The notes under the pieces are model-generated. The model had not been told where the DNA came from, ran no database searches, and worked only from the letters and a program-made list of their open reading frames with translations. From Mucor racemosus (lineage: Eukaryota; Mucoromycota; Mucoromycetes; Mucorales; Mucoraceae), in the NCBI GenBank assembly GCA_027405735.1, contig JAPEHQ010000007.1, positions 2,691,001 to 2,755,000 of the forward strand: a stretch of 64,000 bases of DNA. The letters are read 5' to 3'. The position numbers and the translations under genes are program-made. Every line of letters begins with the position of its first letter. The first letter of the stretch is position 1. Positions 1-64,000 of this stretch are shown one piece after another.

Positions 1-1046
1 AGTATTTTTGATAGCGATCATCTCTCCATAAATTCAAGCTTGCGATTTCAAAATTAGACCAATAGTGACAAAGATTATAACCGCCAGAAGGACTACCAAA
101 AAATCTTAATAATGTAGTATTGAGTTCTTGTTGATGAGCAAATTTGATTGTATGTTCCCAAAGCGAAGGAATAGTTTCAGGGATTTCTTTGAGTGTAATG
201 GTGAATCCATATTCTTTGTTATTATCTTTCATAAATTTAAATGGATCGTAATCAAGATCACAAAAGAAACTAACACCTGGTTCCACACGCCTAATTTGGA
301 AAAATGAGAGTCTATCATTTTAAGTATTTGTAATAATTATTACTTACCAGTAATAGTCATATTCTGCTAAAAGAGGATGACGATAAAAGAAACCTGAATT
401 AAAGCGACACATATGGCGATAAGACAATGAACCGCCATACATGATTCTACGGGCAGCATAGTCTGCAAGCTGAGCATTCATTACAGTTTCATTAACATGA
501 TCGGGTACGGACCACATACTTGAAGGCACAAGTCCGAATTTAATTTCAGCGTTTGTCATGACAGATATAGCATACTTGAATTCATCGCTAAATGGTTCAT
601 CATTCAAAAAGACATAAGGGTAGTTGTATTTACGGTTAAAACGACTAGTGAAACAAAAATGTTAAATGTCAAAAAAAAAAAAAAAAAAGGCGGTAAAAAG
701 CTTACTCTTCAAATTGTCTTAATGTTCTTCTCATTGCAGCTAGTTCATTATTTCTAACCAAAATAACGATGACAGCCTTTTCTTTTTTATCACTAGAAGG
801 TAATTTCTCACAGCTTGGCTTGATTTCAACAGTGGTATATTGATCAATTAATCCATCAACGTCTTCATTCGACAAAGGCACTTGTGCTCCAGTATTTTCG
901 ACAGACTCTCTATTTGTCAAGTCAGCTCTTTCATTTACAAGAGAGCTCAAACAAGCTGTAGATGGTCTTGATACCACATATAGAGAACCAAAGTACAACA
1001 AGCCTATCGATACTAATGTGATGATATAGGTAACTCCTCTTTTCAT
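1..1046 (-). CDS. Alpha-1,2-mannosyltransferase, KRE2/MNT1 (GT15) family, 3' part cut by window edge
   Basis: Golgi type II enzyme predicted to add alpha-1,2-mannose to O- and N-glycans. Three exons phase cleanly: 1046-706, 644-348 and 290 to the window edge. Residues about 4-24 (starting GVTYIITLVSIGLLY) are a signal anchor after a short basic MKR start, and about 75 residues of stem follow. The catalytic domain shows the GT15 blocks NYPYVFLNDEPF, YRHMCRFNSGFF, RHPLLAEYDYYWRVEPGV and YNLCHYWSNFEI. The upstream in-frame ATG at 1091 is rejected because the later one places the membrane anchor at the N terminus, as usual in the family. The C terminus lies outside the window. Family assignment is firm; which paralogue (Kre2, Ktr) cannot be told. 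Confidence 0.93.
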
Positions 1047-3459
1047 TATTGATTTTAAAGAAAGAAAGGGAGAAAGCAAACAAACATTCACAAAACAAGA
1101 TATTCCGCTTTTCTTTTAAACCCATTTTTTTGTGTAAAACTTGTTACAACAAATTACCCGAGAATCAGCATCTCTTTTGGGTAATTCAATAAAGTGTTTA
1201 TTGCTGTTGTACTTTAAAACATCCATCAATTGGAACATTTTCACTTTAGGTCGCCGATATTGTTTCTTGGTGCTTGGCAAATGAGAAAGATAAACTGCAT
1301 CCTTTTATTTATATCATATCAATTTAAGCAAGATTGTTAATTTTGATGAGTTTTTAACTAAAGAAACTCAATAAATTCCACAGGCTTGGCAATGCCTAAC
1401 CTAATATAATATCGATAAATAAAGAGATATTTTTATTTTGTTATTGTTGTACATATTATATCTTAAAGTTTAAGTCTTCGTTTTTTTTATTCTATTCAGA
1501 ATGAGATCATTGCTTAATTTTTATGTCATGTTTCAGGTCGATCTTTTTTCAACTGATACTCGACCGTAATCAGTTGTTAGGCATCATATGTTTGTTCTTT
1601 GTGGGGGGAGGGGGAGGGGGCGCAAATGCTATTTTTATCAACTAGCTCTTCAAGTGACAAAAAGGGAAAAATTCTACTTTACCAGACTAGTCAAAACCTT
1701 TTTTCAACTATTCTTTTCTCAGTTACAATCGCAATAGCTATAGAAAAAAAAAAATACAGAAAACAGATACTATTCTTTCTCATTTAATGGCACATCAGTC
1801 CACAAGTTGTTAAAGACATACAACATCTGTATTATTGCGAAAAAAAAAATTGGTTGGCAGGACTTTAATAATGATCTGATTACATGAAAGTGGTTATATT
1901 TCTATACAATCAAAACTTTCATATATAGTTGTATACTCACGATGAAAAAATATGTGGATAGTTGATGCCGTTTAATTTTGACATGACTTACTGGTTGTTT
2001 CAATGTACACTATTTCAATTATGGTGGAACTGAATTTTCCCCTTCATAACGAGATTGCCAATTTGATTTTACAGTGTTTTTAAAGCTAGAAGGGATGCTT
2101 TGTAATCGCCGCTCCTTTTTTTTTATTACAATCAGGAACCGAACAAAAATACAGTATCATACCTGAGATACTGCAGATAAATCTAGTTTTTGATATTCTT
2201 ATTTATCCATGCTCCATAATTTAGAATAAACTCTTTAAATATCCGAGCTCACTTTCTCATCATTTGAAGTCAAACTTCGCGGTCGTATATCTTAGCAAGA
2301 AATCATGGTACAAAGCTAATTTTAGATGGGATCTGCATATTTAAAACTGCACTTTAATATATCTGATTATCAGAAAATTTATGAATTTTCATGGTTTGTC
2401 CCTTTTTTATATTTTCGAGATATCCATTATATTAAATATAGAGTTTTATGCATTTGAATTATAGTCCTAACTTATATCTATCAATAGCAATTTTTTTTTC
2501 TGAAATATCTTAATTTTTGATGGAGAAATGAAAAAAATATGTGAACTTTTTTTTGATGGAATTCATCCAGACATTTTCCATGAGCATTCATATAGGTCCT
2601 TTTTTTCGGACCCCAAAAAAAAAACGCAAATTTTCTGATCTCCATGAATAATGTAGCTACAGCTACAAACAATATCTTAATCTGTAGATATTTATGCGGA
2701 CCATCTTATAAAAAGGCCAAGCTCTAAAAGTTTGATCAAAATTTAAGAGAGAATGCTAAAAATAGAGCAACAAACGAAGAATGTTAAGATGCCAATTTCT
2801 CTTTATCTGTGTTTCTTAATTAATTTATCAACGCACAACCAATTTCAGAAAAATATTAATAATTAGAATTGTTTGCAGATCAATCAAGAATAATGAAAGT
2901 ATAAGAACCAAAATGATAATATATAATTGGTAAGACACTAAAACTTTCCTGGTAGATAGAATAAAGGGAAAGAAAGAAATTTTGGATTTATTTTCATCAA
3001 ACCACGACATGCAACATAAACCAGTAAAAGTGTTACTAGATTAAAAAAATAAACCAGCTTGTAAGCTTATTTATGAGCTAATTGCTATAAGTTACTATTT
3101 TTTTTTTCATATCAAACAAAGAAGCCTTCCACAAATTATGGGGTTCAACAAAGAAAATATAACAAGTGTGCTAACATTTGATATTTAATTTCCATGATAA
3201 AGTTAACAAAAGCAGCGTTATAGCCATGGTGTTATTATGGCCATCATTTCCCTTGTTTGAATCTGAAACCAACTTACTTCCATGAATAACAACAAAATAA
3301 AAATACATAATTGTACTTGGTAATGTTCATCGATTCGAAGGAAGGATCAATTCGTGGTCAAGTAATGGTGATGAATAAATATAAACCAAAAACCAAAAAT
3401 ATGATATTGATAGAATACACACTGAAAGCAACTTCTTTTTCATGGTTTATTTTCCTTTT
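1047..3459. other. Intergenic, AT-rich, no supported gene
   Basis: Promoter side of the mannosyltransferase and 3' side of the Myb gene. It contains many A/T runs and a G-rich stretch near 1602-1622. A dispersed repeat copy lies at about 2478-2700 (listed separately). The short open frames here have no recognisable protein character or splice context. Confidence 0.6.
2478..2700 (-). repeat. Dispersed repeat, inverted partner of 61960-62170
   Basis: Read on the minus strand, this matches the plus strand near 61960-62170 in order: ATCTACAGATT(A/G)A, CATGGAGAT/CGTGGAGAAATC, a TTTTTTTTGG block with GG-CCG, and finally TTTCTCCATCAAAAATT followed by ATTTCAGAAAA. The copies are diverged with small indels, so this is an old element. 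No coding content or terminal structure could be recognised. Confidence 0.55.
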
Positions 3460-4481
3460 CTATCTATTCCGAAGTTGATTATACATGTCTCTAATGCTTC
3501 TTTTACTGTTCATTTTTGATTTAACAGCTCTAATATTTTTCAGCTCTTCAAACAATTCAATTGCTAATGCTTTTTCTTCCTTTGTCCATGGGCTCCGATC
3601 CACATCCGGATCCAAGAAATTATTATATCGAGTTCTTAATTGAGAAATTGATCTTTTACTATCCATTTCTTCTTTGATTTTCTGAAATTCGTTGATGCCA
3701 TACTTTTCTACTGCTTTTGTCAATGCTTCATCTTCTTCTTTACTAAATTCACCTAAGAACTTATTTTAGTAACAAGAGCATAAATCAGTATAAATATCAA
3801 TTTATTACCTTTTTTCATGGTCGTAATTTCATAGGCCCATTTATTCCTGCATTGATCTTCACTTCGAGTGCCTAATTTTTTAGAAATCGTCTCCCAGTCT
3901 TTTCCATGCTTCGCAACTAGATCTTTTAGCTGCTCAGTTTCTGCTTTTGTCCAACTTCCTCGATTTAATGTTGGCTGTATCGAATTTTGCCAAAATTGTT
4001 TAATTCGTGCAATTGTTCGTCGTTTAGGTAAACATGATTGTATTGCTTCCCAGTCAATATTCTCAGGGTCTGATTCTGTAGAAAGATGCTGCTGCAATAT
4101 CTTTTTTTCTTCAAGTGTCCATCGTGTAGTATCATGAGTTACCGAGAAATAATGAGAACGAATACAAAATGCACTGCGACCGGGAAAATAGCTTGTAAAT
4201 ACTTTCCATTTGTTGCCATATTTCTTTACTAGTTGCAGTAATCGTTCTGTGTCTTGATTTGACCATGTTCGACGTATACTGTAGATTTTGGGAGGAGTCG
4301 TAGTTGTAGATGCTGTAGGTAATAGCTGTTGTTTAGAAGTTTCTGCCAACATTCTCCAATTTGTTTGCACATTTTTTAATGGTATACTCGAAGAAAAGAA
4401 TTGCTTTGGCTGATAGATACAGAGTTTGGTAGTGAAAGGCAAATAGCAATTAGATAATCGTTTGAAAATCAAGCTTGTCAT
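3460..4481 (-). CDS. Multi-repeat Myb/SANT protein with probable mitochondrial presequence
   Basis: Two exons, 4481-3809 and 3752-3460, joined across a 56-nt intron, give 321 residues. Several Myb/SANT-type repeats are visible. One begins RRTWSNQDTERLLQLVKKYG near residue 72, one begins RWTLEEKKILQQHL, one is NRGSWTKAETEQLKDLVAKHG with a QCRNKW end, and after the intron come EFSKEEDEALTKAVEKYG and SPWTKEEKALAIELFEEL. The tryptophan spacing is typical of DNA-binding Myb repeats. The first 35 residues (MTSLIFKRLSNCYLPFTTK, then QPKQFFSSS) lack acidic residues and are rich in K/R/S, like a mitochondrial targeting peptide; that location is inference. The gene is divergent from the CHERP-like gene. 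Target genes are unknown. Confidence 0.85.
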
Positions 4482-5455
4482 TCGAAGGGTATATGTCTAT
4501 TAAATGTCAAACAAGCCCAAGTTGAGGACTACGCTTTAACAAATGAAGAGAAAAAAAAAAAACCCCTTCATTCAATAACTGTTAGTTCGGTCCGGGCGTA
4601 CCGGGGTGTTGATGGAATTTTCAGACTGCACAAATAACATATTACTTGATCCACAGATGTTTTCCATTGCTATCAATTGAATAACTCATTTGGATGATAA
4701 AATCACTGCTTGAAGAATGCATTTTTAGAGACCCCGCCACTAAATCTCATTATTGAATGCATGAGGATCAATGATTTCTTGGTAATACGACAATTAAAGG
4801 CCAAGAAAGAGCCAAGCAAGCTTCACCTCATGTTGATCAATGTAACCATATAGCCTTATAATCCCATACTGATGATCATGTTTTCTATGTCTGTGTGCAG
4901 AACTATAAATACTCCTCACCTGTACAACTACGAAGCGTATTAAAGATTTTGTATCCGAGATCCAAGTAATATCAATTCATTTTGATATAAATCTTGGCGC
5001 ATCAGACTTTGAACATGTATTATGGACATCTGAATGCCATTTAATTATAATGTGCGCCCAACTACGAGCTCTAAGTGATGCGAGTTTCAGTATTTTTGAA
5101 AAAAATATCAACAATATAGACATTCATTAATATATCTAGCAATATTTCACATGTGTATTGTAATGATCACAATTTTATGAAAATACAAGGCTTGTTGTCA
5201 ATCGAGAATCTAAACTCGGTAAAACAAGAACAATCTGCATTATTAGGCGTTCGTGCGCGAATATCGTTTTTGTTGTAACCACGTTTGTTTTTAGATTTTT
5301 AGCGCCCATTTAAAGTATAAGTTGTTGTCTGTTTGGTACTGCAGAGTTTTTTCATGACTTCCTGTCTGAACAATCAAATATATTTTCTCATGTTTGATTG
5401 CTTTCACATCCTTTCTTCTTTTCTAATTTCATAATTAATTCTATAAATTAAAAAC
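4482..5455. promoter_or_regulatory. Shared divergent promoter region
   Basis: This 974-bp spacer separates the start codons of the Myb gene (-) and the CHERP-like gene (+), so it must hold both promoters. No specific operator could be recognised. A CT-rich tract (TTTCACATCCTTTCTTCTTT) lies just upstream of the plus-strand ATG, as is common for fungal leaders. Confidence 0.45.
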
Positions 5456-7652
5456 ATGAATACATTTGAAAGTGAAGATAACTCTCCCTCTGCAAGTTTT
5501 CAAAAATTATGTCAAAACATGCTGGATGGTAGTTGTAGAAATCTGACTAAAAAGAACGTTGAAGATTTTCGTGTTATACTTCATATGATTATGCACGAAT
5601 GTTCAAAAGCAAACATAGAGGTAAAATGAAGAACGGAATATTGAATGAAATTGTAACCTAATAAACAACTAAATTAGACTGGAAAACACTGGGTATTTGA
5701 TCATTGTCAGTCTCCAGAGCATGTTGTTGCTTTAATGGACTATATTTACGCACTTTCGAAATCTCGGTCAGGACAAGATGAAAGGATTCATATGTTATAT
5801 TTAATTAATGATGTGGTATTTCATATGTAAATTATCTATTACATTCTTTTTGGATCATATAATTCATCTATATTTTACCGCAGCTCAAGAAAACAGTTGA
5901 CTTGGATGAGAGATGCCATTTTACCTTTATTGACACCTTTTCTGAAATTGGTATATGAGGCAGCTACATCATCAGAGTATAAAGCAAAGGTTACCAAGGT
6001 AAAATATCCCTTTCACTATAAATGAGTTATATTATATTAATGTTAAAGGTCTAGGTGATAAATTTCTGGTACACCAAAAATATATTTGCATCAGATATCA
6101 TCGATGCTATCATAAGAGATGTTACGGGACAACCGATCCAAGATCAATCACCAAAATTCGTATCAAATAACGCACAACAACCTCATTATTCCCCACCACC
6201 GCCACCACCACCACAATTATATCAGCAGCAGCCACAAATGCAACAACAACGACAATCGCAAATGTTACAACAGCAACAGCGACAACCACAAATGTTACAA
6301 CAGCAACAGCGACAACCACAAATGTTACGACAACAACAACAACAGATACAGCAACAACCATACCACACTTCTCCTCCCCTAGGGCCACCATCAATGCCTA
6401 TAGTTGAAAAGCCTTATTATGAGATGCCCGCAGGTCTAATGCTCCTTACAAAGGTTTGCATAATCAATTTAATTAAATCTTAATAGACGCCCTTACATAA
6501 ATTAATTATTATGTAGAGTAATTCATATGAGCCCTTGGATCCAGCCATGATTAAAGTCCCATATCCAAGGCCACCACCTTCAAGAGAATTGGTAACAGCC
6601 GTAGATAATTTTTATACAGGAATGGATTTGGTTAATGCTGATGATGTGATCTTGAACGATAAACCAGATCAAAGTAATAAGGATACTCAGGGATGGGAAA
6701 GAGGTTATTTAGATGGGTATATGGAAGCATTGCAGCAACAAAAAAGAGATTCTTTGGAACGTCAGAAATTCATTAGCTCATCAAAGCAACATCATGTTTC
6801 TTCTCCTGTTAGCATGAGTCGAGATACTTATAATAGACATCATATCTCTGGCTTTAGTAGTCGTAGTCGTAGTCATAGTCGTAGTCGTAGTCGTAGTCGT
6901 AGCCGTAGTCCTAGCCGTAGCCATAGTCGTGGAAGAAGCTATAGTTATAGTCGTAGTCGTAGTCGTAGTCGTAGTCGAAGCCCTGATTACCGTCGCCAAC
7001 GCAACAATAATATTAGTAGAAGATCAAGGAGAAGTTATAGTAGAAGTCGAAGTCGATCACCTCCACCTCATCTTCGTGGGGGAGGTCGCAGGGGAGGTTC
7101 TTCTCCTCCCCCTCGAGGCAGAAGCCCCCCTCGAGGCAGAAGCCCTGGTGGCCGAGGCAGAAGGCCTTCACCTACCCCGCCTCAACATATTCGAGGTAAT
7201 AATCGTTCTTACGAATATCAAAGACGTTATAGTCGTAGCCCTTCACCGCCACCATCATATCGTCAAGCACCACCATCTTCAATGAATTCAAATACTTCAT
7301 ACTCTTCTAATAATTCTATGTACGGATTACCAAATCAATATCAACATGTTAGAGGAGGAGGAGGAGGAGGAGGAGGAGGAGGAGGAAGATCAAACTTTGA
7401 TAATATGCCACCTGTAGTGCCTGCGGAAAACAGATATATGGGATTAGGAAGTAAAAGCTCATCAACATTGGATGAATTCGATAGTTTCCGAAAAAACAAA
7501 AGTCAAGCATTTAGTAAACGGGAACCACACCAACCATTTACTTGCTACAGATGTAATAAGGTAAACAACTATCAACAATTAAAATTGATTATGTTGCTTA
7601 ACAGCACTATTATTAGGTTGGCCACTTGGCTAGAGAATGTACGAGTCTTTAA
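5456..7652 (+). CDS. CHERP-like CID/RS-rich splicing-associated protein with C-terminal zinc knuckle
   Basis: Six exons (5456-5620, 5678-5826, 5884-5998, 6055-6453, 6517-7560, 7617-7652) give 635 residues. Residues ~15-145 form a CID (RNA polymerase II CTD-interacting type) fold, with HMLYLINDVVFHISRKQ, LPLLTPFLKLVYEAA and KVINFWYTKNIF. A Pro/Gln-rich linker follows, then YYEMPAGLM and SYEPLDPAMIKVPYPRPPPS, which correspond to conserved blocks of animal CHERP, a U2 snRNP-associated protein. Next come a long Arg-Ser region (~380-470), a poly-Gly run and a short block, DEFDSFRKNKSQAF, resembling the CHERP C terminus. The protein ends in a CCHC knuckle, CYRCNKVGHLAREC, split by the last intron. 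CHERP's N-terminal SURP module and G-patch are not present. A pre-mRNA splicing role is inferred. Confidence 0.82.
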
Positions 7653-9176
7653 TTTATTCTAATTACTGAAAGTTAACTAATTAAAGTTTGAAGGTTTCTT
7701 ATTGAACCTTTTTCTCTTAAATTTTTGGATCCATGTTTGCAAAATATCAGAAAATCAATTTTGTTGCCGCATCATCTCATCCATATTATCTTCTTCAGCC
7801 TATTTCTCAAATTGCTCTTGATTTGGGCCCACCATATATTCAGGAATACATGTCGACAAATTAGTTTAAGAAATCCAGATACATTCACCAGCACCCATAT
7901 CTTACTACTTGATGTGGCTTTCTTCATCATAATCATTCATTATTTTTGAATGTTCTCATGCTCTATTCGCATTGATAAACTTGAGGGGGTTACACCTCAC
8001 ATAGTAATAACTGAAAAATAGGAATCATTGCATTTTTTAAGCGACATATGATGTGGCGAGGGAAATTTCCGAGTATGAGCATCAAAACTACATGATAATA
8101 GCACTAAGTTTTATAGATTGTTGTCTATTAGTATCTTCTGATGAGTGATTACGAAATAATCAAATTTGTGTCATTTTAGGTTGTCATCTTGGATTTATTG
8201 TGCATAAAACGTAATTTTGCACAATAAAACGTCCAGATAATCTCAATTACATTCATACTGTACATGGGCACATGGTATTTAGAAGCATAATAATAAATAG
8301 GGATGAGGCAGTTTAGCTGCTTTCTAACCTATAACAAAAAAACCAAAAATTGATTCAAACATCATCCAGAAACCATCTAAAACCTGTTATTTAAATATCT
8401 AGAGGACAGAAAAAACATCTTTTCTCAATAAATATTGATGCAAGTAAGCTCCAATTTTACATGATGGTAAATGTAAATGGTATCCACAAATAGTTTAAAT
8501 TTCAGCTTCCATTAATTAAAATGCATTGATAAGGAGAGAAATTAATTAATAGTTTGCTGCACACTCCTATTAAAACCAGTGTAAAATTTGTTCTCAACGA
8601 ATACTAATCCAAGCAAGCCCTAATTCTACAAATATTTAGTGTTAAATGCGCTTAATTGATACTTTAAGCTTCAGCTTCCATAAGTCATTGTGAATTCCGT
8701 AAGTTTGAAAAAACTTTGTTACCTGCTATTTACTACACCAACGACAGTAAACAAGCTCCTTCTTAGCACTAGTGTTGAGCCGGGTTTTGTCAGCCAAATT
8801 TACTAGTAGTATAATAAGCTGGGTTCGATAGCATTTCTACCCCTTCTCGATTAATTATAGATTAAAATGATGGGCTTCCATTGCAATGGAAGGTACATTT
8901 AGGATCCATCCACGAAATATTAAAATTTAGCTTTCTTGAGTTATTATGAGAATGACATAGTGGAAATATGAAATTTCTTGAGTACTTTTTACTTTTTATT
9001 ACCTTATCTGTTGTTGTAGAAGCTGTTGCAGATATTTTGGGAAAATTACAACAAACCCTATATTAAACAGCTTTCAGGATGATTTATCTTAGACACTGTA
9101 TAATACATATAAATTGCCCGCATTATACTACCTGTTCTTGAATTCATTTTGTATTACACAAAAGACATAAAAACAC
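7653..9176. other. Gene-free spacer with degenerate short tandem units
   Basis: No gene is supported. Diverged units recur near 8430, 8590 and 8830 with the order CTCAAYRAATAYTRATSCAAG, then AAGCYCYAATT, then CAGCTTCCAT; a related unit sits at 12893-12980. Around 8771-8816 is a segment (GAGCCGGGTTTTGTCAGCCA) whose inverted copy lies at 12763-12806. A stretch at about 9085-9165 (ACACTGTATAATACATATAAA ending ATTCATTTTGTAT) resembles 25155-25240. These look like old, decayed repeats. Confidence 0.4.
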
Positions 9177-11430
9177 GCACTACGGCCGACCTGTGCTGCA
9201 CAAAATGATTTTATTGTGTCCAGGTGGTCTGCACACTATAATCTGAGCTGTTGTGCCCACTGAATATGGCTAGAAAGATAATATGCACATCGACACAACA
9301 AAAGAAACTGAACACGAGTACAACGCTAAGCCTGTATGATGTACAGAATTATAGATTCTGTCCATGTGCATAACATTAATCCCATGTGTGCATAGTAGTA
9401 GAATTGCCCATAAACATATCATTATTCCTATTTGTACATAATAATAAAATCTGACCATGAGCATAATGAGCTGATTGTATGGGCACAAATTGGCTTGTAC
9501 ATGAGCATCGTGCCGTTCTCAAAATTTCATTGCATTTTTTTTACTGGAATGGGGGTTTGAATTACATTTGCTTTTATTAATATAGATTACAGACAATAAT
9601 ACAATTTCATACGTTGTTGATGTATAGCAATACATGCAAGAACCAATATATTTACGATTATTATCATTTGTAAATATGTTTATAACTATAATGTTTACAG
9701 CAAGAATGGTCTTTTCTTGGGCATAAAATTAAATAACACTTACTGCGTAAATTTATATGCAAGCCAAATCTAAGATTATATATGTTACTTTATCACATAT
9801 GAAATTAAAAAAATTAACCTTTAAACTTGCTATTTTAGTTTACAATTGTCAGCTGTAAAAAGATATGCTTCAAGTATACGGTAGCTACAATCGAAACTAT
9901 GATTATTAGACAAAACATTAGATTATTCTTTTTTTTTGTTTCTATATCATTTGAAATTTTATCATTTTTCTGGAACATTTCGTGGGTTTGGGGCGGGTTC
10001 TAGCTTTTTATTGAGTAGATATGAATATCATTACCATCGATTTGATCTGGTAATCAAGAAATACATCCAACAATACAGTAATAAATTAATAATGATATTT
10101 GATCTTAGAAGAATGGTGTTAAATGAAAGTATCAGTCTCTTATATAATGGCTGCTACATATATTAAAAACATGAGTCCCCCATGTTAGCATGCATATCTA
10201 GATAAAAGAAAAGAATATCAGCTTGATAGTCTGATATACCTTATCAAATGATGAATATATTATCCTCGGAATATGACACAAAAAGAGAGAAACAACACAC
10301 GTAGAAAAGAATTTTTAAGGCTTTACATTATTTAACGTAATTAAAACCCTGCAAAATTGCACATTTCAACCAATGTAAAAGCAGTATTACAGCGCACCAA
10401 CGAACCATAAACTAAATAAATAGGCAATATCTGTTATCATAGAAACATACATTTTTCTATTAGAAAAACCGTCTGTCATACCATACATTCGTTAGAAATT
10501 GCAAAAGCAAGCCCGCAGAGCGATGCAGTAGTGTTTGAGCATAGCAAGATCGAACGACTAAGTCTCTTATACTATGGTATATATCTAAGATTTAAATAAA
10601 AATGCGTTTTTTTAAACTTTTATTATATTTAACCATGTACGGTCTGAAAATTCAGTTTTTGTAGCGGACATTTTCCGGGCTCATTTTACCCTTACCAACA
10701 CTCATGATTTTGATCAAAAAACAGAAAAATCAAATTTTGATACCAAAAACAACGTTTAAATATACTACAATGTGAGAGAAAATTGTAGCCATAGCCAATA
10801 CGCATTTTATAAAAGCTTAATATTAAATGTTAAGTAATGAAACTTTGTACTTTTGCCCCCAAAACGGAATTTTGGTTAAAGGATTTTCATGTAATATTTT
10901 GCAATGAAAATGTTTATTATTTTCTATTGAGCAAATAGAGCGCTAAATTCTGTACATGTCCATATTTTTTGTTTTTATAATTGGTAGTATAACTAACTCT
11001 AGATTTGCAAAATCAGAAAAAAAAAATTAAAAAATGTCAAAATTGATGATCTGGACAAAAATAATTTTCTAAATTAATATTCCGCTTATAAGCCTTGTGA
11101 GTCTTAAAAATAAGAGATTTTATAATACTTGAAAACTTTTTCAAGGATTTACAATGCTGTACCCGCTTGATTCAAGCTTATTACTGTAAATCTTTACATA
11201 TGTTAATATTGTGTGGTAGTTTATTTAATAATGATGTAGTCTTACTTTATAATTATCGCGCTAGAGGTAGTTTACATTAACTTTTAATCTTACGTTTCCA
11301 ATATCATAAACATAAACATGGTCATCGCTGGAATCTGGAACTTATTGCCACCTTTTTACCCTCTTTGTCCCAAGCCAATTTATTCAATGCTCTACTAGAA
11401 CAAACCTAATAAGTAACTTACAAATGGTTC
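9177..11430 (+). repeat. Composite dispersed repeat, copy A
   Basis: It starts at GCACTACGGCCGACCTGTGC, the same left edge as copy C at 49734, and is alignable along its length to copy C (with its insertions removed); the part from about 10345 also matches copy B (46107-47425). Order: a block with iterated GCATAA-type motifs (9270-9510), non-coding sequence, a conserved leader (TGTAGCGGACATTTT... to ...AATATTCCGCTTATAAGCC), the start of a retroelement ORF (MLILCGSLFNN at ~11201), and an antisense dynein-chain fragment. The leader and ORF start also occur, inverted, inside the retroelement at 15700-16330. This copy has lost about 60 bp near 11405 relative to B and C. Confidence 0.75.
11290..11410 (-). 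pseudogene. Dynein intermediate chain fragment (copy A), broken
   Basis: On the minus strand it reads ALNKLAWDKEGKKVAI and then goes out of frame before the expected SDGHVYVYDIGN-type end, which is still recognisable in another frame and followed by a GTAAG donor. The block matches the C-terminal WD40 blade of cytoplasmic dynein intermediate chains (family pattern ALNxxxWxxxGxxxAxGxSDGxxxxYDxGE). Copies at 47051 and 54525 are better preserved. Confidence 0.6.
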
Positions 11431-11936
11431 CTCGGTATTTGCATTCAAATTACATAAATTAGATTAACTGGTTCCATCTACAACAGTAGTATCAAACGTA
11501 TTATCAGTCCGCCTTATGGTGATGTCAATTTAATATCAGAAACATCCCATTGGTATTGTCACAAGCTATGAAAAGCTTGATTTTTAATAATACAGCAATT
11601 AAATAAAAAAACAAGATGATACGAATCGCATATGGTAAGTATTCAACATCTAGTTGGGTTTAATGAAGAATACTTTTGAACCCTTTTGAAAATCCTGAAG
11701 CAAACACAACATCTTGGTCCTGTAATTTCTATCCATCAAAATGTCACGATTTCCACCACACAATGAATGCACCTTTTATCAATCTTGACCCTGTTTTACA
11801 TTGAGTACCAGTTTTTTTGCCAGTTGTATTTTCTCTGGTTCATTAATATTCGGTCATATTAAATGATAGTGTATTAAATTACAATTTACTAGTATACTGT
11901 TGGTAGTTTTTTGTTATTACTTTAAAAACTTGATCC

Positions 11937-11937
<1 letters not shown>

Positions 11938-11974
<37 letters not shown>
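11938..11974. repeat. (ATT)n microsatellite
   Basis: About twelve uninterrupted ATT units in a gene-free region, followed by ATGACCATTATTG. Confidence 0.9.
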
Positions 11975-11975
<1 letters not shown>

Positions 11976-12526
11976 GACCATTATTGATTATAATTATCAA
12001 AATTATTGATTCATACAGTATATCATATTACTATTTTGCATTGGTAGAGATTATACAATTGATATCTGCATTTAACACTGGTGGTTTGAAAAGTTGATGT
12101 CTGTCTTTAGTTTGATGGCTAATGCGTACTTTGGTTTTCCAGTATAATTCTAGGCGTTTCGACTCCTAAAAGCTGAATTTCCCAATGCGACTGCATCTGT
12201 TGAATATCGCTTGAGTTTCTATGCGTTGTAGCTCACGTTATACTAATTCCCATTTTGGCAAAGATTATTTTACATTCATCCATATTCAATTTTTATGTTA
12301 TACAGCTTAATATTAGTGTACTAATTACATTGAGCTTTGTTTATATCTCCATGAAAAATTGGCATTTTTTCCAGATGCTTTCTACTACCAATTTCTGAAA
12401 AGCTCTATCATCATTTCCAAAAAAGAAAAAATACACCTTTATTTGCTGCATTTCTTAAAGTAATGAAAAACTGACAAATACATGTGCACATGTATGGGGA
12501 TTAAAATTGTAGACCAAAGGAGAGTG

Positions 12527-12700
12527 ACAAGCTTAACGGGTAGCGCATGCGCTACAAATTGAGTGCGACACACATATTCGTGAGTTCAAGCCCACCAAAA
12601 AGGAAGCCTTTTGGTATTAGGATATGAATTTCGAAAGGGAATCTCCGATGACACTTGCTTCTCATCGAATATGATCCTCCTTTTTTTTCTTAGTAAGCTT
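12527..12700 (+). repeat. tRNA-derived SINE-like sequence
   Basis: The segment holds an A-box-like stretch (AAGCTTAACGGGTAGCGC), an anticodon-arm-like hairpin (TGCGCT...AGTGCG) and, about 40 nt on, a B-box-like GAGTTCAAGCCC, the order and spacing of a tRNA promoter. The acceptor arm cannot be closed, so this is not a functional tRNA; a tRNA-derived SINE or tRNA relic fits better. The following 100 bp ends in a T-rich run. Sixteen bases GTAGCGCATGCGCTAC form a perfect palindrome. Confidence 0.5.
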
Positions 12701-12981
12701 TGCATATGTCTAGCGAATTTTTTCCTTTTTCATTAATGCATAATATGATATGCATACTCGTAAATTTGGCTGGCAAAACCCGGCTCGGCACTAATACTAC
12801 CAGCATTCATGGGTCATTGTACGTTCAGCCAGTTTGAGCAACAAGTTGTTTACCTGCTACTTACACCCACTAAGATAAGCAAGCCCATCAGTTCTTCTCA
12901 ACGAATATGAGTCCAAATGACCTTCCGTTGCAATGGCAGGTGCTTTTAGCGCTGATCCGCAGAATTCCAAAAGGTTTAACT

Positions 12982-13503
12982 TGTCGTATATTTTCAAATT
13001 TGATGAATAATACTTAAAAAAAGAATACAATTAAAACAGAATGAGTAATGAATAAGTTCTCCAACTGTCGTATAATAAGAACAAGATATCGTTTATTTAG
13101 ATATAAAAGTATGGTCCTTTACATTGATTTGACATTGAGATCCTGAGATATAATTTAAGGCACTATTGAACCATTAGATCTGTTTGATAGTAATTTATGG
13201 ATTGAAACGGATCAATCATAATTTAACTGTGCTTACAGAGCTTGTGAGTTGCCTTGTTTCAATGTTGCGCCAAATATGCTTGGATATTGATTTGATAGCT
13301 ACTTGATTGATTAAGCACTGGGATGAAATAATATGGTGTCATAATTGAGATCCAAACGTTCTTGTTGATGTTGGATAGACTTAGTACGCTAGAAGTTTCT
13401 TATATCCGGTATCAAGTCTTTGCGCATCAATGCATGTCTTAGTCAATAAATTTTAAGATGTACTGATACTGTAGAAGATGATAAAGGGTGGTACTTGGTG
13501 GCA
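12982..13503 (-). repeat. LTR-like direct repeat, left copy (3' LTR of the minus-strand element)
   Basis: A 522-bp unit beginning TGTCGTATATTTTC and ending CTTGGTGGCA on the plus strand, so it has TG..CA ends. It is repeated in the same orientation at 16336-16855 and, interrupted, at 47427-48685. The two flanking copies differ at many scattered positions, so the element is not young. No target-site duplication or clear polypurine tract was found beside it. Confidence 0.72.
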
Positions 13504-15755
13504 TTACAGCATAACAGCGTTGTCTACTACATGTTTTCTCTCCCTTTTTACCTTTGTATTAGATAAATTCTTTTCATTATTAACATGATTTCTAGTGAAA
13601 CTCTTATCACCACTCTCCACCAGCGTATTATCGTATCGCCAGAAAAGACGCGATAAGGTATCAGTCAAGATATTTTTAATACCACTACAAAAGGTAATAT
13701 CAAAATCCATTTCAAAAATTGTATCATAATAATTTTCAACCATTCGATCTAATTTAGTTGCGAATGTAGGAATAAAATACCACAATTATCCACGAACAGA
13801 TGGAATCCTCTTCCATACAACCATTGACGAAGAACTTTTTAAATGCATAGACAACTGCAGCTAATTCTTGTTTGAAACTTTCACATCTTTGCTCTGATAG
13901 ACCCAAACTGTGTGCAATAAAACCAAGATATTTTATTTTATTACCAATAACTTGATACATTGCAGCGCCATTTGCATATATATGCAGAACTAATATCTGT
14001 AATAACACAGATTGGATAATGTAGGTTAGGCACACTCAATACTGCTGAGCTGACTAATAAGTCTTGCAATTGCTTCATTAATTTAGTATGTTCTGGTGTC
14101 CATACTTTAGTAATATCAGGCGCATTTCTCAATTTATCTAGTGGTACTATCAACGTTGACAAGCGTGGCAAATTAAAACAAAAAAAGTTAATCAATCCTA
14201 AACATAAACTCAATTCACGGCTACTTTTAACGATAGGTTCCCAATCCAAAACATTTGAAACCTTTCGAGGATCTAATGCTAAACCCTCACTAGATAAGCA
14301 GAAACCCAATATATAAATGCTCTTTTGTGCAATATGTAATTTATCAGTATTTTTATTACGTAAATTTGCCTTAATCAATTGACCTAAAACAATTTTAACC
14401 AGTAGTTCTGTATGCCTTTTCAGGTCGTTTTTAGTATGTATAGTGACATCAACTATGAAGTGAGTGGTAGTATCACTGATATCAGCAAACAAATTAGGAA
14501 GTATTTTTTGCGCGTACGATGAGACCATTGTCAATCTGTACGGGCAGTGAGAGAAGGACCACGTCAATCCCTCCGTATCAGTGAACGTCAAATACGATCT
14601 TGACGATCTGGATATTTTAAATGCATAGAAACAATGCAATAAGTTATTAATTACAGTATAGAGCAAATGCTTCGACATCTTACGATGCAAATTACTTATC
14701 AAAGTCAATGGAAAACCTTCAAGTTTTTTCAGGATCCAACGCGTTATTTATCAAACAACAATCAATTACCACAAGGTACTCTTTTCCAGTGTATTCACCA
14801 TCACTATTTTTATTTCTTAGAGTAAAAATTGAAGAATTATGAGGTGTATTAGGTTTTGCTCTTTTAATCACACCATTTTCTGGCCATTTTTCAACTTGTT
14901 TTTGAATAACAGGTCGCCCTGCTTCAGCAATTGGAAATTGTCTACGACATGTATTCGCAAGTGGAGTATCTTTCTTTATGGGCAATGTAATTTTACTACT
15001 AGCAATATTGCAATATACTTTAGGACTAATATTAGTATTTGAATCAATAAATGACTTTGATTCGATTCTTCCATCATGATTTTACGTTTTTCTTCAGATC
15101 CATAAAAAATTTCATTTGGTTTTTTATAAGGATTGGGTTTGATCTTAAGTATTTCATAACCAACACAATTTGACCGATCTTCCGCAATATTACCTAATGT
15201 AATACCAACTTTATACAATAATAATTTCATTCCAAATACGCAATAAACATCATCAAATAAATCAAAAACTTCAAACTTTAAATAAACAATTTTAGAACCA
15301 TAATTAATTATAAGCTCTTCTTCAGTTTGACCTTTATGATCTACTACGCTGTTATTTTGTGCTAACTTAGTAATACCATTTTTATTGCAAATATTTAAAT
15401 TTAAAAAAGAAATTAATTGTGGTGAAATTGCACTAAATGTGCAACCAGTATCCAACAAAAACCAAGTGTCGATCTTGATATCAGCATTTGTTTCTAAAAT
15501 AACAGGTAAATAAAGAAGATCATTCGTGTTCATATTATTATTAGGCATCTTCCTAAAATAATCACTATCAAATTGCTTACATTCGCTATCAGTATCCATC
15601 TTGGATAATTCTTTTTTAGCCTTATTTGGTTCAATGCGATGAATATTGACATAAAATCTAACGCAATAATCATAAATTAAGACTATATTATCATCAAATA
15701 AACTATCACACAATATTAACATGTTTAAAGGTTTACAGTAATAAGCTTGAATCAA
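13504..15755 (-). pseudogene. Decayed Ty3/gypsy-type pol (protease-RT-RNase H), integrase missing
   Basis: Read from 15755 down, the frames form a broken polyprotein. The N-terminal frame (15755-14976) contains an aspartic protease site, FLLDTGCTFSAI. The next (14985-14719) has the RT entry region RQFPIAEAGRPVIQKQVEKW and NSSIFTLRNKN. The third (14708-13941) covers the RT palm and thumb, where the usual YVDD box reads FIVDV. RNase H follows, split over two frames (TDISSAYI, then LSEQRCESFKQELAAVVYAF) and ends as FCSGIKNILTDTLSR. Frames change several times, so it is inactive. Only about 40 residues remain before the LTR-like repeat; no integrase zinc finger or DDE core is present, and no gag was recognised. 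Confidence 0.85.
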
Positions 15756-16335
15756 CTGGGTACAGCATCGTAAATTCTTGAAAAAGTTCTCAAGTATTAT
15801 AAAATCTCTTATTTTTAAGATTCACAAAGCTTATAAGCGGAACATTAATTTTAAAAATTATTCTTGTCCAGATCATCAATTTTGACATTTTTTAATTTTT
15901 TTTTTCTGATTTTGCAAATCTAGAGTTAATTATACTAGCAATTATAAAAACAAAAAATATGGACATATACAGAATTTAGCGCTCTATTTGCTCAGTACAA
16001 AATAATAAACATTTTTATTGCAAAATATTACATGAAAATCCTTTAACCAAAATTCCGTTTTGGGGGCAAAAGTACAAAGTTTCATTACTTAACATTTAAT
16101 ATTAAGCTTTTATAAAATGCGTATTGGCTATGGCTACAATTTTCTCTCATATTGTAGTATATTTAAACGTTGTTTTTGGTATCAAAATTTGATTTTTCTG
16201 TTTTTTGATCAAAATCATGAGTGTTGGTAAGGGTAAAATGAGCCCGGAAAATGTCCGCTACAAAAACTGAATTTTCAGACCGCACATGATTAAATATAAG
16301 AAAAGTTTTTAAAAAAATGCTTTTTTATTTAAAAT
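15756..16335 (-). repeat. Retroelement leader, inverted relative to composite repeats A-C
   Basis: Non-coding stretch between the upstream LTR-like repeat and the pol ORF. Its reverse complement matches 10590-11200, 46340-46960 and 53820-54440 almost base for base (for example GTCAAAATTGATGATCTGGA and TTTTATAAAAGCTTAATATT). It therefore marks the same retroelement family in the opposite orientation. Confidence 0.75.
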
Positions 16336-16855
16336 TGTCGTGTATTTTCAGGTTTGATAAATAATACTTAAAGAAGAATACAATTAAAAGAGAATAAGTA
16401 ATAAATCAGTTCTTCAACTGCATAATAAAAACAAGATATCGTTTATTTAGATATAAAAGAGTGACCTTTTATATTGATTTGACATTGAGATCCTGAGATG
16501 TAATTTAAAGCACTATTAAACCATTAGATCTGTTTGATAGTAATTTATGGATTGAAACGGATCAATCATAATTTAACCGTTCTTAAAGAGCTTGTGAATT
16601 GCCTTGTTTCAATGCTACGCTAAATGTGCTTGGATGTTGATTTGATAGCTACTTGATTCATTAACTGCTGGGATGAAATAACGTGGTATCATAATTGAAG
16701 TCCAAGCGTTCCTGGTAATTACTGGATTAAACTTGGTACGCTAGGAGTTTCCTATATCCGATATCAAGACTTTGCACTTCAATATATGTCGTAGTCAATA
16801 GATCGTGAGATGTATTGATACTGTAGAAGGTGATAACATATGGTACTTAGTGGCA
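16336..16855 (-). repeat. LTR-like direct repeat, right copy (5' LTR of the minus-strand element)
   Basis: Partner of 12982-13503, beginning TGTCGTGTATTTTC and ending CTTAGTGGCA. The sequence just inside it (ATTTTAAATAAAAAAGC on the minus strand) does not look like a tRNA primer-binding site, and the outer flank (TAGAA) does not match the other end's flank. The pair may therefore be either true LTRs of a decayed element or independent solo insertions. Confidence 0.68.
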
Positions 16856-16864
16856 TAGAAAAAG

Positions 16865-17340
16865 CCTCCTCAATTCGCTATGGAAATGAAGAAGCAAAAA
16901 CTCGTACTTGTTTAAACTATTTTGTATGGGTAGTTTCAGATATTCTTTGAAAATTTCTATAAAATCAAATAATGGTTTAAAATTGAATTTTAAAGTTGCA
17001 CATGATTCACAGTAGATGTACGAAAAACATATCTTAATTTCATGAACTAACAGCTGTTTTAAAGAATCTTTGGACCCGTTTTTGATAGAAAAAATCTGTT
17101 CTTCTGCTTGAAAGAAGTTTAGTAGCTGGAAAAATACTTGAAATCAATGAATATTAATCCAAATGGGCTGCAGGTTTCAAAATATATACTACAGCTGTAA
17201 CAGTATCCAGAGATATAATTTTAACATCCCATTGATTTGCTGGTTAAATCGTAGGAATCAAGCGCACAGTTTTCCATAATAGGTTTTTTTGGCACAGTAG
17301 ACCATTTTAAAATTAGAAATAGCGCTAAATCAGCCAAATC
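16865..17340 (+). repeat. Dispersed ~475-bp repeat, inverted partner at 45312-45784
   Basis: It begins CCTCCTCAATTCGCTATGGA and runs through AACTCGTACTTGTTTAAACT and ACAGCTGTAACAGTATCCAGA to GCTAAATCAGCC. The reverse complement of 45312-45784 carries the same blocks in the same order with scattered substitutions and small indels. No protein coding was seen. It directly abuts the LTR-like repeat on its left. Confidence 0.7.
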
Positions 17341-20134
17341 AACATGTACTGCAATAACAACTACCGAAATCAATAAGCAAACGTGTATAATCAAGGTTAT
17401 AGGGCAGTATATTTTACATTTTTTTTTCGAAACTTTGGATATGCAATATGGATTCCAACAACCGTAACCAAATCGTTACCAGAAAAAATCCCAGAAAACG
17501 TAAATCTTTTGAAGAAAATAATCTCTGATGTGTCGTTCTTGACAGAATGTCAAATTCAAAAAAAAGTAAACAATAGTTCCGGAACCGAAAGTTATTCAAC
17601 TAAACATCAACCGAACCATGCTTCTGGAAGGATGGTATTCCAACATGGTGTTCTAGCATGACACATTACTATTAAATAACGTCTTATCACACCATTATTC
17701 TCTCAAATCAAATAGTATATAAACCCTATTAATTTCATTCCAATAAACGATATCTCTTTTATAAATTGAATTTCTATTGTTATTTTAATAATTTCTATTC
17801 TGGTAAATCAGCTTCAAATCATTACATTGTAGCCTTTTTGTATATGAATATATACAATATGTCAAGCCATTATGACTCTTATCACAAAAATGAAATAATT
17901 AATTTTTATTAAATCGATGAAATTATATATCTGGCGCTGAGCTTGGACAATAAAATCTCGAATCTCTTATATACACCACCGAAAATCTTCTAATATCATT
18001 ATCTTCCAAATCCCAACTTGTAATGAGAACATCATGCCCTTGGCCCAAACGTATACCCAGAATCATCAATAATAAGAAGTCGATATGAAATATTGTGCTT
18101 TGTTTTCATACTTTTATACCTGATTAATTAAATAAATCTTGCGTTTTAGTGTACAATAAAGAAATGAATTGCCATTATTATTTATCACTTTTTGACCAAA
18201 TACATGAATCAAAGTAGATTTATACAAGTATACTATACGATATTTATCGTCAGTAACCCATAATCTCCGTGGTTATCAGAAGTATGGTATATTTAAATAA
18301 TGGTTTAGGCGTTTTCACACGAATCTGAAGTCCCTTACCAACCAACATAATTAAAATCCACTTCTCGGCCCTTACGGATAAAATCATTATTTATACAATT
18401 CAAAATGGTGTAAATTTTACCATTTGGCATAAAACTGGAAGCTCTTGATTAGCTTTAGTCCTTTAGAGGAAATCAAAAAATGACCGAGAGTTTCCAAAAT
18501 GGAGATATCTATTACTGGGCAGAAAAATTCGGCGGTTCAGTACGATTTTGCTGTGAAAATATGCATCCAGAGGTTTCAAGCAAATCAAATAAAAGTAGGC
18601 TACCATCAGCTTTATGACGAAACCAAAAATACAAGAATAAACTATGTATAATAAAAGTTAATTTGATAAAGTCTAATGTCGATTAAAGCTATTCAAAACC
18701 AAAATAAAATACTTTAAAAGTTTTTATGCAATAACTGAGATTTGAAATTTGTAGTGATAGTAACGGTATCAAGGATAAAGCTGTTTAATAACATTATCAA
18801 CCCTCCTTTCTATCAAATAATCTCAATCGGCAATTAAGCTTTCTAAAGCCTATTCTTGATTATAGACAGATTTTTACAACAGTTAATGTATTTGAAAAAA
18901 CTTTACATGTTTTATCAGTATTTTTGTTGATTCTGATTTTTTTTCTCACATTGCACCAACGGCAGTGTACGAATAGTAAAAAATTATATGGATAGATACA
19001 CATTAACGCGTTAGAAGTAAGTGTCAATGAATTATATACATGGTTAATGGCAAAGGACGATCATAGGGGAAAAAATGATGAAAAAATCCGCATTAACTAT
19101 AAGCATCAATCTCAACTTGAGCTCATGATATCTACATGTCCGAATAGGATTAGGCGCCCACAAAGATCCTCCATCAAATAACCAATCATCGTGATATAAT
19201 ATTCACAGTATAGGCACATTCTCTACTTAATAAGTGTATAGTGATATCTAGAAATTCTCACCCATAAGGCATATCAGAAATAGCACCGGCAGGATTTAAG
19301 AGAGGTATTATATGGCTTTCAATTGTACAAGATTATTGATCATGAATGGTATGAAAGGTTAAACGTAAAGCAAGTATCCGATTAAAGTTTGAAATATAGT
19401 TGCATTGAACTCCTCGAGGGCAATTCGATTTCGCCATGCATTTCAAAGCTAGTAGTAAACTGATCTAGATTATGCTTCTTGCAAATCTCTCTCAACAGGT
19501 TTTAATTACTAATGTATCCCACGCATCTTTTTTTATTTCTCACGTTCAATACATACGCTACTTATTTCTTTTGATTATCAACTTATAAAGGAAGCAATCA
19601 TATATCTCATTGAGTCACTAAAGCGGCTCAAAGCAACCAGTAATGATTGCAAACAGATACACTCTTAAATATTCTGCAAAGATAGCCGAAAGTGACGCAA
19701 AAAGAGACGTTGCCGTAAGGGTCAAAGTGCCACAGGCTCCGCTAAAGACTACATACACATATCGGATATTGTTTTTGACGTTTGTAGCTTCGTAGCAAGA
19801 CTAAACTTATTCAAGAAGCTATATTATAGAAGCTATACAGATAGTATTCTAATGTCTAAATTAAATTAATTATGATCCAGCTTTCAAATCAACACACAGC
19901 TGAACAGGTCAGAGACATTTGCAATGTCATTTAAAGAAATTGGGGCAAATTTTAAATGAGAGGGGAATCTTATTGATTCGGGACCCACCTGTAATTGGCT
20001 GAATCAAAGCGTCTCAAACCAACTTGTGTACCTTGCACAAAGAATTAAAGAGCACACATATATTTTGATGTCCACTATATTAGACTTGTTTCTTTTTATC
20101 TTTTCTTTTCTTCAATACTATTTTATATTATAAC
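17341..20134. other. Gene-free spacer upstream of the thiolase
   Basis: No supported gene, RNA or mobile element. A 92-codon open frame at 17383 has no recognisable features. The last 60 bp before 20135 is CT-rich (TTTCTTTTTATCTTTTCTTT), a typical leader for a strongly expressed fungal gene. Confidence 0.5.
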
Positions 20135-21651
<1,517 letters not shown>

Positions 21652-22275
21652 AAAAGGAGAGAGAGAGAGAGAGAATGAAGAAACAAAACAAAAAAATTTA
21701 AGCATTATTACACATACAAAATAATAAACCAAATGTCATTTACCATACTTTTCCAGTGATGCCATTATAATGTAATATATATATATATATTTCACGGTAA
21801 AGTATATAAAGTATAATTGCATATATTACTGTCAGTTGATAGATAGTTTCGAATGCCTCTCATCGACACCATTTGATGTAACTTTAGATTGCTAAGGTGC
21901 TGTAGCTGGTTACCGCCACAAAAACACACTGCACTTGGAAACATGTATTCAACAAAAAGTGGCGATTTTTAAATGAATAATACAAAACAAAAGAATACTT
22001 TTGAAAACATCTCTTTGAATCAAATACAACAATCTTCAAAGAAAAGACTAAAATCATCGAATGCTCCAACATAAATCAAAACTTGTGGCTTTCTCACCGT
22101 ATGTGTAATTTTAGCGTTAAAAGAAACTGTTATTCTTAGCAACAATTTTGTTCATTTGGGCTTGGCAAACTTAAGGCTTTATTTGTTTACATACAAAACT
22201 TATTTTTATACAATAAAAAAAATATGTAAAATCTGTTTCTTCATCTTTTTGTTCTCTCCAACACATAAAAATATA
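21652..22275. other. Spacer with GA and TA microsatellites
   Basis: Just after the thiolase stop is a (GA)n tract (21656-21673) and, at 21776-21791, a (TA)n tract. No gene is seen. An in-frame ATG at 22156 extends the next ORF but is not preferred. Confidence 0.6.
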
Positions 22276-23292
22276 ATGCCAGAGCAAGATATTTATGCCT
22301 GGCTAACTTTTAGTTTCTTATTTGGCTTAATTTCATTCATGTTATTTATTCAATCTATTCATCATTGGCATATATTACCGTTTGCTATTTATGCATTATT
22401 TATAATGATTGGACATATTTATATAGCTATAACACCATATTTTTCTCAACCCAGTATACCGTGGAAGGATCAAGAACCCATCATTACTCAATTGCCTGCC
22501 ATTTCCATACTTGCATTTGCAGGAATAGTTGATTGGCAAGTTGTTTATGTAAGATTTATTAATACAGCCTCCAAAAATTATAGACGGTGGGGTAGTTTGC
22601 ATCCAGTCAACATCATTGACGAAAAATCAGATGAAGATTCAATGAGTGATACATCAACCATCATACTTCAGCATGCACCAGAGTATCATCACACAAATTA
22701 TATTGAAGTAATCACTTCCAACTCATCTACACCATTTCTATTAAGCGCATTGACAAGTTGGATCTATATCTCGGTCATTATCATCTATGGAATAACGACG
22801 CTAGCTTTTGTAGTGTGCAAAACCATGATAACTGATACTCAAGTATCAGCCCTGATCTCAGCCATATGTATGACAATTATGGCATGTTTTACATTATTTA
22901 ATGCTATAGCAGTCGTATACACTGGGAGTAAATGCCATTCAAAAGAGATTGCATGGATTATGGGTCAAGATAGACAAGATGCCATTATTCTATTTTTGAT
23001 GCCTCTTTTATTTATGGTAGCCATGATAAGTGCAACGGTTATTTCCTGGACAGCCTATAAACAAATCACAAATCCCACAATAAAGCCATTAGCTAAAATT
23101 CTTGACATTGGAGATCAGGATGTCACAAATTGGATCATTCTCAAATCGTTTGTTGTTTATTTACCCCTTATTATTCTACTTATTTGCTGTTCACTAAAGC
23201 GTAAAAAGTCAAAATTAGCAGTAGATGAGCAGCAAAATATTCTCACAAATCAATCATCTTCGTTAATAAATAAATCTTATGTAAATCAATAA
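22276..23292 (+). CDS. Seven-transmembrane protein of unknown function
   Basis: An intronless frame of 338 residues from the chosen ATG (MPEQDIYAWLTF). An ATG 40 codons upstream would add a basic, Phe/Lys/Tyr-rich stretch that looks like translated leader. About seven hydrophobic spans are visible: three near the N terminus (AWLTFSFLFGLISFMLFI, ILPFAIYALFIMIGHIYIAI, LPAISILAFAGIVDWQVVYV), a polar loop of about 80 residues rich in Ser/Asp/His, then four more ending IILKSFVVYLPLIILLICC and a basic, Gln/Ser-rich tail. The topology suits a receptor-like or transporter-like membrane protein, but no family was recognised. It lies 95 bp upstream of the tRNase Z start, same strand. Confidence 0.75.
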   Translation: MPEQDIYAWLTFSFLFGLISFMLFIQSIHHWHILPFAIYALFIMIGHIYIAITPYFSQPSIPWKDQEPIITQLPAISILAFAGIVDWQVVYVRFINTASKNYRRWGSLHPVNIIDEKSDEDSMSDTSTIILQHAPEYHHTNYIEVITSNSSTPFLLSALTSWIYISVIIIYGITTLAFVVCKTMITDTQVSALISAICMTIMACFTLFNAIAVVYTGSKCHSKEIAWIMGQDRQDAIILFLMPLLFMVAMISATVISWTAYKQITNPTIKPLAKILDIGDQDVTNWIILKSFVVYLPLIILLICCSLKRKKSKLAVDEQQNILTNQSSSLINKSYVNQ

Positions 23293-23387
23293 CAAATAAC
23301 ATTGCTTGTGTTCCACGTTTGTCGATAAAAAAAGTGAGTTTCAATTATTTTCATAAGAATTATACTCTTTTCTTCTTCTCTTCAATC

Positions 23388-24548
23388 ATGGTGGCACCTA
23401 TGGATATAACGTTTTTGGGTACTGGCAGTGCTCAGCCAAGTGCAACAAGAAATCATCAAGCCATTGCATTGCGTGTGGATGGCGATATTTGGTTATTTGA
23501 TTGTGGAGAAGCAACACAACATCAAATACAAAAGAGTAAACTTAAAATGGGTAAAATCACTCGCGTCTTTATTACGCATATGCACGGCGACCATTGCTTT
23601 GGTTTAGCACCTCTTTTATGTAGTATGACAGATAACTTGAATCCCGCCAATGGTATAACAATAGAAAATCAGCAAGAACAAGTTCCTATTGACATTTATG
23701 GTCCAACGCCTCTTCGCTCTTGGTTAAGAACAACACTCAAATCAACTTATTCCAACTTGGGAAAACCTTACCGGGTTCATGAACTTTTAAATGAAAATGA
23801 TCCTGTAGACTTAAATGAGAACCTTCACAATAATGAACTGCCTGGAAAGAATATAATGATTGAGAATAATGCGTTTAAACTTCCTTTATTTGCATCTGCT
23901 GATAAAGGTTACAGTGTACAAGCTGCGCCAATCGAGCATTCAATTCCATCCCTAGGATATGTGATACGTGAGCCGGATTGGCCGGGTAAAGTGAATGCAT
24001 TGATTCCGTTAATCAAAAAGAATATGGTTGCATTGAAGAGTCAAGGTGTAAAAAACCCAATGAGTCTATTAGGGCAACTGCAACGTACCAATCAACCTTA
24101 CACCCTTCCAGATGGACAGCAATTGATTCCACCTCCCCTTCGCCTTGGTCGCCAGGTTGTTATTTTAGGCGACACCAAAGATCCTACTCCAATTTTATCT
24201 ATAGCAGATTCTCCAACTTTATTAGTACACGAAGCTACTAATGCATTAACACAATTAGACACTGCTAATGCCAAGGAAGATACAATTCCCACATTTGAAG
24301 AGGTGGAACAGAGAACAAAAGATCACGGACATTCAACACCCCAAATGGCGGCTGCATTTGCTCTTAAAATTAAGTGTAAAAAGCTGATTTTGACACATTT
24401 TAGTGCTCGTTACCGAGGCGATGAAACACTAGAGGCACTAAATGTAATGGAAGAAATTAGGCAATTAGCAGTTGCTGTATTTGATCAGCGAGATCAAGAT
24501 ATTTATTGTGCTCGAGACCTTTGGTCTTATGATATCAAGATGGATTGA
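23388..24548 (+). CDS. tRNase Z, short (ELAC1-like) form
   Basis: Endoribonuclease that removes 3' trailers from precursor tRNAs. A single exon of 386 residues. The metallo-beta-lactamase core is clear: FLGTGSAQPSATRNHQAIAL at the start, zinc motif THMHGDH at residues 63-69, then PIEHSIPSLGYVI, VILGDTKD, LLVHEATN, GHSTPQMAAAFA and LTHFSARY, each supplying metal ligands or catalytic residues in this family. The length fits the short form rather than the duplicated ~800-residue form. The chosen ATG gives MVAPMDITFLG; an upstream in-frame ATG at 23319 would add 23 aromatic/basic residues and could be an alternative organelle-targeting start, but the CT-rich stretch before 23388 looks like leader. 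Confidence 0.93.
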   Translation: MVAPMDITFLGTGSAQPSATRNHQAIALRVDGDIWLFDCGEATQHQIQKSKLKMGKITRVFITHMHGDHCFGLAPLLCSMTDNLNPANGITIENQQEQVPIDIYGPTPLRSWLRTTLKSTYSNLGKPYRVHELLNENDPVDLNENLHNNELPGKNIMIENNAFKLPLFASADKGYSVQAAPIEHSIPSLGYVIREPDWPGKVNALIPLIKKNMVALKSQGVKNPMSLLGQLQRTNQPYTLPDGQQLIPPPLRLGRQVVILGDTKDPTPILSIADSPTLLVHEATNALTQLDTANAKEDTIPTFEEVEQRTKDHGHSTPQMAAAFALKIKCKKLILTHFSARYRGDETLEALNVMEEIRQLAVAVFDQRDQDIYCARDLWSYDIKMD

Positions 24549-24723
24549 TTATTAGAACACTATAATAAAATTTAGATTAATTCATTGTTTACAAGATATG
24601 TTTGCTAGTTAATATTTTCCCTCATACTTATTCTCCCTCATATATACCAATAATATTTCAATATTCACATTTAACCAATGCCTTTATCGTGAATTTCATA
24701 GATGTAGAAGGTATTATTAGACT
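24549..24723. other. tRNase Z downstream region
   Basis: Downstream of the stop is ACTATAATAAAATT, a plausible poly(A)-signal region. Nothing else is seen. Confidence 0.4.
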
Positions 24724-24913
24724 TTACAAAGGTGCGTAATCTTGCGCTCTTTCATGCTGTTTGATAAATTTAATACTATATTGTCCGATATTATCGAGTG
24801 CTGGTTTTAGACTGTCGTGATTGAGATAAGTTAGCTTTACCCTTCTGACGATATAATAGTACGAGCAAACTAATAACAGTGATTGATGTTAAAATACAAG
24901 AGGAACTCTTCAT
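24724..24913 (-). CDS. Possible small single-pass membrane protein (49 aa, spliced)
   Basis: An ATG at 24913 opens MKSSSCILTSITVISLLVLL, a good membrane span, followed by YRQK. A 40-nt intron (24840-24801) with GTAAAG donor, internal GCTAAC and CCAG acceptor joins to a polar tail ending FIKQHERAQDYAPL and a stop. Reading straight through gives a different 40-residue tail. The short hydrophobic N terminus plus charged tail resembles small mitochondrial inner-membrane proteins, but no family was recognised and the gene itself is uncertain. Confidence 0.33.
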
Positions 24914-27900
24914 CCTGATAACTGGTATTTATGGCTGGTTAAAAAGCCAATGCTGCGAAGCTATATTTTGAATCCGTGATTTGTTTTGGAAAAGTCTCCT
25001 TCCAAAAGTTTGAGTTGATTTCGATAATTAATTGGAGATATTCGCCTGAGAGAATTAAATTTTCAAAAAACCAAGTTTCATATCACAGTTTCTAGTATTT
25101 AAGATTGGAAGCCTGCTCCCTTTCTATAAGTAAACACTAAACAATTTTAAATTTTAGAGTGTATCTTGGACACTGCAATACGTATGAATTGGCCCCCATT
25201 ATGTTGCCTGTTCCTAAATTCATTTTATATCTCAAGAAAGACTTGAAATGCCTAAAATTTACTGCTTTTTCCTAAAAACTGGGTCTCACTTTTTATCCCT
25301 ACTCAACTCTTTTTTTTACTAAATAACACCAAGAAAAAATTATATGCCAATGTACCTGAGGTGCTCAGCTTTAATCCAAAAACAAGTATCCAAAAATATT
25401 CTATGTTTTGCAGTTGGTATTAATTTTTCAGTGCTAATGTTTCAGATTTTTTACGCGTATTTCACTGCTAAAGGATTGAAAACTTTGAGGCTTCATATCT
25501 CTAGAAAGAATTAAGCTATACTAACACTTTCTAATAATAAAACTTACTTGTTTTAAAGTGCTCTATAATATATTTTAATATAAAAAAATTCTGGGCACTT
25601 TTATTTTTTTTTCTTTTTTTTTTCGGCATTTCTATAGTAGGTTTCAAAATATTGATTAAATTGAGCAATATTTTTTTTGCATTCATGTCATCAATCTCAT
25701 TGAGCTTTCTCAGATCCAATTTAGTTTTTTTCAAAATATTGATTTTTCGTAGAGATATCCTCAAAAATGTGTACAAAAGAATAGTCTCACTTCTAGCTTC
25801 AATTTTTCCCTTTATACCCTCATCCCAAATTCTGAATTTCAAAAAAAAAATCAACAAAAATCCTGTTTTCTCTACGAAAAATGTAGCTATAAGGTTAAAT
25901 AATAGCTAGGTCAATAGATAATTTTATTGTGCATTATCCCAGGTATTTATATTAAAAATATAGTTATAAAAAGTAATGCGTATTTTCAAAAAACCTCCAA
26001 AATTTCAACCGAATTTTATGCAAAATTTAATATAAAGAACTTGCCTGAATTTTGCTTAGATGGATGCAGAATTCAAAACTCCACAGAAACTATTTAATAC
26101 GCTAGGTCTATTTATTTTGCAGTTCATAAACTATTAAACGAATTTGTTTGTTGAACCATTTTCTGGTTGATTTGAAGAATAAAATTTGAAACTCAACTAC
26201 CATAATGTTGTAACTCAGTCTTTTATATATAATCTCAATTATAATAATATTAATAAAATCAGTCTCTTTTCCTCAAACATAATATAGTCCATATTTAGAT
26301 TATTACAATAAGATGTAAGCTGTAATGCGAACTATTATTTTGGTTATCTCGACAAAAAATCCATATTTTTTGATGAAACAAAAGATGCAGAGTATATGTC
26401 AGCTGGATAACCTTGTGAATACAAAATATAAATAACTTTATTATAAAGCGAAAATTTTACAATCGATTTTAGGTCACACTTAGAGTAATGTTAGGCCGAT
26501 GTTAGGTTAATGCGCTATTCTAGTAATCTCTAGTTCTTTTGAATCTATGCAAAATTAATTGTGCAATATTCATCTTCGATATTGTGTATTATAGCTTTGA
26601 AAATATATAACATCGAAAGAATTATCGATGATTAAAAAACAGAAATTTTTGTATTCTTTGAAATTATGCGACGTGGCAAAAAACCCATTTCTTACGCGAC
26701 AAGATGAATTAATGGTAATGCTTCCAGCTAGCTACCAATATTATTATATTATTTATTGCCTGCTAGCATACATATGCAAAGCTTTGCGCAATTTATACAA
26801 AAATTGACTATACACTTATTACTACCAGTATAAAAAAAAAGCAATATCAAACTACTACAAAATAAATAATCCACCGAGGTCAAATTTACGATGGGAGTTA
26901 AATTTAAATCTATGTAGCCTGGCAGTTATGTTCACATACCGTATATGTAATAGGGAATGGTGAGGATGACAGATATCTACTAATGGACAATACTGCTCTG
27001 GTACATATGTATATACATGGTTAGGCTTGTCTCGAACCTGATTTTTCCTCCTTTTTTTTTTTTTTTTTGAATTATCCGTGCTTTATACAAATAGATAAAA
27101 TTTTTTAGATATACCAACAAAGCAACTTTTTCTTTCAAATAGGGGAATTCAACTAATATGCTGTATGAACTCATGTTACTTACGTGATGTGGAGTATGCA
27201 TGATCTAGAAAAAAAAACAATGCAATTGGAGTGAAACAACAACAAACAAATTCAATATTTTTTTAATACGCATATCACCTCCTTGATTTTAGTTCAATAA
27301 AAAAGTAATAGTTTATTTTTACTTTTCCATAATTATTCAAAATTGGCCAATTTTACAAAAAGACGAAAATGGGCCAAACTACTAGATTTCCCATTTTTTT
27401 TCTATAGATAAAGTTGATGATCTTTAAAACACACATATTTGCTACGCTTAATTTGTGGGATTCCGGTTTTATTTTACTTGGTAGCTTAAGGAGCAAGAAG
27501 GGTAACATGATTATTTTTGGTAATTCTCAAGATTGATTTCAGAGTAACAATAACAAATAATTAATAAGTTTGAAAAATGGCTTTATACATTACATGTAAT
27601 CAACCTGTTGACCATTAAACGTATTATTAGAATATAATCAACCCAACATGTTGGCCAACAAGGATGAATAATAACGACATTGATTGTATTTATTATGCAT
27701 GTAATCGGAGGTGACACAAAAAGCAATAACTTCTCCTTAATTGTACAAAAGCGTAATCGTTGCGGAAAGGTGCAATATATTTAGTAGTTTTCGCCCATTT
27801 AAAATAATAAAAGAAAATGGCGAGGTCAATTATTTTAATGTTGTGTAATATGATACACAACATCAAATAATAATATTATTCAAATAAAATATTATTTATG

Positions 27901-28396
27901 TTTGCACTGTAAAGATGCATGTAGGCATTACTGTTTTCTTTATCAAAATGAAAGTATGAGCTTTGCTTTACCCCCTGATTTTTGTTTGAAAATATGTCAA
28001 TTAATGCGCAAATAACTCTCATGTTTATTAGTCTTTTAAGCCAACAAAGCTTAAATACAATAACACCATATTGGATCAAGTAAACAATGATGTCGACTTT
28101 TTTTTCTCTTTATTCAATTGTTCTAGATGTATTATATGATATACATACATTTCATACAACAATACAATGATTACAATGTATATACACGTTCTAGAAGATT
28201 CTATATCATCCAATTACATACAATAAATATAAAGAGTTTGCCATTCCATTTCTCGTTTATTATATGTAAATCTTCAAAACAGGAGTGAAAAAAAAGAATG
28301 TTTGTTACAACACCAAAACATAGAAAATGCAAATCAGATAAGCTTGTACTAAAGTAAAATGTGTTTGTATGTTTATTAAATTATATAATGCACTAT
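24914..28396. other. Gene-free spacer
   Basis: About 3.5 kb of AT-rich DNA without a supported gene. A stretch at 25155-25240 resembles 9085-9165. A lysine-rich frame at 25531-25857 (-) is low-complexity and overlaps A/T runs. The last ~300 bp is presumably the 3' untranslated region of the MedA-like gene. Confidence 0.5.
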
Positions 28397-29363
28397 TTAA
28401 AACTTATTATTATTAACGTTACTAGTATGAAGATAAGATGCAGTAGATGAGGAAGTAGTAATTGAAGAAGACAAGGGTGTATAAGCCATTGATGAAGCAT
28501 TTTGCTGCAGCTGATGAATTGGCTCTAATGGTGTTGATGTAATATAAGAAGGAGTATATTTTCTTATAATCTTTCTTAATGCATGAGGCAAGGTTTTCCA
28601 AGAAAATACTTTAACATCTTTTTCAATATTCCTAGGCTTTGGATGAGGAAATGACATAATTAATTTAAAGAAATCTGCACATTCAGCCTTGCATTTTGAA
28701 ACTGTAAGAGGTCGAAATCCTTCCAAGTTCCTTCGAATCCTGTTCTTTTCTTCAACAGTGAATTGTATTCCAATCAGGCTTTCAAGTAAATAAATGCAAT
28801 CTACAGATGTAATAAAATAATCATTTCTTTCTCTCCAATATATACATGAAATAACAATGGGGGTGGTATTATTTCCACTGGAACCACCATGTCGATTATT
28901 AATTGCAAGTGTATTACTCTTAATATTGATTCCAGTACTTGATGGTGGTGAATTATTAGATACAGCAGCAGCGGCAGCAGCAGCTGCAGCAACAGCGGCA
29001 ACATTGTCTCTCATACGTTGTTGGTGGTACAGTTGTTGATCCATAGGCTCGAATCCGCATTCAACTAACGCCAAGTTTCCATCTGTTCCGATAGTTGTAC
29101 GACGCCAAAAATGGACAAGACGACGACCTGATTGCCATTCCGGTACAGACCAGTTAGTAATCATATCCATTAAGTCACCATTTAGTTTAAGATGTGCTTT
29201 ATTTAATGCACAACTGTTACTATTTGTAGTTGTATAGGAGGTTGTTGTTGGCGCTGATGCTCTTCTAGGAACATTGGCAGAATTTTTATAAGGTGTTGAT
29301 AAACTTTGTTGTTGTTGCTGTTGTTGCTGTTGTTGCTGTTGTTGCTGTTGTTGCTGTTGTTGC

Positions 29364-29397
<34 letters not shown>

Positions 29398-30139
29398 GGA
29401 TTCTTTGATACTGTTGTGCTTGTCTTTGATGTTCAGTCATATTATAAAGAACACTATTGCTATTGTAATTATAATTTGAATTGCTATTCATAGATTGAGT
29501 GTAATTATTCATTGCATGTGGCATAAAATTAGGTTGATTTGAATGATGTTGTTGCATCAAGTAAGGATTAGGTTGCTGTCTCTGTCGTTGTTGCATATCT
29601 GAATACATTCTGTACATGTCATGCTTTTGTGCCATTTCTATAGGATTACTAAGATGCACATGTTGCACATGTCGTTGCTGCTGCTGTTGTTGTTGTGATC
29701 TTTTACTATTGAGTAATCCTTGTTGAAGCATCATATGATTTACTGTCAATGGAAAAGGCGAACCTAACGATGTAGAATAGTTTGATTGCGTTGGTGCTTG
29801 AAGACTACTACCACCACTACTATCACTACTAGATGTAGGAGATAACCAGGAGTTAGTACGAGTAGCAGCAGCATCACCATTTGAAATGGATTCCCCGTAA
29901 TTGACAGTCAATAGTGGATTGTATGGCGCAAGTAACTTTAAGAGCTGAGAGTTTACATCTTCTGAATTGTCTTGTTGTTCTTGTTCTGATTTAACATCAT
30001 ATGTATGCTTCTTTTGCGCGCCTTTATCTGGCTCACATGATAAAGCTCTCTTACGGTGATTGTTATTTGTATTAGTTTGTTCATCTATATTAAGATAGAA
30101 AGGAAAATATATATAAGTATCCGATAACAAACATAAAGC

Positions 30140-30174
<35 letters not shown>

Positions 30175-30902
30175 TGTGTGTGTGTGTGTGTGTGTGGGGA
30201 GGGGTTGGAGAGAGAGAGAGAGAGAGAGAGAAGCAAATAGAGGTCGTTTTAAAATTACCTTCAATATATGTAAATTGACCTATATCCCAAGTATCAATAG
30301 CAAGATCTGGATCATTACGATCAAATAAACAAACAGAAATATTAACTTGATTTGAGTCAGAACGAATATATTTCAATGGAGGAACAGAAGCCGCCAAAGT
30401 AATCCAAACAGAATTACCACCACCGCCATTATTGCTATTAGCTAAAATATGTTGCTGTTGAGCTGTTTCAACCGTCATTGTACCAAATACAATTTTCATA
30501 GGAGCAGCTTCTTCATGATGCTGCAATATTATTGAAACAATACTAGAAGATTCATGTCCATCTTGAGGTCCCCACTGCATAACTTTTGGGCGCTGTAATT
30601 CCACATGTTGTTGAGGAGATGCAGAAGCAGAAGAAGATAAGTTACTTATACTATTCATATCTTGATTTTCATGATTGAATAAGCCTTGAAACAGTTCATC
30701 ATTTTCTTTATTGGAATTACTATTATCGTCAGTATCTTTCAAAAGCATGTCATAATCTAGCACATTTTGTTAAAATTAAATGGTACCAATGATAATATAT
30801 AATGAAATTACCAAATAATGAATCTGGTAAGTCAATATTCATAGGCTTTTTATCATCCACCACTGAGGCTACTGAGATAATATCTGTATCAACAATAGTC
30901 AT
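28397..30902 (-). CDS. MedA (medusa)-family developmental regulator, DUF7082, poly-Q
   Basis: Three exons (30902-30812, 30756-30259, 30084-28397) give 758 residues; the first exon encodes MTIVDTDIISVASVVDDKKP and lies outside the long open frame. The C-terminal domain (~520-700) contains SGRRLVHFWRRTTIGTDGNL, VISCIYWRERNDYFITSVD, FTVEEKNRIRRNLEGFRPLT and SFPHPKPRNIEKDVKVFSWK, blocks I know from Aspergillus MedA and relatives, which control conidiophore and sexual development and adhesion. The middle is low-complexity: about thirty consecutive Gln near residue 415, plus Asn/Ser runs and a poly-Ala tract. A nuclear regulatory role is inferred from the family. The second intron carries unstable simple repeats. 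Confidence 0.87.
30085..30258 (-). repeat. Microsatellite-rich intron of the MedA-like gene
   Basis: Within this intron lie, on the plus strand, a run of about 31 A (30141-30171), a (TG)n tract (30174-30196) and a (GA)n tract (30208-30232). Translation without splicing gives a run of Phe, which shows that this stretch is not coding. Confidence 0.85.
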
Positions 30903-31349
30903 TTTTTTTTGCTGTTGAAAAAAGTGATAAGAAAGAGGAAGAAAAAGAGGAATCGTTCAAGATGAGAAATGAGAAGAAAAAAAGTTAATTTAACAATGCC
31001 TCTGATCCCAAAAAACACCGCACTGTTTTTTTTTCATGATATTTACTATTAACAAACATTATTTCCCCTAGCTGTTAAAAAAAAGTAATATATTACATAT
31101 AAATCATCTTTTTATCTCGTGCAGTGTCTTGTCTTGTCACTTGCAAACAAACAATGTCAATTATTTTTTAATTGACATTCATATATTAAAAATTCATTTA
31201 AAGCAAAAAAAAAAAAAGAAGACAAAAATATTTACACAATAAGAAGTTTTTCTCCTTGAGATTATATACATACATTAGAAGATATGTGAAGCCTAAAACA
31301 TGTTATTATAAATTCTAGATATCTAATATGTAGACTCCAATTTCTCCTT

Positions 31350-31386
<37 letters not shown>

Positions 31387-32739
31387 CGTCTTATAAATAC
31401 AGTTGGTTTTAATGAAACTTGACCATTGAGAAAAAAAAAAAAAAGTCAATAACATTACGACATTTTACTATACTATAATGACAATGTTCTATCATTCTTA
31501 ATTGCATCTGTATCTACAGTAAATATATGAAAAAGTATCATGGCAACCAATTGTAGCTGGGTTTGATTACTTTTGGTTCCTGGTTGTTATGGCGCTGCAT
31601 TTCAATTGTATCGTTGTTTTGTTTCATTTAATCAAGTTATGCAGGATTTGAAAAGGCAGAAGCAAACTATAAAACAGAAAAAGGTCTTAATGTTCTTTTA
31701 ATAGTAAAACAAAGAGAGAAAGAGAGAAAATACGGGGTCAATGGTAATATAGTTTGAAACATTAAAGTTGGTTTGTTTAAATGTTGGAATTCTTGTAAAT
31801 TTATGCTAATGGATTAAATTATTAAATCTTGAGCAGGATCTCTTTTTTCGAATTTATTCTCTTGTATTTATATTTATAATAAGAAATACAGCATTTTCAT
31901 CTCAAATATTTCTACATGGAAAATGTTATGATTAAGTATAGATGATAATGTATATGTTGAATATTCAAATAAAGTTTAGTGTCCATGAATAATGCATTCG
32001 GAATGGGGGAAAATTCAAGTGTCATGTCTGTTTTTTTTCATTTCTTAAAACTATTTAAAGAAACGATCCTCGTTTAATTATCTCATCCATAGCTATGGTA
32101 ATGTTTCTCCTTAAACAGCAGCATAAATCATCATTTAGAATAGAAAAACGCGATTCCAATATCATGATATACGCACGATATAGCATTTATTTATAAATAC
32201 GCATATGTGTACATATTGCATTACAATAAAAGAAGAGGGAGTTTTTAATCTAAAAGATACAAAGCACATAAATTAAATCATACAGCTAATATCATAATAT
32301 AAATTCAAAACATTTTGAAACTTTTAAATGTTGTAATAATAAACCTTTTTTTGATACATTGTGCACCTTAAGAATATTTTGTGATAATAATACCCACTTT
32401 AAATATTTAGATATTACCGTGCAACACATAAAAGCGTAACATTGAATACATTTTTATAAAGACAAATGTCATTTTTACAGAATATTGGGTCTACACAATA
32501 CATAACGTGGTTCCTTTTTTTAACATGCATTATGAATTGTTGTTATAATGATAACAAATATCACGGCGCCTTTTTTCCCTTTTTTTCTCAAATAAACTTT
32601 AAACTAGCATCGTTATGTTAGTAGAGCGGCGAAAAAATCCTAAAGGCCGTGTGAGAGACGTTTAACAAAGTCAATGTTTTACACATTATTAAAAGGATGG
32701 AGGGCTTTTATACGTAAAGTTTCTTTTTATATATATATA
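30903..32739. other. Upstream region of the MedA-like gene, no gene
   Basis: Holds the long 5' region of the MedA-like gene. A poly(T) run of over 30 nt lies at about 31350-31386, and further short A/T runs occur. No supported ORF or RNA was seen before the transposon edge. Confidence 0.55.
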
Positions 32740-33176
32740 CAGTGCATCCATTCTCAAATGGAACATTTTTTGAACTTCATGGCACATTTTTCGAAAATAA
32801 AATGGAACATTCAACCAATTAAATTCAAACAAAATTTGAACTCAATTTGGAACACACTGTGAACCTCAATCTAAATACTTTTTGAAATTAAGATTGCTCG
32901 CATGTGTGAGGTTAAATTGCCCAAAAAAAGAGAGGCTTGATTGACCAAATGTATGAAGCTAATTTACCCAGCTTTCCAAAAAATAAATCAACCACTTTTT
33001 GCAAATAAGTTTACCAATTTCTGGGCTGGGGGGAGGACATGTCTGAGGGAGGAGAGAAAAAATAGTACTCCAAATATGGTAATTTTAAAAAAAGTTCAGC
33101 ATTTCACCTGGCTTCGTTTCAGCATTTCATCTGGCCTCGTTTCAGCATTTCATCTGGCTTTTTTCTTAAAAAAATT

Positions 33177-33419
33177 ATGGTTGTTATTTCTCGCGAAGAG
33201 GCAGTATGTTTATTTTATGCTGTACCATACAATCAGGAGAATGCAAATAAGTATACCAAGGTCATCGATGAAATGGAAGGTATAACCATTTGCTACTGTG
33301 AAAATCCTAAGCACACATTTCTTTGCTCGCTAAAATCAATGGATCTTAATCGATCAGAATATAAACAATATCCTGCAATTTTGCAAGCAATCAAACAACC
33401 TTTTGAAGCGATAAAATAA
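33177..33419 (+). CDS. Element ORF starting in the left inverted repeat (80 aa)
   Basis: The first 34 residues (MVVISREEAVCLFYAVPYNQ onward) lie inside the left inverted repeat and match the start of the opposite-strand gene except for one residue. The unique tail (ITICYCENPKHTFLC, ending PFEAIK) still resembles the corresponding part of the other protein (VEICFTRNSKKPRLLC), suggesting a truncated paralogue or the 5' end of an alternative gene. No splice continuation was found. Function unknown. Confidence 0.5.
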   Translation: MVVISREEAVCLFYAVPYNQENANKYTKVIDEMEGITICYCENPKHTFLCSLKSMDLNRSEYKQYPAILQAIKQPFEAIK

Positions 33420-33467
33420 TGCAAGATTTAATAAATAAAAAAATCTTTTAAATGTAGAACAAATTAA

Positions 33468-34890
33468 CTAAATCAGATTGGGAGTGGGAGGGGGCAACAT
33501 CTTCGAGCGATAGAACAAATTTTCTCTGCCATCGAATTTAAACAAAGATTTTTTTTCAATGATTTCGTCCTCGCATTCTAATATATGTACTTGATTATCA
33601 TGCACTATTGTATCTATGATAATTTTTTTTAAATTGGAGTGCTCACTAAAACCAAAGTTAGCTAATTGTTTTGCTTAGAAAGTAATATGTCACATACCGA
33701 ATAAAAAATTCCAAATCGTTCATGTTTGTAGTCAAACCCGCAGAATCAATAATCGCTAAACACGCTTTATCCACCTTTGCTAAGTCCTTTATTAAGTCTA
33801 CAAACAAAAAGTCAGTATTAAATGCAAAATTGTACTCTATAGTATTTTATATAAGATATTGAATACCTTGAGCGTCACCAGCCACGTCTGATAATTCATT
33901 CATTATATTACCCTTCTTCAAATCTCTTCTGTGCATGGGAGTCTTAGAGTTACAGCTGACTGTAACGTAAACATTTTCTACCAAAGACCTTTTTTGTAAT
34001 CCAACTATCATTGATTGAAGCGATTCGACTACATTAGCATTACCCCCCGTCGTTTTCGACTTGCGGCAATAACCTAATATACGGTATCCTTCTTGTTTTA
34101 AGTTCGTGATATATTGTTGGTATCTTTCAGGTAATTTGATAATATCTTCCAATAAAACATCTACAATGCAATAATTATTAATACTGTAATAGTGATAATA
34201 ATAAACACATTAATTGCCTTTATAGCTATCCTTTAATACGTATACGCCTCGCAGTGATGACCTTGTCGCTGAATTTTCATGTTTTCTCTTCACCTTTGCT
34301 TCCAAAAACTTCAACTTCTGTGAGGAACACCATGTAACAAATTTGCTGAAAGATTGGCCTTGAAAAATCAAACAGTAACGCTGCATCTCTGACATAATAC
34401 TATTGCTTGATAAAAATCTATATTCATATGATATGGATTTAGGGTCAATTGGTAGATACGCAATATTTATAAACTGTTTTAGTTGCTGTGAAGATTCTAT
34501 GAAAATGATAAGGTCAGTTATTGGAAGTGAAAAAATATTTTACTGTGAACAAGTACCAAGCATTATATTATAATCTGCATTAATAACTTCATTTACTTCT
34601 ATATCCGCTTCTTCATTATTATTATCTGTATTAACAACTTCATCTACTTCTCTATCCGCTTCTTCGTTATTTTCAATTGTTCCGTTTGAAGATGAATATA
34701 AGTGAATGTCGAACCAATTTGCGTAAATAATTCTTGTACATAAAAGCCTTGGTTTTTTAGAATTCCTTGTAAAACATATTTCTACATCTTCCATTTCATC
34801 GATGACCTTGGTATACTTATTTACATTCTCCTGATTGTATGGCACAGCATAAAATAAACATACTGCCTCTTCGCGAGAAATAACAACCAT
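33468..34890 (-). CDS. Element-encoded protein with a serine-recombinase-like signature, unknown function
   Basis: Five exons phase together (34890-34557, 34496-34218, 34160-33867, 33797-33698, 33645-33468) into 394 residues. The second intron would use a GC donor (AAG|GCAATT). Residues 1-34 come from the inverted repeat. Residues 73-107 are an acidic tandem duplication (NNEEADREVDEVVNTD, then NNEEADIEVNEVINAD). Residues 230-275 read GYRILGYCRKSKTT...SLQSMIVGLQKRSLVENVYV, and 319-335 read IDSAGLTTNMNDLEFFI. This layout recalls serine recombinases: YxRxS (235-239), a SLxxQ-like helix, then a DRLxRNxxDL-like block; here the second block lacks both Arg. The homology is weak inference. It could equally be a captured host gene or a lineage-specific family. 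Confidence 0.6.
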
Positions 34891-35471
34891 AATTTTTTTA
34901 AGAAAAAAGCCAGATGAAATGCTGAAACGAGGCCAGATGAAATGCTGAAACGAAGCCAGGTGAAATGCTGAACTTTTTTTAAAATTACCATATTTGGAGT
35001 ACTATTTTTTCTCTCCTCCCTCAGACATGTCCTCCCCCCAGCCCAGAAATTGGTAAACTTATTTGCAAAAAGTGGTTGATTTATTTTTTGGAAAGCTGGG
35101 TAAATTAGCTTCATACATTTGGTCAATCAAGCCTCTCTTTTTTTGGGCAATTTAACCTCACACATGCGAGCAATCTTAATTTCAAAAAGTATTTAGATTG
35201 AGGTTCACAGTGTGTTCCAAATTGAGTTCAAATTTTGTTTGAATTTAATTGGTTGAATGTTCCATTTTATTTTCGAAAAATGTGCCATGAAGTTCAAAAA
35301 ATGTTCCATTTGAGAATGGATGCACTGTATTTTATAATAAAAATCAAATAGATTTTGTATGAAGCTTAATTTTGTGTGTGTGAGAGAGTGCGTATGTGTA
35401 TAAAAAAGGGAATTTATAAACGGTATCATAAAGAAAAAAGAAGACATAAAATATACGGTTGGTTTACAAGC

Positions 35472-37875
35472 TTACATAAAATTATTGAAATTAATGTGAC
35501 CCATCAAGTCTATTTTGGTGTTGCTGTGGAGGTTATTGGTATCATGATTATCACTGTTATCGTTATTATTGTTATTGCTATTAGTATTGCTATGCACAAT
35601 CAATGGTGTATTAGATGAAGATGTTGATGAGGGTAACGCTGACTTTAATTTTGTACTGTCTGTTGCTGTGGTTGTGGTTGATTGATTTGTGTTACTGCCG
35701 GCAGTAACCATCCCATTATTACTATTGCTATTAGATGGTTCTATGCCAGTTGATAATGAATCACGATGATGTGTTTGATATGGTAACCAATTATTAGAAG
35801 ATGTTGATGGTGTTGATGGTGAAGATAAAATTTCACTTTTAATTACAATCATCTTATTATTATTAGAATTATCTATATTATTGTTGTTGTTTGTATTGCC
35901 CGTTGATGGGGAAGAAGAAGTAGAGTTTTCATGGAAGTAAAAATTGTTTGGCCTTGGTGTTGTCAATATTGCACAATTATTGGTATTGGGTTTGTTGATG
36001 TTTTGCATTTGATACATTGAACGATGATTGGCTGTTACAAGACGAGGTGTATTTACTGGCGAATTTTGATTTATTTGTCGTTGCTGCTGTTGGATGTTAT
36101 AGTTTGCATTATTGAATGGCGAAGGCGAGGTTGAAGACGAGTTGGGTATAGTTGTACACACCGTGCTCATGTAACCACCTGCCGCTGGTTGTTGGATTGT
36201 ACCATGTTTCACAGAGTACTTCGTAATACCAAGTGCACCTTCTAATTGTTGAATACGTATTTGTTGTTCATCGATTTGAATCTGAGCAGTGCTTAACTGT
36301 TCTTTAAAATAAGCATGCATCTTTTCATAGTGTTGTTTCATGTGATATAACTGTAATCGGAGTTCCTGATCGCGCATCAAGGGTTGATGGAGCTGCTGTT
36401 GGTGTTGTTGCTGCTCAAAATGATGATGATGTTGCTGCTGATGCTGCATATCAACAACTAAGCCATTATCTATTATTTTGTCATCGGCATTATCCGATGG
36501 AAGATCATCTTGCTGCAAAAGAGTAGCAGTGTTATTATTATTGTGTGCCAATGGCGGAGTGGCCATGGAATGATAATCATTGGCTGTTGCCATGCTAATA
36601 TTTGTATCTACTACCAAAGGCATTGTATGATTTACTAATCTAGGTGAATTTATCGATATTGCAGTTGTCGTTGTTGTTGTCATGGTAACCGGCTCTGAAA
36701 AATCCAGTTGTAATTGAGATGATGTTGGATTATAATCGATAGGTTGCATGGATTGAGTTACGGACGAGGCCGAAGAAGAACGACGACCATCACGTTGATC
36801 GTTATTTACTAATAAAATCATATTTTCTTGATTTTCTTCATCAATTTCAGATTCATCAGCTGAACCCAAGTTCAAAATAGTTTTAGGATCTTCATCACTG
36901 GAAGGTTTAGTTTTCCTTTTCCTTGAATAACGAGTTGCTTTTCTTCGAATTAAATGAAATAAATCACGACGACCTGGCCTAAAGCATGGGTGATACCACC
37001 GACAAGATTCCTTATCTTTTGTATCTTTAGACTTTCTTGCATCTGTATCTCTTTGGAAACCATAGATCTTTTTTATATGAATAAAGTGTTAAATTGTTTA
37101 TAAGTTTAATTGCTTCAAAAGCTTACATTAAGTTGGCGTACAAAGGATGGAAATTTACAATGCTTGAAAAGACGCGGCAAAACAAATTCGGTGAATTCTA
37201 AAACATTGTTAAACACTGCTTTCTTTCTAGTTTTATTTTAACATGTATAAATTACCTGGTATACAATCTATAATAAACATATCTTTTCCATCATGTTGGC
37301 ACCATCTTGCATATTTTTGATTGCTATCTGCAGACTGAAGACATCTAAGATCGAATAGGTTAAAAATCAAATCATAATATTATGAAAAAAAAAATAAAAA
37401 AAAAAGGGGAGATGAAAGAAAAAAAGGGGTAAAAAATTAAAAAAAAAAAAAAGAATTGTACATACTGATAAAGCTTCGACACAAAACCAGCAATACCACG
37501 TTCTGAATGAGGTGTTTGTTGTTGTATTTGATGGTGTTGAATAGGTTGATTTTGCTGATAATCACTGTTTGAAAGAGAGGAATGGTGATGATGACGGTGA
37601 TGATGAAGTTGAGGCTGATTCCATGGGTCATGAATTGAGTGAGGTGGGCGAGTACTCAACAAAATCATGGAAGAACGTGAATCGTCTTCTTCTGCATTTG
37701 AGGAATTACCATCAAACATGATTGAAGAAATATCAGATCTTTCATTAAACATTGGATACGTTCTATAATTGGTATTTTGATTAGCTACATTAGAAGATTG
37801 ATCCTGCTGTTGTGGATGATGTCTAAAATGATTTGTGGAGTCTGTATATTGGGATTGATGTAGTGGATAATCCAT
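35472..37875 (-). CDS. HSF-type DNA-binding transcription factor
   Basis: Four exons (37875-37466, 37344-37256, 37197-37127, 37067-35472) give 721 residues. The heat-shock-factor winged-helix domain (~130-235) is spread over all four: GFVSKLYQCLQ, RWCQHDGKDMFIIDC, EFTEFVLPRLFKHCKFPSFV, RQLNIYGFQRDTDA, and CRWYHPCFRPGRRDLFHLIR with a basic RRKATRYSRKRKTK tail that may be a nuclear signal. The N-terminal ~125 residues are His/Gln-rich. A coiled-coil stretch follows further on (RDQELRLQLYHMKQHYEKM...QQIRIQQLEGALG), which could mediate oligomerisation. The C-terminal half is Asn/Ser/Thr low complexity. The middle of the domain carries an insertion (DARKSKDTKDKES) and departs from Hsf1, so it may be an Sfl1- or Skn7-like relative; no response-regulator domain is present. 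Confidence 0.9.
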
Positions 37876-37961
37876 TATTATTTGTTATACACACACACAC
37901 AAAGAAGGGGGGGGGAGTCAAAGGGTTGGGGGATTAGAAAGATTAAATCGAGAAAAAAAAA

Positions 37962-38000
<39 letters not shown>

Positions 38001-40318
38001 ATCGCTCAACATATTCCTTTTTACCATAGTTTCAATCCAAACGAAAACACAAGGTGACGTGCGTTTATTGTAATAATACTAACAAACGATATATTTTTCC
38101 CACTCATTTTCATCCCTTTTTGCGTTACATTGCAAATCAATTAAGTTTCTTGCAAAAATAAGAGCATGCCTTTGATTACTCTTTTATATATAGTGGTTTG
38201 AACTTGATGTTAGTACGACATGGTAGGTGCGCACATTATAATTTATACATTGTCGTTGAGAAAAAATAGGGGGTTGCAATGATTTTGTTGCCTTTTTTCG
38301 TCCGTCTTTTGCCCAAATGTGCGCTATAATGCCTTTTTTGGGAATTGAACATTCAAATCTTTCAGGGCAAAATTGACATTTTCATTATACAATTTACAAA
38401 TAAGCTATACAGAATTTTATTTGTTTATTTAGATCTTGATTTACAAAGAATGTAAAGAATTAAAGTATATGTATATCTTTTTTTATACCGATACGGCATA
38501 TAAATCATTGTGCGCGCTAATATACTAAATCCCGTTATTGCATGCAAATAATCAGAAACATCTTTTTTTTTTGTTTTTTACCATCAAACAATTAAATTGA
38601 AATAACAATGCACATCATAAAACTGAAGAATTCAGAAGGTTTTAATTCCTCTAAAAGCGTGCAATACGATGTACGTCCCTTGTAAAAACTCGAAAAAAGA
38701 AAAGTTGCATGATGTACCACACGCATAATAATTCCCCTCGATTATCAAGGAATTCTTAGTAAAGAATGGATCATGATTTCTGCAATAAATTTACATGTGC
38801 CAATTTAAAAAAACTAGATTCTGCATATTCAGGAAATAAAATGATTTAAATATAATTGCATTGATTTAACTAAAAGTAATCTCAAATGGCATCATTTGCC
38901 CATTCACAAAAAAAAAAATATTGCCTTTCAGGTGTATAAACAAATATCTAAAGAAGCTTCTAACCTTAAAATAGCCTTTATTTCTTTGAAGAGAATATTA
39001 TATACTACCCACAATACTATAATTACTACATCATTACCAAAATATGCACCCTTTCTTCATATTTGACAGAATTAGACACTCAAAAACAGGACAAATTAAT
39101 TTTAAATCCCGACTTCTGGCAAAGCATTCTGAAAATCAAAAAATGTCAAATTTGAATTTTTCAATCAAATTTCTCTATATTTCTCAAAATATTTCATACA
39201 AAGTATGTAAAGCATATTAATTAATATGGTCATTAATTTTTCTTGCGGTTTTATTGATGTAAATTACAAAAATATTTTGCACTAAATATTTTGAGAAATC
39301 ATCAGAAATTCAAAAATACGTTTTTCGAACAAAAGTCTGTTTTCTCAATAACTAATTTGCAATTAAACAATTTCAAAGTATGCCAGTATTTGATATAAAC
39401 ATTTTCGACTTATAAATACCATAGTAAAAAATCCCGTTTTTGGGGAGAAAATTCGCATTGAATGATTTTCATCGATTTGGACGCATGATTGTAAGGGTTG
39501 ATGGTCGATTTTCATCATGTTTTTCATGTCCAAGAAAATCCAAACCAATACACTGGGAAGTAAGTATGGGATGTGAAAAATGGTTTGAGGGTGTTCTGAG
39601 CTTGTGAAACAGCCAAAAATCGTTAAAATTTGCCCATACAAATTTGCTGATCCTGAGTGATTTAAGCAATAAATCTTTGGTTTGCGGTAGCATACTTGTA
39701 TGAAATGAATGAAGTAATTGCTTGCTACTGATTGCCGAAGCCAATATATATATATCTATGTTGTATTTGCATTTGTAGTTGACTTTGAATTGGTTACTAA
39801 TGAGCCAATGGTATCTGCTACCAAAGTAAAGAATAGTATAATTTCAAGTTTTAAGGTATTCTTTAGCCACATAACTTGAATATAAGACAAGGTTAACGAT
39901 GTTTGAGATTACTCTTGTAAATTTATACTTGCTTCAGGAATTTTTTGTAGAGAGAAAAAAGTGATAATAATTTACGTATTTTCAGTTCTAAATGTTTTTA
40001 AAATGAGACGTTTTTATCAGATTATGTGGTATAAATGGGCTTCCATGCACCATTACTTTATTGTTTTCTATTGCAATACATTAATTTTTGGTTTCTTATG
40101 TTGAATTCAACTTTTACATATTGTGGTTTTCTATTTCTGGCAGCATTTTCATTGATTTATCAATAAACCGATGACCATCTTGATATTTTCATGAATCTTA
40201 TTACCCAATTGGATGTGAGCAACAAATTTATTGAGTGCAAAACAAATTGCAGCAGAGGAAAAATATTTTCTTTTCTCTTCTACTACCTTCTACTGTTGAA
40301 TAGAAATTATATAACAAT
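37876..40318. other. Spacer between divergent HSF and SRP54 genes
   Basis: The upstream regions of both genes. A CA tract, a G run and a long GA tract (about 37964-38000) lie next to the HSF start. Around 39180-39299 a perfect 15-bp inverted repeat (TTTCTCAAAATATTT / AAATATTTTGAGAAA) brackets ~90 bp. A minus-strand frame at 39363-39744 has no recognisable features. No other gene is supported. Confidence 0.5.
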
Positions 40319-42168
<1,850 letters not shown>

Positions 42169-42270
42169 CAATAATCAAAAAAATTTACAAATATATAATA
42201 AACATCTTTTCTGTATAAATTTTCTTTTAAACATGTAATATTGTATTTTTTATTATTTCTAAGTTTACTG

Positions 42271-43608
42271 TTAAAGATCGCCAATGTATCTCCATGAATG
42301 ATCATCAAAAGTATTGACAAATTTGTTGTTACTATAAATTGTGATAAAATTCTTTAAATCACCAAATAATTCTGCAGAGGATAATTTTTCAAAATATTTA
42401 GGTGTCCAAGTTTCTTCATCGCCACGCTCTTTACGAATAGCCCTTTGTTCATTCTCAATCTTAATTTTTTCAGTAGATGCTGTAGCATAATCTCCAGCTT
42501 TAATTGCTTCAGAGACTTTTTGCCAAATCTTTTGTGATTCCAAACCGGTTTGTTCAGAAATTGGCTTAACAAGAACAGGAGGTCTGGTATTTTCTTTAAC
42601 ATCGAGAAAAGCCTCAGCAGTTTGCGCATCTTTTTTGATTGTCGATTTACCTGACCATTGACCTTCAATAATAGTTGGCGTCTTCAATTGTGATATATGG
42701 CGAACACTTGCTTTAAAACGATGAACTTTTCCATAAATCCAACCTTTTGTTGTATATTCAATTGCAGCATGAAACCCCGTGGAAGATTGAATATAGGATG
42801 TACCAAATAATTCAACATAAGGAGCTATCAAATTGTATTAATTTTTGCCTTTTATATAATGATCTTATTGTAAATCCCTATAAAACTTACCAGCATACCA
42901 AATACCCTGTACTGAAATAGAAGGCAGTGAAAAAAGATATTTTTCGCCATGCTGCCTCATTTCAAGCATACAATAACCAATTTGATCTACTAGCATTCGT
43001 GTACCAGAAAATCGAGTCTTTTGCGCATCATTGACAGTAATAGATACACCTGAGATCTTATTTTCAATTATAAAAGCAGATACAGGAGGATGATGAGAGA
43101 CCTGTTCGCAAATGGCTCGGGTACCATTCTCCCAACTACAGAAAAATTGCTCTCCGAGAATTGGGTTGAATGGTTTCTTTTCCCATTCACCTGCAGGTAT
43201 ACGACTAGCAAAAGAGCCATTCAAAGCGGTAATAAACCATTTTATAACATTATAAAAGCGTTCCTCTTCAGTTGTACCTTTACCAGCTTCAGCCAACTAA
43301 ATATTCTATTACTCAACTGTATCATTAGATTATTGTTTGATATGAAACACTTACATAATCAGGTTGATCAGCCCAATACGAACTGTGATATATCAGGTAA
43401 AAAGAAAGAATTTAATGTGATTTGATTGCTGCCATTTACATTAATCATTCACTTACGAGTATTCTAATAAACTTTCTGGAGCCAAAAAGAAACTTGGACA
43501 TGTCAACTGTGATAAATCGCCAGTAAATGAAGATAATGTCTTTAGAAAAGAGTTGAAATTTGATTTTTGATCAGCTGGAATAGATTCAAGTCTGTTGGTT
43601 TCTGCCAT
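42271..43608 (-). CDS. Oxysterol-binding protein homologue, Kes1/Osh4-like
   Basis: Cytosolic lipid-transfer protein predicted to exchange sterol and PI4P between membranes. Four exons (43608-43457, 43382-43355, 43296-42891, 42824-42271) give 379 residues, one of them only 28 nt. Only the ORD domain is present, without PH or ankyrin modules, as in Kes1. The lid-like start has LTCPSFFLAPESLLEYSSYW, then KPFNPILGEQF, the family fingerprint EQVSHHPP (124-131), GTSYIQSSTGFHAAIEYTTK, and near the C terminus TWTPKYFEKL. The stop lies 102 bp from the SRP54 stop, tail to tail. Confidence 0.95.
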
Positions 43609-45311
43609 GATGACACAGTTGAAAGAAAAGAGGGAAGAGGTGTATTAGAAATTGGCATTTCGAAGATGTTGATACAATTCATCGGATGTCAAATATTCCA
43701 ACACATTTGTTCAACAAAAATTATCAGCTCTTTAAACCAACTCCTGTATCTTTTTATATTTCAAAAGAACCGATACATTATCCTAATAAGTTTTCAGTTA
43801 TCATCTTTAGAACCATTTACATGCATCGGTAGCTTAAGTAACCAGAGATAATACCTCAATATCGTATTGAAGATATCTTTACTTAAATATTTTTCAATGC
43901 GTGAAACGTGGCACACACCTGAAAATAACATTTTGAACATCCGAGTTACAGCTGTCAATGGGCCCGCTCATGTTGTAGAAATCAGTTCATATGTGTACAT
44001 GAGCAATGACTGAGAAGCACTTTTCATTACTACCATCAACTCACATTTACTATAGCAAAAAAACTACTTCCATTGTTTATTTTTGTAGACAGTTGTTGTG
44101 ATCCCTGCTTGGCGATTGTGGCAACTTAAAGTATATCATTTCAAAGGCGATATGTTTTAACACATGTCAAGAGGTGAAGCGTATTAAATATAAACAGAGC
44201 CAGCTGCATGATGTTTAATGACTTTTTGTTTTAACAGATATGGAGCTAAAACATCAAACTGAAAGAAATTCAGGTATATAATATATATCAATAAATGTGA
44301 ATTCAAGATTCATCTAGATCACAACTAAATTCTAAATGACATATGCGGACTTTATCTATTATGTTTTGAGACGAATGTCAAAAATCATGATGGATTTCTT
44401 ACTTCCTTGATGTGATAACAGTTAAAAAGATGCCAAACTATTTCAATCGTATTTGTTAAGTGTGATACTCGGATACAGTATTACTGTTGACCATTTAATA
44501 AAAACAACTTGTTTAGCAAAACAAAAGGTTTACGATTTCGTGTTTTTTTTCTATTACATATATATAACGTTTAAGGCATATACGATTTCCGAAATCAATA
44601 TTGGATATGCAAAGTTTTCGTAAACATAGATGGAAAATACACTGTGCTGTAATTTGATTATACACAAAGAGTGTTTATATATATACTTAAAGATAGCCAG
44701 CTAAAATACAATTTGAACTAGATATATTTATTTAAGTATTTTTATAAGGAAAAAAGGATGAAGATGTCAAACTATGAGTATAAAGATCAGGTATTTATAT
44801 GCTTTAGGAGCGTGGATATAAGATATAACATTCCATAGTTAAATCTTGATTCCATAAGTTGGAAGACCAGTTGTAGGAGGTTTTGATGGGAATAGATTGA
44901 CCAGAACCAGTTCCGACAAAGAGGAAGTAAAGTTAAGTAGATGGAATATTCTTTGATGATTGATTAGACAAGATAATATTCTTTATAACGGAACGAGCCA
45001 ATGTGAATCTCAGGTACAGATTTACATTGAAACAACTTAAATAATACCACATCATCTTAGACTAAATATAATATATAATATAATCACTTTATCTTGTTCC
45101 ATAAATGAAATAAGTTTATAGGCATCATTCCTCAATGTTTATAGCTCTAATGGTTATGTATAGATAATCTATTAAGAACTTATGATAAACAATGCCTTTT
45201 GTGCTCATTATTAACATTATATAATCAAGCTCCATATTTAGTCAGTATCCTAAACAAAGAAGATATCTGCTTACTTAATTCGGTAATTGTCATGCTCATA
45301 TATGATGTTTT
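43609..45311. other. Gene-free spacer
   Basis: Upstream region of the OSBP gene and further AT-rich DNA. No supported ORF, RNA or repeat was recognised. The frame at 43567-43851 (+) is the antisense of the OSBP start. Confidence 0.5.
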
Positions 45312-45784
45312 CGCTGATTTAGCTCTATTTCTAATTTTAAAATGGTTTGCCGAGCCATAGAAACCACTAGGGAAAACTGAGCGCTCGATTCTTATGATTT
45401 AATCAGCAAATCAACAGAATACTAAAATTATATCTCTGGATACTGTTACAGCTGTAATGTATATTTTAGAACTTGCAACCCATTTGGATCAATATTAATT
45501 TATTTTAAGCATTTTTCCAGTTACAAATTCCTTTCAAGCCGAAGAAAAGACGTTTTTCCTCAAAAACGGGTCCAAAAATCCTTCAAAAACAGCTGTTAGC
45601 TAATGAAATTAAAATATGCTCTTCATAAATCTACTATGCATTAAATTAAACTTTAAATTTAATTTTGAGCCATTATTTGGATCTATAAAATTTTTTAAAG
45701 AATATCTGAAACAATCCATTATATGAAATAGTTTAAACAAGTACGAGTTTTCATTTCTTCATTTCCACAGCAAATTGAGGAGGT
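45312..45784 (-). repeat. Dispersed repeat, inverted partner of 16865-17340
   Basis: On the minus strand the order is CCTCCTCAATTTGCTGTGGA, AACTCGTACTTGTTTAAACT, AACAGCTGTTTTTGAAGGAT, ACAGCTGTAACAGTATCCAGA and GAGCTAAATCAGC, matching the other copy. Divergence is moderate and includes indels. Confidence 0.7.
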
Positions 45785-46106
45785 TAAATCTTTTGCAATA
45801 ATTATGTGGATCAACACTAGAAGTACCTGCCATTGCACCGGGAGGACTTCTGGATCCATATTCATTGAGAACTGGTGAGCTTACTGACCTTAGTAGGCAT
45901 AAATGAAATTTCAAAAGGGTCTATATGCTGCAGATAATCCTGTCAAAATGTTGCACTTTTATTAACAATATATCCTTAGATGTATTTATATTCTTTAATT
46001 GTAACTACTACTAGGGCTTTATTATCTAAGAATATGATGTAAATCAATAGTCTGCATTGATTTACTATAGCACCAATTATAGACTGAGATCTTGGATATG
46101 AGACTA
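45785..46106. other. Short spacer between repeats
   Basis: Nothing recognised between the dispersed repeat and composite repeat copy B. Confidence 0.4.
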
Positions 46107-47425
46107 AAACCCTGCTAAATTGCACATTTCAGCCAATGTAAAAGCAGCTTTGCAGCGCCTGAACTATAAACTAAGCAAAATAGGCAATATATTTTACTAT
46201 AATAGAAACATAAAATTTTCAACTAGAAAAACCGTCTGTCATATCATACATTCATTAAAAAATTGCAAAAGCGAGTCGGCAGAGCAACGCCGTAATTGAG
46301 CATAGCAAGATAGAACGGCTAAGTCTCTTATGCTATGGTATATCTAAGTTTTAAATAAAAATGCGTTTTTTTTTTTTACTTTTCTTATATTTAATCATGT
46401 ACGGTTTGAAAATTCAGATTTTGTAGCGGACATTTTCGGGACTCATTTTATCCTTACTAACACTCATGATTTAGATCAAAAAACAGAAAAATTAAATTTT
46501 GATACCAAAATCAACGTTTAAATATACTACAATGTGAGAGAAAGTTGTAGCCATAACTAATACACATTTTATAAAAGCTTAATATTAAATGTTAAGTAAT
46601 GAAACTTTGTACTTTTGCCCCAAAAACGGTTTTTTGGTTAAAGGATTTTCATATAATATTCTGAAATAGAAAGGTTTAATATTTTTTATTGAGCAAATAG
46701 AGCGCTAAATTCTGCATATGTGTATATTTTTTGTTTTTATAATTGGTAGTATAATTAATTCTAGATTTGCAAAACCAAAAAAAAAAATTAAAAAATGTCA
46801 AAATTGATGATCTGGACAAGAATAATTTTTAAAATTAATATTCCGCTTATAAGCTCTGTAAGTCTTAAAAATAAGAGATTTTATAATACTTGAGAACTTT
46901 TTCAAGAATTTACAATGCTGTACCCACTGGATTCAAGCTTATTACTGTAAACCTTTATACATGTTAATATTGTGTGGTAGTTTATTCGATGATAATATAG
47001 TCTTACTTTATAGTTATTGCGCTAGACGTGATTTACATTTAGTTTTATTCTTACATTTCCAATATTATAAACATAAACATAGCCATCACTGGAACCTATT
47101 GCCACCTTTTTATCCTTTTTGTCCCAAACCAATTTATTCAATGCTTTACCAGAACAAACTTACTTTTGACATATAAAAATTGATTTATTAGTAAAATAAA
47201 TTATTAATAACAAGCTAATAAGTAATACTGTACTTATGGTGTACCTTTGAGAGTTGGTAGTGGTATACAAGTCAACATCTCTCTCGTTTTCATCTCCTTG
47301 GCTGTTGTTGGCCACTAAATAGAAACAAATATTTTTTAGAAACTAAATAGATTAACATAAGTTTATTCATTCATTCAAATCAAATGAAAACTATACATAC
47401 TTTTATAATCACCAATTTTTCAGCA
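46107..47425 (+). repeat. Composite dispersed repeat, copy B (5'-truncated)
   Basis: Starts at ACTAAAACCCTGC, corresponding to about 10345 in copy A, so the GCATAA-rich front part is absent. The leader, the ORF start (MLILCGSLFDDNIVLLYSYC at 46961) and the antisense dynein fragment follow in the same order as in copies A and C. It ends directly at an LTR-like unit (47427). Confidence 0.75.
47051..47315 (-). pseudogene. Dynein intermediate chain fragment (copy B), two exon pieces
   Basis: Minus-strand reading gives an upstream piece (VANNSQGDENERDVDLYTTT), a GTACACC donor, an intron-like spacer, and a WD40 piece (ALNKLVWDKKDKKVAIGSSD, then GYVYVYNIGN) followed by a GTAAG donor. The pieces do not join cleanly in frame, and the rest of the gene is absent, so this is a captured fragment. 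Confidence 0.62.
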
Positions 47426-47426
47426 G

Positions 47427-48685
47427 TGTCGTATATTTTCAGGATTGATAAATAATACTTAAAGAAAAATACAATTAAAAAAGAATGAGTAATGAATCAG
47501 TTCTTCAACTGTATAATAAAAACAGTATATCGTTTACTTAGATATAAAAGTATGGCCTTTTATATTGATTTGACATTAAATTCCTGAGGTGTGAGTTAAT
47601 AAGGCACTATTGAACCAATATTAGATTTGTTTGATAGTAATCTATGAATTGAAATGGACCAATCATAATTTAACCATTCTTAAAGGGCTTGTGAGTTCTA
47701 TTGTTTCGATGCTGTGCTAAATGTGCTTGGATGTTGATGTTGCAGTGAAATTACATACTAAAAACGCTTGATAAAAATAAAACAACCTAAATTCCAAGTG
47801 TCGCTCATAAGATATGATGCCACTTGAAATGTGAACAACAATAATAAACAAACGCTTCAATTGAACACAATAACAAACGCATGCTAAAAATATGAAATGC
47901 CTTTTTGAACCATACATGTCGCGTAGATGATTACACCCTTGATCACGGTGCAATCAATTACACAAATGACATATATATCAAAACAGGATTCTATCCAAAT
48001 CAATAATAATAATAAACAAAGATATCAATTTAGTCAACTACTCATCTATATCGAAGTTGCACTATCAATATAAATAAGATTCAAGCATATAAAAACTACC
48101 CCTTAAAAATCAAGGTTACATAAAATAGATATAACAGAAATAAACAAAACAACCATTTCCCAAAAGGTCGATATTGTCACACTTGACATACAATCCCTTA
48201 TGGTCAATGCTCTACACAATTTACTCCTTAAAATATCAAATCAATAACAATGTACTCAAAACTGGAAGATTACTAAATATACATCCATTCAAGTCTGATG
48301 GTATCTAAGTTCTCCAAATCACTATAAATACCCTCATACTTTTCAATTATTTTAACTCTTCAGAAATCTTTTGTAATAAAAACTTTAGCTGATTATAATT
48401 GTATTTCTACTGCTTTTATTTTTATATTTTTTTTATTTTAGTAAATAACATCGTCATTTACTGCAGATTTAATAGCTACTTGATTGGTTGACCGCTGGGA
48501 TGAAATAATATGGTGTCATAATTGAGATCCAAGCGTTCTTGGTAATTACTGGGTTAAACTTAGTACGTTAGGAGTTTGTTATATCCGATATTAAAACTTT
48601 GCGCTTCAATACATGTCGTAGTCAATAGATTGTAATAAGATATATTGATACTGTAGAAGGTGATAACATATAGTACTTGGTGGCA
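47427..48685. repeat. LTR-like unit, third copy, split by a MITE
   Basis: It begins TGTCGTATATTTTCAGG and ends ACTTGGTGGCA like the copies at 12982 and 16336. After GGATGTTGAT the match stops, resuming at about 48466 with GATTTAATAGCTACTTG. The intervening 727 bp is an inserted element. Relative to the retroelement leader, this unit has the opposite orientation from that at 12982-16855, so it is likely a solo insertion. Confidence 0.7.
47739..48465. mobile_element. Non-autonomous DNA element (MITE-like) inserted in the LTR-like unit
   Basis: Ends are TTGCAGTGAAATTAC and GTCATTTACTGCA, an imperfect inverted repeat with core TGCAGT(G)AAAT. The uninterrupted paralogous site reads GTTGATTTGATAG; here GAT appears on both sides, suggesting a 3-bp duplication. 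The interior has no transposase. It shares ends and subterminal text (TTTTATTTTTATATTTT) with the element at 48686. Confidence 0.62.
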
Positions 48686-49351
48686 GCTGCAATGAAATGA
48701 CACCTTTTATAGACCAAAGTCGCCATTGTCGTTTCAGAAAAATAACTGATCTCGATTCGTACATGAATCTCGCTCCATAAGGACTGAGTTCCAATAACAT
48801 CCCAATAAGCATAACGAGGAAACTCTATATTGCTGGTGCCTGTAAAAGGAAGTATTCCTGATCAAAATACAACCTTCTACAACACGACACCTATGATATA
48901 AAGCTGTACTGATTTTGCATTAATAATATATTCCAAAACTCCTGCTCATAAAATCGCAGTTGCAGTAATTCTAGATAAGAAATCATATCCCATAAAAATA
49001 AGCTCAGTTGCATTTTAAATTATAATTGGAATGTTGAAAGATCAACATCCATCTAATGATATTCTATCGTATCAAACAAAGTATCAACATCTCAACCAAG
49101 TATCTTATAAAAGAATGTCAACAAAAGACATTATGATTGAACACATGTAAAATAGGCATCAACACACAAACATCGACTATTTTACAATTCTTATAAATAT
49201 AGCATACTTTATGAAGATATCATTCTTTTTTTCTTCAGATTTCTTTTAATCACAATAAAACCGTGGAAAGACTATAACTGTATTTATCAACGCTTTTATT
49301 TTTTTATTTTATTTTTCGTTTTTATAAAATTACTTCAATTTTATTGCAGCA
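48686..49351. mobile_element. Second MITE of the same family
   Basis: Bounded by GCTGCAATGAAATGAC and CAATTTTATTGCAGC, an inverted repeat related to that of 47739-48465; the 3' parts also align (GACTATAACTGTATTTATCA versus GATTATAATTGTATTTCTAC). It abuts the end of the LTR-like unit; GCA flanks both ends, though the exact edge is ambiguous by a base. Non-coding. Confidence 0.58.
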
Positions 49352-49733
49352 GCATACAACATAGTATATGATTCATATTTTTGCCAATGGTCACTATTCC
49401 GAAAAAAAAAGCCGAGCAATCTCCGGAAGCGGCCATTTAATGATATTTAGAAGCTTTAAACCTCTAGAAAAAATCACCGGACAGCCCGGACGAGGTTGTT
49501 TAAATATTCCAAGCAGGTATAAAGATGCAGGTATCGAAATTTCATACGAAAATTAAGGTTCGACTGTATTGCTATTAATTATTCAAAGGCTTATTTTAAG
49601 TAATAAAGTATAAATACACCCTACAACATTATTAGCATGCTAATAACGGATTTATCTTGAAAAGTATAAGATGATACAACTAGATTCAAAAAAACCCCAT
49701 AAAATCACAAATTTAAAGGATTTATATATAAAA
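49352..49733. other. Spacer with a possible pogo-like element end
   Basis: No gene is supported. Around 49545-49570 the sequence ATTAAGGTTCGACTGTA resembles one end of pogo/Tigger-type elements (CAGTCGAACC with TA), but no partner end was found. Confidence 0.3.
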
Positions 49734-50099
49734 GCACTACGGCCGACCTGTGCTGCACAAGATGATTTTTTTGTGCTTAGGTGGGCTGTACACTATAGCC
49801 TTATGAGTTGTTGCACCACTGAATAATGGCTAAAAAGATAACAAGATGCACATGGGCATAACAAAAGAAACTGCACACACGAGCATAACGAAACGCCTGT
49901 ACTGTATGTGCAGAATTATATATTCTGTACGTGCGCATAACGTTAATCCCATGTGTGCATAATAATAAAATTTGACCATGAGCATAATGAGCTAATTGTT
50001 TGGGCACAAATTGGCTTGTACCTGAGCATCGTACTGTTCTCAAAATTCCATTGCATTTTTTGTTGGAATATGTTTTTAAATTATATTTACTTTTATTAA

Positions 50100-52644
50100 C
50101 AAGTAGAGATTACCCCGATCAGCCCATTTGGGCCGACCATTTAAAAATAAATTTTTCTCCACAAAGACTATATATCAAATAATGATTAAGTCTGCCATGA
50201 GAAGACAGTGTTTCTCTATACGATCTTTTTTGTTTTTTTCAAAAAAAGTGATAAATGAGCCATTAATCGTCCATCTTGTGAAGGCTGTTTTTCAAAAATT
50301 GAGTACGCCCATTTGGGCCGACTTTTTAGACAGTTGGTATTCTTGAAAGTTAGGACAATTTTATTTAAAAAAATTAATAGAAATATACTTGCAGTTACAA
50401 AGAATTATTTACATGTTGTTGGCGAGCCCAAACGTCCTGTAAATGTGCAGTATAGCACGATTTACACATAGGTGTATGTGGGTCGCAGCTACACGATTTT
50501 TCCACTCTTGTACCACATAAGCCAGAACGATAGCAACTGGCACATCCTAATCTGATGCGTTTTTTACCATCCTCTCCTTTCATGGTGACATATGAATGCG
50601 TTCCACAACTTCTAAGTACTCTTTGGTCATTGGAAATCGACTCAGTGGCATCAGGGCCACGAGCCAACTCCTCACAATGCGAAAGAAGGGTCCAAGCCAA
50701 AGTATCCTTGAAGGAACTATGGGATATTTCCCCATCTTTTGCGAATACTCGAAAAGAGCTAAACGCATTAGCTTCACAGATACCCAAAAAGAAGCCGAAG
50801 AAACGCATCTCCCACCTTTCAGTGGAAATGATATCGTGGTAAGAAGTCATATTATCACGAAGATTGTTGGCAGCATCAACGGAACCTAGTATTGCGATCA
50901 TCAGTATATGCTTTTAATGTACGCAAAATATCTACTCACTCTTATGAGTCTCATACTCATCTACTACAGCAGGTCGTCTGATAGTTACTTGTTGACCATC
51001 ACAGCCTACAAATGTTTTTTGACCTGACATAATTGTAGTACCACACGACGATACAAAGGCCTTAACCTTCTTATCGCGATAGGCACATACAAAGATTCTA
51101 CCATTACTAAGGTCGTTTTTCATCATCGTGTAATGACTACCATGAGCCTCTTCCACTTGCTCTACGATATCAGTAGTAGGCATACCTCGGGGCCAGTAAC
51201 GACGCTTTGTTACCTGCATGATGGAATATAATCCAAGATTAGATAACATTGTTGTCATCTCTGGTGACCCAAACCAAGAATCCGCAATCACGGTGCGACC
51301 ACTACCAAACCAAGGTTTTACCAGGCGTTTGACAGTTGCTGTCAGCTTACGCATACCAGCATCATTATCATACTCCTTAGGTTTAGGATCGCCTACAGTA
51401 TCCATACGTACAATGCAGAAAGTGTGGTGGTCAGCCAATGTTTTGAATTCTTGACCGATGGGGTGAGGCTTTCTTGGGACCTTTTTCAAGTTGGGCATTC
51501 CAACACCTAGCCATTGATTCATTGACTCATCAATTACCAAATACTTACCAGGTTCTAAACAAGCTGCCATGTGACTGTTGAATGCATCAATGGTTGAGCG
51601 AATCTGATACAAAGGATCAAGCTGTTGTTTTTCAGCAGAGTGGACTTCAAAACAATGCATGCGCATAATATCATTAAATCGTTTGAACGACATATATCTC
51701 GAGAAGTTGATGCTCATCATAAAATGACTTGATCCTTGTCTCCAATATGCCTTACGGTCTGAATGTTTAAGTACTGTCATGACAGTGAGGAGCGCAATCC
51801 ACATCAAATACTCATTGAAAGTAAGATCAGACCAAGAATTGTTAACATTTCTTGCATGAATGTTGATGTTACCAATGATGCGATGAAAGTGGGCCAATGG
51901 TAAAAAAAACAAGAAATATTCCAAGGGAGTGGCATATTTTGCATTGGATAACATTAGTTTTGCTTTCTCATTTTGATAACTTACATTACAAAGCCTGTTA
52001 TCAATAAAAACTTCTCCAGCACTCCATCCTTCAGCAGGAGTCAAGTCAATCTCAACATCTTCCTCTTCTTCTTCCTGAATAGCGTCTTCCAGAAGGTCCT
52101 CGCTCGCGATGGGTACATTAACAACCTCTGGAGCTACTGTACTTTCGGAAACAGGGACTTCAACAGGACCAAGATACTTGATACAACCTTGCTTAATGGT
52201 CAATGTAATACCTGGTACCTCGTTCAAGACAACATCATACAGAACTCTGTTGTTGACCTCTGAACGGCCAGTTGTCACTCCCTTGAAGCTCAAAAGGGGT
52301 GTATTCCAATCGTACTTATCGCGTAAGATGCTTTCAGCCTCTACGTTGTTGATGAAACGTTTGCTTATTGATACAAGTACGTTAATAGCGAGTTTACTGT
52401 TAGCGGGAGGCATGACTTTCAGATTTTTGAATATAAATTAGGGAAACTTTAAAAGCAAAATTTAATAAATAGTAAATAATGAAAATAATTTCAAACAAAA
52501 AAAAAATATCAATGTATGCCCTGAACTTCTGAAGCCAAATACGAGATTTTAAAAAATCAAATTCCCTTCCATTCAAAAACGTTGATTTATTGTCGGCCCA
52601 TTTGGGCTGAATCGGCCCAAATGGGCTGACCTAATTCCAACTTG
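50100..52644 (-). mobile_element. piggyBac transposon, complete, TTAA target duplication
   Basis: TTAA sits at 50096-50099 and 52645-52648. The ends are CAAGTAGAGATTACCCCGAT and the complement of CAAGTTGGAATTAGG..., followed on both sides by the subterminal motif CAGCCCATTTGGGCCGA, which recurs at 50307-50322 and again inverted at 52592-52629. Copy A of the host repeat (cttttaTTAAtatag near 9575) shows a closely related unoccupied site. The single gene inside is intact, so the element could be autonomous. Confidence 0.95.
50395..52413 (-). CDS. piggyBac-type transposase (DDE_Tnp_1_7)
   Basis: Two exons (52413-50940 and 50885-50395), joined across a 54-nt intron, give 654 residues with no stops. 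The catalytic acidic residues expected in piggyBac are visible: first Asp in YLVIDESMNQWLG, second in VIADSWFGSPEMTTML, third in ETHKSSVDAANNLRD, the last spanning the splice junction. The C terminus carries a cysteine-rich cross-brace region (CASCYRSGLCG, CSCDPHTPMCKSC) like the DNA-binding domain of piggyBac transposases. The N-terminal ~110 residues are less conserved and end in an acidic stretch (EDAIQEEEEEDVEIDL). It executes cut-and-paste transposition at TTAA sites. Confidence 0.93.
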
Positions 52645-53173
52645 TTAATAATATAGATTATAGACAACATAATTCAATAGGTTGTTGATGTAGAGCAATA
52701 CATGCAAGAGCCAATATATTTACGATTATCATCATTTGTAAATATGTTTGTAGCTGTAATGTTTACAGCAACAATGGTTTTTGCTCGGGCATAAACTTAA
52801 ATAGCACACTTACTGCTTAAAATTATACCGCAAGACAAATCTAAGATTATAAATGTTACTTTATTACACATGAAATTAAACAAATTAACCTACTTTAAAC
52901 TTACTACTTTAGTTTAGGATTGCCAGCTATAAAAAGATTTGTTCTCAAGTACAGTATATCTACAATAAAAACTATGGTAATTAAGCAAGACATTAGATTG
53001 TTCTTTTTTTTTGTGTTTTTATATCATTTGAAATTTCATCACTTTTCTGGAACATTTCGTGGGTTTGTAACCAGTTCTAGCTTTGTATTGTGTAGATACA
53101 GTATAAATATTATTGCCTTCGATTTGATCTGGTAATCACTAAGTAAAAATACGTCCAAAAATATAGCAGTGAA

Positions 53174-53323
53174 CACTATGAAGAAAAAATCCCTTAATTC
53201 TCTTAATTATGCCACATTAAGGAAAATAAGACAAAATTTTAAAAAAAAATAAGCAGTGAAAATTTTCTTATTTTCCTTAATGTGGCACAATTAAGAGAAT
53301 TAAGAGATTTTTTCTTCATAGTG
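53174..53323. mobile_element. 150-bp hairpin MITE
   Basis: The ends form an inverted repeat of about 58 bp (CACTATGAAGAAAAAATC, then TTAATTCTCTTAATT, then CCACATTAAGGAAAATAAGA) with two mismatches, around a ~34-bp loop. GAA borders both sides, a possible 3-bp duplication. Copy A of the host repeat lacks the insertion (near 10075). Non-coding. Confidence 0.8.
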
Positions 53324-54524
53324 GAATAGTGATATTTGACCTTAGAATGCAGCTAAATGAAAATATCAGTCTTCAATATAACGACTGAAACCTATATTAA
53401 AAACGTTAGTCTCTTATGTTAGCATGCGTATTCAGATAAAGAAAAGAATACCAGCTTGATAGTCTGATATGCCTTATCAAATGGTGAATAATATCCTTGC
53501 AATATGAAAACAAAAAGAGAGAAACAACACACGTAGAAACGGATTTTCAAGGCTTTACATTATTTAGCGCGCAGCTAAAACCTTGCTAAATTGCTTATTT
53601 CAACCGATGTAAAAGCAGCATTACAGCACCTGAATTATAAACTAAGCAAAATAGGCAATATCTGTTACTATAATAGAAACATGAAATTTTCTACCAGAAA
53701 ACCTAGCTGTCATATCATAGATTCATCAAAAAATTGCAAAAGCGAGCCCGTAGAGCAACGCCGTAATTGAGCATAGCAAGATCGAACGGCTAAGTCTTAT
53801 ATTATGGTATATACAGTATCTAAGTTTTAAATAAAAATGCGTTTTTTTTAACTTTTCTTATATTTAATCATGTACGGTTTGAAAATTCAGTTTTTGTAGC
53901 GGACATTTTCGGGGCTCATTTTATCCTTACCAACACTCATGATTTAGATCAAAAAACAGAAAAATCAAATTTTGATATCAAAATCAACGTTTAAATATAC
54001 TACAATGTGAGAGAAAGTTGTGGCCATAACTAATACGCATTTTATAAAAACTTAATATTAAATACTAAGTAATGAAACTTTGTACTTTTGCCCCAAAAAC
54101 GGGTTTTTGATTAAAGGATTTTCATGTAATATTTTGCAATAAAAATGTTTACTATTTTTTATTGAGCAAATAGAGCGCTAAATTCTGCATATGTGTATAT
54201 TTTTTGTTTTTATAATTGGTAGTATAATTAATTCTAGATTTGCAAAACCAAAAAAAAAAAATAAAAAATGTCAAAATTGGTGATCTGGACAAGAATAATT
54301 TTTAAAATTAATATTCCGCTTATAAGCTTTGTAAGTCTTAAAAATAAGAGATTTTATAATACTTGAGAACTTTTTCAAGAATTTACAATGCTGTACCCAC
54401 TGGATTCAAGCTTATTACTGTAAACCTTTATACATGTTAATATTGTATGGTAGTTTATTTGATGATAATATAGTCTTACTTTATAATTATTGCGCTAGAG
54501 ATAACGTACATTGAGTTTTATTCT

Positions 54525-54787
54525 TACCTCTCCAATATCATAAATATGAACATGGCCATCACTGAAACCTATTGCCGTCTTTTTATCCTCTTTGTCCCAA
54601 ACCAATTTATTCAATGCTTTACCAGAACAAACTTACTTTTGACCTATAAAAATTGATTTATTGGTAAAATAAATTATTAATAACAAGCTAATAAGTAATA
54701 CTTATGGTGTACCTTTGAGAGTTGGTAGTGGTATACACGTCAGCATCTCTCTCGTTTGCCTCTCCTTGGCTGTTGTTGGCCACTAAA
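54525..54787 (-). pseudogene. Dynein intermediate chain fragment (copy C), best preserved
   Basis: The WD40 piece (54636-54525) reads ALNKLVWDKEDKKTAIGF, then SDGHVHIYDIGE, ending at a GTAAG donor; it fits the last blade of dynein intermediate chains. Upstream (54787-54715) is NNSQGEANERDADVYTTTNS with a GTACACC donor and an acceptor-like CTATTTAG before it. It lies antisense to the retroelement leader. Confidence 0.65.
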
Positions 54788-54845
54788 TAGAAACAAATAT
54801 TTTTTAGAAACTAAATAGATTAACATAAGTTTATTCATTCAGTCA

Positions 54846-55210
54846 AATCAAGTGAATACTACTTATAAAAATCTACTATTATTTAGAATAATTCACTTTT
54901 TTATCACATATGTAGTGCTTAATTGAGCTTCATAAGGCAAACACAACCAAATAAAAATATACTACATTGCGAAAGTAAAAATGTTCGTTAGTGAATACTG
55001 CAACAAATATTGCGGACCTTCAAGAAGAATCGCTATAAAACGTATTCATTCAAACAAAGCTTATATTTATTCCAGATGATAATGAGAACACTTCCTATAA
55101 GTGATGGAATAATGTCTGATAATTTAATATATATTTTAAACAATGAATTTATTAGTTTTTATATTTGACATCGAAAAAGAACGGGGGGGGGGGAATAAAT
55201 AAAAGATGAT
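54846..55210. other. Spacer between repeat island and unknown gene
   Basis: AT-rich, with a G run near 55184-55192. Nothing else recognised; presumably the 3' region of the following minus-strand gene. Confidence 0.45.
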
Positions 55211-56419
55211 TTAATTGCACTGAATGAAATGATCAACATCAAATGTGTGATCACTATAAGGAATGGAAGAGAAATCAAGATCATTTGATAAATCAGAACC
55301 TTGATCAAGACTTTCAGAATCATATTCAAATTCTATCATAAAAAATTAGTACTTACAAGTCGGTTATTTTGTATGGTGTTCTATTTACCTAGAGCCTCAT
55401 CATTGATAGGATAAATCATGTTTTGTTTTAATACATCCGGATCTTGATATAAACTAAATTCTTCTTTAAGTTTACTCAAACGAATATATTCATACGCATC
55501 GATATCAGCATACGATGTAAAGTTGGAATTATCGATAATACAACTTTCATCAGGTTTGTAAGGGATTTCTATTATCCATTGAGATTAGAACCATTAAACA
55601 GATATTAACGTAATACAATATAGCATTCTTACCTTGTTCTTTAGGGGGACAGTATTCAACGGTGGATGTGTCATGCTCGATTTCAGGTTGCTCTACGTCT
55701 ACCTTGGTATCAATTGATGCCTTTGTAGTGAATTGTCTCTCAATTACAGGGAAAGATTCAACATTTATATCATCTTCAAGTGATTGTTCTTTAACATGGT
55801 AACTGGATTCCTGTACTATATCATCGAATGCACTGAAATCAAGATCAAATCCTTGGGGTGCCCACTCTTGTTCTATTGTATTACGCTTTTCAATCAGTAA
55901 TTGTATTTAATTCCGTATTGGTTAAACTACCTTCTTCTTTATGACGATAAGTACGATCTACTCGAATATCCTGCTTCTTGCTCTGAGAGTGTTGAATTTG
56001 ACCTATAATTATATGAAAAAACTCATAAATATACATTCTATTCCAACGCGTTTTACAAGATGTCGTACCAATTGCCGATTCTGATCTTTTGAGTGGAATA
56101 TTTGAACTAGCATTTGATTTAGTTGATTTTTCGTTGAGAATTTGTGATTCTAAATAAACTCGAGTGAGTAATTATCAAAACCATTAAATCAATGCTTTAT
56201 TTTACTTTGATTTTCGTTTGTATTTTTGTTGAATTGTTCATTTTTCTGGTTATTTGACTTGAGCTTGAGGGCAGAAGAAGAGTCTTTGTTATTTCGAATA
56301 AAGGATTTGTTGGCTGCGGAAGGGCCAAATTGTTTGTTGCCTTTTAAAGTAGAGGCCTCTTCGGCAGCATTCTCATTTCCTTTCGATCGTTTTGATGTTT
56401 CTAAATTCCTCCTAAACAT
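55211..56419 (-). CDS. Uncharacterised disordered protein, six exons
   Basis: Six exons (56419-56206, 56149-56069, 56002-55931, 55872-55633, 55568-55389, 55332-55211) all phase together into 302 residues; every intron starts GTAAAA, GTACGA, GTAGTT or GTAA(G/A) and ends TAG. The N-terminal half is basic and polar (MFRRNLETSKRSKGNENAAE, KKQDIRVDRTYRHKEE) and the C-terminal half strongly acidic (EWAPQGFDLDFSAFDD, DEALEFEYDSESLDQGSDLS, HTFDVDHFIQCN). No family, signal or membrane span was recognised. Charge segregation and low complexity suggest an intrinsically disordered adaptor or regulator, which is inference only. Confidence 0.7.
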
Positions 56420-57068
56420 ATTTAATTAAAGAATAGGTTTGAAGAATACCAACAAACTATTATTTTTTGAAGCAAAGAGGTTATGGCGGATGGGTATCAA
56501 TCTCAAGCTTCGTGACCATTTTTCATTAGGTTATTGCAATGCAAATAGCTCAAAATAGCTCAGAAGCTAATGCTTGTTCGTAGTAGAGTACCTAATTCAA
56601 CTTGAATTGGTACAATTTCAAGGCAAAATATACTTTTATTAGTCATAAAATTATTTAGAAAGCCATAGATCCGTAACTATGGCAACGAATTAGCTACAAA
56701 ATGTTTGACTTTTTTGCATACCAACTTTCGATGTTTGTTTGTTGATGCTATACGCACGATTGAGGCAAGTTTTTCATGATTTCTATAGGTAGCGAGTAAA
56801 TTTAATTTATGAAAATTGATTTCAATGAATTACACGATATAAGTCCATGCTAAATACCAATTGTTCAAAGCATTTTATATCAAATCTGTATAAAAAATCA
56901 AGGTTTCTTTTGCATTAAATCTTTTGGAACAATAACAAATCAAAACAAAAAATTCAAATAAATTTCCATGTTTATTCCTTCACATTTTTCATTTATAAAT
57001 GTCAAATTTTTTCCATTCATTCCATTTTATGAAATCGTCGATTTTTTTATATTTTGTGTTTTGATCCT
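56420..57068. promoter_or_regulatory. Shared divergent upstream region
   Basis: Lies between the starts of the disordered-protein gene (-) and the GPI-type gene (+), so should contain both promoters. No specific motif was identified. Confidence 0.4.
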
Positions 57069-57786
57069 ATGAAGATACTTTTTTTACTCGCCTTGCTGGC
57101 AACTGTATCAAATGCATTGGTAAACAGCCTTTTAGGAGATTGCACAGGTAAATTAAATTAACATTGATTTATAGTGATATCTATTAATCCAAAAGAAAAA
57201 AAGTAATAAACCCTATTGGTAATACTATTGTAACAGCCGGAGAAAAAATGAAGATTATGTGGTAATGAAAACTATGATTTGATTGATTAGATAATAAAAA
57301 TTAAAGATAACATTATCTATATGTGTATTATATAATAAACAATAATAGGGCTAATTCTCATGAAACTGTGTTCCCAAGTATATATTTGGTTCAATCAGAT
57401 GGCAATAATACTCCTACAATACTTGCAACAAATGTATCAACTTCACTAGGTTATATTGTAGTTGAATTACCCAGAACACTTGTTCCTTCAAATGCATATT
57501 ACATGACATTAGGTAAAGCACCTCAATCTTGTCAGTCTGGTAATCTAAGAATTTTAGGAGCATCGTCAAGTAAGTTCATTTTATAAATGTGAGCGTAAAG
57601 TCTATATTAACATGTGTTGTTAAAATAGTCGTTCCTGATCCAAAGACACCTGGAACTTTTGGTGATCAAATTTCTTCGGGTAGATTTCCCAAAGGGGTTA
57701 CGAATGAAGCAGCACCATCACTGCCTCTTTTCCATATTACAATTACTACTATTGCCATTGTTTTAAGCTTTATTTTAATAGTTTAA
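57069..57786 (+). CDS. Small secreted GPI-anchor-type protein, Kre9/Knh1-like Ig fold
   Basis: Four exons (57069-57147, 57204-57261, 57349-57569, 57629-57786) give 171 residues. A signal peptide (MKILFLLALLATVSNA) opens the protein. The next domain begins VINPIGNTIVTAGEKMKIMW and contains NVSTSLGYIVVELP, matching the layout of the N-terminal domain of fungal Kre9/Knh1 and related Ser/Thr-rich GPI proteins. A hydrophobic C-terminal tail (FHITITTIAIVLSFILIV) after a polar stretch is a good GPI-attachment signal, so a cell-surface site is predicted. Its stop codon overlaps the stop of the convergent carboxypeptidase homologue. Confidence 0.75.
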
Positions 57787-59692
57787 TAAGTCAATGATAT
57801 ATTCAACATCCATCTCGAATACAAATCAATCATGTTTGCTGGTTGATCATAAATAGCCTAATACAATACTATGAATATTAATAATAATAAATACATTTAA
57901 TAATAAAAGAAAAATTCTTACAAATTGTCCCGCTTCAAATACTTTTACAAATGCAATGTTTCTGTAACTCTTTACTGTGCCCGCTTTTGTACCAGACACA
58001 TAACTTATCCAATCCTTATCGCTTGCTTTATTGAATTCAACTTGACCAATCCAATCAAGCATTGATAACCATTTTTTCTGACCACGCCAATTATACTTGT
58101 AATTCATATCACCAACATACACCAATATTCTCACTGGGGTTGCCAGTATCTTTTCAATATCAATCATGGCCATTTTGTATCTACAAAAAAAGTTACTATA
58201 TATGCAAATATAACTAGTACTATCTACATGTTATACTTTGAATCCTTGTCGTTGAAATCGAAATGCCGTTCTTGTTGACGATGTGCGTTGCAATATCTGT
58301 ATTGACCCGCTTTTGAATCTACGCCATATTCGGTTTTAATTCCCTGTTGATTCGCATGATTTTCAATAGAAGCTATATCCGGATAACAATATCTTGCAAT
58401 GGCATTAGGCTGTTCAAACTGATAAGTACATTTCTTGCGAATATCGTAAGGGTTTAAACCAGTTTTAGTAAATGGGTCTAATTGAGTTTTTCGACAAAAA
58501 GCAGAAACAGGTACACATGATGCTGATGGTCGCATCATTGTTTTGCAATGTTCAAGTAAATATTCACATTTTCTACGATCATTCAGCATTTTTTGACAAG
58601 TGATTTTGTTATAAATTGGCTTATCTATTGTGTTATTTAGTAGAATGCACATAAACATGAGTTTCGTCATTAGTCTAATGCCGTGATGCTATTTCTATAT
58701 ATTTACATTGTTCATTATCGTTATCACAGGCATAATCAGCATATGATAAATCTTGGACACGAGAGTTGATTAAGCCATTACCAATAATAATTGAATTTAA
58801 TTGAATGGGTATCTTGTTGTTAACTTGAGCATATCTATTTTCGCGGATTATACGAGTTGTTAGTGATGGTATGTATTGTGCATCTATTTTAAGAAATTGG
58901 GTTAGTATCAGCATAATTTCACGAAGTAAAATTTACCATAAGCACTGCCAGATATATGAAATTCATTCTGTGCAAATTCTTTAAATTCTGTGAAAAAGAA
59001 TTGCAAAAACTGATAAATGCTTTCTACCACATGTTTAATTTCATTTGTTGATTTTCCACTTGATTTATAGCTAAAACCAACATTGCTTGGCTTGATAAAT
59101 TACATTAAGTTTGTACTATCAATAAACTATAATTATATTTTACCAGATCAATGTACAATAGATTGCCAATATGATTAAAACTAAAGGGATTTGTCTCGAT
59201 GCCGGATTTCTTTTTTACCAAGCAAAGTCTAAAAGGAATATAAATATCCTTATTTAGTAATTACATCCTGTTCTTGCAATTTTTAGTCCAAATTTACCCC
59301 GTTTGAAACCAAGAATCCAATACGGAAGAGCAATCAAATTCACCATGCATCATTAAAATGACAGGATCAGTTTTAGGAGAGAATCTAGACGATAAAAACA
59401 GAAAAAATACGTGCTCATTTGTTTCTAGATTGTCGATATATCCAGAAAACTATCATGGTCAACAAATCAGCTTATTTTTTTTACAATGTTCAGTGGTGTA
59501 TAATTGTCATACTTGAGTAGTTTTTTCGCACGATGATATTGGCTGTTTCACGCGGATGCGATAGTTATTTTTAATTAGCGACGTGCTTCTTGTCAAAGCA
59601 TATTGTTGCTGTAGATCAATACACTGTATCCTAGCAACCAAATGAATACACCAAATTGCCAGCAAATAAAAGAAGCTAAAAGTATTGTACAT
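57783..59692 (-). CDS. Serine carboxypeptidase (S10) homologue, catalytic triad lost
   Basis: Eight exons (59692-59513, 59449-59298, 59228-59144, 59090-58937, 58883-58707, 58624-58237, 58180-57922, 57857-57783) phase into 489 residues, a normal length for carboxypeptidase Y relatives. A hydrophobic N terminus (FSFFYLLAIWCIHLVARI) suggests secretion or vacuolar routing. Family blocks: FSGYIDNLETNEHVFFLFL, CSSVLDSWFQTG, NVGFSY, TGLNPYDIRKKC, YAD, VLVYxGD-type and YDQPANMIDLYSRW. At the nucleophile site GESYxGHYIP reads GSAYDAQYIP (Ser to Ala189); GDxDxICNW reads GDMNYKYNW (Asp to Asn405); AGHMVPYDQP reads AGQFAIYDQP (His to Gln464). NGGPGCSS has become MHGEFDCSS. The reading frame is open, so this is a predicted pseudoenzyme. 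Confidence 0.88.
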
Positions 59693-60066
59693 GTTTATTC
59701 AAAAGAAAATAAAGCCTTCGAAACACTTTGCAAGAACAATAACAATAAACATGGTAAATAGATAAGCGTATATTTCCAAATAGTCACACGCCTTGAAACA
59801 AAGGATATATACTAGTTACACAATCCTTTATCAGAAATTGCTTTGTGGGGAAGAGTTCGGATAAAAAGCCAAATTTATTAGCTAAACACATTAGTTAATT
59901 GATAAACCCCTTGAATCGTCAATATCTTATCAATAAATGGGCTATCTTTTATACATTATTAAGAGAAAAACAAATAGAATCGTATCTAGCGCTGGACTAT
60001 AGCATATAAATAGCATGGAATTTATCATTTTTCTTTCTCTTTTATCTTTTTACCTTTTTCTTATAT
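59693..60066. promoter_or_regulatory. Divergent promoter of the carboxypeptidase homologue and GATA factor
   Basis: 374 bp between opposite start codons. A TATA-like TATAAAT at 60005-60011 lies about 60 bp before the GATA-factor ATG, followed by a CT-rich stretch (TTTCTTTCTCTTTTATC), a common fungal core-promoter arrangement. Confidence 0.55.
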
Positions 60067-61380
60067 ATGCTTTCCACTGTTACACCTCATACCAAGACAA
60101 CTAAATTATTGAATTCAATGGACGAACAACAATTAGTATCAAATAATCATCATTCAAGAGAAGATTGTCAAGGATGTCGTCAATGTTGGCAACGTAGCAG
60201 CATTCGTTGGACTCCTCCAATCATTAAATGTTATAATTGTGAAACTACTACAACACCTTTATGGCGAAGAGATGAAACTGGAAATACAATCTGCAACGCT
60301 TGTGGTTTATACTACAAGTTGCATAATATCCAAAGACCAATTACAATGAAAAGAAATGTTATCAAAAGACGCAAAAGATTCAATAGCCTTCCTCAACAAT
60401 TGGTGGTGATAGAGAATTTACCTCCATTATCTCCTGCGTTATCTGATATTAGCTCAGATACAACTCTGGAACAAAAGCAATCAGAACAGCAACATAATAA
60501 TCATCATTTACATCATCAGCATCAACATCATCATCATACAAGTAATTATCATCAACAGTCTAATTATCAACAAGGGTCAAAAAGAAAGCATAGTAGTTTA
60601 TCATTACCCGACGAAAACAATGCCACTAATTACAGTGAAACAAAGATGCCCAATGCCAATGAAAAGACAAAAGATGTCAATGCAAATAATGAACATATAA
60701 TTCTTAATACAATTCGATCATTGATTAGTTTGGGAGCAAGTACAGCAACACCAGGAAATAATGATGGTATGCCCTTATTTTCCTCTGCTTCTTCTTCGTC
60801 TTCTTCTCAAGTGCCTTCCGTTGCTTCCATTTTATCTGATTTAATACTAGAACCAGCCTCATTTCAAAAAAACTTGGAAGCTCGTAGAGATAAACTCGAA
60901 AAGGAACTCGAACATATTAGTCATTTACTTTCACAAACAACGGAAATATTAAAAACTGTGGAATCTGTTATGGCTATTATGAATTTACAAAAACAAAGTA
61001 ATACTGATTCGAATAGTAATAACACTAGCTCTGAAAAAAACTTATTAACATCATTAATAATGCTGGGAATTGCTGCAAATACTGATCAAAAAAATAAAGA
61101 TACTACATTACCAGCAACAGCATCGTCATCGAGTAGAAATATTCCATCATTATTTGAAGCTATACCCTCTCTATATTCAAAAATAGACCCAACAACAGCA
61201 GCAGCAACAACAACAACAACAAGATCTACTCCACCATCGCCATCAATTTCAATTAATTCTTCATCTTCAAATAATGATATTTCATCCTCTTCACTACCAC
61301 CACATTCTACTTCATCATCAGCTGCTTACTTATCAAGGTTCCAATTACAGCATACTACCGCTTCTTCCACACAATCATAA
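60067..61380 (+). CDS. GATA-type zinc-finger transcription factor
   Basis: An intronless 437-residue protein. The single GATA finger is at 55-80 (CYNC, 18 residues, CNAC) with [20 protein letters not shown], then a basic tail ([10 protein letters not shown]) typical of GATA binding and nuclear import. A small cysteine cluster (CQGCRQCW, 34-41) precedes it. Low-complexity Gln/His and Ser runs follow. A coiled coil at ~275-310 ([20 protein letters not shown]) could mediate dimerisation, as in the Dal80/Asd4 class, though the finger itself is not diagnostic. The role (nitrogen, iron or development) cannot be told from sequence. A TATA-like element lies upstream. Confidence 0.92.
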
Positions 61381-63309
61381 AAATATGTATAACATTGATA
61401 GTAATGATAAATAACGCAAGAAAAAATTTGTACATATAGATAACATTTGTTTTTTACTGTATATGGGTTGAAATATAGATAAGCTTTTTTAAATAAACGT
61501 TTTGTGTTATTTGAACTTTTTCCTTATCTGTTGTGTTTTAAACTTGCGATTCATGCAGCTCTAGTCTAATTATAATTAGAAATGTGGTGATTTGCATTAT
61601 ATTATTTGTTGTTGTTTGAAACTACTTGCTCTATGTAGCAGAAAGCACAACATTATTTACAACTAATAATGCGAATATTTGACTCGATTGATTTAATTAT
61701 TCATAGTATCTTTTGTATTTACTCAGAACTGATAAAAAAAAATTGGACTCTTGAAGGCTGAACGACGTGCATAGTACACTGGCTTAGCATAGCCAAACAC
61801 TATATAGAAAATTTTACATTTTGCATCGAATGGCTTCCCAATATATATATATATATATAATCTACTACAAAACGCAAATGGAATTCTGAAGGCGTTTCAG
61901 ATTTTTAATGTGAATTTACGCATTTTTCAAGACAAACCCTTATAGAATAATCGCTCGCAAAATTATCTACAGATTGAGGTATTGCATGCAACTTTAGCTT
62001 TATTTTTCGTGGAGAAATCAAAAAAATTGCGTATTTTTTTTTGGAACCCGGTCCAAAATTGTGTTAAATGAGTCGATCAAAAAAATTTTACACCTTTTTT
62101 TTATTTTCTCCATCAAAAATTGGGTTATTTCAGAAAACTAAACTGCTATGAGTAGATATAATTTAGCACTATAACTTGAGGATATGAAACACGATAGTTG
62201 ATATACTAGAAATTCCATAAATCACATTATATTATATAAAAACACGCAAAAAAAAAAAAGCCCAAGGATCTGTTTAATACTCAAATATGTTAAAGCCTAT
62301 CTCAAAAAAGCAATCCCTACTAAAATTCAGCCTTATATCTTTATTTTTCGTTGAGATATACTGCAACATGCTTTTGATTTGAAGCAGTAAAAAAGTAAAC
62401 ACAGATATTTGAAGAATATTTCCTAAAGGAAGAAGTATGATAAATCTAAAATAGTAAAAACAAAATTTAGCTATAGGATCTCAGGTACAACATTACATTT
62501 TTTTATTTCTTAGTTTCTTTAGTAATCTTCATTTAATATAACTGCTAGGAGAGATACCATTTTTTTTTTTCAACGATGATTTTTATTTCAAGTAGCACAT
62601 TAAAATGAGTGACGAAGAGCAATAATAAAGTGATTGTTCATTGCTTTCCAAACTAAATAAAAGTAAAATACCTCCAAATCAACAGGTTTCAAAGGTAATA
62701 AAATCAGGAAAGCGCACGATGTTTCAGTCGGATTTTTGGCGGGATTTACGTTATTTTGGATACGACAGAAAATCAGCATATTTGTATAAGATTCAAAGAG
62801 TTTTTGAGAAATAAAAAATGCCAATTATAACTGGTAGTACACAAAATAATAACCAGCAATGCCTATGCATTTGCACTCATCATAGCTGCTAAAACAATTG
62901 TTTGAAATACAATAAAGTTGACCTGACTTCCAACTCGATGATAAGCTATTGCTTTATCGTATTGGTTTCTGAAAATGCGGTTTAGATATATGCAATCATG
63001 CTGATATTACCTCATTTAAGAACTGGTAATCGAATTGCTTCAATAACAAATATAAAAAAAGAAAAATAATAATAAAGTATATATTTTATTTCTCGGCGAA
63101 AATAATATATTGGAAAATTATGATATATAATATTTTCAGGATGCATACATATATAATTAAATACGATGCACATATTGATGCTTTATTATGCTTAAATTAC
63201 TCTTGTGACACTGATTACCTGTGTAAACTAATATTGTATACTATAAACAGAATATAAAACTACATCATTTGTTACATTATTTTAGATATCAAGTGATAGG
63301 TTATGTCTA
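61381..63309. other. Gene-free spacer
   Basis: Contains the GATA gene 3' region, a short (TA)n tract near 61842-61859 and the dispersed repeat at 61960-62170. The 74-codon minus frame at 62600-62824 has no recognisable features. No gene is supported. Confidence 0.5.
61960..62170 (+). repeat. Dispersed repeat, inverted partner of 2478-2700
   Basis: Shares, in order, ATCTACAGATTGAGGTATTG, CGTGGAGAAATC, a T-run followed by GGAACCCGGTCC, and TTCTCCATCAAAAATT, then ATTTCAGAAAA with the minus strand of 2478-2700. Diverged and non-coding. Confidence 0.55.
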
Positions 63310-64000
63310 TTATTTGTTAGTGGTTAAATGATCAAATCCTTGCTGTGCTACTTTTTGCGTTGCCAAGTGGCACGCAAACTTCAACGCATCTGCAATTTGC
63401 AAAGCATGTTGTGACAGGTACCAAATGACTCCAGCATTAAAAGTGTCTCCAGCACCTACTGTATCTATAACTTTTTTAATCGATGGAGGTGTAGCCTGAA
63501 ATACTTGTTTTGTTTGGTTATAGAGTGCAGAAGCGCCTTTAGATCCGTCTGTACAGAATGCAATTGCACTTGAAGGAGAATAAATGAAACATTCTATATT
63601 ATGTTTGCATTGAAAATTTACCTCGGCTTTAGCTTTTGCTGTAATAATGGTGATTCAGTTAAAAATGAATGAGCGTCGGTGAATTGATGATGCTGAGCAT
63701 ATACTTTGGAAAAAAAGACAACATCTCCCTATAGAATTACATATAATGAGCACAAAAGCAGCTGCTGCATGTCATTATGCATTTCATTCATACCCTCTCA
63801 ATGAGTAAATCAATATTTTCTCTTTCCGGTTTCTCTATTTCAACCGAGATGATCAAATTATGTCTCCAATGTTCCTCCGATGCTTTCTCGTTTAACCAGT
63901 CAATTTGTTCAAGAGCTTGATCGATATTACGACCTTCGAAATGAACCCACCATCGATTGTTTTTATTAATTTTAGTAAACACTTGCACAAATTCCTCACA
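63310..64000 (-). CDS. Ketohexokinase-like PfkB sugar kinase, 5' part outside the window
   Basis: Phosphorylates fructose or a related ketose with ATP. Three exons are visible (64000-63794, 63728-63622, 63568-63310), encoding the C-terminal ~190 residues. Blocks match animal ketohexokinase: WWVHFEGRN, IISVEIEKPER, GDVVFFSKVYA, AIAFCTDGSKGA, and the PfkB signature DTVGAGDTFNAGVIWYLSQ, whose Asp is the catalytic base, followed by FACHLATQKVAQQGFD. The last intron is taken as 63621-63569 because this keeps the frame into AIAFCTDG; a nearer AG would leave a 28-nt intron and break the frame. The N-terminal lid and substrate residues are not in the window. Confidence 0.9.

Follow-up and report, generated by a model that had tools for sequence, protein, structure and literature searches.

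Tc1/mariner elements are usually one-gene transposons. In sequenced Mucorales they make up the largest group of transposable elements, as stated in the available portion of PMC7928374, and in ciliates the IS630/Tc1 elements Sardine, Thon and Tec carry extra ORFs, including a putative site-specific (tyrosine) recombinase gene, with long terminal inverted repeats (TIRs) in Sardine (425 bp) and Thon (about 700 bp), according to the accessible part of PMC3464196, through whose citations the Tec features are known here. TBE, also from ciliates, is given three ORFs in the excerpted text of PMC4724952.

Here we analysed a stretch of 64,000 nucleotides (the window) within contig C7 of the Mucor racemosus genome (53.2 Mb in 54 contigs). 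It holds an element that is probably a non-autonomous member of a Mucorales IS630/Tc1/mariner (DDE_3) clade carrying an accessory gene pair, S and L. The assignment to IS630/Tc1/mariner is based on the flanking TA dinucleotides and on inverted termini shared with DDE-encoding elements (at C16 and at C20:333358-334567); since the window copy has no DDE gene, it is read as a non-autonomous member only. The features, in window coordinates, are as follows:

32740..35327 (2588 bp), no strand: whole element, read as probably a non-autonomous Tc1/mariner-type element carrying S and L
32738..32739: left flanking TA
35328..35329: right flanking TA
32740..33284, plus strand: left inverted arm, 545 bp, 4 differences from the right arm
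34783..35327, minus strand: right inverted arm
32738..32761, plus strand: END1-type terminus TACAGTGCATCCATTCTCAAATGG, 5 mismatches against TACWGTGCTTCCACTCTCAATTTA
35306..35329, minus strand: END1-type terminus at the opposite end
32879..33017, plus strand: subterminal stretch, common in whole or in part to eight other loci at 68-84% identity
33095..33163, plus strand: three 23-bp tandem units, 5' of S
34909..34977, minus strand: three 23-bp tandem units, 5' of L
33177..33419, plus strand: S gene, 80 aa, N-terminal domain alone
34557..34890, minus strand: L exon 1
34218..34496, minus strand: L exon 2
33867..34160, minus strand: L exon 3 (GYCRKS motif)
33698..33797, minus strand: L exon 4 (IIDSAGLTTN)
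33468..33645, minus strand: L exon 5 with stop

The original prediction, made from the DNA letters, had placed TA on both sides of matching ends, and we find TA at 32738-32739 and 35328-35329, with CAGTGCATCC as the start of the element on both strands. Its near-identical inverted repeats are likewise present, with their size and divergence corrected from 540 bp and two differences to 545 bp and four differences (33224, 33244, 33280 and 33282), all of them in the 61 bp at the inner end of the arm and none in its outer 484 bp. The ungapped inverted repeat, 32724-33284 against 34783-35343, runs slightly past the element edges. Neither a second close copy of the element nor a close copy of its own ends was found elsewhere in the genome, and the exact terminal 12-mer has three genome occurrences, two of them these very ends, with one for the reversed control. 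In the C16 copy, too, S is preceded by a stretch related to the 23-bp units, and END1, the terminus family defined below, is present at most of the eight other loci that share the subterminal stretch.

The two ORFs that had been seen to start 437 bp from each edge on opposite strands indeed do so, with ATGs at 33177 (+) and 34890 (-), both inside the arms, and the two genes converge with 48 bp between their ends. Splicing on the minus strand yields the five-exon, 394-codon L gene that had been proposed. Three of its predicted introns are GT-AG and the fourth (34217-34161) is GC-AG, and 99% of the length of its protein can be aligned with two annotated Mucor proteins. S, located in the opposite arm, is the counterpart of the L N-terminal domain and, judged from its sequence relatives, is conserved as a separate gene; its AlphaFold2 model has a mean score of 83.5 and a confident core, with ten-residue blocks at 86-96 across residues 1-60. 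No DDE match was found inside 32740-35327, in keeping with the earlier remark that no transposase could be recognised there.

Elsewhere in the window, a 493-aa ORF (50932-52413, minus strand) gives a strong match to DDE_Tnp_1_7 (E 1.1e-44), a family that we take to be of piggyBac type. A repeat of about 0.7-1.3 kb is present in four copies (10088-11437, 15657-16334, 46104-47393 and 53325-54861; 86-95% identical, one copy inverted), and weak retroelement matches (RNase H, aspartyl protease), under curated cut-offs, occur at 13941-15755 on the minus strand.

In the loci fetched, a pattern of the window terminus gave 11 matches, 10 of which start at TA, the match on C5 being the exception; the DNA outside them looks unrelated by eye, except for two mirror-image flanks on C7, and on C7, C16 and C23 matches flank S or L on the outside. 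The consensus END1 (TACWGTGCTTCCACTCTCAATTTA), built from loci found with the window arm, occurs at 49 sites in the whole genome with up to three mismatches, against none for the reversed-pattern control; the window's own END1 has five mismatches to the consensus. END2, a second terminus taken from the copy at C7:656512, has 26 genome sites (control 0). The proposal of a non-autonomous mobile element is strengthened by these 49 dispersed sites with similar ends, some beside DDE_3 genes, and the case that the original prediction had reserved for a local duplication, a fixed locus with no other copies bearing the ends, does not apply as far as the ends go, as similar ends occur elsewhere.

Four END1 inverted pairs were fetched, of 90, 625, 1210 and 1757 bp. 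The longest combines 430-bp arms (399 identities, 12 mismatches, 20 gap positions) with an L remnant, while the 1210-bp pair (C20:333358-334567) contains a DDE_3 transposase fragment, inward from both ends, and no detected L; the 90- and 625-bp miniatures gave neither an L nor a DDE match. Inward DDE matches also adjoin END1 at C16, C5:1439134 and C12:1733564, as seen from a comparison of lists by eye. END2 bounds C18:238045-244975, in which L and a DDE gene occupy opposite ends; on C17 it precedes L by 534 bp; and it also bounds the 6.2-kb, TA-flanked C7:656512-662675. The arms of this last element (2245 bp; 2237 identities, 7 mismatches, 1 gap) each carry a DDE-type gene, both with the same in-frame stop, and an S/L pair occupies its centre, flanked by an inner pair of END1 termini. 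Part of the DDE gene (241 aa) gives DDE_3 and HTH matches under cut-offs, and a later piece is over the cut-off in the DDE_3 genome search. We considered this element as a member of the window's end family with its own DDE gene and rejected that view, its outer ends being END2 and the END1 pair nested. C3:1066063-1073554 was rejected as an end-bounded copy as well, its 2.5-kb arms being without TA/CAG ends.

Two further inverted-repeat elements were noted. One, of 1647 bp (C18:239431-241077), with TACAGTGAGTCGC ends and 214-bp arms, lies just after L; the other, END2-bounded, 4.8 kb long and with 130-bp TIRs (92%), at C24:189338-194162, carries other ORFs and, by eye, a reverse-transcriptase-like ORF, and gave no L, S or DDE matches.

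The window arm matches C16 in two stretches, one of 44/51, located 18-69 bp inside the C16 END and about 210-263 bp inside the window END, and one of 141/172, just upstream of and into S. At C16 a DDE gene sits between these two stretches, whereas the window has no DDE gene; because the gene separates shared stretches at C16 only, we read the window copy as internally shortened and non-autonomous.

For the C-terminal domain of L, the prediction is a serine-recombinase fold: judged by their titles, the structures ranked 1-10 in a comparison with the predicted domain are serine recombinases or integrases (among them 3g13, whose title says merely 'conjugative transposon recombinase'). Model residue 215 stands opposite chain residue 2 in 2gm5 and 1zr2, and R221 and S223 would correspond to resolvase positions 8 and 10 if the alignment is ungapped; the Arg8/Ser10 motif is apparently in place in the model. 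GYxRKS is found in 17 of 17 hand-chosen L rows, and P0026, outside those rows, has GYCPKS. The Arg68/Arg71 pair, whose roles in serine recombinases are described in the accessible text of PMC4499144, seems to be absent from L: the sequence after strand 3 reads IDSAGLTTN or IDFAGITTR, and by eye no Arg directly follows the Asp. Pfam PF00239 gave no match at E up to 1 in the window L or in the genome in six frames, and was not among the best 25 of 35 families for L alignment A3; likewise, at this threshold, neither L nor S of the window had a Pfam match to a tyrosine recombinase.

A part for the spliced 394-residue protein in mobility, as proposed earlier, becomes plausible with this predicted fold. 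Such a predicted fold, together with the open L and S and the missing DDE gene of the window copy, would be compatible with L itself being the transposase, a serine recombinase acting with a 2-base stagger at TA, with TA perhaps as the crossover dinucleotide, and with DDE elements sharing or invading its sites. We regard this as improbable, given that END1 bounds a DDE element in which L was not detected (C20:333358-334567) as well as the two miniatures without an L or DDE match, that counterparts of Arg68 and Arg71 seem to be missing, and that IS607-type elements are described, in the part of PMC6188088 at hand, as having no terminal inverted repeats or target duplications.

With the window left out, 5 of 27 L/S clusters lie within 2 kb of END1 or END2, against a random mean of 0.19 (0 of 20,000 draws reach 5), and removal of the C7 copy with its four END sites leaves 4 of 26, a number that no draw out of 20,000 reaches (random mean 0.17). 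The DDE matches were hand-collapsed from 125 to 100 positions, and four subtelomeric duplicates were dropped on each side. Of the 23 clusters then compared, 4 have a DDE match at a distance of up to 3 kb (mean in random placement 0.27; reached in 4 of 20,000 draws), and with a limit of 5 kb the number is 6 (mean 0.44; reached in none of 20,000 draws). The random placements ignore contig ends and base composition. Because L/S clusters are enriched near END1/END2 with and without the C7 copy, a simple local duplication was rejected. We likewise consider it quite unlikely that a host gene pair at a fixed locus underwent a local inverted duplication and that the TA/CAG ends are coincidental. The lack of a second close copy of the window element, the many L/S clusters without recognised ends and the large inverted duplication around one L copy at C3:1066063-1073554 would all agree with it, but END1 and END2 are dispersed while their controls are zero, their sites are enriched at L/S loci, and 10 of the 11 END1 matches in fetched loci begin exactly at TA. 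The inverted arms that flank the L copy at that C3 locus are 2517 bp long and 99.8% identical, and neighbouring ORFs resemble BTB/POZ proteins by eye.

Relatives of L and S are numerous. A tblastn search of the genome with L gave 61 matches, which form 28 clusters including the window, and in several of these the N-terminal domain (about aa 1-68) occurs again at the far end on the opposite strand. Convergent S/L pairs are found in the window and at C16:638-640 kb, C7:659-660 kb, C17:632-634 kb, C2:2943-2945 kb and C2:1468-1470 kb, with candidates at C23:11 kb and C1:1533.7 kb, where the match to the L body is weak. The C16 copy contains stops and has no match to the first L exon. L, S and a DDE fragment also recur jointly, with S and L divergent, in subtelomeric copies at the contig ends C1:0.5-3.7 kb, C4:3.109-3.113 Mb and C23:805-808 kb and also at C42:5-8.5 kb; C29:60-64 kb has L and a DDE fragment without S. 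Clusters outside the convergent and divergent arrangements are single or partial copies. At C17, a shared stretch ending TTTTTGTAGACCATCG lies upstream of L (632192-632218) and of S (634203-634228), and its resemblance to a 3' splice site suggests a leader intron before both genes.

Between C7 and C17, the S proteins are 72% and the L N-ends 71% identical, and S and L within one locus share 48% and 55% (C7 and C17). The window S protein is 83% identical to that of C16 and, where the two align, 76% identical to the window L; the pair at C2:2943 kb reaches 91% between S and L in 54 aligned codons, because their front is homogenised, as described below. All pairwise dN/dS values used for S and L are below 0.5: for S, 0.206/0.901 (0.23) for C7-C17, 0.083/0.267 (0.31) for window-C16 and 0.14/0.325 (0.43) for C14-C18, and for L, 0.163/0.446 for exon 3 of window-C16 and 0.226/2.12 for the C7-C17 N-end, with exon 2 of window-C16 (three frame pairings) left out.

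With a profile of eight S proteins, 78 database proteins were retrieved, by eye mostly stand-alone and S-like, among them 80-aa proteins 76-83% identical to the window S; 13 of the 78 (L N-ends, fragments and odd ones) were set aside, five of these going to the L group and eight being dropped, and another five shorter than 58 aa were also left out. Homologues from named organisms come from Mucor, Rhizopus, Thamnidium, Phycomyces and similar genera, presumably all members of the Mucorales. In a tree of 99 rows by 76 columns, which is weakly resolved, the S/L labels need 6 changes against 24.7 in shuffles; in the window lineage, 8 rows form an S group (97/62, not starred) and 11 an L group (starred), both nested in a starred joint group. 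Rows from Mucor, Rhizopus, Mycotypha, Backusella and Pilobolus make up the L group, and the S group comprises the window, Parasitella and other sources. By these comparisons, L/S is an old pair and not a recent host-gene capture, and the earlier idea of a host-like gene taken into the element finds no support, as the pair occurs in several end-bounded elements and has relatives in many Mucorales. Non-autonomous elements can pick up genes, and L has introns, which would suit a host gene pair recently captured by a Tc1-type miniature and without a role in it; we hold this to be quite unlikely, as the pair or its parts sit in elements with different ends, the window-lineage L group covers five genera and the S group includes Parasitella beside the window.

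The two halves of the proteins differ in their relationships. For the pair at C2:2943 kb and the proteins P0065 (S) and P0087 (L), taken as one relative's genome, the front halves of S and L agree at 46/46 positions in this genome and 45/46 in the relative, and at just 40-41 of 45-46 between the two; the tails, on the other hand, agree at 20/27 (S-S) and 20/25 (L-L) between the genomes and at 4/25 (S-L) within each. In the window lineage, the fronts of the window S and L agree at 33/34, and the window proteins match five proteins from elsewhere, among which no S and L are assigned to one shared genome, at 24-29 of 33-34; P0048 (S) and P0003 (L) agree at 29/34. Tails in this lineage agree at 7/41 for S-L inside the window, at 34/46, 37/46 and 26/42 for S-S, and at 27/41 and 23/41 for L-L. 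These patterns indicate that the S/L duplication is old, with distinct 3' parts and with arm-borne 5' parts homogenised in at least two lineages. Since arms are homogenised within elements, their identity does not date activity; we rejected it as a measure of element age, and the recent activity that had been read from the high repeat identity is not supported, no close copy of the window ends having been found either.

That S and L are a selfish or co-opted two-protein module (for example, an effector with an antidote or inhibitor) that rides transposons and is costly to lose is very improbable: open S and L genes in a transposase-less copy, dN/dS below 0.5 in the S/L lineages, the equality of S with one L domain and the divergent paralogues dispersed in the genome would fit, but degraded copies are tolerated (stops at C16; solo remnants), and we know of no toxic activity for either protein.

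For the non-autonomous Tc1/mariner-type element with an accessory pair, which is our preferred reading, we propose the following model. A DDE transposase encoded elsewhere would recognise the CAGTGC ends and insert the element at TA, as the ends and the relatives suggest. Members of the clade would carry two accessory genes: a three-domain L, in which an N-domain and a middle domain precede a serine-recombinase-like C-terminus, and S, which consists of the N-domain only, lies in the opposite arm and is transcribed toward L. Between the arms, gene conversion or fold-back copying, whichever the route, may equalise the promoters and the N-domain starts while the 3' parts of S and L stay separate. 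L might bind element DNA, multimerise via its N-domain and assist or regulate movement or arm recombination, and S, sharing that N-domain, could tune or block L. Since S and L are open even in a transposase-less copy, they seem to work on behalf of the element family or to secure their own retention. A bolder version, which we put forward tentatively and think rather unlikely, is that a Tc1/mariner lineage recruited a serine-recombinase-type L with a regulator, S, and that L pairs, inverts or converts the arms while the DDE enzyme carries out the jumps. If so, L would keep both ends and both gene starts identical, and would be a serine-enzyme counterpart of the tyrosine recombinases in the ciliate Tec and Sardine elements.

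Among the top-ranked open-access papers, we found none on a fungal Tc1/mariner element that carries an S/L pair or an accessory gene of serine-recombinase-like type. Tc1-MP1 from Mucor piriformis (PMC9977792, available portion) resembles the window element in host group, IS630/Tc1 relatives and TA target, but has a single transposase ORF, whereas the window element has long arms, the L/S pair and no transposase. Galileo and Foldback elements share with it long, internally repetitive TIRs (0.5-1.2 kb in Galileo); their transposase is of the P superfamily, according to the accessible text of PMC3688188, and the likeness considered here is one of arm structure. IS607 resembles L in that a C-terminal serine-recombinase domain, predicted in L, is preceded by another domain, and differs in lacking TIRs and target duplication, where the window element has long TIRs, and in having well-conserved residues implicated in catalysis (PMC6188088, in the part at hand); L has extra N and middle domains compared with the IS607 protein described there. 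Irrespective of these comparisons, the S/L arrangement lends itself naturally to testing how long inverted repeats keep their identity, and 5' halves shared through homogenisation beside 3' halves that stay apart are a warning against dating elements by arm identity. The nearest precedent is found in ciliates, where Tc1/mariner elements combine long inverted repeats with a tyrosine recombinase. Tec, Sardine and Thon, as far as they are described in the excerpted text, match the window clade in belonging to the IS630/Tc1 DDE clade and in their extra ORFs, long TIRs (Sardine and Thon) and putative recombinase gene; the recombinase is of the tyrosine type in these ciliate elements and has a serine-like predicted fold in L, no S-like gene is seen in that text, and the window copy is fungal and lacks a DDE gene. 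A fungal clade with a conserved accessory pair, in which L has the predicted serine-type fold, would suggest at least two uptakes of a recombinase by eukaryotic Tc1 elements, of a tyrosine recombinase in ciliates and of a serine-like one here.
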